Below are positions 1-38,989 of a stretch of DNA of 38,989 nt, piece by piece. The first letter of the stretch is position 1. The number at the start of each line of letters is the position of its first letter. Below the pieces are notes generated by a model. That model ran no database searches. It saw only the letters and a list, made by a program, of their open reading frames with translations, and was not told the origin of the DNA. The stretch is taken from positions 1-38,989 of IMG/VR virus record IMGVR_UViG_3300023179_000247. One strand, written 5' to 3'. The stretch comes from a virus. A program made the position numbers and the translations under genes.

Positions 1-276
1 TCCCGTAATTCTTTCCTTTGCTGTTGCCACCTTCGCCAATTCCGTGGCCATATCCGCTGCCGTCGCCAACGCCCCAACCTTCGCCGCTTCCGCTTCCGTC
101 ACCGCTGCTGTATCCGCTGCCGCCACCGCTACCGTATCCACTGCCGTAGCCTCTGCCGCCACCGCTACCGTATCCACTGCCGTAGCCTCTGCCGCCACCG
201 CTACCGTATCCACTGCCGCTGCCGTCGCCCTGGCTGGGGCCGTCACCATTATGCCTAATCTTCAATAAATCTAACA
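1..276 (-). CDS. Glycine-rich repeat protein, copy cut off by the window start
   Basis: The start ATG at 276 has an ideal SD (GGAGG, spacing about 6) and begins MLDLLKIRHNGDGPSQ. The frame is open to base 1 and has no stop in the window; the missing tail is presumably that of the right-end copy (38679-38963). After a conserved N-terminus the protein is almost only G, S, Y, R and D, with a 12-residue repeat GYGSGYGSGGGR. The start overlaps the end of the upstream gene (stop at 255-257) by 22 nt, so translation is probably coupled. No function can be assigned; low-complexity Gly/Tyr/Arg chains are often disordered. It differs from the right copy in repeat number and in several residues. Confidence 0.75.
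116..223. repeat. Three tandem 36-bp units inside the glycine-rich gene
   Basis: Units at 116-151, 152-187 and 188-223 differ only at the edges (one base in the first, the last few bases in the third). Each codes for 12 residues (GYGSGYGSGGGR) on the minus strand. The right-end copy of the locus keeps only one clear unit (38808-38843). In-frame gain and loss of units is the obvious source of the length difference between the two ends. Confidence 0.85.
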
Positions 277-623
277 TAGGATTCCTCCGCAATTTTAGTC
301 GTGGGGATAAACTCAATGACATTAGTTAGGTACACTTCCCCCGTTTTATTTAGTCTGCCGCCCTTTATCCCGTTATTGGCTACGGAAGAAAGAGACAAGC
401 CGCCCTTCTCCCAACTCCACAGGCGCAGTGCGTTTTCAAGTTTCACTTCCATTCCGTCAACATAAACCACGTCGCCGATATGCACGCCCGCGCTATAAGT
501 GCGAATGAGGCACCTACGCCCCAACATTGGGTGTGGCTGTTTTTGCTGGCTTGTTTGTGTATTGCCAAAAAGTGAAGCAAGTTGTTTTGCTTCACCGATT
601 GTGAGTTCATCTAATTTTGACAT
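255..623 (-). CDS. Small conserved phage protein, DUF6948-like
   Basis: This is a 122-residue protein with ATG at 623 and a good SD (AAGGAG, spacing 6). The centre reads MLGRRCLIRTYSAGVHIGDV followed by a Leu-Trp-Ser-Trp segment. This resembles the small phage domain I know as DUF6948 (a C-[IL]-[VI]-R-T-Y-S-A-G-V-H core). The function of the family is unknown. It belongs to the leftward early operon; its last codons overlap the start of the glycine-rich gene by 22 nt. The family assignment is from memory of the motif, so moderate. Confidence 0.75.
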   Translation of the reverse strand: MSKLDELTIGEAKQLASLFGNTQTSQQKQPHPMLGRRCLIRTYSAGVHIGDVVYVDGMEVKLENALRLWSWEKGGLSLSSVANNGIKGGRLNKTGEVYLTNVIEFIPTTKIAEESYVRFIED

Positions 624-682
624 TTTCTTCTCCTTGGGTTGTGCCTCGCGGCGGTTGAATTGTTTGAGTTATTGTGCGTTCA

Positions 683-1063
683 TCACACACCTTCCTTCTC
701 GGCTGCTGGCTCCGGTGGTTTGGGCAGTGGCATCCAGTGTGTTACTTCCCACGCAACACACCTACCAGGATAATTTATACCAGTTATGGTATACCATCCA
801 CCTCCACAAGCATCGTTGCGCCAATATAAAATTCCTCCGTGAGATAAAATTTCTGTGCCATCCCTCGGAGCGGTCTCTATCGGTTGCCACTGCATCTCCG
901 CCGCCTGTTGCAGCGCGGCGCGGATTGCGGAAAAATTACCTAACGTAAAAGCACTCCAAGCAGCGTGAAGGTCGTCTATATCTTCCTGCGCCATGCGGTT
1001 GTCAGCGTAGTATTTTTCTAACTTTAGCATCTCATCTAGAGCGGACTTGTAATCAGTGGTCAT
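683..1063 (-). CDS. DUF551-like small protein A
   Basis: This is a 126-residue protein. ATG at 1063 is chosen over the longer open frame because it has GGAG 7 nt upstream and forms an ATGA overlap with the stop of the previous gene. The C-terminal half carries the DUF551 signature: WQPIETAPRDGTEIL, then WEVTHWMPLPKPPEP. DUF551 proteins are common in phage accessory regions and have no known function. A diverged paralogue lies at 1949-2326. The tail AAEKEGV resembles the ends of several neighbouring genes. Confidence 0.85.
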   Translation of the reverse strand: MTTDYKSALDEMLKLEKYYADNRMAQEDIDDLHAAWSAFTLGNFSAIRAALQQAAEMQWQPIETAPRDGTEILSHGGILYWRNDACGGGWYTITGINYPGRCVAWEVTHWMPLPKPPEPAAEKEGV

Positions 1064-1410
1064 TTTTGTTCTCCATGTATTGATTTTGTGCTCGCCCACG
1101 CAATAAGCATCCCCGCAAGCCTTATTGCATCTTCTTGGTCTATGCACGCCAAAAACTGTATTTCATCTGTGCACGCCTCGCTCTGCTGTTTAATGGACAG
1201 AATAGGCGAGCCATTAGAAGTTGCATCTGTGTCAATAGAAATATTACCTCCCTCGCATAAGATATTTATGCTTGTGCAATCTGTCTTTTTGCACAGATAA
1301 GTTTCTCGAAAATAGTGGTGGCCAATCATTACCCACTTTTTAAGTAAATCATCTTGCTCTTTTGTAACCACAAAATCCTCGTTTTGTGGAAATTGCACTA
1401 CGTTTGTCAT
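1060..1410 (-). CDS. Hypothetical early protein with its own strong ribosome site
   Basis: This 116-residue product begins MTNVVQFPQNEDFVVTKEQ. It has no family that I recognise. Its ATG at 1410 is preceded by AAGGAGG with short spacing, one of the best SD sequences in the operon, so it is probably translated as a separate protein even though the same frame is open upstream into the Lar-like segment (1411-1617). The MTNV start is shared with the gene at 3822-4070 (MTNVINVDF). Residues 50-70 contain Cys-Lys-Lys-Thr-Asp-Cys; no other motif stands out. It overlaps the DUF551-like gene downstream by 4 nt. Confidence 0.7.
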   Translation of the reverse strand: MTNVVQFPQNEDFVVTKEQDDLLKKWVMIGHHYFRETYLCKKTDCTSINILCEGGNISIDTDATSNGSPILSIKQQSEACTDEIQFLACIDQEDAIRLAGMLIAWASTKSIHGEQK

Positions 1411-1617
1411 TTGTCCTCCTTCTCTGCTGCGGCAATCATGCCGCGTGTTCCATTTTTCTATTAGAGTGTTATCGTAGTCACCATGCATTATATAATCGCA
1501 TTTTTTGCACTCGATGCTGGCCGATGTGTGCAAATTTTTGCACTCACCGCAGTGTGCTGAGTCAAATTCCAAATCAGTGCCACCACAAAACGGGCAGGGT
1601 TTAAGTTCGGGTTGCAT
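1060..1617 (-). CDS. Lar-like zinc-ribbon ORF, fused in frame to the next gene
   Basis: The first 60 residues are Lar-like (restriction alleviation): LKPCPFCGG, then a C-x2-C pair (SAHCGEC), then IECKKC and a terminal EKWNTR. Lar proteins modulate type I restriction-modification and are usually about 60-70 residues. Here the frame runs on after WNTR into the next gene. In the next frame over, the same DNA ends GMIAAAEKEDK and a stop that overlaps the following ATG, which is how the neighbouring genes end. A one-base indel near 1440 therefore probably removed the original Lar stop. The start could also be GTG at 1620. Confidence 0.6.
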   Translation of the reverse strand: MQPELKPCPFCGGTDLEFDSAHCGECKNLHTSASIECKKCDYIMHGDYDNTLIEKWNTRHDCRSREGGQMTNVVQFPQNEDFVVTKEQDDLLKKWVMIGHHYFRETYLCKKTDCTSINILCEGGNISIDTDATSNGSPILSIKQQSEACTDEIQFLACIDQEDAIRLAGMLIAWASTKSIHGEQK

Positions 1618-1952
1618 CACTCACCTGCCTCAATCTCAACTCTTGACCTGTTGTATATCTTAAGCTCCAAAGTTTCTGAATTAACCTCATAAAAATAACT
1701 TTCGTCTCCGTGGATGCCAACAGCAGGCACTAAGTCGGGAAATGATAGATTTTTTTTGAAATAATCCTCGTTATATTCCATTATTAAAACGCCAGCCAGA
1801 TATTCAATATCGTTAATATGTTGTTTCACTTTATCGAGAGACAAACAGCGTTTAAGCCATGCGCCTAACCCATCCGGATACCCGTCTGAATGTTGGTAAA
1901 AATATAACGCATTGTGTCTGTCGAATATCTTTACGTTTGCTCGTGTACTCAC
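1617..1952 (-). CDS. Conserved hypothetical of the STRANV/HxDGYP type
   Basis: This is a 111-residue protein. Either GTG 1955 or GTG 1952 could be used; 1952 gives the family-like start MSTRANVKIF and a GTGA overlap with the upstream stop. The motif FYQHSDGYPDGLG matches a widespread small bacterial/phage family with a STRANV start and an H-x-DGYP core. I know of no assigned function. It ends RVEIEAGE with the SD of the next gene embedded in its last codons, so it is translationally coupled to the Lar-like gene. Confidence 0.75.
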   Translation of the reverse strand: MSTRANVKIFDRHNALYFYQHSDGYPDGLGAWLKRCLSLDKVKQHINDIEYLAGVLIMEYNEDYFKKNLSFPDLVPAVGIHGDESYFYEVNSETLELKIYNRSRVEIEAGE

Positions 1953-2326
1953 CACTCACCTGCCTTTTCTTCTGTTTGTGGTGGTTTGGGCACTGGCATC
2001 CAATGAGTAAGTCGTTCATAATCTGAAAACTCATTATGTGCCTTGGTTTTGTAATTCCTGCCATAACCGCCAGCGTCATAATCGCCGTTATTAAGCACTA
2101 CTGGAATACCGTATTCAATTTTGCATATGTTCATATCACCATCGCTATGTAACCCTAGCCAACACCCATTTCTAGGCGCAGTCTCAATAGGCCGCCACTG
2201 CATATCCGCCGCCAGTTTCATCCCAGCATCAATTTTATATGAAAGAGCAGGCGCGATAAAATAAGTACAGCCGTTTTGCAAGCTAGCATAAAACTCCTCC
2301 AGAGCAGCTTTATAGTCGTATTGCAT
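1949..2326 (-). CDS. DUF551-like small protein B
   Basis: This is a 125-residue paralogue of the gene at 683-1063. Shared elements are DYKAALEEF near the N-terminus, MQWRPIETAPRNG in the middle and LTHWMPVPKPPQ at the end. ATG 2326 sits in a TGATG overlap with the upstream stop; GTG 2329 is the alternative. Carrying two DUF551-like copies a few genes apart suggests duplication or separate acquisition of accessory genes in this operon. Function is unknown. Confidence 0.85.
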   Translation of the reverse strand: MQYDYKAALEEFYASLQNGCTYFIAPALSYKIDAGMKLAADMQWRPIETAPRNGCWLGLHSDGDMNICKIEYGIPVVLNNGDYDAGGYGRNYKTKAHNEFSDYERLTHWMPVPKPPQTEEKAGEW

Positions 2327-2652
2327 CACTCGCCTGCCTTTTCTGCTGCTTGTGAAAGTTTTTCATATTCTTTCACCAACTCGCGCAACCTTTGTCCGCA
2401 ATTTTCGTTTGTATCCGTGCCATGTTTTTCTAGTAAGTCCATAACTCTCTTCGCTTCTTCATATACTCCCACCAAAACTGCATGAGAGTTGCAGGCATGA
2501 ACAATAAACTTTGCATCTGTTTCGCCAATGTAGTGTGCAACAAGACAAGAAGAATAATGAGCAGAAGGCGACTTAATTGAAAAACCTTCGCCCTGTTCGC
2601 GCCTATCTTCTAACATCCAAGGTGTTGGTGTGGGTTTATACTCGTATGTCAT
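2326..2652 (-). CDS. Conserved phage hypothetical (TPTPW ... DAKFIVHACNSH)
   Basis: This is a 108-residue protein. It starts with YKPTPTPWMLED and has the core ETDAKFIVHACNSHAVLV, a pattern common to small phage proteins of unknown role. The C-terminal half is predicted helical and charged. ATG 2652 overlaps the upstream stop (AAATGA) and has GGAG 5-6 nt before it. It ends SQAAEKAGE; those codons double as the SD of the next gene. Confidence 0.75.
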   Translation of the reverse strand: MTYEYKPTPTPWMLEDRREQGEGFSIKSPSAHYSSCLVAHYIGETDAKFIVHACNSHAVLVGVYEEAKRVMDLLEKHGTDTNENCGQRLRELVKEYEKLSQAAEKAGE

Positions 2653-2930
2653 TTCTTACTCCATTTCCGCTCTAGTTGATACGCCTGCATCTCCAACATC
2701 TCGGCGCGATAGTGATGCTGAAAATGATGCACCATTTCATGCACAGCCACGGCTTGCGTTGCATCATCTCGCAGCCATACAAACCCCATACAGTATAAAC
2801 CGATAGGATTCCTGATATGTTCACCCACGCAAGGCATCTTGTCGCGGCTCTCAATCACAGTTGGCGGAGGCGGTACAGGCAGGCCTGTCATCAGCGACAC
2901 GGCCAGAAGGGCGGCGGCAATGTCAGTCAT
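2649..2930 (-). CDS. Small putative zinc metallopeptidase-like protein (HExxH)
   Basis: This is a 93-residue protein. Residues 62-74 read AVAVHEMVHHFQH, an exact HExxH zinc-peptidase signature followed by more histidines. The N-terminus (about residues 5-17, AAALLAVSLMTG) is hydrophobic, like a signal or anchor, followed by a proline run. A third zinc ligand could be an E in the C-terminal MLEMQAY segment. ATG 2930 has AAGGAG upstream. Host or phage target is unknown; the motif can occur by chance, but the flanking hydrophobic residues match real HExxH helices. Confidence 0.7.
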   Translation of the reverse strand: MTDIAAALLAVSLMTGLPVPPPPTVIESRDKMPCVGEHIRNPIGLYCMGFVWLRDDATQAVAVHEMVHHFQHHYRAEMLEMQAYQLERKWSKK

Positions 2931-2943
2931 GCTTCAAACTCCT

Positions 2944-2997
2944 TCAACATGTCTCTGCTTTTTGAAGCTCGGCTATTTTTGCGAATGTGTCAGTCAT
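2944..2997 (-). CDS. Possible 17-residue peptide
   Basis: ATG 2997 to TGA 2944 encodes MTDTFAKIAELQKAETC. It overlaps the end of the upstream gene (stop 2990-2992) and begins ATGACTGACA, the same ten bases as the start of the next gene at 2930. It fills the only gap in an otherwise close-packed operon, so it may be a real leader-like peptide or the remnant of a duplicated gene start. No clear SD. Confidence 0.3.
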   Translation of the reverse strand: MTDTFAKIAELQKAETC

Positions 2998-3271
2998 AAA
3001 AACCTCCATTAAAATTTGCATCCAGTTCTGATTCGTCTTCTTTTTCACAATCTTCTGCGGCTTGCTCGCAGGTGTTGCCCCAGTCTTTTGTGTCGCCTTC
3101 TTCATCCCAACCCTGTTTATAAAGGTTCAACTGTTCGTCAGTCATATTCTTTGCGTCAACCATTTTGCTGAAATATGTATCGCCCTCAAAATAATGCGGA
3201 CTATACGGCCTGCCGTAATATTTATCTGCACTTCCCCTATCGTAAGGGCCGCCGTGTCTCTTTTTATTCAT
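2990..3271 (-). CDS. Conserved phage protein of the DRGSAD-YYGR type
   Basis: This is a 93-residue protein. ATG 3271 is preferred to upstream starts because GGAGG lies 5 nt upstream and the family starts here (MNKKRHGGPYDRGSADKYYG). The motif DRGSADxYYGRPxxPHY, a later MTDEQLNLYKQGWDE and an acidic tail define a small conserved phage protein family of unknown function. It follows its own promoter at 3291-3318 and so starts a sub-operon. Confidence 0.85.
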   Translation of the reverse strand: MNKKRHGGPYDRGSADKYYGRPYSPHYFEGDTYFSKMVDAKNMTDEQLNLYKQGWDEEGDTKDWGNTCEQAAEDCEKEDESELDANFNGGFYD

Positions 3272-3290
3272 GCTGTCCTCCATGTCATTA

Positions 3291-3318
3291 ACCATAACAC
3301 AAACCAACACCGTGTCAA
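3291..3318 (-). promoter_or_regulatory. Leftward sigma70-type promoter inside the early operon
   Basis: On the minus strand TTGACA (3318-3313), a 16-nt spacer and TATGGT (3296-3291) are seen. The three bases before the -10 box read TGT, giving an extended -10 (TG-n). The predicted start is near 3284, 13 nt before the ATG at 3271. It lies just downstream of the hairpin at 3340-3352, so transcription appears to be re-set here. Confidence 0.7.
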
Positions 3319-3339
3319 CCTAGTTACACACTAATAGAC

Positions 3340-3354
3340 GCAATAAAATTGCTA
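3340..3354 (-). terminator. Stop-codon hairpin, copy 1
   Basis: On the minus strand the 15 bases TAGCAATTTTATTGC contain the TAG stop of the Gp157 gene and a 5-bp hairpin GCAAT-TTT-ATTGC. The same 15-mer ends the methyltransferase gene at 7041-7027. This copy lacks a downstream T run (GTCTATT follows), so as a terminator it would be weak; a protein site is equally possible. Confidence 0.45.
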
Positions 3355-3825
3355 TTTTATCATCAACACTTCGTCTTTTACCAACACAGCGCCGTCAACG
3401 GTTTCGCCATTACTAAGCCATGCATTGATTTTCTCCTTGTCTGGCTCTTTCTTCCACCTGAAAAAATCATTTGGCAATGAGTCTTCATCTGTCACTTCTA
3501 CACGCCCTCGGCCCTGGTTGATTTTTATCGTCACATTTGGCGAATCAATAAAGCCTGAATTGCTGAATTTTCGCACGTATGGCAACAAACGTTTTTTCAT
3601 GGTTTTGCATTGTTGTTTAAGTTTTCTGCTGCGTTCATTCATCGCATCTATTTCGTGGGCGATTGCTTTTATCATGGCTTCTTTGTTTTTGATAACTTTC
3701 GCCAATTCAATACATTCCTGTCGCCCTGCGATTTCAAGTGCTTCGAGCGTTGCGGCAAATTCTTCATCGCTTGCCGATTCATTTTCTAGCACAAGATATT
3801 CCGTGAGAATGTGATACAAACTCAT
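3352..3825 (-). CDS. Gp157-family phage protein
   Basis: This is a 157-residue protein matching the siphovirus Gp157 family. It has a helical, charged, coiled-coil-like N-terminal two thirds (about 20-90), then VTIKINQGRGRVEVTDEDSLP and the characteristic WKKEPDKEKINAWLSNGETV with a short C-terminal strand. The family is usually found beside single-strand annealing/recombination genes, as here (SSB-like and Sak4-like genes upstream), and was linked to phage resistance in streptococcal phages. The molecular role is unknown. ATGA overlap with the upstream gene. Confidence 0.88.
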   Translation of the reverse strand: MSLYHILTEYLVLENESASDEEFAATLEALEIAGRQECIELAKVIKNKEAMIKAIAHEIDAMNERSRKLKQQCKTMKKRLLPYVRKFSNSGFIDSPNVTIKINQGRGRVEVTDEDSLPNDFFRWKKEPDKEKINAWLSNGETVDGAVLVKDEVLMIK

Positions 3826-4070
3826 TGGCTTCTCTCAGCAGCTAGGATTTTGGCGTGTTCTTCTAAAACGCGTTCAACGATTTTCATGCTTTTTATCAAA
3901 CCAGACAGCCGTTCGTTCTTAGTCTGTTTTTTCAATACATGCAGTTGTATTTCGTTTGTCATACACCACATGCGCGCAATGTCTGTCAGGTTTATGCAAT
4001 CATCATAAAGCTTTTGGGCCAGTTCTGATTTGTTGCTTTTGGCAAAGTCAACGTTGATAACGTTAGTCAT
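3822..4070 (-). CDS. Hypothetical early protein
   Basis: This is an 82-residue protein with no recognised family: MTNVINVDFAKSNKSELAQ then helical, Lys/Glu-rich sequence to ILAAERSQ. ATG 4070 overlaps the stop of the small membrane protein upstream (AAATGA), and GGGG lies just before it. Its stop overlaps the Gp157 start, so these three are translationally coupled. Confidence 0.7.
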   Translation of the reverse strand: MTNVINVDFAKSNKSELAQKLYDDCINLTDIARMWCMTNEIQLHVLKKQTKNERLSGLIKSMKIVERVLEEHAKILAAERSQ

Positions 4071-4234
4071 TTGCGCCCCACATTTTCATTGGTTTCTTGC
4101 AGCTTGAATTTCCTCACACGCATGTGAAGCGGTTCGTCTTTTTCTGGCTTTGATAAGCAAATCGCCATTGTGAAGCTAACGCCTGCGCCGAGCACGCAAG
4201 CAAAGCCAATCATCGCGTAAAAGAAATTTTCCAT
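4067..4234 (-). CDS. Small single-span membrane protein
   Basis: This is a 55-residue protein starting MENFFYAMIGFACVLGAGVS. ATG 4234 has GGGGG 6 nt upstream. Residues 4-27 are strongly hydrophobic (one membrane helix); the rest is charged and probably cytoplasmic (KPEKDEPLHMRVRKFKL). It overlaps the next gene by 4 nt. It is supported by SD, overlap and coding sense; function is unknown. Confidence 0.65.
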   Translation of the reverse strand: MENFFYAMIGFACVLGAGVSFTMAICLSKPEKDEPLHMRVRKFKLQETNENVGRK

Positions 4235-4290
4235 GACTGCCCCCTATGTTTAAGTTAAGCAACCAACACCACGTCAACCACTGAATAACC

Positions 4291-4345
4291 TTGCCTTGCC
4301 ACGCCCTGCCCAGCCAAGCCGCGCCCTGCCGCGCCTTGCCCAGCC
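4291..4345. repeat. Eleven perfect NNGCC pentamers (GGCNN on the other strand)
   Basis: Eleven consecutive 5-bp units end in GCC with variable first two bases (TT, TT, AC, CT, CA, AA, GC, CT, GC, TT, CA), bounded by AACC and ACGCA. It lies in the only sizeable gap of the leftward operon (4235-4375), between the SSB-like gene and the small membrane protein. Both-strand ORFs across it are low-complexity shadows. A 5-bp period with two free bases is not a coding pattern; it could be a protein-loading, RNA-structure or mutational feature. Confidence 0.85.
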
Positions 4346-4375
4346 ACGCATAACCCACTTTCGCGGGTTATTCCT

Positions 4376-4624
4376 CTAAAACGGCATATCATCATCAAGA
4401 GCAAATGCATTCGGCCTGTTGTCGGTGATTTGCACTTCCTTCTTGTCATCAAAAGGAGGGTAAACCATCACGCGCACGTATTGGCCGAGTATCATCAACT
4501 CGCCGCTAAAACCTTTGCCATCTTTTGTGGGCCACAAACTGCCGACTTTTTGCGAAAAGTCTTTGCCGCCCTCTTTTTTCGATGGATACATAAATTTAAC
4601 TTCTAACGCTGGTTTGTTGCTCAT
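4376..4624 (-). CDS. SSB-like small protein with acidic DMPF tail
   Basis: This is an 82-residue protein. The C-terminus ALDDDMPF is the classic acidic tip of single-strand DNA-binding proteins that docks repair and replication partners. The body (MYPSKKEGGKDFSQKVGSLW, then GELMILGQYVRVMVYPPF) looks like short beta strands compatible with a reduced OB-like fold, but is shorter than usual SSBs. It follows the Sak4-like ATPase by 2 nt with GGAGGGG 7 nt before its ATG. It probably binds recombination intermediates together with that ATPase. Confidence 0.65.
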   Translation of the reverse strand: MSNKPALEVKFMYPSKKEGGKDFSQKVGSLWPTKDGKGFSGELMILGQYVRVMVYPPFDDKKEVQITDNRPNAFALDDDMPF

Positions 4625-4626
4625 GG

Positions 4627-5544
4627 TTACACCCCTCCTAGGGCAATATGTTTTGCATCCAACATTTCGTTTAATTTCGCTGCCGCCGTTGGATGAAACG
4701 CAGCAAATTCTTTTCTTTTTTGTATCGTGCGAAGCCTGATATTATGGACTTCTGCTGGTGTTTTGCATTCTTCTACTTCGTGTTTTATCTCTACATACCA
4801 ATTCCGCCACTCATCTTCGGTTTGCAAATCTTGTTTTGAACGCATGCTTGTTTCAGTACCATCTTCAAGCCACGCCAACAATCGTTTGCCTGTTTCCTCG
4901 GTGATTTTATCCGTCCAGCCTTCAAAAAGCGTTGTTCTGTCTTTTGATGCGCTGGCATAGTGATTTTCGTTGATGTCCATCACAACAGTAAATTCATATT
5001 CGATGCCGTCACGAAACACTGGCGACAAGCCGATTTTACGCGGCACTTGGCGGCCCTTCTCGTCCCTGTCAATCACATATTCTGTTTTGCTTCTTAGCGT
5101 TGCGATAATGTGGCAAGGGCTGTTCAGCAATTCTTCAACAAGTTTGTTATGCAGCGGGGTGATTTCTCGCCACGTAGCAAAACTGTTTTTATACTTGCCG
5201 CTGTTTTCAAGCTGCCCTTGTTTATCTAACAAGCCACCTTCTCCGCTCCAAGCGTGCGTGAGGCTGTCAATGATGATAGTGTTGTAACCCTCGTTTTCAA
5301 ACGCCCTAATGGCTTCACGATACTTTTCTACCGTGTAGGGGGCTTCAAGGGAAATGATGTCGTAATCGCCGATATTTGCGTACAAATCGCCGCTGCCGTG
5401 TTCAGTATCGATAAGGCCAACCTTGCCACCCATGCCGAAGGCTAGGCGCAATGCTGAATAGGTTTTGCCGCTTCCTGTGGTGCCGACAAGCGCCAGTCTT
5501 AACTTGGCTTTTTTGCGTTCGGCTTTGCGAATTTTCAATGTCAT
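4627..5544 (-). CDS. RecA-like AAA ATPase of the Sak4 type
   Basis: This is a 305-residue protein. The Walker A motif GTTGSGKT is at residues 21-28, an acidic LIDTEHGSGD segment at 44-53, and Walker B TIIIDSLTHAW near 89-99; a K-rich N-terminus precedes the fold. This fits phage AAA_24/Sak4-type single-strand annealing ATPases that act with an SSB, and an SSB-like gene follows directly. ATG 5544 has AAGGAG 7 nt upstream; the upstream GTG at 5574 is less likely. It is the first gene of the leftward early operon. A helicase-loader role cannot be excluded. Confidence 0.85.
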   Translation of the reverse strand: MTLKIRKAERKKAKLRLALVGTTGSGKTYSALRLAFGMGGKVGLIDTEHGSGDLYANIGDYDIISLEAPYTVEKYREAIRAFENEGYNTIIIDSLTHAWSGEGGLLDKQGQLENSGKYKNSFATWREITPLHNKLVEELLNSPCHIIATLRSKTEYVIDRDEKGRQVPRKIGLSPVFRDGIEYEFTVVMDINENHYASASKDRTTLFEGWTDKITEETGKRLLAWLEDGTETSMRSKQDLQTEDEWRNWYVEIKHEVEECKTPAEVHNIRLRTIQKRKEFAAFHPTAAAKLNEMLDAKHIALGGV

Positions 5545-5575
5545 GGTTTTTTCTCCTTCTGGTTGAACAGCCACC

Positions 5576-5623
5576 TTGACTGTTGATGCCCCATTGTGTA
5601 TAGTATGTTATACAGCTTGTCAA
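5576..5623. promoter_or_regulatory. Overlapping divergent promoters with shared -10 and operator
   Basis: Rightward: TTGACT (5576-5581), 17-nt spacer, TATAGT (5599-5604). Leftward: TTGACA (5623-5618), 15-nt spacer, TATACA (5602-5597). The two -10 boxes overlap, so only one promoter can be occupied at a time. A perfect inverted repeat TGTATA-N6-TATACA (5597-5602 and 5609-5614) covers both, a likely binding site for an HTH regulator such as the product of 5634-5882. The short leftward spacer lowers certainty for that promoter. Confidence 0.7.
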
Positions 5624-5633
5624 GGGGGTTTTT

Positions 5634-5882
5634 ATGGATAAGCAAAAAAAAGAAGAAATACTCGCGCTAATGAACGTTGTGGACATTAGCGGGCCTGAGT
5701 TAGCGGCGTTAATTCGCGTTTATGCCACGCGGTTAGAAAAAAACATTGCAAGTTTTATGGAAATGGCGGATAGTAGTAGGGCCACTTACTACAAGTGGGC
5801 GGCGGGCCAAAAGCCCACGCTTGATTCAATGGCCAAAGTCTATGCCGCGTATAAAAAAGCCGCCGACAAGCAAAAAATATAA
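5634..5882 (+). CDS. Putative XRE/Cro-type HTH regulator
   Basis: This is an 82-residue protein. Residues about 39-73 (SFMEMADSSRATYYKWAAG, then KPTLDSMAKVYAAY) look like a Cro/CI helix-turn-helix: a turn, a recognition helix starting at SRATYYKW and a following helix. GGGGG precedes ATG 5634. It is the first gene of the short rightward transcript from the promoter at 5576-5604, whose start region contains the TGTATA inverted repeat, so autoregulation and control of the opposite early operon is the simplest model. The HTH is seen by pattern only. Confidence 0.7.
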   Translation: MDKQKKEEILALMNVVDISGPELAALIRVYATRLEKNIASFMEMADSSRATYYKWAAGQKPTLDSMAKVYAAYKKAADKQKI

Positions 5883-6246
5883 GCAACCGAAGTTGCCTGA
5901 AAGCGCGATACAACGCGCCGTGGTGGTGTATTTAGAAAAGTGTTTTGATGGCTTGTTTTTTCATGTGCCGAATGAAGGCAAGCGTAATCAAATCTGGGGC
6001 TGGCAACAGGGCATAAAAGCCGGTGTGCCTGATTTGTGCATGTTGTGGTGGGATGAAACAAACCGAATCCCGCGAATTGGTTTTATCGAATTAAAATCAG
6101 CCACCAATGGATTATCAGACAATCAACAACGCTGGCGTGAAAGCCTCATTGCTCTGGGCGTTTACTGGGGATTGGGCCGCAGCGTCAATGACGTGCAGGA
6201 TTTGCTTGAAAACTGGGGTGCGCCGCTGAAGGGGAGGATTGTCTAA
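5842..6246 (+). CDS. VRR-NUC domain nuclease
   Basis: This is a 134-residue protein with the VRR-NUC (PD-(D/E)XK-type) layout. It opens with LPESAIQRAVVVYLEK, then a conserved GIKAGVPDLCMLWWD segment (catalytic Asp) and GFIELKSATNGLSDNQQRW (catalytic Glu and Lys). Stand-alone phage VRR-NUC proteins are proposed junction- or structure-specific nucleases. ATG 5842 gives a 41-nt overlap with the HTH gene and has no strong SD; the open frame reaches further upstream (to 5746) but that part is a shadow. TTG 5895 is another candidate start. Confidence 0.85.
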   Translation: MPRIKKPPTSKKYKQPKLPESAIQRAVVVYLEKCFDGLFFHVPNEGKRNQIWGWQQGIKAGVPDLCMLWWDETNRIPRIGFIELKSATNGLSDNQQRWRESLIALGVYWGLGRSVNDVQDLLENWGAPLKGRIV

Positions 6247-6465
6247 TGCCTAAGTACTTTTGGTTTTCAAGTTAGTGCACTTCAGTGCAATAAGAAAGAG
6301 GGAATTGCATTTGAATGGCCTGAAATGAAACTTGCAACTTCAGTATTTTAATTCCGGCAACAGTACTTTGGGTTGAGTTGTCGCAGTATTTCTACTGAAA
6401 AAGCAGTGGCGGTGATGAGCCGCCACGCCCGTTTGCAAGGATATACCTTGCAAGATGAAACATCC
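6247..6465. other. Gene-free gap between convergent genes, rich in palindromes
   Basis: I see no convincing gene in these 219 bases. Three inverted repeats are clear: TGCACT-TC-AGTGCA (6276-6289), GTGGCGG with a 7-nt loop and CCGCCAC (6406-6426), and TTGCAAGG-ATATA-CCTTGCAA (6433-6453). The last two could be stem-loops ending the converging VRR-NUC and membrane-protein transcripts, although neither is followed by a T run. The first has too small a loop for a hairpin and looks more like a protein site. Confidence 0.6.
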
Positions 6466-6654
6466 CTACTTTACCGCAAAGCCAACAGCTTTGGCAAGCT
6501 TATTTCCGCAACCATTAAATTCGGCCACCTGCCTGTCCATACGTTCAAACGCAGCGGCATAGTCATCAATGGATGATGTCAGTTGTGCTGAGGCCCAAAC
6601 CACCGCACAAGCTGCGGCGATTAGCCCAATATTTACCGCAATAGTTTTAATCAT
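6466..6654 (-). CDS. Small membrane protein C
   Basis: This is a 62-residue protein, MIKTIAVNIGLIAAACAVVW at the N-terminus: one membrane helix (about 4-24), then an amphipathic, charged tail with a Cys (EFNGCGNKL). GGAG lies 8 nt before ATG 6654. It is the last of three overlapping membrane-protein genes. The layout (N-in or N-out helix plus soluble tail) is compatible with superinfection exclusion or envelope functions, but nothing proves one. Confidence 0.6.
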   Translation of the reverse strand: MIKTIAVNIGLIAAACAVVWASAQLTSSIDDYAAAFERMDRQVAEFNGCGNKLAKAVGFAVK

Positions 6655-6730
6655 GGGTTATGCTCCAGGCTAGGGTGAGCGCCAGTATCGCAAATGATAC
6701 CAGCGTGGGGATGGTGGTGGTGTCAATCAT
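6647..6730 (-). CDS. 27-residue hydrophobic peptide
   Basis: ATG 6730 to TAA 6647 encodes MIDTTTIPTLVSFAILALTL followed by AWSITHD, essentially one membrane helix. It has GGAG about 7 nt upstream, overlaps the upstream gene by 8 nt and the downstream gene by 8 nt, which fills an otherwise unexplained spacing between two coupled genes. No homologue recognised. Confidence 0.5.
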   Translation of the reverse strand: MIDTTTIPTLVSFAILALTLAWSITHD

Positions 6731-6944
6731 TGGCGGCCTCCAAACGTTCTAACATCGCCTGCAAGCGCTTCTTTTCACGTTGCTTGGCCGCACGTTCGCA
6801 TTCACCGTAAAAGTCGCCCCACGGGCTTCTTTTGGTGGGCAGAGGGTCAAACATACCCGCGATGACAATCAAGGCTAGAACAGCCATGACAATAACCCCA
6901 GCACCTGTTCCGTCGCTATAGACAGCTTGAGTTCCAACATACAT
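6723..6944 (-). CDS. Small membrane protein A
   Basis: This is a 73-residue protein. ATG 6944 is chosen because GGAGG sits 6 nt upstream; the open frame starts at TTG 6950. Residues about 14-30 (AGVIVMAVLALIVIAGMF) form a membrane helix, followed by a basic, helical tail ending LERLEAAND. The last 18 nt are identical to the end of the gene at 36236-36511, which also overlaps a membrane-protein start. Confidence 0.6.
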   Translation of the reverse strand: MYVGTQAVYSDGTGAGVIVMAVLALIVIAGMFDPLPTKRSPWGDFYGECERAAKQREKKRLQAMLERLEAAND

Positions 6945-6981
6945 TTTCAACCTCCGTTAACCAAGGCGTGATTGCCTTTGA

Positions 6982-6998
6982 ACGGTGTTATACGCCGT
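6982..6998. promoter_or_regulatory. 17-bp near-palindrome upstream of membrane-protein genes
   Basis: ACGGTGT-TAT-ACGCCGT pairs at all seven arm positions if one G-T pair is allowed. On the minus strand it contains GTATAAC, a possible -10, about 45 nt upstream of ATG 6944, but no good -35 is seen. It could be an operator for the membrane-protein genes. Confidence 0.35.
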
Positions 6999-7019
6999 GT
7001 CTATTACTTTATACTTAAA

Positions 7020-7041
7020 GCAAAAAGCAATAAAATTGCTA
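7020..7041 (-). terminator. Rho-independent terminator of the methyltransferase gene (stop-codon hairpin, copy 2)
   Basis: On the minus strand the stop TAG runs directly into AGCAAT-TTT-ATTGCT, a 6-bp hairpin, followed by TTTTG. The stem includes the stop codon. The 15-mer TAGCAATTTTATTGC is identical to the one at the end of the Gp157 gene. Confidence 0.65.
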
Positions 7042-8229
7042 ATTTATGTCATCAAAGGCTTTGCCGCTTTGCTCGTGGACAGCTTTAAGGCCAGTGAACG
7101 CCTGCCAGCGTTTTATAATAACATCACAATAAATGGGGTTTAGTTCAAAACCTAAGCAAATTCTCCCTGTTTTCTCGGCTGCAATTAAGGTTGTGCCAGA
7201 ACCAAGAAACGGGTCATAAACTAAATCACCTATGTTGCTGTTGTTTTCAATAGGCCGCTTCATGCACTCAACAGGTTTTTGCGTTCCGTGTCCGTGTCCA
7301 TTATCTTCGCGAGCCTTTATCTGCCAAAGAGTTGTCTTGTCTCTTCCACCGCACCAATTTCCATTTTTTCCTTTTCTCACTACATACCATGCAGGCTCAT
7401 GTTGCCAATGATAGTGTCCTCGTCCAAATGTCATCCTGTCCTTTGCCCAAATAATCATGGCTCGATGTTCAAAACCACAATTTTCCAAACTAGAGAGAAC
7501 TGTTGATGTAAATAGATTTGCGTGCCAAACATAAGCAACATCTCCAGTAAATAAACTCCAAGCCTCTGTCCAATCAGCTCTGTCATCATTAAGAACCTTG
7601 CCAGCCTTGTTTTTATTATTGCTGGTTCTAGTCGGGTCGTAATTAACACCATAGGGCGGGTCAGTCACCATCAGATTCGGTTTTAATTCTCCAAAAAGCC
7701 GCGCCGCGTTAGTAGATAAAGTGCAATCACCACACATCAAACGATGCTTGCCGAGCAACCAAACATCGCCAAGAACGCTTTTTGGCTTATCTGCTGCTTC
7801 TGGCACCTCATCTTCATCTGTTAAAAATTCTTTTTTTTCTGTTTCAAAGCCAACCAGCAACTTTTCATCCATACCCCACTCAACCAAATCACCCAAATCA
7901 AAATCAGCGCCAAGTATGTCGAAATCAAATTCGCCAAAGTTAAGGTTGTCTTGCACCATTAATTGCTGAAATTCCTTGTCGGTTAACGTCCTGCTGGGGA
8001 CAAGGCAGGCCACGCTATCAAAACCTAATTCTTTGAGGGCTTCAAGGCGTTGGTGTCCGCCTGCTATCGTGCCGTCTGGTTGGCATACGATGCGCTGATG
8101 ATACCCCAGAGCGCGCAGGCTTTTTTTCAGGCGTTCGAATGCTTGTTTGCTAATCCGGCGCGGATTGCGTGGGTAAGGCTTCAAATCCTTAAGCGCGATT
8201 CGCTTTTCAGTCCATTCAATCTTTTGCAT
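7039..8229 (-). CDS. ParB-domain / DNA methyltransferase fusion
   Basis: This is a 396-residue protein. Residues about 12-95 form a ParB/sulfiredoxin-like domain (LKPYPRNPRR, then GTIAGGHQRLEALKELG). Residues about 155-390 are a beta-class adenine-N6/cytosine-N4 methyltransferase with DPPYG at 190-194 (catalytic motif IV) before DPFLGSGTT at 339-347 (SAM-binding motif I). This fusion is common in phages as an orphan methylase that can shield phage DNA from restriction or mark it. No restriction enzyme gene is adjacent. Its start overlaps the HTH gene upstream by 14 nt, so the regulator and methylase form one operon that ends at the terminator just after it. Confidence 0.92.
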   Translation of the reverse strand: MQKIEWTEKRIALKDLKPYPRNPRRISKQAFERLKKSLRALGYHQRIVCQPDGTIAGGHQRLEALKELGFDSVACLVPSRTLTDKEFQQLMVQDNLNFGEFDFDILGADFDLGDLVEWGMDEKLLVGFETEKKEFLTDEDEVPEAADKPKSVLGDVWLLGKHRLMCGDCTLSTNAARLFGELKPNLMVTDPPYGVNYDPTRTSNNKNKAGKVLNDDRADWTEAWSLFTGDVAYVWHANLFTSTVLSSLENCGFEHRAMIIWAKDRMTFGRGHYHWQHEPAWYVVRKGKNGNWCGGRDKTTLWQIKAREDNGHGHGTQKPVECMKRPIENNSNIGDLVYDPFLGSGTTLIAAEKTGRICLGFELNPIYCDVIIKRWQAFTGLKAVHEQSGKAFDDIN

Positions 8230-8434
8230 TGACTTTATCCAAGGGGTTCAAAAATTCAGATAACTGCGGGTAAGTTTCAATAATTTTCATGCGCCGTTTG
8301 GCCACAAGGTTTTTGCTGCCGTTAACCACCTGATGAACATACGGCACGCTTGTGCCAATGATTTTGGCAACGGCGGTTAACGTGATTTTTTCGGCAGTCA
8401 TTAACTCGCGCAGTTTTGCTTCGAACAGGCCCAT
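8216..8434 (-). CDS. XRE-family HTH regulator (CI/Cro-like)
   Basis: This is a 72-residue protein. Residues about 5-45 (KLRELMTAEKITLTAVAKII, GTSVPYVHQVVNGSK) are a typical Cro/CI helix-turn-helix, with the recognition helix at SVPYVHQVVNG. There is no SD before ATG 8434, and the predicted promoter places the transcript start at about 8435, so its mRNA is probably leaderless, as for lambda cI from PRM. A 19-bp palindrome in that promoter is the likely operator. It probably controls itself, the methyltransferase and the divergent replication genes. Confidence 0.85.
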   Translation of the reverse strand: MGLFEAKLRELMTAEKITLTAVAKIIGTSVPYVHQVVNGSKNLVAKRRMKIIETYPQLSEFLNPLDKVNAKD

Positions 8435-8437
8435 GTC

Positions 8438-8470
8438 TTGACATTAACCAAATTTTGGTTAAGGTGTCAA
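8438..8470. promoter_or_regulatory. Symmetric operator between two facing TTGACA boxes
   Basis: A 19-bp perfect palindrome TTAACCAAA-T-TTTGGTTAA (8444-8462) is flanked by TTGACA on the plus strand (8438-8443) and TTGACA on the minus strand (8470-8465). Leftward promoter: -35 at 8470-8465, 17-nt spacer, -10 TTAATG (8447-8442), start near the ATG at 8434. A rightward promoter from 8438-8443 would have a poor -10 (AAGGTG). A regulator bound at the palindrome would cover both. Confidence 0.65.
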
Positions 8471-8471
8471 T

Positions 8472-8521
8472 GGGCAGTCGGTTCGCTACCGCTCGCTCGT
8501 TACCTACTGACGAGGCTGCCC
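8472..8521 (+). other. Possible branched RNA leader before the replication gene
   Basis: GGGCAG (8472-8477) pairs with CTGCCC (8516-8521). Inside, CGGT-TCGCT-ACCG (8479-8491) and CTCG/CGAG (8496-8499 with 8511-8514) can form two short arms, a small three-way junction 33 nt ahead of the replication gene start. It could be a structured leader or simply a dyad. Confidence 0.4.
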
Positions 8522-8553
8522 TCAACAAAAAAGTAGGTGAAAAGTAGGGGAAA

Positions 8554-9294
8554 ATGTCAAAAAAGCAAAACCACTGGTACCCTCGCTATGTTTCAGACTA
8601 TGCGATAAAAACCGGCCAGCTCACCATGATAGAACATGGGGCCTATACTTTATTACTTGATTACTACTACGCAACAGAAAAACCATTGGATGCAAATGCA
8701 TCTGTTTTGCATCGCGTTTGCAGAGCCTTTGCACAAGAAGAAAAGGATGCTTTGCAGTCTGTGTTGCATAAGTTTTTCACATTGAAGGATGATGGGTGGC
8801 ATAACACACGAGCCGATGAAGAATTGGCTAAGCGTATTGATATATCAGGGAAAAGAAGGCTTGCGGCCTATGCAAAACACCAAAATATTGCCCCTGAAAA
8901 CAGGGATGCAAATGCATACACATCTACACCTACATCTACACCTACATCTACAATAAATAATAATAACTATGATTATGGCGGCCTTGCGGTTTCACCGCCG
9001 CGGCCTACACCGTCAAAGGTTAATTTTTCTAATCCAGATTGGGATGGCGGCAACGAGGATGATATCAACCCCAAGGCGCGTGTGCTGCTGGACAAGGAAA
9101 AATTCGCGTTGCCTGATGAATTTTTTGACTACGCAAAGCCGCTGGGATGGGCGGCGTCTGAAATTCAGGCCGAATGCCATAAGTTTAAGTTTTATTTTAC
9201 CCAAGGCAAGGGTGAAGGAACGCGGCGTACCGTCAAAGGTTGGCGGCAAAGCTGGCACAACTGGTTAACAAACGCCAACAAACGGAGGGTTTAA
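8554..9294 (+). CDS. DUF1376 replication initiator-like protein
   Basis: This is a 246-residue protein. Residues about 4-110 match DUF1376: KKQNHWYPRYVSDYAIKTGQ, LTMIEHGAYTLLLDYYY, then KRRLAAYAKHQ. This winged-helix-like domain is typical of phage O-type initiators. Residues about 120-165 form a low-complexity hinge (TSTPTSTPTST, Asn/Pro-rich). The C-terminal part (DEFFDYAKPLGWAASEIQAE, WRQSWHNWL) resembles primosome/DnaT-type helper domains. AGGGGA precedes ATG 8554. The hinge codons contain direct repeats followed by an A/T-rich stretch, a lambda O-style origin layout. Confidence 0.85.
   Translation: MSKKQNHWYPRYVSDYAIKTGQLTMIEHGAYTLLLDYYYATEKPLDANASVLHRVCRAFAQEEKDALQSVLHKFFTLKDDGWHNTRADEELAKRIDISGKRRLAAYAKHQNIAPENRDANAYTSTPTSTPTSTINNNNYDYGGLAVSPPRPTPSKVNFSNPDWDGGNEDDINPKARVLLDKEKFALPDEFFDYAKPLGWAASEIQAECHKFKFYFTQGKGEGTRRTVKGWRQSWHNWLTNANKRRV
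8904..8978 (+). other. Candidate replication origin inside the initiator gene
   Basis: In order: GGATGCAAATGCAT (8904-8917, second copy of the same 14-mer at 8688-8701, with inverted arms ATGCA/TGCAT), then 2.75 tandem copies of the 12-mer ACATCTACACCT (8920-8952), then a very A/T-rich run (about 8952-8978). Iteron-like repeats plus an A/T-rich unwinding element in the hinge of an initiator gene is the lambda/P22-family origin plan. Confidence 0.55.
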
Positions 9295-9295
9295 C

Positions 9296-9892
9296 ATGGC
9301 ACGCAAAAACAATTTGGCAACCAACGATGAAAGCTTTGACAGGGATGACATTCCCACGCACAGCGAAAAAGTTAACCCTAATCAGGCCTACTGGGTTTAC
9401 AAGCGCATCGGCGATTACAAAAAAACCTACACCGAAACGCGGTACTTTTTTGACGGCCAAGACTGGGTGGATTTTCTGTTGTCGCTGAGCGCGGCGGGAT
9501 TCGGGCCCGAAACCCCAGCTTACTTCATGGGGGCAGAAATTGACATTGCCAACAGAACGCTTGCGATAGCGGGCCACTTCAGGTGCCAGAAAGTCATGGA
9601 CAAGTTCGGTGAGTTTTTGAAACAACGATGGCCAACACTGCAAATCAAAACGATTGACCCGATGCCCCCCCTGAAAAAAACGCACGCGCAAGCGGGAATG
9701 GATTGTTTGCGGTTCTACATCGGCGGCCACTTGGCAAGCGACTTTTGGGGTATTGCCAAAACCACCGAGCAAATGCAAAGGTTAACGTCCAGCACGCCAA
9801 AGCCACAATTAACCGTCAGGGGAGGTGAAAACGAAAGATTAACCAGCCGCCTGCCCAAGCCCATGCAAATGTCGATGGGGGAAGCTGATTAG
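9296..9892 (+). CDS. Hypothetical protein of the replication operon
   Basis: This is a 198-residue protein with GGAGGG 6 nt before ATG 9296, directly after the initiator gene (1-nt gap). No family recognised. N-terminal MARKNNLATNDESFDRDD is polar; the middle has YWVYKRIGDYKKTYTETRYF and aromatic-rich, possibly folded sequence; the C-terminus (about 155-198) is low-complexity with SSTPKP, SRLPKP repeats. Position suggests a replication or DNA-metabolism helper. Confidence 0.7.
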   Translation: MARKNNLATNDESFDRDDIPTHSEKVNPNQAYWVYKRIGDYKKTYTETRYFFDGQDWVDFLLSLSAAGFGPETPAYFMGAEIDIANRTLAIAGHFRCQKVMDKFGEFLKQRWPTLQIKTIDPMPPLKKTHAQAGMDCLRFYIGGHLASDFWGIAKTTEQMQRLTSSTPKPQLTVRGGENERLTSRLPKPMQMSMGEAD

Positions 9893-10005
9893 AATGCCTC
9901 AAAAACAATTACTAACGGGGGTAGGTTTTACTTTCATGGCTTCGGGCATGTCGTGTATAGGTAAAGCGCCCACGGGCTTCCTTGCGGCTTATTTTTGATA
10001 AGCGG
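9893..10005. terminator. Convergent intergenic region with a hairpin
   Basis: It lies between genes ending head-on at 9892 and 10006. It holds GCTTAT-TTTTG-ATAAGC (9987-10003), a 6-bp stem with a T-rich loop, and upstream GCCC-AC-GGGC. It probably serves both transcripts, but neither side has a long T run after the stem. No gene is seen. Confidence 0.4.
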
Positions 10006-10248
10006 TTAATCAAAGTTAAAATTAGCGTTTATTAAGAAAAACAAACACCCGCCACCAGAGAGTTTGCAGCCAAATTCTTGTGATAGCTTTTCTAAGCAAG
10101 CTTTAACGTCACAGCTAACTTCACTTAGGCATGAAACCAAAACAAGGTGGCCTATATAGTTTAAGTAGCATTTGCCATAAAATTTATCTGAAAATTCAGC
10201 AACCTTGTTTTCAAATGCCCGTTGCTTGTTTGATTCGTCCGTATTCAC
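10006..10248 (-). CDS. Hypothetical small protein, paralogue of the next gene
   Basis: This is an 80-residue protein starting at GTG 10248 with GAGG 4 nt upstream. FYGKCYLNYIGHLVLVSCLS, then CLEKLSQEFGCKLSGGGCLF and the end INANFNFD align with the C-terminal half of the protein at 10257-10661 (FYFFGNFVFVQCNADSADT, EKLEDIAIRFKCSLAKG, YNANFRF). Cysteine-rich, probably a small alpha/beta domain with alternating strands. No known family. Confidence 0.65.
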   Translation of the reverse strand: MNTDESNKQRAFENKVAEFSDKFYGKCYLNYIGHLVLVSCLSEVSCDVKACLEKLSQEFGCKLSGGGCLFFLINANFNFD

Positions 10249-10256
10249 AGAGCCTC

Positions 10257-10661
10257 TTAAAATCTAAAATTAGCGTTGTACAATGAAAACCAGCAAAACA
10301 ACCTGTCATCATGGCTGTATAACAATCCCTTTGCCAAACTGCACTTAAATCTTATAGCAATGTCTTCAAGTTTTTCTTGTGTCGTGTCGGCGCTGTCGGC
10401 GTTACATTGGACAAAAACAAAGTTGCCGAAAAAATAAAAACTTATCTCATTTAGTGCCAAGCTGCTTAAATTTTCAACACGCTGTTGGCACAACCTTTGC
10501 TCATTTAGCGCGTACTCCCTAAAAAAAGCCGCCCTCACCGCTTTTAATTGCCTGTCAATGTCACGCCCCCTCTTAAGGAATGGCCAGAAAATAGGCAACG
10601 TTCTCTTGTCAGCGTCCAACAAGCGGATAAGTTTTCTGTAATAATCAAGCCGTTCAGTCAT
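10257..10661 (-). CDS. Hypothetical protein with duplicated C-terminal domain
   Basis: This is a 134-residue protein. ATG 10661 has GGGAGG 7 nt upstream; the longer open frame to 10781 overlaps another gene and is rejected. Residues about 1-60 are helical and basic (LDYYRKLIRLLDADKRTLPI); residues about 60-134 are the domain shared with the gene at 10006-10248. The pair probably arose by tandem duplication of that domain. Function is unknown. Confidence 0.65.
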   Translation of the reverse strand: MTERLDYYRKLIRLLDADKRTLPIFWPFLKRGRDIDRQLKAVRAAFFREYALNEQRLCQQRVENLSSLALNEISFYFFGNFVFVQCNADSADTTQEKLEDIAIRFKCSLAKGLLYSHDDRLFCWFSLYNANFRF

Positions 10662-10665
10662 GGGA

Positions 10666-10824
10666 CTACCTCCCAACATAGCTTTTTGCTGTCTTGCGCT
10701 CAACAGCTTTAGCAAGCTGCTGGCACAGTCGTTCTTGGCTTTTGATTTGTTTTTCAACAAGTTCCTTGGCGCTAACTGCACCTAGCGGCCATGTAGCGGC
10801 CTCTTTGGGCAATTCGCGCCGCAT
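10666..10824 (-). CDS. Small helical protein, start uncertain or frameshifted
   Basis: From ATG 10824 this gives 52 residues: MRRELPKEAATWPLGAVSAK then KELVEKQIKSQERLCQQL and KTAKSYVGR. The coding-like frame extends upstream to 10866 (DESRLAQAKATIER), where no ATG is in frame. An ATG at 10865 is out of frame and reaches a stop after four codons; one extra base after it would join it to this frame (M-K-S-R-L-A). It is therefore either translated from 10824 or disrupted by a 1-nt deletion. It is too short for usual ORF lists but looks genuinely coding, and its end carries the SD of the next gene. Confidence 0.5.
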   Translation of the reverse strand: MRRELPKEAATWPLGAVSAKELVEKQIKSQERLCQQLAKAVERKTAKSYVGR

Positions 10825-10889
10825 GCGCTCAATCGTTGCTTTGGCTTGCGCTAATCTTGATTCATCTCAAATTAAGAAGGGGTAAATAA

Positions 10890-11049
10890 TAAAACACCCC
10901 CAAAAGCTGGCGGCTTGAGGGGGTGTATTTTAATCCTAACCAACGTCGAAGAAGGGTAGGTGGTACATGATAATAGAGTAACAGCCCAAAAGGCTAGGTT
11001 CTATCCATGAACCATACAGGGGGAGCGGAAGCGTTAGCCCGCCCCTTCT
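10890..11049 (-). ncRNA. Candidate structured RNA (three-way junction) upstream of the terminase genes
   Basis: A core of 100 nt (10950-11049) can fold around a closing helix P1 between AGAAGGG (10950-10956) and CCCTTCT (11043-11049). P2 is GCGG/CCGC (11025-11028, 11039-11042), stacked next to P1. P3 is a long arm: TGGT-a-CATG with CATG-a-ACCA (10961-10969, 11006-11014), ATAGA/TCTAT (10973-10977, 11000-11004) and AGCC/GGCT (10983-10986, 10992-10995). The P2 loop can also pair with 10936-10940 (GTTAG/CTAAC, 5 bp), a possible pseudoknot. A leftward promoter (11056-11084) predicts a start at 11049, exactly the end of P1, and a terminator follows at 10894-10926. The plus strand also has a U8 run right after P1, so orientation is not settled. 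No coding frame of note (only a 4-codon ORF). Confidence 0.65.
10894..10926 (-). terminator. Strong terminator-like hairpin, best read leftward
   Basis: ACACCCCC (10894-10901) pairs with GGGGGTGT (10919-10926), and the loop holds a second stem AAGC/GCTT (10904-10907, 10913-10916). On the minus strand it is followed by TTTTATTATTT, on the plus strand by ATTTTAAT. Leftward, it would end the RNA starting near 11049, or attenuate readthrough into 10824-10006. Confidence 0.75.
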
Positions 11050-11055
11050 GTTTTT

Positions 11056-11084
11056 TTTATAACGATTTATAGGGATTCCGTCAA
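11056..11084 (-). promoter_or_regulatory. Leftward promoter of the candidate RNA
   Basis: On the minus strand TTGACG (11084-11079), exactly 17 nt, then TATAAA (11061-11056). The A at 11049, 7 nt past the -10, is the expected start and is the first base of helix P1. The A run after the -10 is, on the other strand, the T8 that would look like a rightward terminator tail. Confidence 0.75.
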
Positions 11085-11141
11085 GTGGAATATACACAAT
11101 AATGCGCAATATTATTGCTTTTTGTATAGACTAGCCCTTGC

Positions 11142-11408
11142 TTAACAACCCCAGCGCCGCATCGAGGCCCTGGCACGAGTTGCTGGCCCCTTCGCACGCT
11201 TTACAACGCCGCCCATACGCGCACAAAACGAACGCTTACGCGCCGCGTCACGCTTAGTCTTGGGATTAGGCGCTGGAGGCTTTAACTTGCTGCCAGTCGC
11301 GCGGTTATACTTAGCGCGGCCCTTCGCTGTTAAACCAGCCCCGCGAGAAACAGGCAACTTTTCGCCACGCTTCACGGAAAGGTTAACCCGTTTGTTATTT
11401 CTAGGCAT
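11142..11408 (-). CDS. Very basic conserved phage protein, DUF6321-like
   Basis: This is an 88-residue protein, about a third Lys/Arg. GAGLTAKGRAKYNRATGSKL and KPPAPNPKTKRDAARKRSFC followed by ARMGGVVKRAKGP are the marks of a conserved small protein (DUF6321 as I recall it) often encoded beside terminase genes in phages and large viruses. DNA- or RNA-binding is likely from charge alone. There is no SD, and the predicted transcript start falls on the ATG, so its mRNA is probably leaderless. Confidence 0.8.
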   Translation of the reverse strand: MPRNNKRVNLSVKRGEKLPVSRGAGLTAKGRAKYNRATGSKLKPPAPNPKTKRDAARKRSFCARMGGVVKRAKGPATRARASMRRWGC

Positions 11409-11414
11409 GATTAA

Positions 11415-11457
11415 CTTTAACCAGGATTTGCAATTTTTGTCAATTCAGTGCTAAAAT
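11415..11457. promoter_or_regulatory. Divergent promoters for the basic protein and the late operon
   Basis: Leftward: TTGACA (11443-11438), 17 nt, TTAAAG (11420-11415), start near 11408. Rightward: TTGCAA (11428-11433), 18 nt, TAAAAT (11452-11457) preceded by TGC, an extended -10. The two are interleaved, so they should compete. The rightward one is the best candidate for the start of the long late transcript beginning with the small terminase gene at 11473. Confidence 0.65.
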
Positions 11458-11472
11458 TGTGGTGGGTGAGCC

Positions 11473-11928
11473 ATGACAGAACAAAAAACTGAACAGAATC
11501 AAGTTGTTGTCAAGAAAAAGGGCAGGCCACGAAGCGGCCCTACAAGCTATGGCTTTGAACGCGGCAATAGAATCTCGAAGGAAACGCAATATGGTGAGCC
11601 TAAAGGCAACCTGCCTAATTGGTCAATTCGCGGCGCAATGAGGCGGATAGCAGCACAGAACATTACTCTTGATGGGCCTGACAGCAAAATGTCGCTGCAT
11701 CCAATACATATTTTCGGCAAGAGGCCGATAAAAGTTGCAGAAATGATAGCGCTTAAGCAAGTGCAGAAGGCAATTCAGAATGGCGACAACACCAGCGCAC
11801 AAATGATTCTTGACCAAGTCGACGGCAAGCAACCGGATACGCTGATTCAGAATACCAACGCTTTCGCTGTGCCGATGCCTCTTGATAAAGAAAAGTGGGC
11901 CAAAAAGTATTCTCACAGCGAAGAATGA
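11473..11928 (+). CDS. Small terminase subunit-like protein (DUF5681-like)
   Basis: This is a 151-residue protein. The N-terminus has an AT-hook-like KKKGRPRSGP segment. The centre IKVAEMIALKQVQKAIQNGD plus QMILDQVDGKQPD is like DUF5681/phage small terminase subunits, in which such a helical module precedes a VEGK-type end. Its stop overlaps the large terminase start (ATGA), the usual terS-terL order. It presumably recognises phage DNA and recruits the large subunit for packaging. Sequence similarity is modest, so position carries much of the call. Confidence 0.65.
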   Translation: MTEQKTEQNQVVVKKKGRPRSGPTSYGFERGNRISKETQYGEPKGNLPNWSIRGAMRRIAAQNITLDGPDSKMSLHPIHIFGKRPIKVAEMIALKQVQKAIQNGDNTSAQMILDQVDGKQPDTLIQNTNAFAVPMPLDKEKWAKKYSHSEE

Positions 11929-14195
11929 TTATATGGCAACCGCAGCCAGGGCCACAAACGGCGCTGCTTGAGTGCACAGCCGAAGATGTTTTTTATGGCG
12001 GCGCGCGCGGCGGCGGCAAGACAGATGCAATGCTTGGCGAATGGGCGCAACACGCTAGCATATACGGCAAGGATGCAGTGGGCGTATTCTTTCGGCGTGA
12101 ATTGCCGCAGCTTGATGATGCCATTGCCCGTTCAAAGGAACTTTATTCCCAGATAGGCGCTGAATGGCAAGAGCAGAAAAAGCAATGGGTCTTCCCTAAT
12201 GGCGCATGGTTGCGTTTTCGCCCGCTTGAGCGCGACCAAGATGCCGAGAAGTATCAGGGACAACGGGCCACGCGCGTTTACGTTGAGGAGTTAACTCAAT
12301 TCCCCGACCCGCGTCCTATCGATAAGCTTTACGCTATCTTGCGAAGCGCGGCTGGCGTTCCTTGCTTTTTCAGGGCAACAGGCAACCCAGGCGGGCCTGG
12401 CACAACCTGGGTTAAGCGCCGATACATTGAGCCAGCGCCGCGAGGATGGAAGATATTCCCCGCAACCAATTCAGAAGGCAAGCCCATTCGTGGCTTTGAG
12501 CGTTTGTATATCCCCAGCAAAGTCACTGATAACAAAATATTACTTAAGAATGACCCTGATTATACCGAGAGGCTAAAGCTATCCGGCCCTCCACAATTGG
12601 TGCAAGCTTGGCTTGATGGTAACTGGGACAGCATCGAGGGCGCGGCGTTTGAGAAGCTTAGCCGTGATAAGCACATGGTTCGTGCGTTTGACATTCCTGA
12701 GCACTGGACGCGGTTTATGGGGATTGACTGGGGCAGCGCTAAACCCTTCGCGGTTCTATGGGCCACTGTTGTCGATGGTGGCGTATTGCTGGCCGCTAAG
12801 AATGGCTGGCCTGATACTTACTTGCCGAATGGCGCAATAGTCATTTATCGGGAATTTTACGGCAGTAACGGCAGGCCTAACGAGGGGTTGCGCTGGGAAT
12901 CAAGCGTTGTAGCTCAAAAGATACTTGAGATTGAGGGCGAAGAGCGCATTGATTATCGCATTGGTGATAGCGCGATGTGGGCTAGTGATGACGGCGCAAG
13001 CGTTGAAAGCAAGATGTTTCAGGCTAGTAATGGCAAGATTGCTATGAGGCAATCCCAAAAGGACAGGCGCATGAATTACCAAGCTATAAGAGAGAGGCTC
13101 TTTGGCGATGGTGACAGGCCGATGCTTTTCATTGGCGAGAATTGCGCGAATATGTGGCGCACGTTGCCTGCATTGTCGCTTGATGCGCGTGAGCCTGAAA
13201 AGGGCTGGGATTCTAACCAGGAAGACCATTGCTTTCCGCATTACACGCCGATTCTAACGAAAAATGGCATCAAGCGTATAAAAGACTGTGATGGCGTGAT
13301 GGTTATGGCTAGGGGTGGTTTTTTTAATGCTAAGTTATGGCAAGAAACGCTGAAAGAGATTTATATTATCGTTTTTGACAATGGCGAAATAATAGAAACA
13401 ACCGGCAATCATCCATTATTGACTAGTGGTGGTTTGTTTGTAAGATGTGATGAACTACATTCCGGAGATAAGCTTTCATGCGTGTTTTCGTTATCAACGA
13501 AAGGTGCCAACAGTTTGGTGGAAAGAATTATTGGCTTTGCGGCAAATACTATCAACGGCGTGGTGTTAGGTTGCATAGGGTTGTATGGCAGTTTTACAAC
13601 GGAGAAATCCCAAACGGAAAGAATAACCACGTGCATCACAGGGATGGCAATAGGGCGAATAATGATATTGAGAATCTTGAGCTTATTAGCGCCTCTAAGC
13701 ATTTATCTGAACACATGGCAGAAAGATTTGCTTGCGAGCAATATCGACAAAGAAACAAAATCAACATTGCCAAAGCGAATATTGCGGCTGCTGATTGGCA
13801 TAAGTCACAAGTTGGCAGGGCATGGCACTCACAACACGCTAAAGAGGCTTATCAAAAGCGCCAGGCGGATGATTTTACATGCATACATTGTGGCGGGATT
13901 TTTAAGTCAAGGGCAAAAAGAAAAAACATTTATTACTGCACGAACAGATGCGCCGCAGCCGACTGGAGAAAAAAGAATCCTGACTATTATAAAAACAGCG
14001 CAAAAGAAGCGCGTTATAAATCTAACCGTCAATGAGGTGGAGGAATATGTTATCGGTAATGGCTTGATAGCGCATAATTGCGCTGATGTCCTCGGATACA
14101 TGTGCCGCGAGGTTCCTTATCGTAACACTATCAACAGCCGAGCAAGTCAAGCTGAAGCTGAATATAAACGCTTGCTGAAAAAGTTTAAGTCATGA
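11925..14195 (+). CDS. terL: Large terminase subunit interrupted by an intein
   Basis: The precursor is 756 residues; removing the intein leaves 473, a normal TerL length. Walker A is YGGARGGGKT (24-33), Walker B RVYVEELTQF, and the RuvC-like nuclease starts at MGIDWGSAKPF, with GDSAMWASDDG as a second acidic site. Extein joins ...SNQEDH to CADVLGYMC, reconstituting the (T/E)DH-xAD-xx-Y motif that supplies the last nuclease Asp. ATG 11925 overlaps the upstream stop; the longer frame to 11895 is rejected. It pumps phage DNA into proheads and cuts concatemers. Activity requires intein removal, since the insertion splits the nuclease domain. Confidence 0.95.
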   Translation: MIIWQPQPGPQTALLECTAEDVFYGGARGGGKTDAMLGEWAQHASIYGKDAVGVFFRRELPQLDDAIARSKELYSQIGAEWQEQKKQWVFPNGAWLRFRPLERDQDAEKYQGQRATRVYVEELTQFPDPRPIDKLYAILRSAAGVPCFFRATGNPGGPGTTWVKRRYIEPAPRGWKIFPATNSEGKPIRGFERLYIPSKVTDNKILLKNDPDYTERLKLSGPPQLVQAWLDGNWDSIEGAAFEKLSRDKHMVRAFDIPEHWTRFMGIDWGSAKPFAVLWATVVDGGVLLAAKNGWPDTYLPNGAIVIYREFYGSNGRPNEGLRWESSVVAQKILEIEGEERIDYRIGDSAMWASDDGASVESKMFQASNGKIAMRQSQKDRRMNYQAIRERLFGDGDRPMLFIGENCANMWRTLPALSLDAREPEKGWDSNQEDHCFPHYTPILTKNGIKRIKDCDGVMVMARGGFFNAKLWQETLKEIYIIVFDNGEIIETTGNHPLLTSGGLFVRCDELHSGDKLSCVFSLSTKGANSLVERIIGFAANTINGVVLGCIGLYGSFTTEKSQTERITTCITGMAIGRIMILRILSLLAPLSIYLNTWQKDLLASNIDKETKSTLPKRILRLLIGISHKLAGHGTHNTLKRLIKSARRMILHAYIVAGFLSQGQKEKTFITARTDAPQPTGEKRILTIIKTAQKKRVINLTVNEVEEYVIGNGLIAHNCADVLGYMCREVPYRNTINSRASQAEAEYKRLLKKFKS
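13230..14078 (+). mobile_element. Intein in TerL (283 residues)
   Basis: It starts at Cys (CFPHYTPILTKNGIKRI, block A). Block B is TTGNHPLLT (T-x-x-H). Block F is RVINLTVNEVEEYVIGNGL, and it ends with His-Asn (GLIAHN, block G) followed by Cys as the +1 extein residue. All residues needed for standard class 1 splicing are present. The splicing parts are the first about 82 residues and the last about 35; the region between is read in a frame that does not encode the endonuclease and looks like a low-quality Ile/Leu/Thr/Lys-rich linker. The HNH gene at 13478-14035 lies inside in another frame. Confidence 0.92.
13478..14035 (+). CDS. HNH homing endonuclease nested out of frame in the intein
   Basis: This is a 185-residue protein. 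An N-terminal strand-rich region (YYQRRGVRLHRVVWQFYNGE) leads to HVHHRDGNRANNDIENLELI, the HNH core with paired His and Asn residues, as in HNH_3-type endonucleases of introns and free-standing genes. A C-terminal Cys4 element (CIHCGG ... YYCTNRC) could bind zinc. GGAG lies 10 nt before ATG 13478. It is shifted by 2 nt relative to the intein frame (13230), ends 43 nt before the intein end, and its 3' part overlaps intein block F. It probably cuts intein-free terL alleles and so spreads the element. Confidence 0.92.
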   Translation: MRVFVINERCQQFGGKNYWLCGKYYQRRGVRLHRVVWQFYNGEIPNGKNNHVHHRDGNRANNDIENLELISASKHLSEHMAERFACEQYRQRNKINIAKANIAAADWHKSQVGRAWHSQHAKEAYQKRQADDFTCIHCGGIFKSRAKRKNIYYCTNRCAAADWRKKNPDYYKNSAKEARYKSNRQ

Positions 14196-14251
14196 CTATT
14201 GACTTACACATGCAAATCATGGTTAATGTGTGGCAACGCTGAGAGGCTTGA

Positions 14252-15028
14252 ATGAGTGAATGCGGGCCGATAGTTTACATAGGCTATGACAACCGAGAGC
14301 CTATTGCGTTTGATGTTTTGGCCTCCTCGATAAAGCTACGAACAGAGCAAGATGTTAAGATATTCAAGCTTGACCACAGGGTGTTAAGAAAGCAAAGGCG
14401 GTTTACGCGACCTTGGTTGATTGATGCTGATACGGGCAATTTTAGGGATTTGATTGATGGCAAGCCGTTTAGCACTGAATTTAGCCATACGAGATTTCTT
14501 GTGCCGGATTTGCAGGATTATCAGGGGTGGGCGTTGTTTATGGATTGTGACATGATATTTCAGAGCGATATTAAAAAGCTTTGGGAGTTGAGGGACAATA
14601 GATTTGCCGTGATGGTTGTGAAGCATAACCACAAGGGGCAGGAATCTAAGTTAAAAATGGATGACAGGGTGCAACTTAACTATCACAGAAAGAATTGGTC
14701 TAGTTTTGTGATGTGGAATTGTGCGCATCCTAGCAACAGGCGGATGAATTGTGCGCGGGTTAATATGTGGAGCGGGACACAATTGCATTGTTTCAGTTGG
14801 TTATCTGATAACGAGATTGGCGAATTGCCAAAGTCTTACAACTGGATGGCTGGTGTGAGTCCTGTTGATGTTGCGCCTGATGTTATTCACTACACCGAGG
14901 GTGGCCCGTGGTTCGAGAATTGCTTAGATGTTCCTTTGGCTGATTTATGGGTCAAGGAGTATAAGTTAATGAAGCGACATAGGCATGAATTGATATATGA
15001 AAACTTGCCTTGTGATGACGCGCCATGA
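14252..15028 (+). CDS. Glycosyltransferase, GT-A fold, GT8-like
   Basis: This is a 258-residue protein. It starts with VYIGYDNREPIAFDVLASSI, typical of phage/bacterial GT8-like transferases, and has the metal-binding DxD as MDCDMIF (residues 98-100), then a late PDVIHYTEGGPW. No membrane segment, so probably cytoplasmic. GAGAGG lies before ATG 14252. It opens a five-gene sugar-related module between terL and the portal gene; the next gene overlaps by 4 nt. The acceptor is unknown: phage proteins, DNA or host surface glycan are all possible. Confidence 0.85.
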   Translation: MSECGPIVYIGYDNREPIAFDVLASSIKLRTEQDVKIFKLDHRVLRKQRRFTRPWLIDADTGNFRDLIDGKPFSTEFSHTRFLVPDLQDYQGWALFMDCDMIFQSDIKKLWELRDNRFAVMVVKHNHKGQESKLKMDDRVQLNYHRKNWSSFVMWNCAHPSNRRMNCARVNMWSGTQLHCFSWLSDNEIGELPKSYNWMAGVSPVDVAPDVIHYTEGGPWFENCLDVPLADLWVKEYKLMKRHRHELIYENLPCDDAP

Positions 15029-15675
15029 GTGTTTTTTATAACCAAAGCGCAAGATTATGTGTGTGCGTGCCGACGATGGGCAGGCCTAAGGGCTTTAACA
15101 GGCTTTTGCAGAGCATTCAGGATACGGCGACAACGGGGCGCGTGAGCGTGTTGGTTGATATTCAGGGCAAGCCAGATGGCTATGACCTGAACAACAAACT
15201 TGTGGCGAAGGTGTTTGAATCACCTGTTGGCCAGCCAACTGTATATCGCTGGAATCGCATGTTTTATTATGGCGAAAAGCAGTCTTTGGGCGATTTCTAC
15301 ATGCTTGGCGCTGATGACATGGTTTTTCTGGATAAGGGCTGGGATGAGTTTTTTAGCACGCCTGATAGTGCGGGGTATTTTGTTTTTCACTTGCAAGACA
15401 CGAGGGATGTTGACGGAACGCCTCATCCTATTGTGAAGCATACCGAGCCTTATTTGGTTCACCCAGGCTTTTTGCATTGGTATGGCGACACACACCTTGT
15501 GGAGAATGCGCGGAATAGCAATGAGTTCAAGCATATTCGCACGCATCGATTAGCGCATATTAAGCCGAGTGATGTTGGCGTTTGTGATGAAACTCATTTG
15601 ATGATACGCAAAATGGGATGGCGTGAGCGCGATAAGGAATTTTATAATTATCTCAAATTGGATGATGGCGGTTAA
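15025..15675 (+). CDS. Family 2-like glycosyltransferase
   Basis: This is a 216-residue protein. CVCVPTMGRPKGFNRLLQSI is a GT2-style start (P-T-x-x-R-P), and GDFYMLGADDMVFLDKGWDE carries a D-D metal/nucleotide site where GT2 enzymes have DxD. The C-terminal half has YLVHPGFLHWYGDTHL, usual for short phage GT2-like proteins. Overlaps its neighbours on both sides by 4 or 0 nt, so it is in one operon with them. Substrate unknown. Confidence 0.8.
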   Translation: MSVFYNQSARLCVCVPTMGRPKGFNRLLQSIQDTATTGRVSVLVDIQGKPDGYDLNNKLVAKVFESPVGQPTVYRWNRMFYYGEKQSLGDFYMLGADDMVFLDKGWDEFFSTPDSAGYFVFHLQDTRDVDGTPHPIVKHTEPYLVHPGFLHWYGDTHLVENARNSNEFKHIRTHRLAHIKPSDVGVCDETHLMIRKMGWRERDKEFYNYLKLDDGG

Positions 15676-16671
15676 ATGAAAGTCTGGATAACGGGAATTG
15701 CTGGCTTTTTGGGCAGTCACTTGGCTGATACGCTTGTCCGTGGCGGTTATGAGGTATTTGGGAATGACAGCCTGATTTGCGGCGATGTATCGAATTATGA
15801 CAAGTTTGCGATGCTGGATTGTTGTCACCAAATTTCTATGGTGACGCAATTAAGGCAATTTGCGCCAGATGTTCTTGTGCATTGCGCGGCCACGGCTCAT
15901 GAGGGGTTTAGCAGCTTTAGCCCGTCTTTTATCACGCGAAACATTTATGAAGCGAGTGTGGCAACGTTTAGCGCGGCGATAGCGGCGGGCGTGAAGCGCA
16001 TTGTGTTTATGTCGAGCATGTCGCGTTATGGCGATAACGTTCCGCCTTTTACTGAAGACATGAGGCCAAGGCCTGTTGACCCATATGCGGTGGCGAAGGT
16101 TGCGGCTGAGGATACGTTACGAATCCTTTGCGAAACACATGGCGTGGCTTGGTCTGTCTTGGTGCCGCATAACATTATCGGCCCGCGGCAAAGGTATACT
16201 GACCCTTATCGGAATGTCGCCAGCATTATGATTAACCGATGTTTGCAGGGCAAGGGGCCTGTTATTTACGGCGATGGCATGCAGACAAGGTGTTTCAGCC
16301 CTATCGAGGATTGCTTGCCGTCGATTGTTCGGGCTGTTAATGGCGAAGCTGATGGTGAGGTGGTTAACATTGGGCCGGATGATTATGAGATAACGATTTT
16401 GGATTTGGCTGGCAGGGTGAGCGCTTTAACTGGTTATGATGGGCCGTATGAGTTTTTTCCTGACAGGCCGAATGAAGTGAAACATGCTTATTGCAGCAGC
16501 ATGAAAGCGCGAAAGCTTTTGAAGTATCAGCAGCAGAATCATTTGGATAACTGTTTACGCGACATGGTTCGTCATATTCAGCAGCATGGCATTAAGCCGT
16601 TTGATTATCGCTTTCCGCTTGAGATTATCAACGACCGCACGCCCAAAACATGGCTGGAGAGGAAAATATGA
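15676..16671 (+). CDS. NAD-dependent sugar epimerase/dehydratase
   Basis: This is a 331-residue extended SDR protein. The dinucleotide motif is TGIAGFLGSH (G7, G10, G13), the catalytic Tyr and Lys are Y137 and K141 in DPYAVAKVAAE, and a Ser near 113-114 (FMSSMSRYG) completes the triad. C-terminal PNEVKHAYCSS is typical of nucleotide-sugar 4-epimerases. It probably converts a host nucleotide sugar into the donor used by the glycosyltransferases around it. ATG 15676 directly follows the previous stop. Confidence 0.9.
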   Translation: MKVWITGIAGFLGSHLADTLVRGGYEVFGNDSLICGDVSNYDKFAMLDCCHQISMVTQLRQFAPDVLVHCAATAHEGFSSFSPSFITRNIYEASVATFSAAIAAGVKRIVFMSSMSRYGDNVPPFTEDMRPRPVDPYAVAKVAAEDTLRILCETHGVAWSVLVPHNIIGPRQRYTDPYRNVASIMINRCLQGKGPVIYGDGMQTRCFSPIEDCLPSIVRAVNGEADGEVVNIGPDDYEITILDLAGRVSALTGYDGPYEFFPDRPNEVKHAYCSSMKARKLLKYQQQNHLDNCLRDMVRHIQQHGIKPFDYRFPLEIINDRTPKTWLERKI

Positions 16672-17258
16672 CAAGCTTCAACGAGCGTTGGGACTTTGCG
16701 CTGAAAGCCTCAAAGCGTCCTGTTGTGCAAAACAGGAACGAGTTAGAGCATATTTTTAACATGATAAAGTTGCGCGGTGCCAAGTCTTATTTGGAGATAG
16801 GCACGGCTGAGGGATTAACGGCCTATGTTTTGGCGGGCGCGTTGGATGCGTGCAGCAGGATTGTTTGCGTTGATTTTTGCGAGCCGCATTGTGAGGCAAC
16901 GCGAACATTGTTGCTTAATAAGCTGGAGATGGAAGGGCATAGCGTTATGATGTATAAGGGCAACTCAAGGAATCCTGAGGTTGTTTCCGAAGTTAGCCGC
17001 AGCGTTTATGATGTTGTATTGATTGATGGCGACCATACATTTGAGGGCGTTAAGGCCGATACAATCAATTACGCGCATTTAGCGAATAAATATGTTTTTT
17101 GGCATGATGTGATTGCGTGTACTAGTGTGGCGAATTACATAAGTTTGATGAACGACACGTTTAACAGCACGGTTTATTTTGACCCTGATGGCAACCATTT
17201 GGCTGTGATGGGGCCCGAAAGGGTTTATGGCTATGCAATCAAGGAGATTCGCATATGA
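16668..17258 (+). CDS. Class I SAM-dependent methyltransferase
   Basis: This is a 196-residue protein. The SAM motif YLEIGTAEGLTAYVLAGAL (motif I) and VYDVVLIDGDHTFEGVKAD (post-II/acid loop with metal-like D-x-D-H) match the methyltransferase_24/CmcI-like group of O-methyltransferases. ATG 16668 has GGAGAGG 5 nt upstream and overlaps the epimerase stop; the frame open to 16650 is not used. In this context it may methylate a sugar made or transferred by its neighbours. Confidence 0.85.
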   Translation: MTSFNERWDFALKASKRPVVQNRNELEHIFNMIKLRGAKSYLEIGTAEGLTAYVLAGALDACSRIVCVDFCEPHCEATRTLLLNKLEMEGHSVMMYKGNSRNPEVVSEVSRSVYDVVLIDGDHTFEGVKADTINYAHLANKYVFWHDVIACTSVANYISLMNDTFNSTVYFDPDGNHLAVMGPERVYGYAIKEIRI

Positions 17259-18856
17259 AGACTTTTGTTGTCACAACATTTTCGGCGCAGGGTTTTGATT
17301 TATATGGCCGTGATTTTTTGCTTGGTTTTTGCAAGCATTGGCCTAAGGATGTTGGGCTTTTTCTTAAGGTTGATAACGAGGAGGAGGCCAAGCGCGTCGC
17401 TGAATTTATCAATGAGAGCGTTGATAAAAACAGGTTAATTGTTGGTTATTATGGGAAATCTGACGAACATGAGAATTTTCTGAAGATAGCGCATGATGAT
17501 AAGACGAATTACCGCATGCAGCCTGTCAGGTTTAGCCATAAGCCAGCGGCATTGGTTGATGCGCTTATTGAATTGGAGCAATACAAGCCTGATTATATTA
17601 TTTGGCTTGATGCTGACGTTATCACAAGCGATACTGTGACGGCTGAAGATTTGGCGGCGTGTTTGCCTGTGGGCGATGCGTGCGTTGCTTATTTGGGTCG
17701 CAAGGATTATGACCATCTTGAGGCTGGTTTTGTGGCGTATAAGTTGCCTGAAGGGGCTGAGATTATTCAAAAGCTTTGGGCTTTTTGGAAAAGCGGGTCA
17801 ATTTTTGAGCAAAAAGAGCAACACGACAGCTATTTGCTGCAAACGCTGTTAACGCCTGAAAACAGCACGAATCTGACAGAAGGTAAACCTGGCGTTGAGA
17901 TATGGCCGCATTTTCCGATTGGCTTGAAAAGTCATCATTACAAGGGCAATCAGAAGTTAGAGAGAGTTGCGCCGCAGAACGGCAACATTAAGTTTGTGAC
18001 GAAAAATTGTTTACCTGATAACCAGATTATAGAAAACATTCGAATGAACAACCGCATTCTGAAGCATTGGTTATCGCCTTGCCAGCCTCATGATTTAACA
18101 GCGGTTATGGTGGCGGCCGGGCCTAGTTTTTACGGGCATGAGCTTGCGCGGCATTTAACGCCAGAAAAAAGGATAATTTGCGTTAAGAACGCGCTGACGA
18201 GAACGGCGGAGGCTGGATATAGTCCTTGGGGATGTGTCTTGCTTGACCCAAGACAGCATGTTGAGGAGTTTGTGCAAAAACCCGACACAAATACAATTTA
18301 CTTTGCGGCGAGCATGGTTAACCCCAGCGTGACAAGCTGGTTAATGAAGTGTGGCGCAACTGTTGTTGGTTATCATGCGCCGACAGGCGCTAATGAAGCG
18401 CATCTTTATGAGGGCATGCTTGGTTCTATTGTGCATTTTGGCAGCGCTAGCGCCACGAGGGGCATAAGCCTTGCGCGGATGTTGGGGTTCAGCAGGTTCC
18501 ATTTGATAGGCTATGACTTGTCTTATGATGATGGCATGGACAAGTCTGAAAAAGAGATTGACGGCAATTTGAAAAACGAGGTGATGACGATAACCTTGAA
18601 TGGTTTGAAGGGCATGGAGAGAAGCCGCAATTTTGAGGGGCAGAAGCAATGGTTTGCGCAAGGGCAGGAATTAGAGGAGTTGTTTAAGATTCCTGAGCTG
18701 ACGTTTACGGCTGAGGGGCATGGGCTTGCACCGTGGATTTTGCACTATATTAAGGCTATGGAATTAGCAAAAATAAAACAATGCGGATATACTGAAAAGC
18801 CAGAGTTTAACCTTTGGCTAAAGGATATAGGCCGTGGCGATAAGCGAACAACTTGA
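17255..18856 (+). CDS. Two-domain protein: glycosyltransferase plus DUF115
   Basis: This is a 533-residue protein. Residues about 1-250 form a GT-A glycosyltransferase-like domain with YIIWLDADVI (D119, D121). Residues about 280-505 match DUF115 (MptE/Maf-related): DLTAVMVAAGPSFYGHELAR, then HFGSASATRGISLARMLG and FHLIGYDLSYDDG. DUF115/Maf proteins transfer nonulosonic-type sugars to flagellins or handle nucleotide substrates. The fusion suggests one protein makes and extends a glycan. It overlaps the portal gene by 23 nt, so the module is embedded in the virion operon. Confidence 0.85.
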   Translation: MKTFVVTTFSAQGFDLYGRDFLLGFCKHWPKDVGLFLKVDNEEEAKRVAEFINESVDKNRLIVGYYGKSDEHENFLKIAHDDKTNYRMQPVRFSHKPAALVDALIELEQYKPDYIIWLDADVITSDTVTAEDLAACLPVGDACVAYLGRKDYDHLEAGFVAYKLPEGAEIIQKLWAFWKSGSIFEQKEQHDSYLLQTLLTPENSTNLTEGKPGVEIWPHFPIGLKSHHYKGNQKLERVAPQNGNIKFVTKNCLPDNQIIENIRMNNRILKHWLSPCQPHDLTAVMVAAGPSFYGHELARHLTPEKRIICVKNALTRTAEAGYSPWGCVLLDPRQHVEEFVQKPDTNTIYFAASMVNPSVTSWLMKCGATVVGYHAPTGANEAHLYEGMLGSIVHFGSASATRGISLARMLGFSRFHLIGYDLSYDDGMDKSEKEIDGNLKNEVMTITLNGLKGMERSRNFEGQKQWFAQGQELEELFKIPELTFTAEGHGLAPWILHYIKAMELAKIKQCGYTEKPEFNLWLKDIGRGDKRTT

Positions 18857-20951
18857 ACAAAATGCCCAATTGCTGGCGGACAATCCACCAGAGACGCAAG
18901 AAGGCAGGCAGCTTTTAGAAGAAGTTATGATTGCCGAACAGCAGGACAGGGCTGTTAAGGCAACGGACAATTATAACCTTGTCGAAGATTTGGACAAAGG
19001 GCTTGTTGATGACATTGGCCGTGAGGTTGTGCGCGGTTATCAAGCCGATGATGCCAGCCGCAATGATTGGCTGGAAATGCAGGCCAAATGGGTGGAGTTG
19101 TATTATCAAAATGAAAAGTCAAATAGCAGTGCCGATTGGGCAAGCCATGATAACATTCCAATTTTAACCGAAGCCTGCAATCAATTTCAAAGCAGGACTT
19201 ACAAGGTTTTTTTTGCGAATGAGACGTTTGTTTCAGCAAAGCCAGTCAGGAATCTTAACGAAGAAAATGCAAAGCGTGCCGAGCGCATTGGCCGCCATAT
19301 GAGTTTTCAGTTATCGGTGCGCAACAGGGATTATAAGCCCAATAAAGACCAGCTATTTTTAAGCGCGGCGATTCATGGCAGTGTTTTCACTAAAACCTAT
19401 CATGAGCATAAGACGGGTCGGGCGATTGTTGAAAATGTTCGTGCGCAGGATTTTGTTGTTCCTTATTACACGCAAGCTGTCGATATTGCTGAGGTAAGGC
19501 GTAAAACGCAAATTATTAACACGACGACGATTGCCTGCAAGCAGCTTTTTTACGAGGGCTATTTAATTAACCTGCCTGAATCATATGGCATGATTAATCT
19601 TAATGAGGTTCAGCAAGCGCAGGATGAGGCCAAGGGTGTTGTTCAGGCTGGCGATATGAACGAAAATGTGGTGTTGCTTGAACAGGAAGTTTGGCTTGAT
19701 ATTGATGACAAAAATGAATTTAGGCCGTACATTGTGACGGTTGACCAAGCCACGGGTCGTGTTTTGCGTTTAACGATTGGTTACGAGGCTGATATAAATG
19801 GCAGGCCGTTATATGGTTATGAGCAAATCCAGCGTTTTACGCATTATAAGTTTTTAGACAATCCCGATGGTTTTTATGGCCTTGGCTTAGGATTTTTGCT
19901 GGGCAAGTTAAACAGTTCTGTTAATTCAATTTACCGCAGTTCTATTGATGCGGCAATGTTGGCGAACGAGGGTAATTCAAGCGGTTATATCAGCAACAGG
20001 CTGATGCTTGACCAAGAAGAAGACGTTGAATTTGAATTGGGCAAGTTTAAGAAAGTTAACGACACGAACGGCAATTTGCGTGACGGAATTTTCCCAATGC
20101 AATTTCCTGGGCCTAATCAGGCGATGGTTGCTTTGGGGCAGGCGCTTGACCAGCGTGCGCAGCGTTTGGGCGCAACGACTGAGGCGACAACGGGAAGCCC
20201 TGAAAGTGCCCGCCAACCCACAACCTATCTTGCTGAGGTCGAACAATCACTTGAATTGTTCAGCAGCGTGCAAATGCGGTTGGCGCATAGCCTGACGGAT
20301 GAATTGCAGAAGATTTACCGCATCAATCAACGGTTTTTGCCGCTGATTGATTATTTTGTGGTGAATGGCACTGAGCAGCAAATTACACGGGCTGATTATG
20401 TGAATGACATGCAGGTTGTGCCTGTTTTTGACCCCAAATTCACCACATATCAACAAAAGGTGATGAAGGCCAAGGCTGAACTGGATGCCACGCTGCAAAA
20501 CCCCAATAACCAGCAACGCCCGCAGGTTATTGACTACGCTTTCAAAAAATACCTTGAGGCGATGGGCGCAGAGAATGTTGATGAATTGATTCCACCTCCA
20601 CAGCCGCCATTAAGGATGGACGACCAGCGTCAAGAAAACATGATTTTCATGATGCCTGCGCCTGACAGATTGCCAATTGATGTGTTTCCTGACCAGAATC
20701 ACATTGAGCATTTGCAGTTAATTGATATTATGCTGGCGACTGAGGGGCAGAACATACCAGAAGATGCTTTGCCGTTGATTATGGCGCATCGTCAAAAACA
20801 TTTGGCTTTCTTATATGGCCAGAAGAACGGGGTTATCAATGCAGCACCAGGAGATGGATTTGGTCAACTACCTGCAACACCCGCTGGGCAGGTTGATGCT
20901 GGCTTACTTAGAACAGCAATACAAACCCTTGCCGAGCAACCAACTGGCTAA
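18834..20951 (+). CDS. Portal protein, P22 type
   Basis: This is a 705-residue protein, the usual size of P22-like portals. Typical pieces are EVVRGYQADDASRNDWLEMQ near residue 62, an internal RAQDFVVPYYTQAVDIAEV and LGATTEATTGSPESARQPT in the stem/crown part, with a helical C-terminal segment. GTG 18834 is the only start near the N-terminus, with AAGGA 8 nt before it. The dodecameric portal is the DNA channel that docks TerL and the tail adaptor. Its last 113 nt are also covered by the next gene. Confidence 0.9.
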   Translation: MAISEQLEQNAQLLADNPPETQEGRQLLEEVMIAEQQDRAVKATDNYNLVEDLDKGLVDDIGREVVRGYQADDASRNDWLEMQAKWVELYYQNEKSNSSADWASHDNIPILTEACNQFQSRTYKVFFANETFVSAKPVRNLNEENAKRAERIGRHMSFQLSVRNRDYKPNKDQLFLSAAIHGSVFTKTYHEHKTGRAIVENVRAQDFVVPYYTQAVDIAEVRRKTQIINTTTIACKQLFYEGYLINLPESYGMINLNEVQQAQDEAKGVVQAGDMNENVVLLEQEVWLDIDDKNEFRPYIVTVDQATGRVLRLTIGYEADINGRPLYGYEQIQRFTHYKFLDNPDGFYGLGLGFLLGKLNSSVNSIYRSSIDAAMLANEGNSSGYISNRLMLDQEEDVEFELGKFKKVNDTNGNLRDGIFPMQFPGPNQAMVALGQALDQRAQRLGATTEATTGSPESARQPTTYLAEVEQSLELFSSVQMRLAHSLTDELQKIYRINQRFLPLIDYFVVNGTEQQITRADYVNDMQVVPVFDPKFTTYQQKVMKAKAELDATLQNPNNQQRPQVIDYAFKKYLEAMGAENVDELIPPPQPPLRMDDQRQENMIFMMPAPDRLPIDVFPDQNHIEHLQLIDIMLATEGQNIPEDALPLIMAHRQKHLAFLYGQKNGVINAAPGDGFGQLPATPAGQVDAGLLRTAIQTLAEQPTG

Positions 20952-21072
20952 TTCATGGGAAGAACAGCACCAGTTGTGTGGGCAGCAGCAGGTGATTCAA
21001 ACATTGAAGGACATAGCCCAAGGGAATTTGGATAAAGCATGTTACAAAGCGGCGTACATAAAGGTAAGATAA
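20839..21072 (+). CDS. Small protein overlapping the portal C-terminus
   Basis: This is a 77-residue protein, MQHQEMDLVNYLQHPLGRLM at the start and later LANSWEEQHQLCGQQQVIQT. GGGG lies 6 nt before ATG 20839; ATG 20854 is another start. It shares 113 nt with portal in a different frame. It is helical and soluble. Position and helical content suggest an accessory head or packaging factor, but no family is recognised. Confidence 0.65.
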   Translation: MQHQEMDLVNYLQHPLGRLMLAYLEQQYKPLPSNQLANSWEEQHQLCGQQQVIQTLKDIAQGNLDKACYKAAYIKVR

Positions 21073-21476
21073 CGTTTGTTGACGTGATGCCTTCCATGCT
21101 GGCATTTGTGCCAAGCATTGCCGTTCAATGGATTAACAAAGCATTAAATGAGCCTTTGGCTTCCTGTGAAACTTACGATTATTACAGTAAAAAGGTTGCG
21201 GATGGTGCTGGTAACATTGTTCTTGTTTACAGAAAAAATGAATTGCTTGGCGTGTTTACAATGATGATTTTGCTAAGGCCGAAAGCCAATGTTTTATTGA
21301 TTGGCCCCTTGGGTGGTAAAAAATTCCGGTTATGGCACAAGGAAATTTTTGAATTTTGTAAAGATTTCGCGCATGATAACAAATGCAGATATGTCCTTGC
21401 CCACGGGCGAAAAGGATTGTCGAGATTCCTGCCTGACGCAAAAATTGATGGTTACATATACGCTTGCGAGGTTTAA
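21039..21476 (+). CDS. Possible GNAT-like acyltransferase
   Basis: This is a 145-residue protein. KNELLGVFTMMILLRPKANV, then LLIGPLGGKKFRLWHKEIFE and CRYVLAHGRKGLSRFL follow the GNAT pattern of a beta strand, a pyrophosphate-binding loop and a following helix; similar proteins occur near portal genes of podophages. It overlaps the previous gene by 34 nt. Acetyl-donor binding is inferred from layout only. Confidence 0.55.
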   Translation: MLQSGVHKGKITFVDVMPSMLAFVPSIAVQWINKALNEPLASCETYDYYSKKVADGAGNIVLVYRKNELLGVFTMMILLRPKANVLLIGPLGGKKFRLWHKEIFEFCKDFAHDNKCRYVLAHGRKGLSRFLPDAKIDGYIYACEV

Positions 21477-22135
21477 TGAGCAAAAGTGGCAGTGGCCGTT
21501 CGAAGCGTGGAACGCCAAGGGGGCATTTTAGAATAGGTTACGACCCACGCCGTGGCGAGGGCGATAGGTTTGCCGTGGCTGATTGGGGATTTGATAATGG
21601 CATGCCTGAAAGCAATATACTGAATCCTGCGAGAGATATTGCATCGGCGCTGAACAATATGACAACGCAATATGGTTTGCAGGTTAATCCTGAGGCGATT
21701 AACCGAAGCGGCATTTATACCACGGGGTTTGATAGAGGGCTTTATGATGCGCTGCCGACAATGAGGGCAGAAGGAAATTCTAACAATATGGATAGTTTTC
21801 TCAAAGATTTGCTGAACAGAAAGTTTTTCACGGGTACTGGCAAAGCAGGTGAATTGCTGTCGAATGAGACGTTTTCGTCATTTGATAACCTTGCGGATGC
21901 TTTGGCCTATGGGAAGCAATACGACCAGTTACAGCAGGCTGGATATGATGTTTCGGCCTTTCCGCAATTTACGTCAGGCGGCACGGGCAGCTTTAACGCA
22001 TTGCAAAGTTCGGCGCTTTCTGGCGGGCGGAGGGCTGGGCAATCGTCACCTGAAGCTGGATTGGCTTCGGCAACTGATTTGCAGCAATTAGCAATGAAGG
22101 GGTATCGCGGTAACTATGTTCAAGGGTTCAAATAA
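21476..22135 (+). CDS. Virion-region hypothetical protein
   Basis: This is a 219-residue protein. ATG 21476 overlaps the upstream stop (TAATG) with GAGG 4 nt before it. The N-terminus is basic (SGSGRSKRGTPRG); the rest is Gly/Ser/Asn/Ala-rich, predicted mostly disordered or helical, ending AMKGYRGNYVQGFK. Between portal and scaffold genes it is likely a minor virion or assembly protein. Confidence 0.65.
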   Translation: MSKSGSGRSKRGTPRGHFRIGYDPRRGEGDRFAVADWGFDNGMPESNILNPARDIASALNNMTTQYGLQVNPEAINRSGIYTTGFDRGLYDALPTMRAEGNSNNMDSFLKDLLNRKFFTGTGKAGELLSNETFSSFDNLADALAYGKQYDQLQQAGYDVSAFPQFTSGGTGSFNALQSSALSGGRRAGQSSPEAGLASATDLQQLAMKGYRGNYVQGFK

Positions 22136-22854
22136 TGTCTAGTGCGTTTGACACAATTGCCAGTATTGCGGTGCCAGCGATTGGAACGGCGATTGCGGGG
22201 CCTATTGGTGGTGCGGTGGCCAGCGGGCTTTATTCTGGCATTAAAAGCGGAGACCCATTAAAGGGATTGGCGGCGGCTGGCGGTAGTTATTTGGGGTCAA
22301 GCATTGGTTCAGGGTTAACAAGCAGCACTGTGGGGACTGGGCTTGGTTTGGGTGGTGGTGTTTTATCGGCTTTGCCGGAAAACATACTAAACACTAATTT
22401 GGGAGGCGCTGTTGGCGGATTTTTGGGGGGCGGATTGGCGGAAAGCCTTGTCGGTTCGGATTCAGGTAAAATATCGAAAACAAACGTGCCGCAGGTTGCG
22501 CAAATTGCTTCGCCAGCGCCTATCCTTAAAAACCCAGAGACGGGATATAAGCCAACAAGGATGCCTCAAGTTTCTTCAGGGTCATTAGCTGACAGTCTTT
22601 CTGGATTAAGCCCCATACAGCAGGTTAGCGGCTTGGCGACTGAGGGTTATTATGGCAGTGGTCTTGGCAAGGATGAGCAAAATTATTGGTTAAACATGGT
22701 GAATCGGCGGTTGGTTGACGATTCGGGAACGGTTGACCCTGATTTGCAGGAATTGTTGCCAATTGAGCAATCTTATCTGTCGCAACTTGGTATTCAGGGC
22801 CGTCCAGTGGATATTTTGCAAGGAATTGAAAAATACTTGTCAAATATGGGCTGA
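22135..22854 (+). CDS. Glycine-zipper virion protein, possibly ejected
   Basis: This is a 239-residue protein. Residues about 8-100 are strongly Gly/Ala-rich (AVPAIGTAIAGPIGGAVASG, GGSYLGSSIGSGL) with a membrane-insertion-prone zipper pattern, then a polar C-terminus. AAGGG precedes ATG 22135. Such sequences are typical of small podovirus internal proteins that enter the host envelope; no direct homologue is named. Confidence 0.6.
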   Translation: MSSAFDTIASIAVPAIGTAIAGPIGGAVASGLYSGIKSGDPLKGLAAAGGSYLGSSIGSGLTSSTVGTGLGLGGGVLSALPENILNTNLGGAVGGFLGGGLAESLVGSDSGKISKTNVPQVAQIASPAPILKNPETGYKPTRMPQVSSGSLADSLSGLSPIQQVSGLATEGYYGSGLGKDEQNYWLNMVNRRLVDDSGTVDPDLQELLPIEQSYLSQLGIQGRPVDILQGIEKYLSNMG

Positions 22855-22930
22855 GAAAATTTGATAAACAATTCAAACGGCGGTTAATCTTTAAGCGTGG
22901 ATAACCCACGGAAAGAGAACTGTCGAGACG

Positions 22931-23236
22931 ATGAGCGAAAAACCTCCTTATAGGCCAGTCTTTAATCGCGTCCTCATTGAGCGCGAGATTCAGGAAAAGA
23001 TTGGAAGCATTCTAATTCCTGAATCACAACACCGCAGAAAATCTGAAGCATCTGGCATTATTGTTGCCGTTGGCCCCACTGTTGATGACAGTCTAAAAGA
23101 TTGCATTGGCAAAAAGGTTATTTTTGGCAAAAACGCAGGTGCATGGCTTGATGAAGCCATTAACGCAAAAACAAAAGAAGTCGAAGGCAAATACTACATT
23201 TGCGCCGATGACGACATTCTTTGCATAGTGGAGTAA
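22931..23236 (+). CDS. GroES-like co-chaperonin (Cpn10 family)
   Basis: This is a 101-residue protein. NRVLIEREIQEKIGSILIPE is the Cpn10 N-terminal strand and mobile loop with its I-x-I/L-P element, followed by SGIIVAVGP and GKKVIFGKNAGAW and the terminal YYICADDDILCIVE. It likely replaces or assists host GroES to fold phage proteins such as the capsid, as T4 gp31 does. The I-L-I triplet of the mobile loop fits GroEL binding. It sits just upstream of the scaffold and capsid genes, where it would be needed. A 76-nt gap with a CGTGG/CCACG stem precedes it. Confidence 0.9.
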   Translation: MSEKPPYRPVFNRVLIEREIQEKIGSILIPESQHRRKSEASGIIVAVGPTVDDSLKDCIGKKVIFGKNAGAWLDEAINAKTKEVEGKYYICADDDILCIVE

Positions 23237-23239
23237 CCC

Positions 23240-24226
23240 ATGACAGATAGAGAACAAATCGAACAGCCTGTGGAAGAAAACGCGCCGCAGGATGATATTG
23301 TTATTGTGGACGATGATGCTCAAGACATTCCTGTTGAGCAGAATGAACGTCCTGAGCCTGAAAAGCCTAAAAAGGCTGGTTATGACAGAATAGACTTTGC
23401 AACGGCGAAGCCTGAAGAAATTCAGGCCCGTTTTGACAGAGTTTATGGGCAGGTTAAAGCGCAAGATAAGAAAATGCAGCAATATGCCCGCGATATGCAG
23501 TTGGCAGCGGCGCATATTCAGCAATTAAACGAAGCGGTCAACGCCCTTAACGGCCAAAACAGCATGTCACAATATGAAAATGCTGAAGCAACCTTGGTGG
23601 CGCGTCTTAAAGAGGCTTCCGAACGCGGTGATGATAACGCGCAGGCGCTTTTGTTTAAGCAGCTTGCAGACCTTACGGCTGAAAAAAAGCTTAAGGAGGT
23701 TATGATTCAGGCGCAGAAAAACCAGCCGCGTCAGCCGCAAAATCCAGCCAATGCGCAAGCTTATGCCAATCAAGCTTATCAAAACGGTGAATTGGATGTC
23801 GGCGAAAGGGATTATGTCGTAAGCTGGCAGTCTGAAACGGACGAATCTGGTCAACCATTGCGCCCGTGGGCTTTTTCAACAGACCCGCGTCATCATCGTG
23901 CGCTGGGGTACGCAAAACAAATCTTTGCCGACCCCGAATTTCAATCTTACACCATTGAGGAAAAAATGGCGGAATTAGACAGGTTGATGAATGCAAAGCC
24001 GCAACAGCAACAACGTCCCACTGCAGCCGCGCGCGCCACAATTCCGCAGGCGATGCGCCAACAATCCTCACCAAACGGCAACGTTGTTCGGTTGACGGAA
24101 CAGGAAAAGCGAGTGGCGATTATGTTAAAATCTGGCGGTGTCAACGCAAAGTCCGACAGCGACCACATTAAAGCTTATGCCATGCAAAAATCAGCCATCG
24201 AAAAAGCTAACAAAAGGAGAGCGTAA
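23240..24226 (+). CDS. Scaffolding protein
   Basis: This is a 328-residue protein, highly charged: an acidic N-terminus (DDIVIVDDDAQDIPVEQNER), a long helical, coiled-coil-like middle (about 60-190, VYGQVKAQDKKMQQYARDMQ) and a Gln-rich linker with a helical basic C-terminus (KAYAMQKSAIEKANKRRA). This profile, and the position between portal and capsid genes, is that of a podovirus internal scaffold that guides prohead assembly. Confidence 0.8.
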   Translation: MTDREQIEQPVEENAPQDDIVIVDDDAQDIPVEQNERPEPEKPKKAGYDRIDFATAKPEEIQARFDRVYGQVKAQDKKMQQYARDMQLAAAHIQQLNEAVNALNGQNSMSQYENAEATLVARLKEASERGDDNAQALLFKQLADLTAEKKLKEVMIQAQKNQPRQPQNPANAQAYANQAYQNGELDVGERDYVVSWQSETDESGQPLRPWAFSTDPRHHRALGYAKQIFADPEFQSYTIEEKMAELDRLMNAKPQQQQRPTAAARATIPQAMRQQSSPNGNVVRLTEQEKRVAIMLKSGGVNAKSDSDHIKAYAMQKSAIEKANKRRA

Positions 24227-24684
24227 TGGCACGTCCACGCAAAACAACAACTGAGACCCAAGACAACCCAGCACCTCGCAAGGGACGTAAAAGCTGGAAG
24301 CCTGCCAATCTAATTGACATTCATGGCAAGGAAGACGGGTTCCGTTATCGGATTCTTTCAAAAGATTCTCAAAACCTTGCCAAAAAACTTGCGGAAGGAT
24401 GGGAACTCGTTAATAATATCTCTGAGAGTGGTGAGACAAACGAAGCGCCAAAGCCTATCACGGGCGGCAGTTCGTTGACCTCTGTGAGAGAAGGGCATGA
24501 TTGGGTTCTTGCGAGAATCCCAGAAGAAGATGCCAAGTTACGTGATGAGTACTATCAGCAACTTACTGATAGACGGACGAGAGCCATCACTAAGGACTTA
24601 AAAAACAAAGTTTTGGAGGAAAACACTACGGCTCATGGTTCGATAACCATGAAACACGGGAGTGAAGTCAACGTAATCAACTAA
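24226..24684 (+). CDS. Hypothetical protein between scaffold and capsid genes
   Basis: This is a 152-residue protein. Its basic N-terminus reads MARPRKTTTETQDNPAPRKG, followed by KPANLIDIHGKEDGFRYR and a helical, charged C-terminal half. ATG 24226 overlaps the scaffold stop (TAATG). Probably a minor capsid or assembly factor; no family recognised. Confidence 0.6.
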   Translation: MARPRKTTTETQDNPAPRKGRKSWKPANLIDIHGKEDGFRYRILSKDSQNLAKKLAEGWELVNNISESGETNEAPKPITGGSSLTSVREGHDWVLARIPEEDAKLRDEYYQQLTDRRTRAITKDLKNKVLEENTTAHGSITMKHGSEVNVIN

Positions 24685-24694
24685 GGAGAAGACA

Positions 24695-25249
24695 ATGACC
24701 TTTCCACGTAGAGGTTTCACATTGGTAAGCAGGGTTGATGAAGGTTACATTGTTGACCTTCCTGCTGCTGCAAGCACAAACCAGCCTTTGGCGATTGGCG
24801 ATGCCGTCACGTTGTTAAACGGAACGGTTATTCCTGCAACGGCTGGTCAAGACCCAACAAATCCTGGCTTTGGTGTCATTATGGAAGTTTTGACGACTGC
24901 GGGATTGCCTTTGACTGGGCGTGAAGTGAAGTATATTGCGAGCGGCGGCGTAGGTCGCGTGCGCGTGAATACTGACCCAACTGCCGAATATGTCGTGCGT
25001 TTGACCTCATCGGCGGGCCAAAGCGTTATCGGCAAAAACGTCTTTATTGATGTTTCAGCAGCTAATGCTGTGACAGGTCTAAGTGGGCAGGCCGTCACAC
25101 AAGCCTCTGCCTCGATTAATGACTTGTTCAAAGTCATTGATTGGTACGGTGGCGAACGAATTGGCGGTGTTGACCCGATAGGCAGCAATCTCGGCGTTGT
25201 TGTCCGTTGGAATCGCCATATCAACCGCGCCGGAACAGCTAGCGCATAA
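24695..25249 (+). CDS. Likely capsid decoration or accessory head protein
   Basis: This is a 184-residue protein, beta-rich with small residues and Val/Thr alternation (VGRVRVNTDPTAEYVVRLTS). It starts RRGFTLVSRVDEGYIVDLPA and ends KVIDWYGGERIGG. It lies directly upstream of the major capsid gene (10-nt gap, AAGGAG-like SD), the usual place for decoration/stabilising proteins. Confidence 0.65.
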   Translation: MTFPRRGFTLVSRVDEGYIVDLPAAASTNQPLAIGDAVTLLNGTVIPATAGQDPTNPGFGVIMEVLTTAGLPLTGREVKYIASGGVGRVRVNTDPTAEYVVRLTSSAGQSVIGKNVFIDVSAANAVTGLSGQAVTQASASINDLFKVIDWYGGERIGGVDPIGSNLGVVVRWNRHINRAGTASA

Positions 25250-25259
25250 GGAGTAAACA

Positions 25260-26183
25260 ATGGCAAATACGACTGGATTAACACCCGAACTGCTCTGGCC
25301 TGGTATTATGAGCATTTTTGGGACAACTTATAAGAGTTATGAGCCTCTGTATTCAAAATACATGCAGGTTGATAGCTCGGACAAGCAGTATGAGCAATAT
25401 CAAGGCTTGACAGCCCTGCCCTTGGCTTCTGTGAAGAATCAAGGCGGTAACTTGTCATACGCTGACATGAACTCTGGTTTTATGCGCAGAATTTTGAACG
25501 TGACTTACGCTCTTGGCGCAACGGCCACGTTTGAAATGATGAAGTTTGACCAGTATCGTGAAATCATGCGTCTGCCTGAGCATTTGGCAAGCAGCTACTC
25601 GAAAACTCAAGAAACTGTCTGTGCCAACTTGCTGAACAATGGTTTTGCGACAGCGGCAGCTAATGTGCAAACATTGGCGGCTGATGGCTTAAGCTTGTTC
25701 AACGCATCTCACTTGCTGGCTGGTGACAACGGAACAACCTTCCGCAACACCCCTGCGACGGCTTCGGATTTGACGATGACGGCTTTGGAACAGGCTTACA
25801 TTGACTTGGGCAACCTTGTTGATGACTGGGGCCAACCCATTGTTGTGCGCCCGAAAATCCTGCATGTGCCTGTTGAAGAACAGCACACTGCCCGCAAAAT
25901 TCTTGAAACGGAATATGCGGTGGGTTCGGCGAACAATGATGTCAACGTTGTTAGCAGCGCGATGGTTCCCTTGCAGCTCATTGTCAATCCTTATCTGACG
26001 GATGTTGATGCTTGGTTCCTGCACACTGACCAGAAAGACGGCATTGTGATGACGGAAGCTTTGCCTGCGCAGATTGACCGTGACAATGACTTTGAGACCA
26101 AAAACTTGCGCTTTAGCGTGATGGGTATCTTTGGCGTTGGTGCGGCTGACCCACGCGGCGCTTACGGCAGCCCAGGTACTTAA
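25260..26183 (+). CDS. Major capsid protein
   Basis: This is a 307-residue protein. Position after scaffold and decoration genes, length and an HK97-like pattern support the call: an N-terminal arm (LLWPGIMSIFGTTYKSYE), MNSGFMRRILNVTYALGATA and HTARKILETEYAVGSANNDV, a segment seen in Mu gpT-like/podovirus major head proteins. GGAG lies 7 nt upstream. A strong terminator follows immediately, which would keep its mRNA more abundant than downstream genes. Confidence 0.85.
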   Translation: MANTTGLTPELLWPGIMSIFGTTYKSYEPLYSKYMQVDSSDKQYEQYQGLTALPLASVKNQGGNLSYADMNSGFMRRILNVTYALGATATFEMMKFDQYREIMRLPEHLASSYSKTQETVCANLLNNGFATAAANVQTLAADGLSLFNASHLLAGDNGTTFRNTPATASDLTMTALEQAYIDLGNLVDDWGQPIVVRPKILHVPVEEQHTARKILETEYAVGSANNDVNVVSSAMVPLQLIVNPYLTDVDAWFLHTDQKDGIVMTEALPAQIDRDNDFETKNLRFSVMGIFGVGAADPRGAYGSPGT

Positions 26184-26191
26184 TTAAGTTA

Positions 26192-26224
26192 GGGCGGTGG
26201 GATTTCCCCGCCGCCCCTCTTTTT
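26192..26224 (+). terminator. Strong terminator after the capsid gene
   Basis: GGGCGGTGGG (26192-26201) pairs with CCCGCCGCCC (26207-26216) around ATTTC, a 10-bp stem with one G-T pair, followed by CTCTTTTT. It is not placed at the end of the operon, since tail genes start 15 nt later with no obvious new promoter, so partial readthrough is expected. Confidence 0.9.
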
Positions 26225-26238
26225 GATGGGGGATAACC

Positions 26239-26643
26239 ATGACGGTTTTTGGCGATAACATTCAAACGGGCTTGGTTGACGGGACGGCAAATCCCACTGC
26301 CTCAGATGTGCGGTTTACAAAAACCGTCACATTTACTGGCGCAAACAACGCCGTTTATCCTGTGAAGTTTCCTGCTGGTGTGCGCAACATTGATGCGTCG
26401 CTTTACATTGAAACGGCTGGCAGTGCTGCGACAACAAACACCTACACCTTTACGTTCCAACCTGGGGCCACGCTAGTTTTTACGTCTGTTGGCAGTGCGA
26501 CTGGCATTTTCCGTGCGCCGACAATTACAAGCGCGGCGGCTTTTGGGCAAGGTTCAACGGTTGAGGTTTCTTGCAATGTTGTGGCGACATCAACGGATGC
26601 TGCGTCGGCGGGACGTTTAGTCATTAATTTTAACCGCAGGTAG
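26239..26643 (+). CDS. Beta-rich virion protein
   Basis: This is a 134-residue protein, Thr/Ala/Val-rich with alternating hydrophobics (VKFPAGVRNIDASLYIETAG, FTFQPGATLVFTSVGSATG). GGGGG precedes ATG 26239. Located between capsid and tail adaptor genes; probably a head-decorating or neck protein. No family named. Confidence 0.6.
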   Translation: MTVFGDNIQTGLVDGTANPTASDVRFTKTVTFTGANNAVYPVKFPAGVRNIDASLYIETAGSAATTNTYTFTFQPGATLVFTSVGSATGIFRAPTITSAAAFGQGSTVEVSCNVVATSTDAASAGRLVINFNRR

Positions 26644-26647
26644 TGTC

Positions 26648-26824
26648 ATGGCGGCGAAGTCGATGAGCCGCAGGCAGAAAATATGGGAAGCCCCACGTCC
26701 CAAGTCTTTGGGCAAACCAAAAAAGCTGTCTTCGGCAAAAAAGAATATGGCGAAGTTAAAAGCCAAGAAGGCTGGCCGCCCTTATCCCAATTTGGTTGAC
26801 AATATGAACGCTGCAAGGGGGTAG
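26648..26824 (+). CDS. Small basic phage protein (AGRPYPN type)
   Basis: This is a 58-residue protein, about a third Lys/Arg. The C-terminal KAGRPYPNLVDNMNAARG is a conserved ending of small basic proteins encoded among tail/head genes of many podophages. Missed by length-limited ORF calls but packed between two genes with 4-nt and 1-nt spacing. Probably binds DNA or RNA by charge; role unknown. Confidence 0.75.
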   Translation: MAAKSMSRRQKIWEAPRPKSLGKPKKLSSAKKNMAKLKAKKAGRPYPNLVDNMNAARG

Positions 26825-26825
26825 T

Positions 26826-27134
26826 ATGAAACGTCGCGGCCGTTTAGGTGAATATCTGGCTGCGGACGATTACACCGGCGCAGTAAAATATGCCAGCAAA
26901 TTAAAGAAAGATTATTGGGGCAATCTTGTTGAAAATCCCCTTGAGCGCAACAAACAAGAATTAGTGAAGGCGATGAATGACCCACAGCCTTTGCCTTGGG
27001 TGCGGGAGGCTGATTATGAGGTTGTCACGTCGGCGATGCTTCAAGTTCCAACAACGATTGGCAATAGCACGGTGCGGAGGGACACAAGTACCTTTGGCGC
27101 GGCTGTGATGGCGGGGATTTATGGCACTCGGTGA
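26826..27134 (+). CDS. Hypothetical head/tail region protein
   Basis: This is a 102-residue protein with KRRGRLGEYLAADDYTGAVK at the start and a Gly/Thr-rich C-terminus. The 3' end overlaps the adaptor gene by 14 nt. GGGGG lies 5 nt before ATG 26826. Possibly a neck or connector-associated protein. Confidence 0.6.
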   Translation: MKRRGRLGEYLAADDYTGAVKYASKLKKDYWGNLVENPLERNKQELVKAMNDPQPLPWVREADYEVVTSAMLQVPTTIGNSTVRRDTSTFGAAVMAGIYGTR

Positions 27135-27807
27135 CGTTAGAAAAACAGTGTTGCAAATCATTAATGCCGTGCAAAGAAAGCTTGCATTGTCTGAAAGCGC
27201 AGTTTTGACAGACACGGCGCAAACAAAGGTGTTGATTGATTTTTTGAATGACACAGTTGATGAAATCGCTGATTTGGATTGGCCTGATACGCTTGCGACA
27301 TCTACGGTAACGGCTGCTAGTGGTGTTTCGGATTATAGTATTGTGGGCAGTTCGATTATCGTGCAAAGCATTGAGGATATTTATTTCGGCACGAGAACGG
27401 CCCCGCTGAACGCTGTAAGCCTTTCTGATATGCGCCAGAGGCAGCGCACGAACGCGATGGGTATTCCGACGCAATTCAGCATTGCCGGCGTTGATGCAAA
27501 CGCCAATCCGCTTGTGCAGGTGTGGCCTCGGCCTAATGGCACGGTGGCGGGACAGACTTTTAACATTTTGTATAGGTTGAAGCCGCCTATTTACACAACG
27601 GCTGACGCGGCTGTTGTGCCTCCTTTTCCTGCGAAGGCGTTGGAATACGGCACTTTATACAAAGCGTTACTGGATGAAAGCGGCGGCGCGCCTACGGATG
27701 AAAGCGAACGTTATCGCCAGCTTTATGAGCAGGTGACACGCGCAGCGAACAATCGTTACAAGTTTAACACGGGGACAACAGTTCAATTTAAGGCAAGGGC
27801 GCGATGA
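27121..27807 (+). CDS. Head-tail adaptor (gp4/gp11-like tail tube A type)
   Basis: This is a 228-residue protein, helical N-terminus (LQIINAVQRKLALSE, DFLNDTVDEIADLDWP), strand-rich middle and a late YRQLYEQVTRAANNRYKF. This is the layout of podovirus adaptor/tail tubular A proteins that ring the portal. It directly precedes the large hub gene (4-nt overlap), the same order as in P22 and T7 relatives. Confidence 0.75.
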   Translation: MALGDVRKTVLQIINAVQRKLALSESAVLTDTAQTKVLIDFLNDTVDEIADLDWPDTLATSTVTAASGVSDYSIVGSSIIVQSIEDIYFGTRTAPLNAVSLSDMRQRQRTNAMGIPTQFSIAGVDANANPLVQVWPRPNGTVAGQTFNILYRLKPPIYTTADAAVVPPFPAKALEYGTLYKALLDESGGAPTDESERYRQLYEQVTRAANNRYKFNTGTTVQFKARAR

Positions 27808-29849
27808 TTTCGGTTGATTATCGCATTTCCCCTGCGGGTTGGGCGACTGACTTCAGCGAAACAGAACGCCCGATTATTTATGCGAAAACACTAACAAACA
27901 GATTTTTGAACATTAACGGAGCTGGTCAAAGGCGGCCAGGTTGGTCTGTTTATGGCAGTGCTGTCACGGGCGCGCCGACGTTAACGCGCTTGCATGAGCA
28001 TATCAGCGCCCAAGGCAGCGCGACATTGATTGCCAGCGACAACGGTAATGGCTGGCGTTTGCAGGATAATGGCGTTTGGGCCAGTTCGTTTAGTGGCAAG
28101 GCGGCGGCACGGCTTATTTCAACGCAGGTTGGCAATAAGCTTATTTTCTGCAATGGTTCCGACAGGAATTTTTACACGGATGATGGTGGCCTGACAACGC
28201 AGCAAATGTATGCGGTGATTAGTCGCGGAAGCGCCGGAACGTCATCAAGCGCCACAAGTTTAACTGATAATCTTGTTACAAACTGGCTTGGTCAAACCTT
28301 AGTATCAACAAATGATATTGTTTATAATATCAGCAATAGCGCTTATGGTGTTGTGACGGCGGTTGGCAGCGCGGCCATTACACACACAATTATAGGTTCA
28401 ACGGGCACTGGAAGCGGGTTTTCTACACAGAATCAGGTGCCAGGCGACATTTACATTGTTGAAGACCATGTTGACCTGAATTTATTCAAACGAAGCAATG
28501 GCGTGTATGAAAACGTTGCGATTGCTGGAAGCGGGTCAAATTCAACAACGCTTCGCGTCAGCGGGATTAATTTTGCAACAACGGTTAATGACAGGCTTGC
28601 TGTTGGTGATTTTGTTTATAATACAACGCGGGCGTGTGTCACGCGGGTTAATTCAATTTCGGCCAGCAGTGTTGGTGTGACGACTGTGACGAGTCAGGCG
28701 GCTGGTGATAGTTTGGTGTTTTTGAAGTCGGCGATGCCGATTGCAAGTTATGTTCACACGCATTATGGGCGTTTGTATATGGTTGATGCGCGTCGGCGAA
28801 ACCGCATTATTATTAGTGCGCCTGATGACCCTGAGGATGTGACAACCTTTGCCAAGACGCTTGACAGCAGCAGCTTTCAGTTTGGCACGCAGCAAAGCAG
28901 GGGTGACACGATACAGGCTTTGGCAACGTTTCAGCAGTATTTGCTGATTGCTGGGCGGAAAAATCTTCTTTTATTTAGCGGAATTAATCCTATTGTGGAC
29001 ACGTCGGCGACAACAAAAGACTTTGAACCTGTGACGCTGTTTCCTGATGGTTGCGTGTCGCCATTTGGACTGATTACAAACGGGAATGATGCCATTTACA
29101 TAAGCCCCGATGGCGTTCAAAGCATTAACGTTGGCTCAGACAGCAATACAACAATACAAAACAACGCCTCTCAGGTGATTCGCAGTTATTTGCGGACGGC
29201 AATTAAGGGTGCGGATGAGGATGATGTTCAAGTAACCTATTATCCAAGGCGTTCGTGGGTTTTAACGAAAGTTGGCAATGAGGTTGCTGTTTTGAACGTC
29301 AGTCAGGTGATTAATGAGCAAGGAGCTTTGGAGGCGCGTGGAACATGGTCGTTATTTAACGGCAGTTGGGCTGAATTTAATCATTATTTTGTAAGGCAAA
29401 ACGGTGATTTGCTTGGTTGCGGGGCTAATGGAATTGTGGCGAAGCTTGACGATGACGATTTGACGGACAATGGCACGATAATTCCGACGGATTATGTTAG
29501 CGCTTGGTTAAGATTGGAAGAGCCTCAAAAGACTGTTCGTATAAAAAAGGGCGCATATATCAAGCCAGTTTTTGAAAATGCCACGGGAGTGGTTTACAAT
29601 ATTTCTGTCATTGCTGGCTATGAGGGTAATTCGTTTGATTCCATTACGACAACGGCCAATGGTGGCCCTGGAATTGGCGAATTAGAGATTGGCGTTTGGC
29701 AGATAGGTGTGGGCGATATTGCTCAACAAAAACTGCCGATACGTTGGCGCGGTGAAGAGGTGCAGGTCAGGATGCAAAGTCAGTCATCAGCTGGCCCTGA
29801 TGTGATAAGCGGCTTTACGCTGTATGGCAGCGTCTCAGGGAGAAAATGA
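27804..29849 (+). CDS. Tail hub/nozzle protein (P22 gp10 / T7 gp12 type)
   Basis: This is a 681-residue protein. The start RPIIYAKTLTNRFLNINGAG then QRRPGW, repeated beta-propeller-like sheets (GRLYMVDARRRNRIIISAPD, QYLLIAGRKNLLLFSG) and a late VRMQSQSSAGPD match the beta-rich hub proteins that form the tail tube below the adaptor. It makes the fixed channel for DNA exit. ATGA overlap with the adaptor gene. Confidence 0.8.
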   Translation: MISVDYRISPAGWATDFSETERPIIYAKTLTNRFLNINGAGQRRPGWSVYGSAVTGAPTLTRLHEHISAQGSATLIASDNGNGWRLQDNGVWASSFSGKAAARLISTQVGNKLIFCNGSDRNFYTDDGGLTTQQMYAVISRGSAGTSSSATSLTDNLVTNWLGQTLVSTNDIVYNISNSAYGVVTAVGSAAITHTIIGSTGTGSGFSTQNQVPGDIYIVEDHVDLNLFKRSNGVYENVAIAGSGSNSTTLRVSGINFATTVNDRLAVGDFVYNTTRACVTRVNSISASSVGVTTVTSQAAGDSLVFLKSAMPIASYVHTHYGRLYMVDARRRNRIIISAPDDPEDVTTFAKTLDSSSFQFGTQQSRGDTIQALATFQQYLLIAGRKNLLLFSGINPIVDTSATTKDFEPVTLFPDGCVSPFGLITNGNDAIYISPDGVQSINVGSDSNTTIQNNASQVIRSYLRTAIKGADEDDVQVTYYPRRSWVLTKVGNEVAVLNVSQVINEQGALEARGTWSLFNGSWAEFNHYFVRQNGDLLGCGANGIVAKLDDDDLTDNGTIIPTDYVSAWLRLEEPQKTVRIKKGAYIKPVFENATGVVYNISVIAGYEGNSFDSITTTANGGPGIGELEIGVWQIGVGDIAQQKLPIRWRGEEVQVRMQSQSSAGPDVISGFTLYGSVSGRK

Positions 29850-30541
29850 CAATGGCGATTTCATCGATACTTTCAGCTCTACCAACCCTTGCTGGGTTAT
29901 ACACGGGCTATGGCGCTATGAAAAAGGCTGGCAAGGCTGTGAATGCGCCACCGCAGGAAGCGCAGATTGAGCAGCTTGTTCAGCAACAGCTTCCATTGAT
30001 TAACCAATATATGGATTACAGCCGTATGATGGTTAATCCTAATGACCCCACTTATCAGGCTTTGGTGCGACAGGAAGAGGGGGATATTCGCGGGCGTTTC
30101 GCTCAGGCTTTGAATCAAGCTGTGACTGAAAACAGGCGGCAGCAGGGTTTGGGGCGCACGCCGCTTTTTGACGCTGAACGTGGTGGAGAGGTTCGTTTCA
30201 GGGCAATGATGCAGCAGCAGAATGACGCTCGCACGCAGGCGCAGCAGCAGGCCCTTCAAAGGCTTGGTTTGGCGGCTGATAGCACGCGCAATGCGATGTC
30301 GATGTATCAGCAGCCTATCAGCGCCTTGTCGGCTTTGGGGCAAAGCAATTTAACACGTGAATTGCAAAACAGGGGCCTTGGCGTGCAGGCGCAGCAGGGC
30401 ATGGCGAATATGCTGACAAGCAGCAGCGTTCAGTCTATTGCTGACAGGTTGGCGGGTGTTTCTCCACGGACGGAAGCGCAAACCCTTGCGGATGCGCTAA
30501 GTAATATGTTTTCACGAAGCAGCCGCGGGGGGTATTTCTGA
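29846..30541 (+). CDS. Ejection (internal virion) protein 1
   Basis: This is a 231-residue protein, hydrophobic Ala/Gly N-terminus (ILSALPTLAGLYTGYGAM) then Gln/Arg-rich helices (QQQNDARTQAQQQALQRLG) and a basic, Ser-rich C-terminus. AGGGAG precedes the first ATG; ATG 29852 is an alternative. It is the first of three consecutive large genes after the hub, the usual place of DNA-ejection proteins. Confidence 0.65.
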   Translation: MTMAISSILSALPTLAGLYTGYGAMKKAGKAVNAPPQEAQIEQLVQQQLPLINQYMDYSRMMVNPNDPTYQALVRQEEGDIRGRFAQALNQAVTENRRQQGLGRTPLFDAERGGEVRFRAMMQQQNDARTQAQQQALQRLGLAADSTRNAMSMYQQPISALSALGQSNLTRELQNRGLGVQAQQGMANMLTSSSVQSIADRLAGVSPRTEAQTLADALSNMFSRSSRGGYF

Positions 30542-31620
30542 TGGCAACCCTTTTGGATTCAATCCTTGGCATTGGCCGCACGGATGACGGAAGCGATTCG
30601 ATAGCAACGGCCCTGCAAAACAGGGGCGGCCAGCACACGATGATGGATGCGATTAACGCCACAACAAACAACATGATGGCGATTTTAGGCATGCCAGGTT
30701 ATCAGGGTGGGCAAACGCCTCAGCAGTTGGCAGGCGCGAGGCAAAACGACAATTTAACGCGGCTTTATACGGCCTCACAGCTTAGTAAGGCCATGCAACC
30801 TGATTATGAAAATATTTTCAAAGTTGGCGAGATGTTTAAGTATGACCCAGAGTATTCAAGTGCTTATCTTGCAAAGGCAAAGGAATTGATTGACGCGGGT
30901 GAATCTGCGGCGACAGCGCCATTTAATGCCATTGCGTCATTAGAAGCAATGGGTTTATCACCGAAGGCGAAAGGTATTGCTTTAACTGGAACTGAAAACA
31001 TTATGAATAGATTAATTGAAGAAAACCCTAATTTGACACAAATTCAAGCATTGCAATTAGTTCAGGGCTTGGCAAGGCAGGGAATGCAACCAGGAGTTGG
31101 CGGTGAGTTTGGTCTAGCTCCTGGCGTTGCTGATGCTTTGGCTTCAAGAGAAGCGGCTGAAAAGAGGGGGCAGGTTCTTGGCGCGGCGCAAGGGGCTTCT
31201 GAAGTTAAAGAATTTAAGGCTCCTGAACAGTTGGAAGATATTAGACAGGCAAAAGAATTGCTGCCAAAGGCCACAGGTGGTGGATTGGCAGTTGCTGGCA
31301 AGGAAGCCGCCGCGTTTTTTAACGTGCCGACAGAGGGAAGCCGTATTGATGCAGAGCTTGGAATTTTATCAGGAAGGCTTGTTGCTGCCGTTCCTCGTTT
31401 TGAAGGCCCGCAAAGTGATAAAGATACTGCACTATATAAAGAAATGGCTGGCGATATTGATAATACAAAAAAACCAACAGCCGATAGAATTGCCGCATTG
31501 AATAGAATGGAGAAACTTTTGGAAAAATATAATTTAATTCCTGCTAAAAACGACAAAGGTTCAAACGCCGCAGTCACGAGTAGAAAAGATGGTTGGTTCG
31601 GGGGGGTTAAACAAAAATAG
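30541..31620 (+). CDS. Ejection (internal virion) protein 2
   Basis: This is a 359-residue protein. Long amphipathic helices, Gln/Ala-rich N-terminal half and a conserved-looking GQTPQQLAGARQNDN segment; basic C-terminus (AAVTSRKDGWFGGVKQK). ATG 30541 overlaps the upstream stop by 1 nt (TGATG). Probably packaged inside the head and released with DNA; a transglycosylase-type motif was not found. Confidence 0.65.
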   Translation: MATLLDSILGIGRTDDGSDSIATALQNRGGQHTMMDAINATTNNMMAILGMPGYQGGQTPQQLAGARQNDNLTRLYTASQLSKAMQPDYENIFKVGEMFKYDPEYSSAYLAKAKELIDAGESAATAPFNAIASLEAMGLSPKAKGIALTGTENIMNRLIEENPNLTQIQALQLVQGLARQGMQPGVGGEFGLAPGVADALASREAAEKRGQVLGAAQGASEVKEFKAPEQLEDIRQAKELLPKATGGGLAVAGKEAAAFFNVPTEGSRIDAELGILSGRLVAAVPRFEGPQSDKDTALYKEMAGDIDNTKKPTADRIAALNRMEKLLEKYNLIPAKNDKGSNAAVTSRKDGWFGGVKQK

Positions 31621-31622
31621 CC

Positions 31623-33623
31623 ATGCCTACATTTGAAATTACCTCACCAGATGGAGAAACATTTGAAATTGAGGGGCCTGAAGGCTCAACAGTTGATGAG
31701 GCTATTTCTTTTGCTCAAAATAATCTAGAGGCATTAAGGGCTGGAAAATTAAAAAAACCGACTGAACAAAATGGGTTTGATGTTGGTAGGGTTGCCCGCA
31801 ACATTGGCATTGGCTCACAAGCCGCTTTGGAAGGATTGGTTGGCCCTGTTTATGATATAGCGGCGTTACCATTTAACGCTTTTGGCGCTAACATTCCATC
31901 ATTTCGCCAACAGATTCGTGCTGCTTCGCCATTTAATGACCAAACCGTTGAAGAACAAACGGTTAGCGACATTACAAGGGGTGTAACTGGCGCAATTCCA
32001 TTTTTAGCTGCTGGGGCGGCCTCACCTGCTTTAAGCGTATTGGCTCAGGCACCGAAAACACAAGTTGCCTCAAATGTTGCAAACGAATTGGCTCAGTCTG
32101 TCGCACGGCGCGGTGGTGGTGACGAAACGCAACAGGCTTTGATGGGACTGTTGGCTGGATTGGGAACAGCGGGGGTTAGTTCTGCTATACAAAAGTTTGC
32201 TTTGCCTAGAGCAAACCAAGCCTCTATTCGAACATTGCAGGAACGTGGAGTTCCCGTCACAGTTGGACAAGCAATGGGTGGGCAGATAGCGCCATCGATT
32301 GAAGGCGGTATTGCGCAAATGCCTGTCACTGGCGCATCAACACGCGGGACTTTAGAAAAACAAGCCAGCATGCTGCAAAAAGAAGTTTCGAAAACATTTA
32401 GTGATTATTTGCATAGCGGCGTTGATGATTTAGCAACTGCTACGGGGAAGGGTATTAAAGAGGGGATTACTCGGCGCGGTGATTTAATGAACAGGCTATA
32501 TGACCGACTTGTATGGAATAAAGTTCCAAAAAATACAAAAATATCGGTTGATAATTCCAGCCAAGCTGTGCAACAATTTTTACAGAAATATGCTGGCAAT
32601 CCCGATGCGGCAAAATTTGCTGGATATGATAGTTTAGAAGAATTGCAAAACGCAATTAAAGGGCCCCTAACTATTGATGCCGCTAAGAGTTTTAAGAAAA
32701 GCATTTTTGATGCTTCTGATGCGGCCTTTAATAAAGGAAACAGAGAGCTTTCAAGCGCCTTTACCAGCATTTATCGCGCTTTTTCTAGCGACATTGACAG
32801 CACAATACAAAAAATTAACCCACAAGCAGCGCAGGGCATGAAGGTTGCAGACCGTTATTATCAAAGCTATGCACGCTCACGCGATATTATCAAACCACTT
32901 GCTGACAAGGTTGATGCAAACAAGTTTGAGGCAATCTTAGCGGATGTGACAAGGGCCGCCCAAGATGGCCGTGGCGCTAATGCAAGCACGATAAAAGCAC
33001 TTAAGCGCTTTTTGAAGCCTGAGCAATTTAACGCGGTCATGTCCGATATGCTGACAGGAATGGGTTATCGTGAAATAAACGGCACGCCAACATTTAGCCC
33101 GTCAAAGTTTGTAAGTGATTATAACACGCTTACCCCTGTGGCCAAGGAAGCCACAAAAAAAATGATTGGCGAAGAAAGTTTTAGCGCCTTTGAAAAACTT
33201 GTTGGGGCAATGAAAGTTGCGAATATTAAACAATTAAACCCATCCGGTACGGCTGGCGGATTGAGCGAGCTTGCAAACATTTTGAACATATTCACATTTG
33301 GTTTTGGGAATCCTGTTTCTGCCGTTTCTATGGCGGGTATCCCAGCAGCAAATCTTATGAATTTTGGGCCGATACGTGACAATCTTGTTAAGGTTATCAA
33401 TGGATTGCCACGGGCAGAATTGAGGAAGGCGATTTTAAGGCCAGCTATTTTAATTCAGGCGGCAAATCAGCTTGGCAACCAAAGGCAATCAAATACCGCA
33501 AATTCTGGCCTTGAAAACTTTACCAATGGTCAACGGCCAAGTTATGATAATGCGCTGAGAATTACTGTAAGGCCACAGCCGAGCGGTATTCCGCTTAACG
33601 TTAACCCAGAGGAACTGGAATGA
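31623..33623 (+). CDS. Large ejection (DNA transfer) protein
   Basis: This is a 666-residue protein. It begins MPTFEITSPDGETFEIEGPE, a known opening of long podovirus DNA-transfer proteins, followed by Ala/Gly-rich membrane-active helices (GAIPFLAAGAASPALSVLAQ), then long helical arrays and a hydrophobic segment FTFGFGNPVSAVSMAGIPAA at about 555-575. It would cross the host envelope with the DNA. Ends in a 4-nt overlap with a tiny basic gene. Confidence 0.75.
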   Translation: MPTFEITSPDGETFEIEGPEGSTVDEAISFAQNNLEALRAGKLKKPTEQNGFDVGRVARNIGIGSQAALEGLVGPVYDIAALPFNAFGANIPSFRQQIRAASPFNDQTVEEQTVSDITRGVTGAIPFLAAGAASPALSVLAQAPKTQVASNVANELAQSVARRGGGDETQQALMGLLAGLGTAGVSSAIQKFALPRANQASIRTLQERGVPVTVGQAMGGQIAPSIEGGIAQMPVTGASTRGTLEKQASMLQKEVSKTFSDYLHSGVDDLATATGKGIKEGITRRGDLMNRLYDRLVWNKVPKNTKISVDNSSQAVQQFLQKYAGNPDAAKFAGYDSLEELQNAIKGPLTIDAAKSFKKSIFDASDAAFNKGNRELSSAFTSIYRAFSSDIDSTIQKINPQAAQGMKVADRYYQSYARSRDIIKPLADKVDANKFEAILADVTRAAQDGRGANASTIKALKRFLKPEQFNAVMSDMLTGMGYREINGTPTFSPSKFVSDYNTLTPVAKEATKKMIGEESFSAFEKLVGAMKVANIKQLNPSGTAGGLSELANILNIFTFGFGNPVSAVSMAGIPAANLMNFGPIRDNLVKVINGLPRAELRKAILRPAILIQAANQLGNQRQSNTANSGLENFTNGQRPSYDNALRITVRPQPSGIPLNVNPEELE

Positions 33624-33697
33624 AAAAAGGTAAATCATGCGGCGGTATGCGCAAAACAAAAACCATGAAGCCGAAAGGCAAGAAAAAGGGTAAATAA
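33620..33697 (+). CDS. Tiny lysine-rich peptide (25 residues)
   Basis: ATG 33620 to TAA 33697 reads MKKGKSCGGMRKTKTMKPKG then KKKGK: 11 Lys, one Arg, one Cys and no acidic residues. It overlaps the stop before it (ATGA) and the start after it (TAATG), so it is a coupled gene, not a chance ORF. Its charge suggests a nucleic-acid condensing or binding peptide carried in the virion. No family recognised with certainty. Confidence 0.7.
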   Translation: MKKGKSCGGMRKTKTMKPKGKKKGK

Positions 33698-34413
33698 TGG
33701 CTATTGTTACTCGCACAGTTCTTAAATCCTACTATGAAACAGGGGACAAGCCATCTGCGAGTAACTTTGCTGACCTTATTGATAGTTTTGCGACGCTTCA
33801 AGAAGCTGACACGCTTACCAATAAAACAATCACGGCCCCAACCATCGCCGCTGGGGCCTTGTCTGGCACGTTTACGGGGGCGCCTACTTTTAATGGTGCT
33901 GTAGTGTTTTCTGGTGGGCCAAGCATTACAACAGCGGCATTGAATTTGGCGGTGGGCCAGATTGCTTTCCCTTCAACGGCAAATCCATCATCAGGTGTAA
34001 ATACGCTTGATGATTACGAGGAGGGAACATGGACACCAACCATCACTTTTGGCGGGGCTAACACTGGGATTACTTACACCAGACAAGTCGGCCTTTATGC
34101 AAAAATCGGCCAATTGGTCATTGCACAATGCAACATTCAACTTAGCAGTAAGGGCAGTTCAACAGGCGATGCGCGTTTAGCCAGCCTTCCCTTTACCCTA
34201 AATGCCGCTGGCAGCTATCAAGCAGGCGGTAATGTTGGTTATTTTATTAACTTTGATGCGGCGGTTAATATCTTGTTTTTTACTGGAGAGGGAAACACGA
34301 CAACTGCTAGAATTTGGCGGCAAAACTCAACAGCAGCCGCCAGCGTGACGGACGCTGGTTTCACCAATACCAGCGAATTTGTTGCTACCATTATCTACCG
34401 CGCTACGGCATAG
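33697..34413 (+). CDS. Tail fibre protein
   Basis: This is a 238-residue protein. The C-terminal part has NTLDDYEEGTWTPTITFGG then LYAKIGQLVIAQCNI and GDARLASLPFT, the conserved receptor-binding segment of many short tail fibres, after a Thr/Ala/Gly-rich shaft (about 40-105). The N-terminal helical bit (LKSYYETGDKPSASNFADLI) likely anchors it to the tail. TAATG start overlap. Confidence 0.8.
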   Translation: MAIVTRTVLKSYYETGDKPSASNFADLIDSFATLQEADTLTNKTITAPTIAAGALSGTFTGAPTFNGAVVFSGGPSITTAALNLAVGQIAFPSTANPSSGVNTLDDYEEGTWTPTITFGGANTGITYTRQVGLYAKIGQLVIAQCNIQLSSKGSSTGDARLASLPFTLNAAGSYQAGGNVGYFINFDAAVNILFFTGEGNTTTARIWRQNSTAAASVTDAGFTNTSEFVATIIYRATA

Positions 34414-34424
34414 GAGGGGGCAAC

Positions 34425-34631
34425 ATGAATGAGCAAAAAACATATGTTAAGGAATCTGGCGGCGGGTTAAACATCATCACGGATACTTACGATGATTTTG
34501 GCGTGTTGGTTGTGCGTCATCGGCGTGTTGTGGATTACAACGCAAGCCTTGATGGCGAGACGGATGAGGTTAAGTTATTGGCGCAGGAAGCGCGTTTCAA
34601 CGCCCAAAATGGAGGCTTAAATGGCACTTAG
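34425..34631 (+). CDS. Small protein between fibre genes
   Basis: This is a 68-residue protein. ATG 34425 has a full AGGAGGGGG; the longer frame from 34314 overlaps the fibre gene and is not needed. Sequence MNEQKTYVKESGGGLNIITD to EARFNAQNGGLNGT has no known family. It overlaps the next gene by 11 nt. May be a fibre chaperone or minor tail protein. Confidence 0.55.
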   Translation: MNEQKTYVKESGGGLNIITDTYDDFGVLVVRHRRVVDYNASLDGETDEVKLLAQEARFNAQNGGLNGT

Positions 34632-34974
34632 CACAAACAGCACGTTGACGATAGCCAGCGGAGAATCTTTATCCCAAACAGTAGATTTGGGCAATCTCAC
34701 CATTACTGGTTTTGAAAACACTGGCGCATGGACGACTGCAAATTTAACGTTCAAAACAAGCCAAGTAGCTGGCAGTTCTGTCAGCGATGCCATAGACCAG
34801 TTTGGCAATGAAATTACTGTGTCAATGGGAAGCGCACGTTCTGTTTCAGTATCGCCAACATTGTTTCCGAGTGTTCGCTTTATTCAGTTGCGTTCTGGCA
34901 CAAGTGCAACGCCTGTTAATCAGGGCGGTACCAGAACAATTATTTTGACGGCGACAGAGTTTAGGGATGTGTGA
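34621..34974 (+). CDS. Beta-rich tail/fibre-region protein
   Basis: This is a 117-residue protein of short strands rich in Thr, Ser and Val (NLTITGFENTGAWTTANLTF, GNEITVSMGSARSVSVSPTL). Similar short domains occur beside phage adhesins. It overlaps both neighbours. Likely virion surface protein. Confidence 0.55.
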   Translation: MALSTNSTLTIASGESLSQTVDLGNLTITGFENTGAWTTANLTFKTSQVAGSSVSDAIDQFGNEITVSMGSARSVSVSPTLFPSVRFIQLRSGTSATPVNQGGTRTIILTATEFRDV

Positions 34975-36239
34975 TGGGTATGTTGCCAACATTCGGCGGC
35001 ATAAGCTTTGGCGGCCCAACATACACGGCTGATTTTTCATCAAGCGTGCCTGCCGATTGGACTTTTACACGCGCAAGCAACGGCACTTACATTGATTCGG
35101 CTGGTATTCTGCAAACAGCATCATCGAATGTGGCGCGATTTCCCTTTGATGGTAATGGCGTTGCCAAGGGGCTGTTGGTAGAAAATGACGCAACGAATCT
35201 TTTGCTTTACAGCGCGGATTTTACCAATAACGTATCGTGGGTAAAGACAGGTGGCGCAATTACCAACCCAACCGCAACGAACATTACTGGCGCGGCCAAT
35301 ACAAATCTGTTCACCGAAGACACGTCAACTGGCGTGCACAGCATTTATCAGTCTGTTGTGAAGGCGGCCAGCAACATTTTTTATTCACAGTCTATTTACA
35401 TTAAGCCAAACGGGCGTAATCGGGTACTTTTTCGGATGGAAGGCACTGGCGGTACTAATGGGATTGGCGCTGATATTACTTTAACGGGTGATGGCACTGT
35501 TAACAGCGCGGCGGCGTTTGGCAGTGGCTTTTCTAATCCTGTTGGCCGCGTTGAAAAGCTTTATAATGGCTGGTGGCGGATTTATGTTGGCGGCACAACC
35601 AACACAGATTTGGTGGTGACGTTTGTTATTTACGGATTGGATAGCGGCGGCAATTCCAGTTATACAGGCGATGGCGCAAGTGGCTTTTACTTATATGGTG
35701 CGCAGTTAGAGACAAGCAGCTTTAACATGCCAACCAGTTACATTCTGACGACAACGGGCAGCGCAACGCGGGCGAGGGAAGTGGTAACGACAACGCCAAC
35801 GTGGTATGTTACAAATTCTAATGGTTCGCTTTATATTGAGTATTATCCAAACGTCTTTAACCCTGGCACTACGGGGTTTTTGTTTCAAATCGACGACAAC
35901 AGCAATAACAATCGGCACGCTTTTAGGGTTGATACAAGCAACTATCAAAACTACACGCAAATCACAGGCGGCAGCACAATCTTTTTAACAACAAACACAA
36001 GCGCCAACGCTATCAATAGAATGAATTACTCGGCGTGTTCGTGGGCGGATAACAACGCGGCGATTGTGGTAAATTTTCAAAACAGCGGCATTGATTTGAC
36101 TGGCACAAAGCTTGCGGCGGCCTTAACTAACGCAAGGCTTGCCAGCACTACAAACCTCTCGCGGGCGAATGGATGCATTAGGAAAGTTGCGTATTGGAGT
36201 TATAAGATTCCTAACCAACAACTGGGGTTTGCGCTATGA
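34974..36239 (+). CDS. Tail spike or adhesin with carbohydrate-binding-like domain
   Basis: This is a 421-residue protein. ATG 34974 sits in a TGATG overlap; GTG 34971 is the other start. ADWTFTRASNGTYIDSAGIL plus KGLLVENDATNLLLYSADFT is the conserved N-terminal module of many phage spike/head-fibre proteins, followed by jelly-roll sandwich sequence (SIYIKPNGRNRVLFRMEGTG, GFYLYGAQLE). It probably binds surface glycans of the host. Confidence 0.8.
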   Translation: MGMLPTFGGISFGGPTYTADFSSSVPADWTFTRASNGTYIDSAGILQTASSNVARFPFDGNGVAKGLLVENDATNLLLYSADFTNNVSWVKTGGAITNPTATNITGAANTNLFTEDTSTGVHSIYQSVVKAASNIFYSQSIYIKPNGRNRVLFRMEGTGGTNGIGADITLTGDGTVNSAAAFGSGFSNPVGRVEKLYNGWWRIYVGGTTNTDLVVTFVIYGLDSGGNSSYTGDGASGFYLYGAQLETSSFNMPTSYILTTTGSATRAREVVTTTPTWYVTNSNGSLYIEYYPNVFNPGTTGFLFQIDDNSNNNRHAFRVDTSNYQNYTQITGGSTIFLTTNTSANAINRMNYSACSWADNNAAIVVNFQNSGIDLTGTKLAAALTNARLASTTNLSRANGCIRKVAYWSYKIPNQQLGFAL

Positions 36240-36511
36240 TTATTGCTTTTTATGAATTTCCTAACGAGCAGGCCGCCAAGGAAATGTTTTCGCCGTATGA
36301 CGAAAGCAACATGGTGGTGGATTATGTAGGCGGCCTTTACAGGCTTAAGTATGGCGTGTCGCCTAATGAGGCCACCATGCAGGATGTTGAGCAAATCGGG
36401 GGTTATCATGTTAACATTATGGCGGACAGTTTGCCGCCTGAGGCTGAACAATTTCGCGTCTTTCCCAAAACACCTTCTCGAACTTTTTGGATTGAGGCCG
36501 CCAATGATTGA
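36236..36511 (+). CDS. Hypothetical protein before the holin-like gene
   Basis: This is a 91-residue protein, MIIAFYEFPNEQAAKEMFSP to SRTFWIEAAND. No family recognised. It overlaps the previous stop (ATGA) and its last 18 nt (identical to the end of the gene at 6723-6944) contain the start and SD of the holin-like gene. Confidence 0.55.
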   Translation: MIIAFYEFPNEQAAKEMFSPYDESNMVVDYVGGLYRLKYGVSPNEATMQDVEQIGGYHVNIMADSLPPEAEQFRVFPKTPSRTFWIEAAND

Positions 36512-36815
36512 GTTTTTTAACAAGCTGAACTATGACGCAATTATCGCCGCGATTATGGGCAGCATGTTCTTCATGCTAAAAAACGACAAGATGAGCATTT
36601 ATCGGCGTTTGGCTTATTTGTTCATTGGCGTTTCAGCGTCATACTACACGGCACAGGGCGCTATCTTGTTCTTTAATCTGAATGAAGGGCTTGTTGGTGT
36701 GATTGGTTTTGCATCGGGCGTGATGGCAATTCCCTTTGCTGACTTTCTGTTAAACGTGGCTGAAAACCCCATCAAATTCTGGGCGCAGTTTAAGAAAGCC
36801 GATAAGGGGGAATGA
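36504..36815 (+). CDS. Holin-like membrane protein
   Basis: This is a 103-residue protein with GAGG 6 nt before ATG 36504 (the frame is open further upstream but that is a shadow). It has about three hydrophobic stretches (YDAIIAAIMGSMFFML, RLAYLFIGVSASYYTAQGAI, GLVGVIGFASGVMAIPFADF) and a basic cytoplasmic end, the form of a class I holin. It lies directly upstream of the endolysin and spanin genes, supporting the role of timing and opening the inner membrane. Confidence 0.75.
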   Translation: MIEFFNKLNYDAIIAAIMGSMFFMLKNDKMSIYRRLAYLFIGVSASYYTAQGAILFFNLNEGLVGVIGFASGVMAIPFADFLLNVAENPIKFWAQFKKADKGE

Positions 36816-37246
36816 TGCCCCGCAAAATTAACGATGCAGGAATAAACCTTATTAAAGGATTTGAGGAATTAAAGCTTAAGGCCTACAAATGCCCCGCCGG
36901 CGTGTGGACGATAGGTTACGGCCATACTAGCGATGTTCAACAGGGCGATGTTATCACTGAAGAACAGGCGTTAGAAATGTTTGAGGATGATTTGCAGGAC
37001 TTTTCTAGAGCGGTTGAAAAGCTTGTGAAGGTTCCTTTGACTGATAACCAATTTGCGGCTTTGGTTAGCCTGTGTTTTAATATCGGCGTGGAGAATTTCA
37101 GGAAGTCAACGCTTTTAGAAATGCTTAATGCAGGCAATTATGCAGCGGTGCCCACGCAGTTGATGCGGTGGGTGTATTCAAAAAGACTTAAACTTGCCGG
37201 CCTTGTAAGGCGGCGCAGCGCAGAGGGGAAGCTATGGCAATCTTAG
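36815..37246 (+). CDS. Endolysin, GH24 lysozyme
   Basis: This is a 143-residue T4/P22-type lysozyme that cuts peptidoglycan. Catalytic pattern is E17-x8-C26-x5-T32 in FEELKLKAYKCPAGVW then TIGYGHT, i.e. the E-C-T variant in which Cys replaces the usual Asp; this is known in other phage endolysins. There is no N-terminal signal or SAR helix, so export needs the holin. ATG 36815 has better SD spacing than ATG 36812. Its 3' end overlaps the spanin gene by 13 nt. Confidence 0.92.
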   Translation: MPRKINDAGINLIKGFEELKLKAYKCPAGVWTIGYGHTSDVQQGDVITEEQALEMFEDDLQDFSRAVEKLVKVPLTDNQFAALVSLCFNIGVENFRKSTLLEMLNAGNYAAVPTQLMRWVYSKRLKLAGLVRRRSAEGKLWQS

Positions 37247-37596
37247 ATTTTATTATGAAGCATTGGCGGCCAACGTTGTTTGGCTTGTCGATGCTGGCGT
37301 GTTTGTTTTTGTTTTATCAAAAAGAGGCTGTGTTGAAAGAAAATAAAGCATTGGAAGCTAAAGTGGTTAGCTTAGAGGAAATGGCAAAACACAATGCCGA
37401 AGCCGCAATGACTTTGAAAGTTGTGTATGATGAAAGGCTGAAAGCTTTGGCCCAACAGACTGCTAACAATAATAAGCTGAGGAAGGAAGCCGCAGATGCA
37501 AAAACAAAGATTATGCAATACGCAGCGGGCGATGATGGACCTGTTAGTGCCATTCTGCGTGATAGCCTTAGCAGGATGCAGCAGCAACACAATTAA
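37234..37596 (+). CDS. Rz: Rz-like inner-membrane spanin
   Basis: This is a 120-residue protein: one N-terminal membrane helix (PTLFGLSMLACLFLFY, about 13-28) and a long charged coiled coil (KENKALEAKVVSLEEMAKHN) reaching into the periplasm. The Rz1-type lipoprotein gene is embedded out of frame in its 3' end, the standard Rz/Rz1 arrangement. Together they fuse inner and outer membranes at lysis. Confidence 0.85.
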   Translation: MAILDFIMKHWRPTLFGLSMLACLFLFYQKEAVLKENKALEAKVVSLEEMAKHNAEAAMTLKVVYDERLKALAQQTANNNKLRKEAADAKTKIMQYAAGDDGPVSAILRDSLSRMQQQHN

Positions 37597-37777
37597 GCAG
37601 GTGAATGTTACTTGTCCTGCACCGTGTGAAGGGGGGCTGTGCCAGATTGACAGGGCTTCTCCACCACCATCAGGCAATTATACGCAGCGTGATGTTGCTC
37701 TGTGGCTAGAGGGTAGTTTGTGGCCTGCGTACCAGCAGTGCATTGCGGTTCTGGATAGTATGCAGGGCCAGCCATAA
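37496..37777 (+). CDS. Rz1: Rz1-like outer-membrane lipoprotein spanin
   Basis: This is a 93-residue protein. DLLVPFCVIALAGCSS is a signal peptide with lipobox LAG-C (Cys at about residue 28), then a Pro- and Cys-containing periplasmic part (VTCPAPCEGG, ASPPPSG). ATG 37496 is in the +2 frame of Rz; the first 101 nt overlap it. An internal ATG at 37532 would also keep the whole signal. It shows that the host has an outer membrane. Confidence 0.85.
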   Translation: MQKQRLCNTQRAMMDLLVPFCVIALAGCSSNTIKQVNVTCPAPCEGGLCQIDRASPPPSGNYTQRDVALWLEGSLWPAYQQCIAVLDSMQGQP

Positions 37778-37815
37778 CAAAGCATCCACTGGCATAGGTG
37801 CCGTAAACTAGTTTA
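37778..37815. other. Convergent end of late and early operons
   Basis: It lies between the rightward Rz1 stop and the leftward gene at 37813. It holds GGCA-tagg-TGCC and a perfect 12-bp palindrome TAAACTAGTTTA (37804-37815) that reaches into the leftward stop codon. It may terminate both transcripts, but there is no classical stem plus T run. Confidence 0.4.
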
Positions 37816-38028
37816 ACGCTGGAATGGCTTGGATTTAGCATTGTAAGCGTTCCAATTATCGAGGGCCGATTCTCTGCATTCGTAGTATTCTTTTTGGCTT
37901 GGCGCGAATTGTGCGGCTGCGCGCCATGCTTCATAGGCTTCCTTGCGTTTGTTTTGCGCTTCGGCCCTGATGGCAATTTCCTTGGCTTTCTTAAACTCAG
38001 ACTCTTTGAAGGTTAGCGGCGTTGTCAT
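37813..38028 (-). CDS. Small helical protein, possibly ANR-like
   Basis: This is a 71-residue protein with AGGAGAGG before ATG 38028. The pattern AKEIAIRAEAQNKRKEAYEA then AWRAAAQFAPSQKEYYECRE, with spaced Trp, Tyr and Cys, is similar to small ANR-type regulators. That match is weak. It is the last gene of the leftward early operon after joining the ends. Confidence 0.55.
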   Translation of the reverse strand: MTTPLTFKESEFKKAKEIAIRAEAQNKRKEAYEAWRAAAQFAPSQKEYYECRESALDNWNAYNAKSKPFQR

Positions 38029-38036
38029 GTCCTCTC

Positions 38037-38462
38037 CTATAGGTCAATCATAGCTTCATGGAGTTGGTTGATTGGAATAAGAATGCTTTTGCCTTTTTTA
38101 TCATCGCCAGAGGCGACAACATGTCCAGCATTATAAAACTTTTTAGCAAGTGCTTTTAGTTTTTCGGTTGGAAATACAAAACACGCTAACAGTTCGTTGC
38201 TTGAATTGTATATCGCCTGCACCCAAAACTCTGCTGGCGTAGTGGCAATGCCGCTTGGCATTCCGTTCCATTGGTATTCTATGGCAATGTTGCCAGATTT
38301 GGCCCATTTTGATTGTTCTCTCTTAACTTCAACGCGCTGATTTTTAAGAATGTCAGTAAAAGCATTTTCAGCGATTTCGCCTAATCGCAAATCAAGGTCG
38401 AATGACCTATCTTTTGATTTGAGGTCGTTCACGTCATTACGCTGCCTGCACAATACAATCAC
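38037..38462 (-). CDS. Putative PD-(D/E)XK nuclease-like phage protein
   Basis: This is a 141-residue protein. LRLGEIAENAFTDIL then VEVKREQSKWAKSGNIAIEY and WNGMPSGIATTPAEFW form a known phage pattern with an EVK nuclease core (E-x-K) and an upstream Asp/Glu. Its role could be degrading or processing DNA. GTG 38462 has GAGG 7 nt upstream and overlaps the upstream stop (GTGA). Confidence 0.7.
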   Translation of the reverse strand: MIVLCRQRNDVNDLKSKDRSFDLDLRLGEIAENAFTDILKNQRVEVKREQSKWAKSGNIAIEYQWNGMPSGIATTPAEFWVQAIYNSSNELLACFVFPTEKLKALAKKFYNAGHVVASGDDKKGKSILIPINQLHEAMIDL

Positions 38463-38515
38463 GAAACGGCCTCATTTTCAAGATTTGCCGCGTCTTTTGC
38501 CATTAGTTTTTGCAT
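38459..38515 (-). CDS. Possible 18-residue peptide
   Basis: ATG 38515 to TGA 38459 reads MQKLMAKDAANLENEAVS. It fills the gap between two early genes and its last codons provide the SD and GTGA overlap for the nuclease-like gene. No SD of its own is seen, so translation would rest on coupling to the upstream gene. Confidence 0.3.
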   Translation of the reverse strand: MQKLMAKDAANLENEAVS

Positions 38516-38518
38516 GTG

Positions 38519-38686
38519 CTAAAGTGTTTCATCTTGCCCTCTGCATTTTGTTCTTTGTTCAGCCAATTCATGCAGGCCAAGTTTTTGCATCAATCTCACG
38601 CAACATTCTTGGTAGTCGTCATATTGTTCTTTGCTTTCACGCGCAGAGCAATCTCCGATGCAGTGGTGTGTGTCTGTGTTATTCAT
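38519..38686 (-). CDS. Small cysteine-rich early protein
   Basis: This is a 55-residue protein, starting MNNTDTHHCIGDCSARESKE with four Cys and several His in the first 35 residues (HHCIGDC, ECCVR), possibly a small zinc-binding fold. ATG 38686 has AGGAA and GGAGG upstream and overlaps the end of the glycine-rich gene by 8 nt. The longer Ala/Thr frame upstream is a shadow of that gene. Confidence 0.65.
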   Translation of the reverse strand: MNNTDTHHCIGDCSARESKEQYDDYQECCVRLMQKLGLHELAEQRTKCRGQDETL

Positions 38687-38963
38687 TTCCTGCAACCTCC
38701 GGAATCGGCGTGTCCGTCCCGTAATTCTTTCCTTTGCTGTTGCCACCTTCGCCAATTCCGTGGCCATATCCGCTGCCGTCGCCAACGCCCCAACCTTCGC
38801 CGCTTCCGCTGCCGCCACCGCTACCGTATCCACTGCCGTAGCCTCTGCCGTAGCCTCTGCCTCTGTCGTCCCCGCCGCCCGCGCCGCTGCCTCTGCCGCT
38901 GCCGCTGCCGTCGCCCTGGCTGGGGCCGTCACCATTATGCCTAATCTTCAATAAATCTAACAT
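38679..38963 (-). CDS. Glycine-rich repeat protein, complete copy
   Basis: This is a 94-residue protein. ATG 38963 has GGAGGAA 6 nt before it. It opens MLDLLKIRHNGDGPSQGDGS, then a Gly/Ser/Tyr/Arg repeat region (about 20-75) and a conserved tail GGNSKGKNYG then TDTPIPEVAGNE. It differs from the left-end copy by repeat number (one clear unit against three) and by an arginine/aspartate segment GAGGGDDRGRGYGRG found only here. Function unknown; may be an RNA- or surface-binding disordered protein. Confidence 0.85.
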   Translation of the reverse strand: MLDLLKIRHNGDGPSQGDGSGSGRGSGAGGGDDRGRGYGRGYGSGYGSGGGSGSGEGWGVGDGSGYGHGIGEGGNSKGKNYGTDTPIPEVAGNE

Positions 38964-38989
38964 AGGATTCCTCCGCAATTTTAGTCGTG
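38717..38989. repeat. Right copy of the terminal direct repeat
   Basis: Matches 1-303 with identical flanks of 94 and 91 bp and a divergent 88-bp centre (38811-38898). Read as one circular locus, it joins the leftward gene 255-623 to the glycine-rich gene and on to 38686-37813, giving one continuous early operon. Confidence 0.9.

What the first reader, a model, noticed from the sequence alone, without database searches (positions are those of the whole stretch)
13230..14078. HNH homing endonuclease gene encoded out of frame inside an intein
Seen directly: the terL intein (Cys start, TxxH block, His-Asn end, Cys +1) is one open frame of 283 codons. Inside it a complete 185-codon HNH gene (13478-14035) runs in a frame shifted by 2 nt, with its own SD and ATG. 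Intein endonucleases are normally fused in frame between splicing blocks, so here the host intein frame is a stop-free shadow across the whole HNH gene. For 186 random codons with equal bases the chance of no stop is about 1 in 10,000, and A/T-rich DNA makes it rarer, so selection for an open frame is likely. The splicing part would be a mini-intein (about 82 plus 35 residues) with a long non-endonuclease linker. A programmed -1 shift near 13478 is an alternative, but I saw no canonical slippery heptamer at 13440-13520.
Basis: partly seen in the sequence, partly recalled or inferred. Interest (0 to 1): 0.92.

Follow-up and report, generated by a model that had tools for sequence, protein, structure and literature searches.

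The report
Nuclease gene hidden inside TerL intein
In this phage, and in well over a hundred other virus contigs, the DNA-cutting gene of a 'protein intron' in the packaging motor gene is written in a different reading frame from the protein intron itself, so one stretch of DNA encodes two proteins at once; I found no published description of this arrangement inside an intein.

Summary
TerL ORF 11895-14195 carries an intein (13230-14078, 283 aa: Cys1, TxxH, His-Asn, Cys+1). A complete 185-aa HNH_3 endonuclease gene (13478-14035) lies inside it, 2 nt out of frame. For the window alone, an open host frame is only modestly unlikely (P=2.3e-3 given the HNH protein). Relatives settle it: 82 loci, including four from the phage-record collection, have a continuous TerL intein with an out-of-frame HNH (75 in this phase, 7 in the other). 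Host-frame stops are 0 of 331 and 0 of 93 expected, while free or split relatives have 207 against 198. A search by intein C-terminus alone gave 77 of 77 complete loci with the same arrangement and none in frame. Relatives of the HNH also stand free beside intein-less terL, downstream of a mini-intein, or between the halves of a split TerL intein. Best reading: a composite homing element whose nuclease is translated separately from its own start, while selection keeps the intein frame free of stops. Splicing, HNH expression and cleavage are inferred. [quoted passage not shown]

The parts
11895..14195 (+). terL: terminase large subunit precursor (766 aa including intein)
   Evidence: PHROG 979 terminase large subunit E=1.7e-37, Pfam Terminase_6N E=8.8e-10
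13230..14078 (+). intein, 283 aa, inserted after TerL ...EDH and before CADVLGY (nuclease-domain DH^xxDxxRY motif)
   Evidence: Pfam Intein_splicing; the spliced TerL matches intein-free TerL in one piece (MW202489, residues 1-472, 44.9%) and at the junction (L126-L131)
13230..13490 (+). N-terminal splicing domain (Cys1 13230-13232; TGNH block 13401-13412)
   Evidence: C1 and H61 invariant in 63 nested inteins; AlphaFold2 pLDDT 96-98
13464..13467 (+). Shine-Dalgarno-like GGAG of the HNH gene
13478..14035 (+). HNH_3 endonuclease gene, 185 aa, out of frame (+2 nt) with the intein
   Evidence: Pfam HNH_3 E=6e-15, PHROG 15471 E=1e-25; mean pLDDT 93.5
13491..13961 (+). stop-free linker of the intein frame (shadow of the HNH gene), low-confidence structure
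   Evidence: pLDDT about 50 over most of residues 90-240; 0 stops against 4.7 expected
13962..14078 (+). C-terminal splicing domain (VINLTVNEVEEYVIGNGLIAHN)
   Evidence: terminal Asn invariant in 63 inteins; pLDDT 96-98
14079..14195 (+). C-extein of TerL (CADVLGYMCREVPYR...), Cys+1 nucleophile

Best explanation
A composite mobile element in terL: a mini-intein whose HNH homing endonuclease is not fused in frame but overprinted, i.e. encoded as a separate gene in another reading frame between the two halves of the splicing domain. Ribosomes reading terL pass through the whole region in the intein frame; the precursor splices and restores TerL. Other ribosomes start at the internal SD/ATG and make free HNH. 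HNH is proposed to cut intein-free terL at or near the DH^xxD motif so that intein and HNH are copied in together. Because TerL is essential, any stop in the intein frame is removed by selection even when it is silent in HNH. Shown by sequence: the two frames, intact splicing residues, stop avoidance, HNH-frame conservation, repeated occurrence, empty sites. Inferred: splicing, internal initiation, cleavage and homing.
For: Both frames match curated families. 82 loci have the layout; 75 share this phase, 7 the other; intein N and C domains were found at all 82 by HMM. Host-frame stops 0/331 and 0/93 expected, while the unused frame shows 1252/1255 and 90/63 and free-standing or split relatives 207/198 and 542/517; Met-[IKMNT], a forced TGA in the phase-2 host frame, is 0 of 93 Met in phase-2 genes against 26 of 78 in free or split relatives. 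A search by intein C-terminus, not using HNH, gave 77 of 77 complete loci with HNH in phase 2. Substitutions concentrate at HNH codon position 3, and HNH identity exceeds linker identity in the pairs listed. SD of 5 nt or more precedes 26 of 76 first ATGs against 5% of 334 control out-of-frame ATGs; median 4 codons from upstream stop to start. Splicing domain pLDDT 96-98, linker about 50, HNH 93.5. Intein-free TerL alleles align across the junction. HNH and intein are often more alike than the exteins around them, e.g. L067/L068 HNH 63%, extein 25%, as expected of mobile units.
Against: No experiment. The window's intein has no close relative, so selection in both frames cannot be measured on this copy. 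Only 52 of 82 nested genes have an SD match of 4 nt or more. The HNH cleavage site is not shown, and two intein insertion sites one codon apart are used. The intein-based sample is biased to near relatives of nested query sequences. 'Nested' was first defined by an open frame; one search gives a frame-independent definition (82 continuous, 9 broken).
Confidence: 0.87

Rival explanations
1. The HNH is not a homing enzyme but a packaging partner of terminase, like the HNH proteins beside terL known to help TerL cut DNA; its place in the intein is incidental.
For: Free-standing relatives sit next to terL in PAE1, SN1, FBPa53, Poludnitsa and EauM-23, and near it in BP10 and Shemara. HNH proteins aiding terminases are known (cited in PMC11855218).
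Against: Best matches are homing-type HNH_3 and I-HmuI. Inteins with HNH occur in TerLs of very divergent sequence, and many TerLs have no intein at this site.
Confidence: 0.07
2. HNH is made as a fusion to the N-terminal intein part by programmed frameshifting.
Against: The HNH frame has a stop at 13469-13471, two codons before the ATG, and no slippery heptamer in 13440-13520; median distance stop-to-start over 82 loci is 4 codons; both phases occur.
Confidence: 0.02
3. The HNH reading frame is a dead remnant and only the intein frame matters.
For: Nothing specific; homing endonucleases commonly decay (general knowledge).
Against: HNH and zinc-ligand residues are invariant or nearly so across the family; substitutions fall at HNH position 3; complete ORF with a start in all 82.
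Confidence: 0.02
4. The linker read in the intein frame is itself a functional, selected protein segment.
For: Small composition shifts against synonymous recodings in 75 genes (less Pro and Lys/Arg, more Asp/Glu), which codon bias alone might cause.
Against: Linker evolves faster than HNH and is predicted without confident structure.
Confidence: 0.06
5. Assembly error or indel: HNH is really in frame.
For: None.
Against: Same layout in 82 loci of the catalogue, from many samples plus four phage-collection records, and in 77 of 77 complete loci of the HNH-independent search.
Confidence: 0.003

Closest known systems
ShiLan domain and Pacc40 insertion: hidden out-of-frame HNH in phage DNA methylase (PMC11855218, 2025)
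   Same: HNH gene in another frame, host frame stop-free across it, patchy distribution suggesting homing
   Different: No splicing domain there (the insert stays in the protein of a dispensable methylase), GTG start without SD; here it sits between intact splicing blocks of an essential gene, mostly ATG, often with SD
Fractured genes / split inteins with an endonuclease gene between the halves (Dassa et al. 2009, cited in PMC6892783 and PMC8228797; MIJ3 PolB with HNH, PMC6892783)
   Same: Endonuclease gene between N- and C-intein parts; nearest solved structure is the gp41-1 intein; split versions of this same family exist
   Different: There the intein is broken into two proteins; here one continuous frame is kept
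Mycobacteriophage TerL inteins (PMC5050341)
   Same: Inteins in TerL, shown there to splice
   Different: Those lie in the ATPase domain; these lie in the nuclease domain with HNH out of frame
I-HmuI-type HNH homing endonucleases (PDB 1u3e)
   Same: HNH core, sequence profile match E=7e-5
   Different: I-HmuI belongs to a group I intron (own knowledge); fold match only weak (E=0.16)

Membership tests
Class 1 intein | N-terminal Cys/Ser, block B TxxH, C-terminal HN, Cys/Ser/Thr +1 | tested here: met
Class 1 intein | HINT fold | tested here: met
   confident model of both splicing parts; Foldseek to gp41-1 E=7e-6
Class 1 intein | protein splicing | not testable with these tools
   needs expression
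Classical homing-endonuclease intein | endonuclease domain fused in the intein frame | tested here: not met
   HNH in the +2 frame; 82 of 82 catalogued and 77 of 77 intein-picked loci out of frame
HNH_3 / I-HmuI-like homing endonuclease | HNH motif and family score | tested here: met
   HNH_3 55 bits against cut-off 24.8; H53, H54, N61, N62 invariant
HNH_3 / I-HmuI-like homing endonuclease | site-specific cleavage and homing | not testable with these tools
   needs biochemistry
ShiLan-type hidden HNH element | out-of-frame HNH with stop-free host frame | tested here: met
ShiLan-type hidden HNH element | no splicing domain | tested here: not met
   intact splicing domain
Split intein (fractured gene) | N and C intein halves in separate ORFs | tested here: not met
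   one continuous ORF 11895-14195; relatives such as L042, L046, L052 do meet it

The most novel reading that the evidence does not exclude
Overprinted inteins are a distinct, widespread class: free-standing HNH genes next to terL have repeatedly been captured by mini-inteins out of frame (two phases; repeated switches between free and nested states on the HNH tree), and such elements interconvert with split inteins, so this family displays the pathway by which homing endonucleases and inteins join and by which natural split inteins form.
Probability: 0.4. Interest if true: 0.92.

Novelty: new variant of a known kind. Interest (0 to 1): 0.86.

Why it matters
Inteins are usually described as one polypeptide carrying both splicing and endonuclease activity. 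Here they are separate proteins from one stretch of DNA, in an essential phage gene, across very divergent TerLs; in the named phage records that have annotation, only TerL is annotated there. Stop avoidance in two phases is an unusually clean natural test of overlapping-gene selection. The coexisting states (free HNH beside empty terL, mini-intein plus HNH, overprinted intein, split intein with HNH between) make the open question of how endonucleases and inteins come together, and how split inteins arise, directly testable. The family also enlarges the gp41-1-like inteins used in protein engineering.

Tried and rejected
Programmed frameshift (stop two codons upstream, no slippery site). Indel or assembly artefact (recurrence). 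Chance open frame as a full account. In-frame relatives as the parent state: none found in TerL. Selection on the linker protein: only weak composition shifts, inconclusive. Highwayman against BP10 as a DNA-level empty-site pair: terminases too divergent, no clean junction. Foldseek of HNH gave only a weak I-HmuI match. Literature: ten searches found no out-of-frame nuclease inside an intein, but the library holds only open-licence papers.

Full report
What is there. The TerL ORF (11895-14195) is open throughout. Residues 446-728 form an intein: Cys1 at 13230, TGNH block B, VINLTV...GNGLIAHN at the end, Cys+1. Pfam Intein_splicing E=1.5e-10; HNH_3 on the other frame E=6e-15. The HNH gene 13478-14035 ends inside the start of the C-terminal splicing block. 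Its frame is closed upstream by TAA 13469-13471, with GGAG at 13464-13467.

Insertion site. Spliced in silico, TerL matches intein-free TerLs in one piece (MW202489, residues 1-472, 44.9%), and six viral contigs read EDH|xxD at the junction. The intein therefore sits in the nuclease-domain DHxxDxxRY motif (assignment to the nuclease domain from general knowledge of TerL and from its place near the C-terminus).

Chance or not. Given the HNH protein and synonymous choice at the contig's GC, an open host frame has P=2.3e-3 for this gene. That alone is suggestive only. Relatives of the HNH were fetched from IMG/VR and the phage collection. Of 111 catalogued, 82 lie out of frame inside a continuous intein ORF, 75 in phase 2 (as here) and 7 in phase 1. 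A few of these are near-copies (L008/L012, L087/L091). The hosts tested are terminases by Pfam in most cases. Pooled stop counts show a double dissociation: the frame used by the intein has none (0 of 331; 0 of 93 expected), the other frame has the expected number or more, and free or split relatives have 207 against 198. In phase 2, Met followed by Ile, Lys, Met, Asn or Thr always makes TGA in the host frame; it is absent among 93 Met but occurs for 26 of 78 in the free or split relatives. Defined without regard to frame, HNH flanked by intein N and C domains gives 82 continuous and 9 broken loci. Picked by intein C-terminus alone, 77 of 77 complete loci are continuous with HNH in phase 2 (sample biased to near kin of the queries, and some contigs are shared with the first set).

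Which frame is selected. Close pairs change mostly at HNH codon position 3, and HNH identity exceeds that of the linker. AlphaFold2 gives HNH mean pLDDT 93.5 and the splicing domain 96-98, but the linker about 50. So HNH is the protein under constraint and the intein frame across it appears to need mainly to stay open.

How HNH is made. First ATGs carry an SD match of 5 nt or more in 26 of 76, against 5% of 334 control out-of-frame ATGs, and chosen starts lie a median of 4 codons after a stop. This favours internal initiation over frameshifting. About a third lack a good SD, so the mechanism is not settled.

States of the family. HNH relatives also occur free beside intein-less terL (e.g. PAE1, SN1, Poludnitsa, EauM-23), downstream of a TerL mini-intein (L004, L006), and between the halves of split TerL inteins with their own stops and starts (L042 = Lactobacillus phage CL2, L046, L052, L059 and others). 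On the HNH tree nested and free genes are interleaved, with at least 5 changes forced by well-supported branches (quick search, modest support). Switching from one phase to the other would meet many stops at once, so the two phases probably mark separate captures; this is inference. The direction between split and overprinted states is not resolved.

Known or new. An out-of-frame HNH without splicing domain is published (ShiLan, PMC11855218); split inteins with an HNH between halves are published (PMC6892783); mycobacteriophage TerL inteins lie in the ATPase domain (PMC5050341). No paper held describes an out-of-frame endonuclease inside a continuous intein; most subscription papers and preprints are not held, so novelty is provisional.

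Noticed in passing
L042 (Lactobacillus phage CL2) 455-2774; also L046, L051, L052, L059, L100, L110, L113, L011: Split TerL inteins with an HNH gene between the halves; in CL2 the C-terminal TerL piece (ORF 2487-2774) is not annotated.
   Followed up: partly
L004 and L006, 2060-4537: TerL with a mini-intein followed directly by a free-standing HNH of the same family.
   Followed up: partly
L030 (Pectobacterium phage Abuela) 2075-5185: Intein N and C parts on either side of a LAGLIDADG gene, with overlapping ORFs, upstream of and within a helicase gene: looks like a split intein.
   Followed up: no
L066 616-4326: Host ORF carries a LAGLIDADG homing domain in frame upstream as well as the out-of-frame HNH intein.
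   Followed up: no
L019 1397-4096: The only in-frame HNH of this search, in an intein of what looks like a ribonucleotide reductase.
   Followed up: no
L138 (Brochothrix phage BL3) 2232-2417: A 62-residue piece with 56% identity to the HNH C-terminus at the end of terL, possibly a remnant of such an element.
   Followed up: no
window 14252-18856: Between terL and the following long ORF (probably portal): glycosyltransferase family 8, epimerase, methyltransferase and MptE-like genes, an unusual place for a sugar-modification cassette.
   Followed up: partly
window 38519-38978: Low-complexity coding-like stretch near the right end, rich in Ala/Glu or Gly/Ser depending on frame.
   Followed up: no
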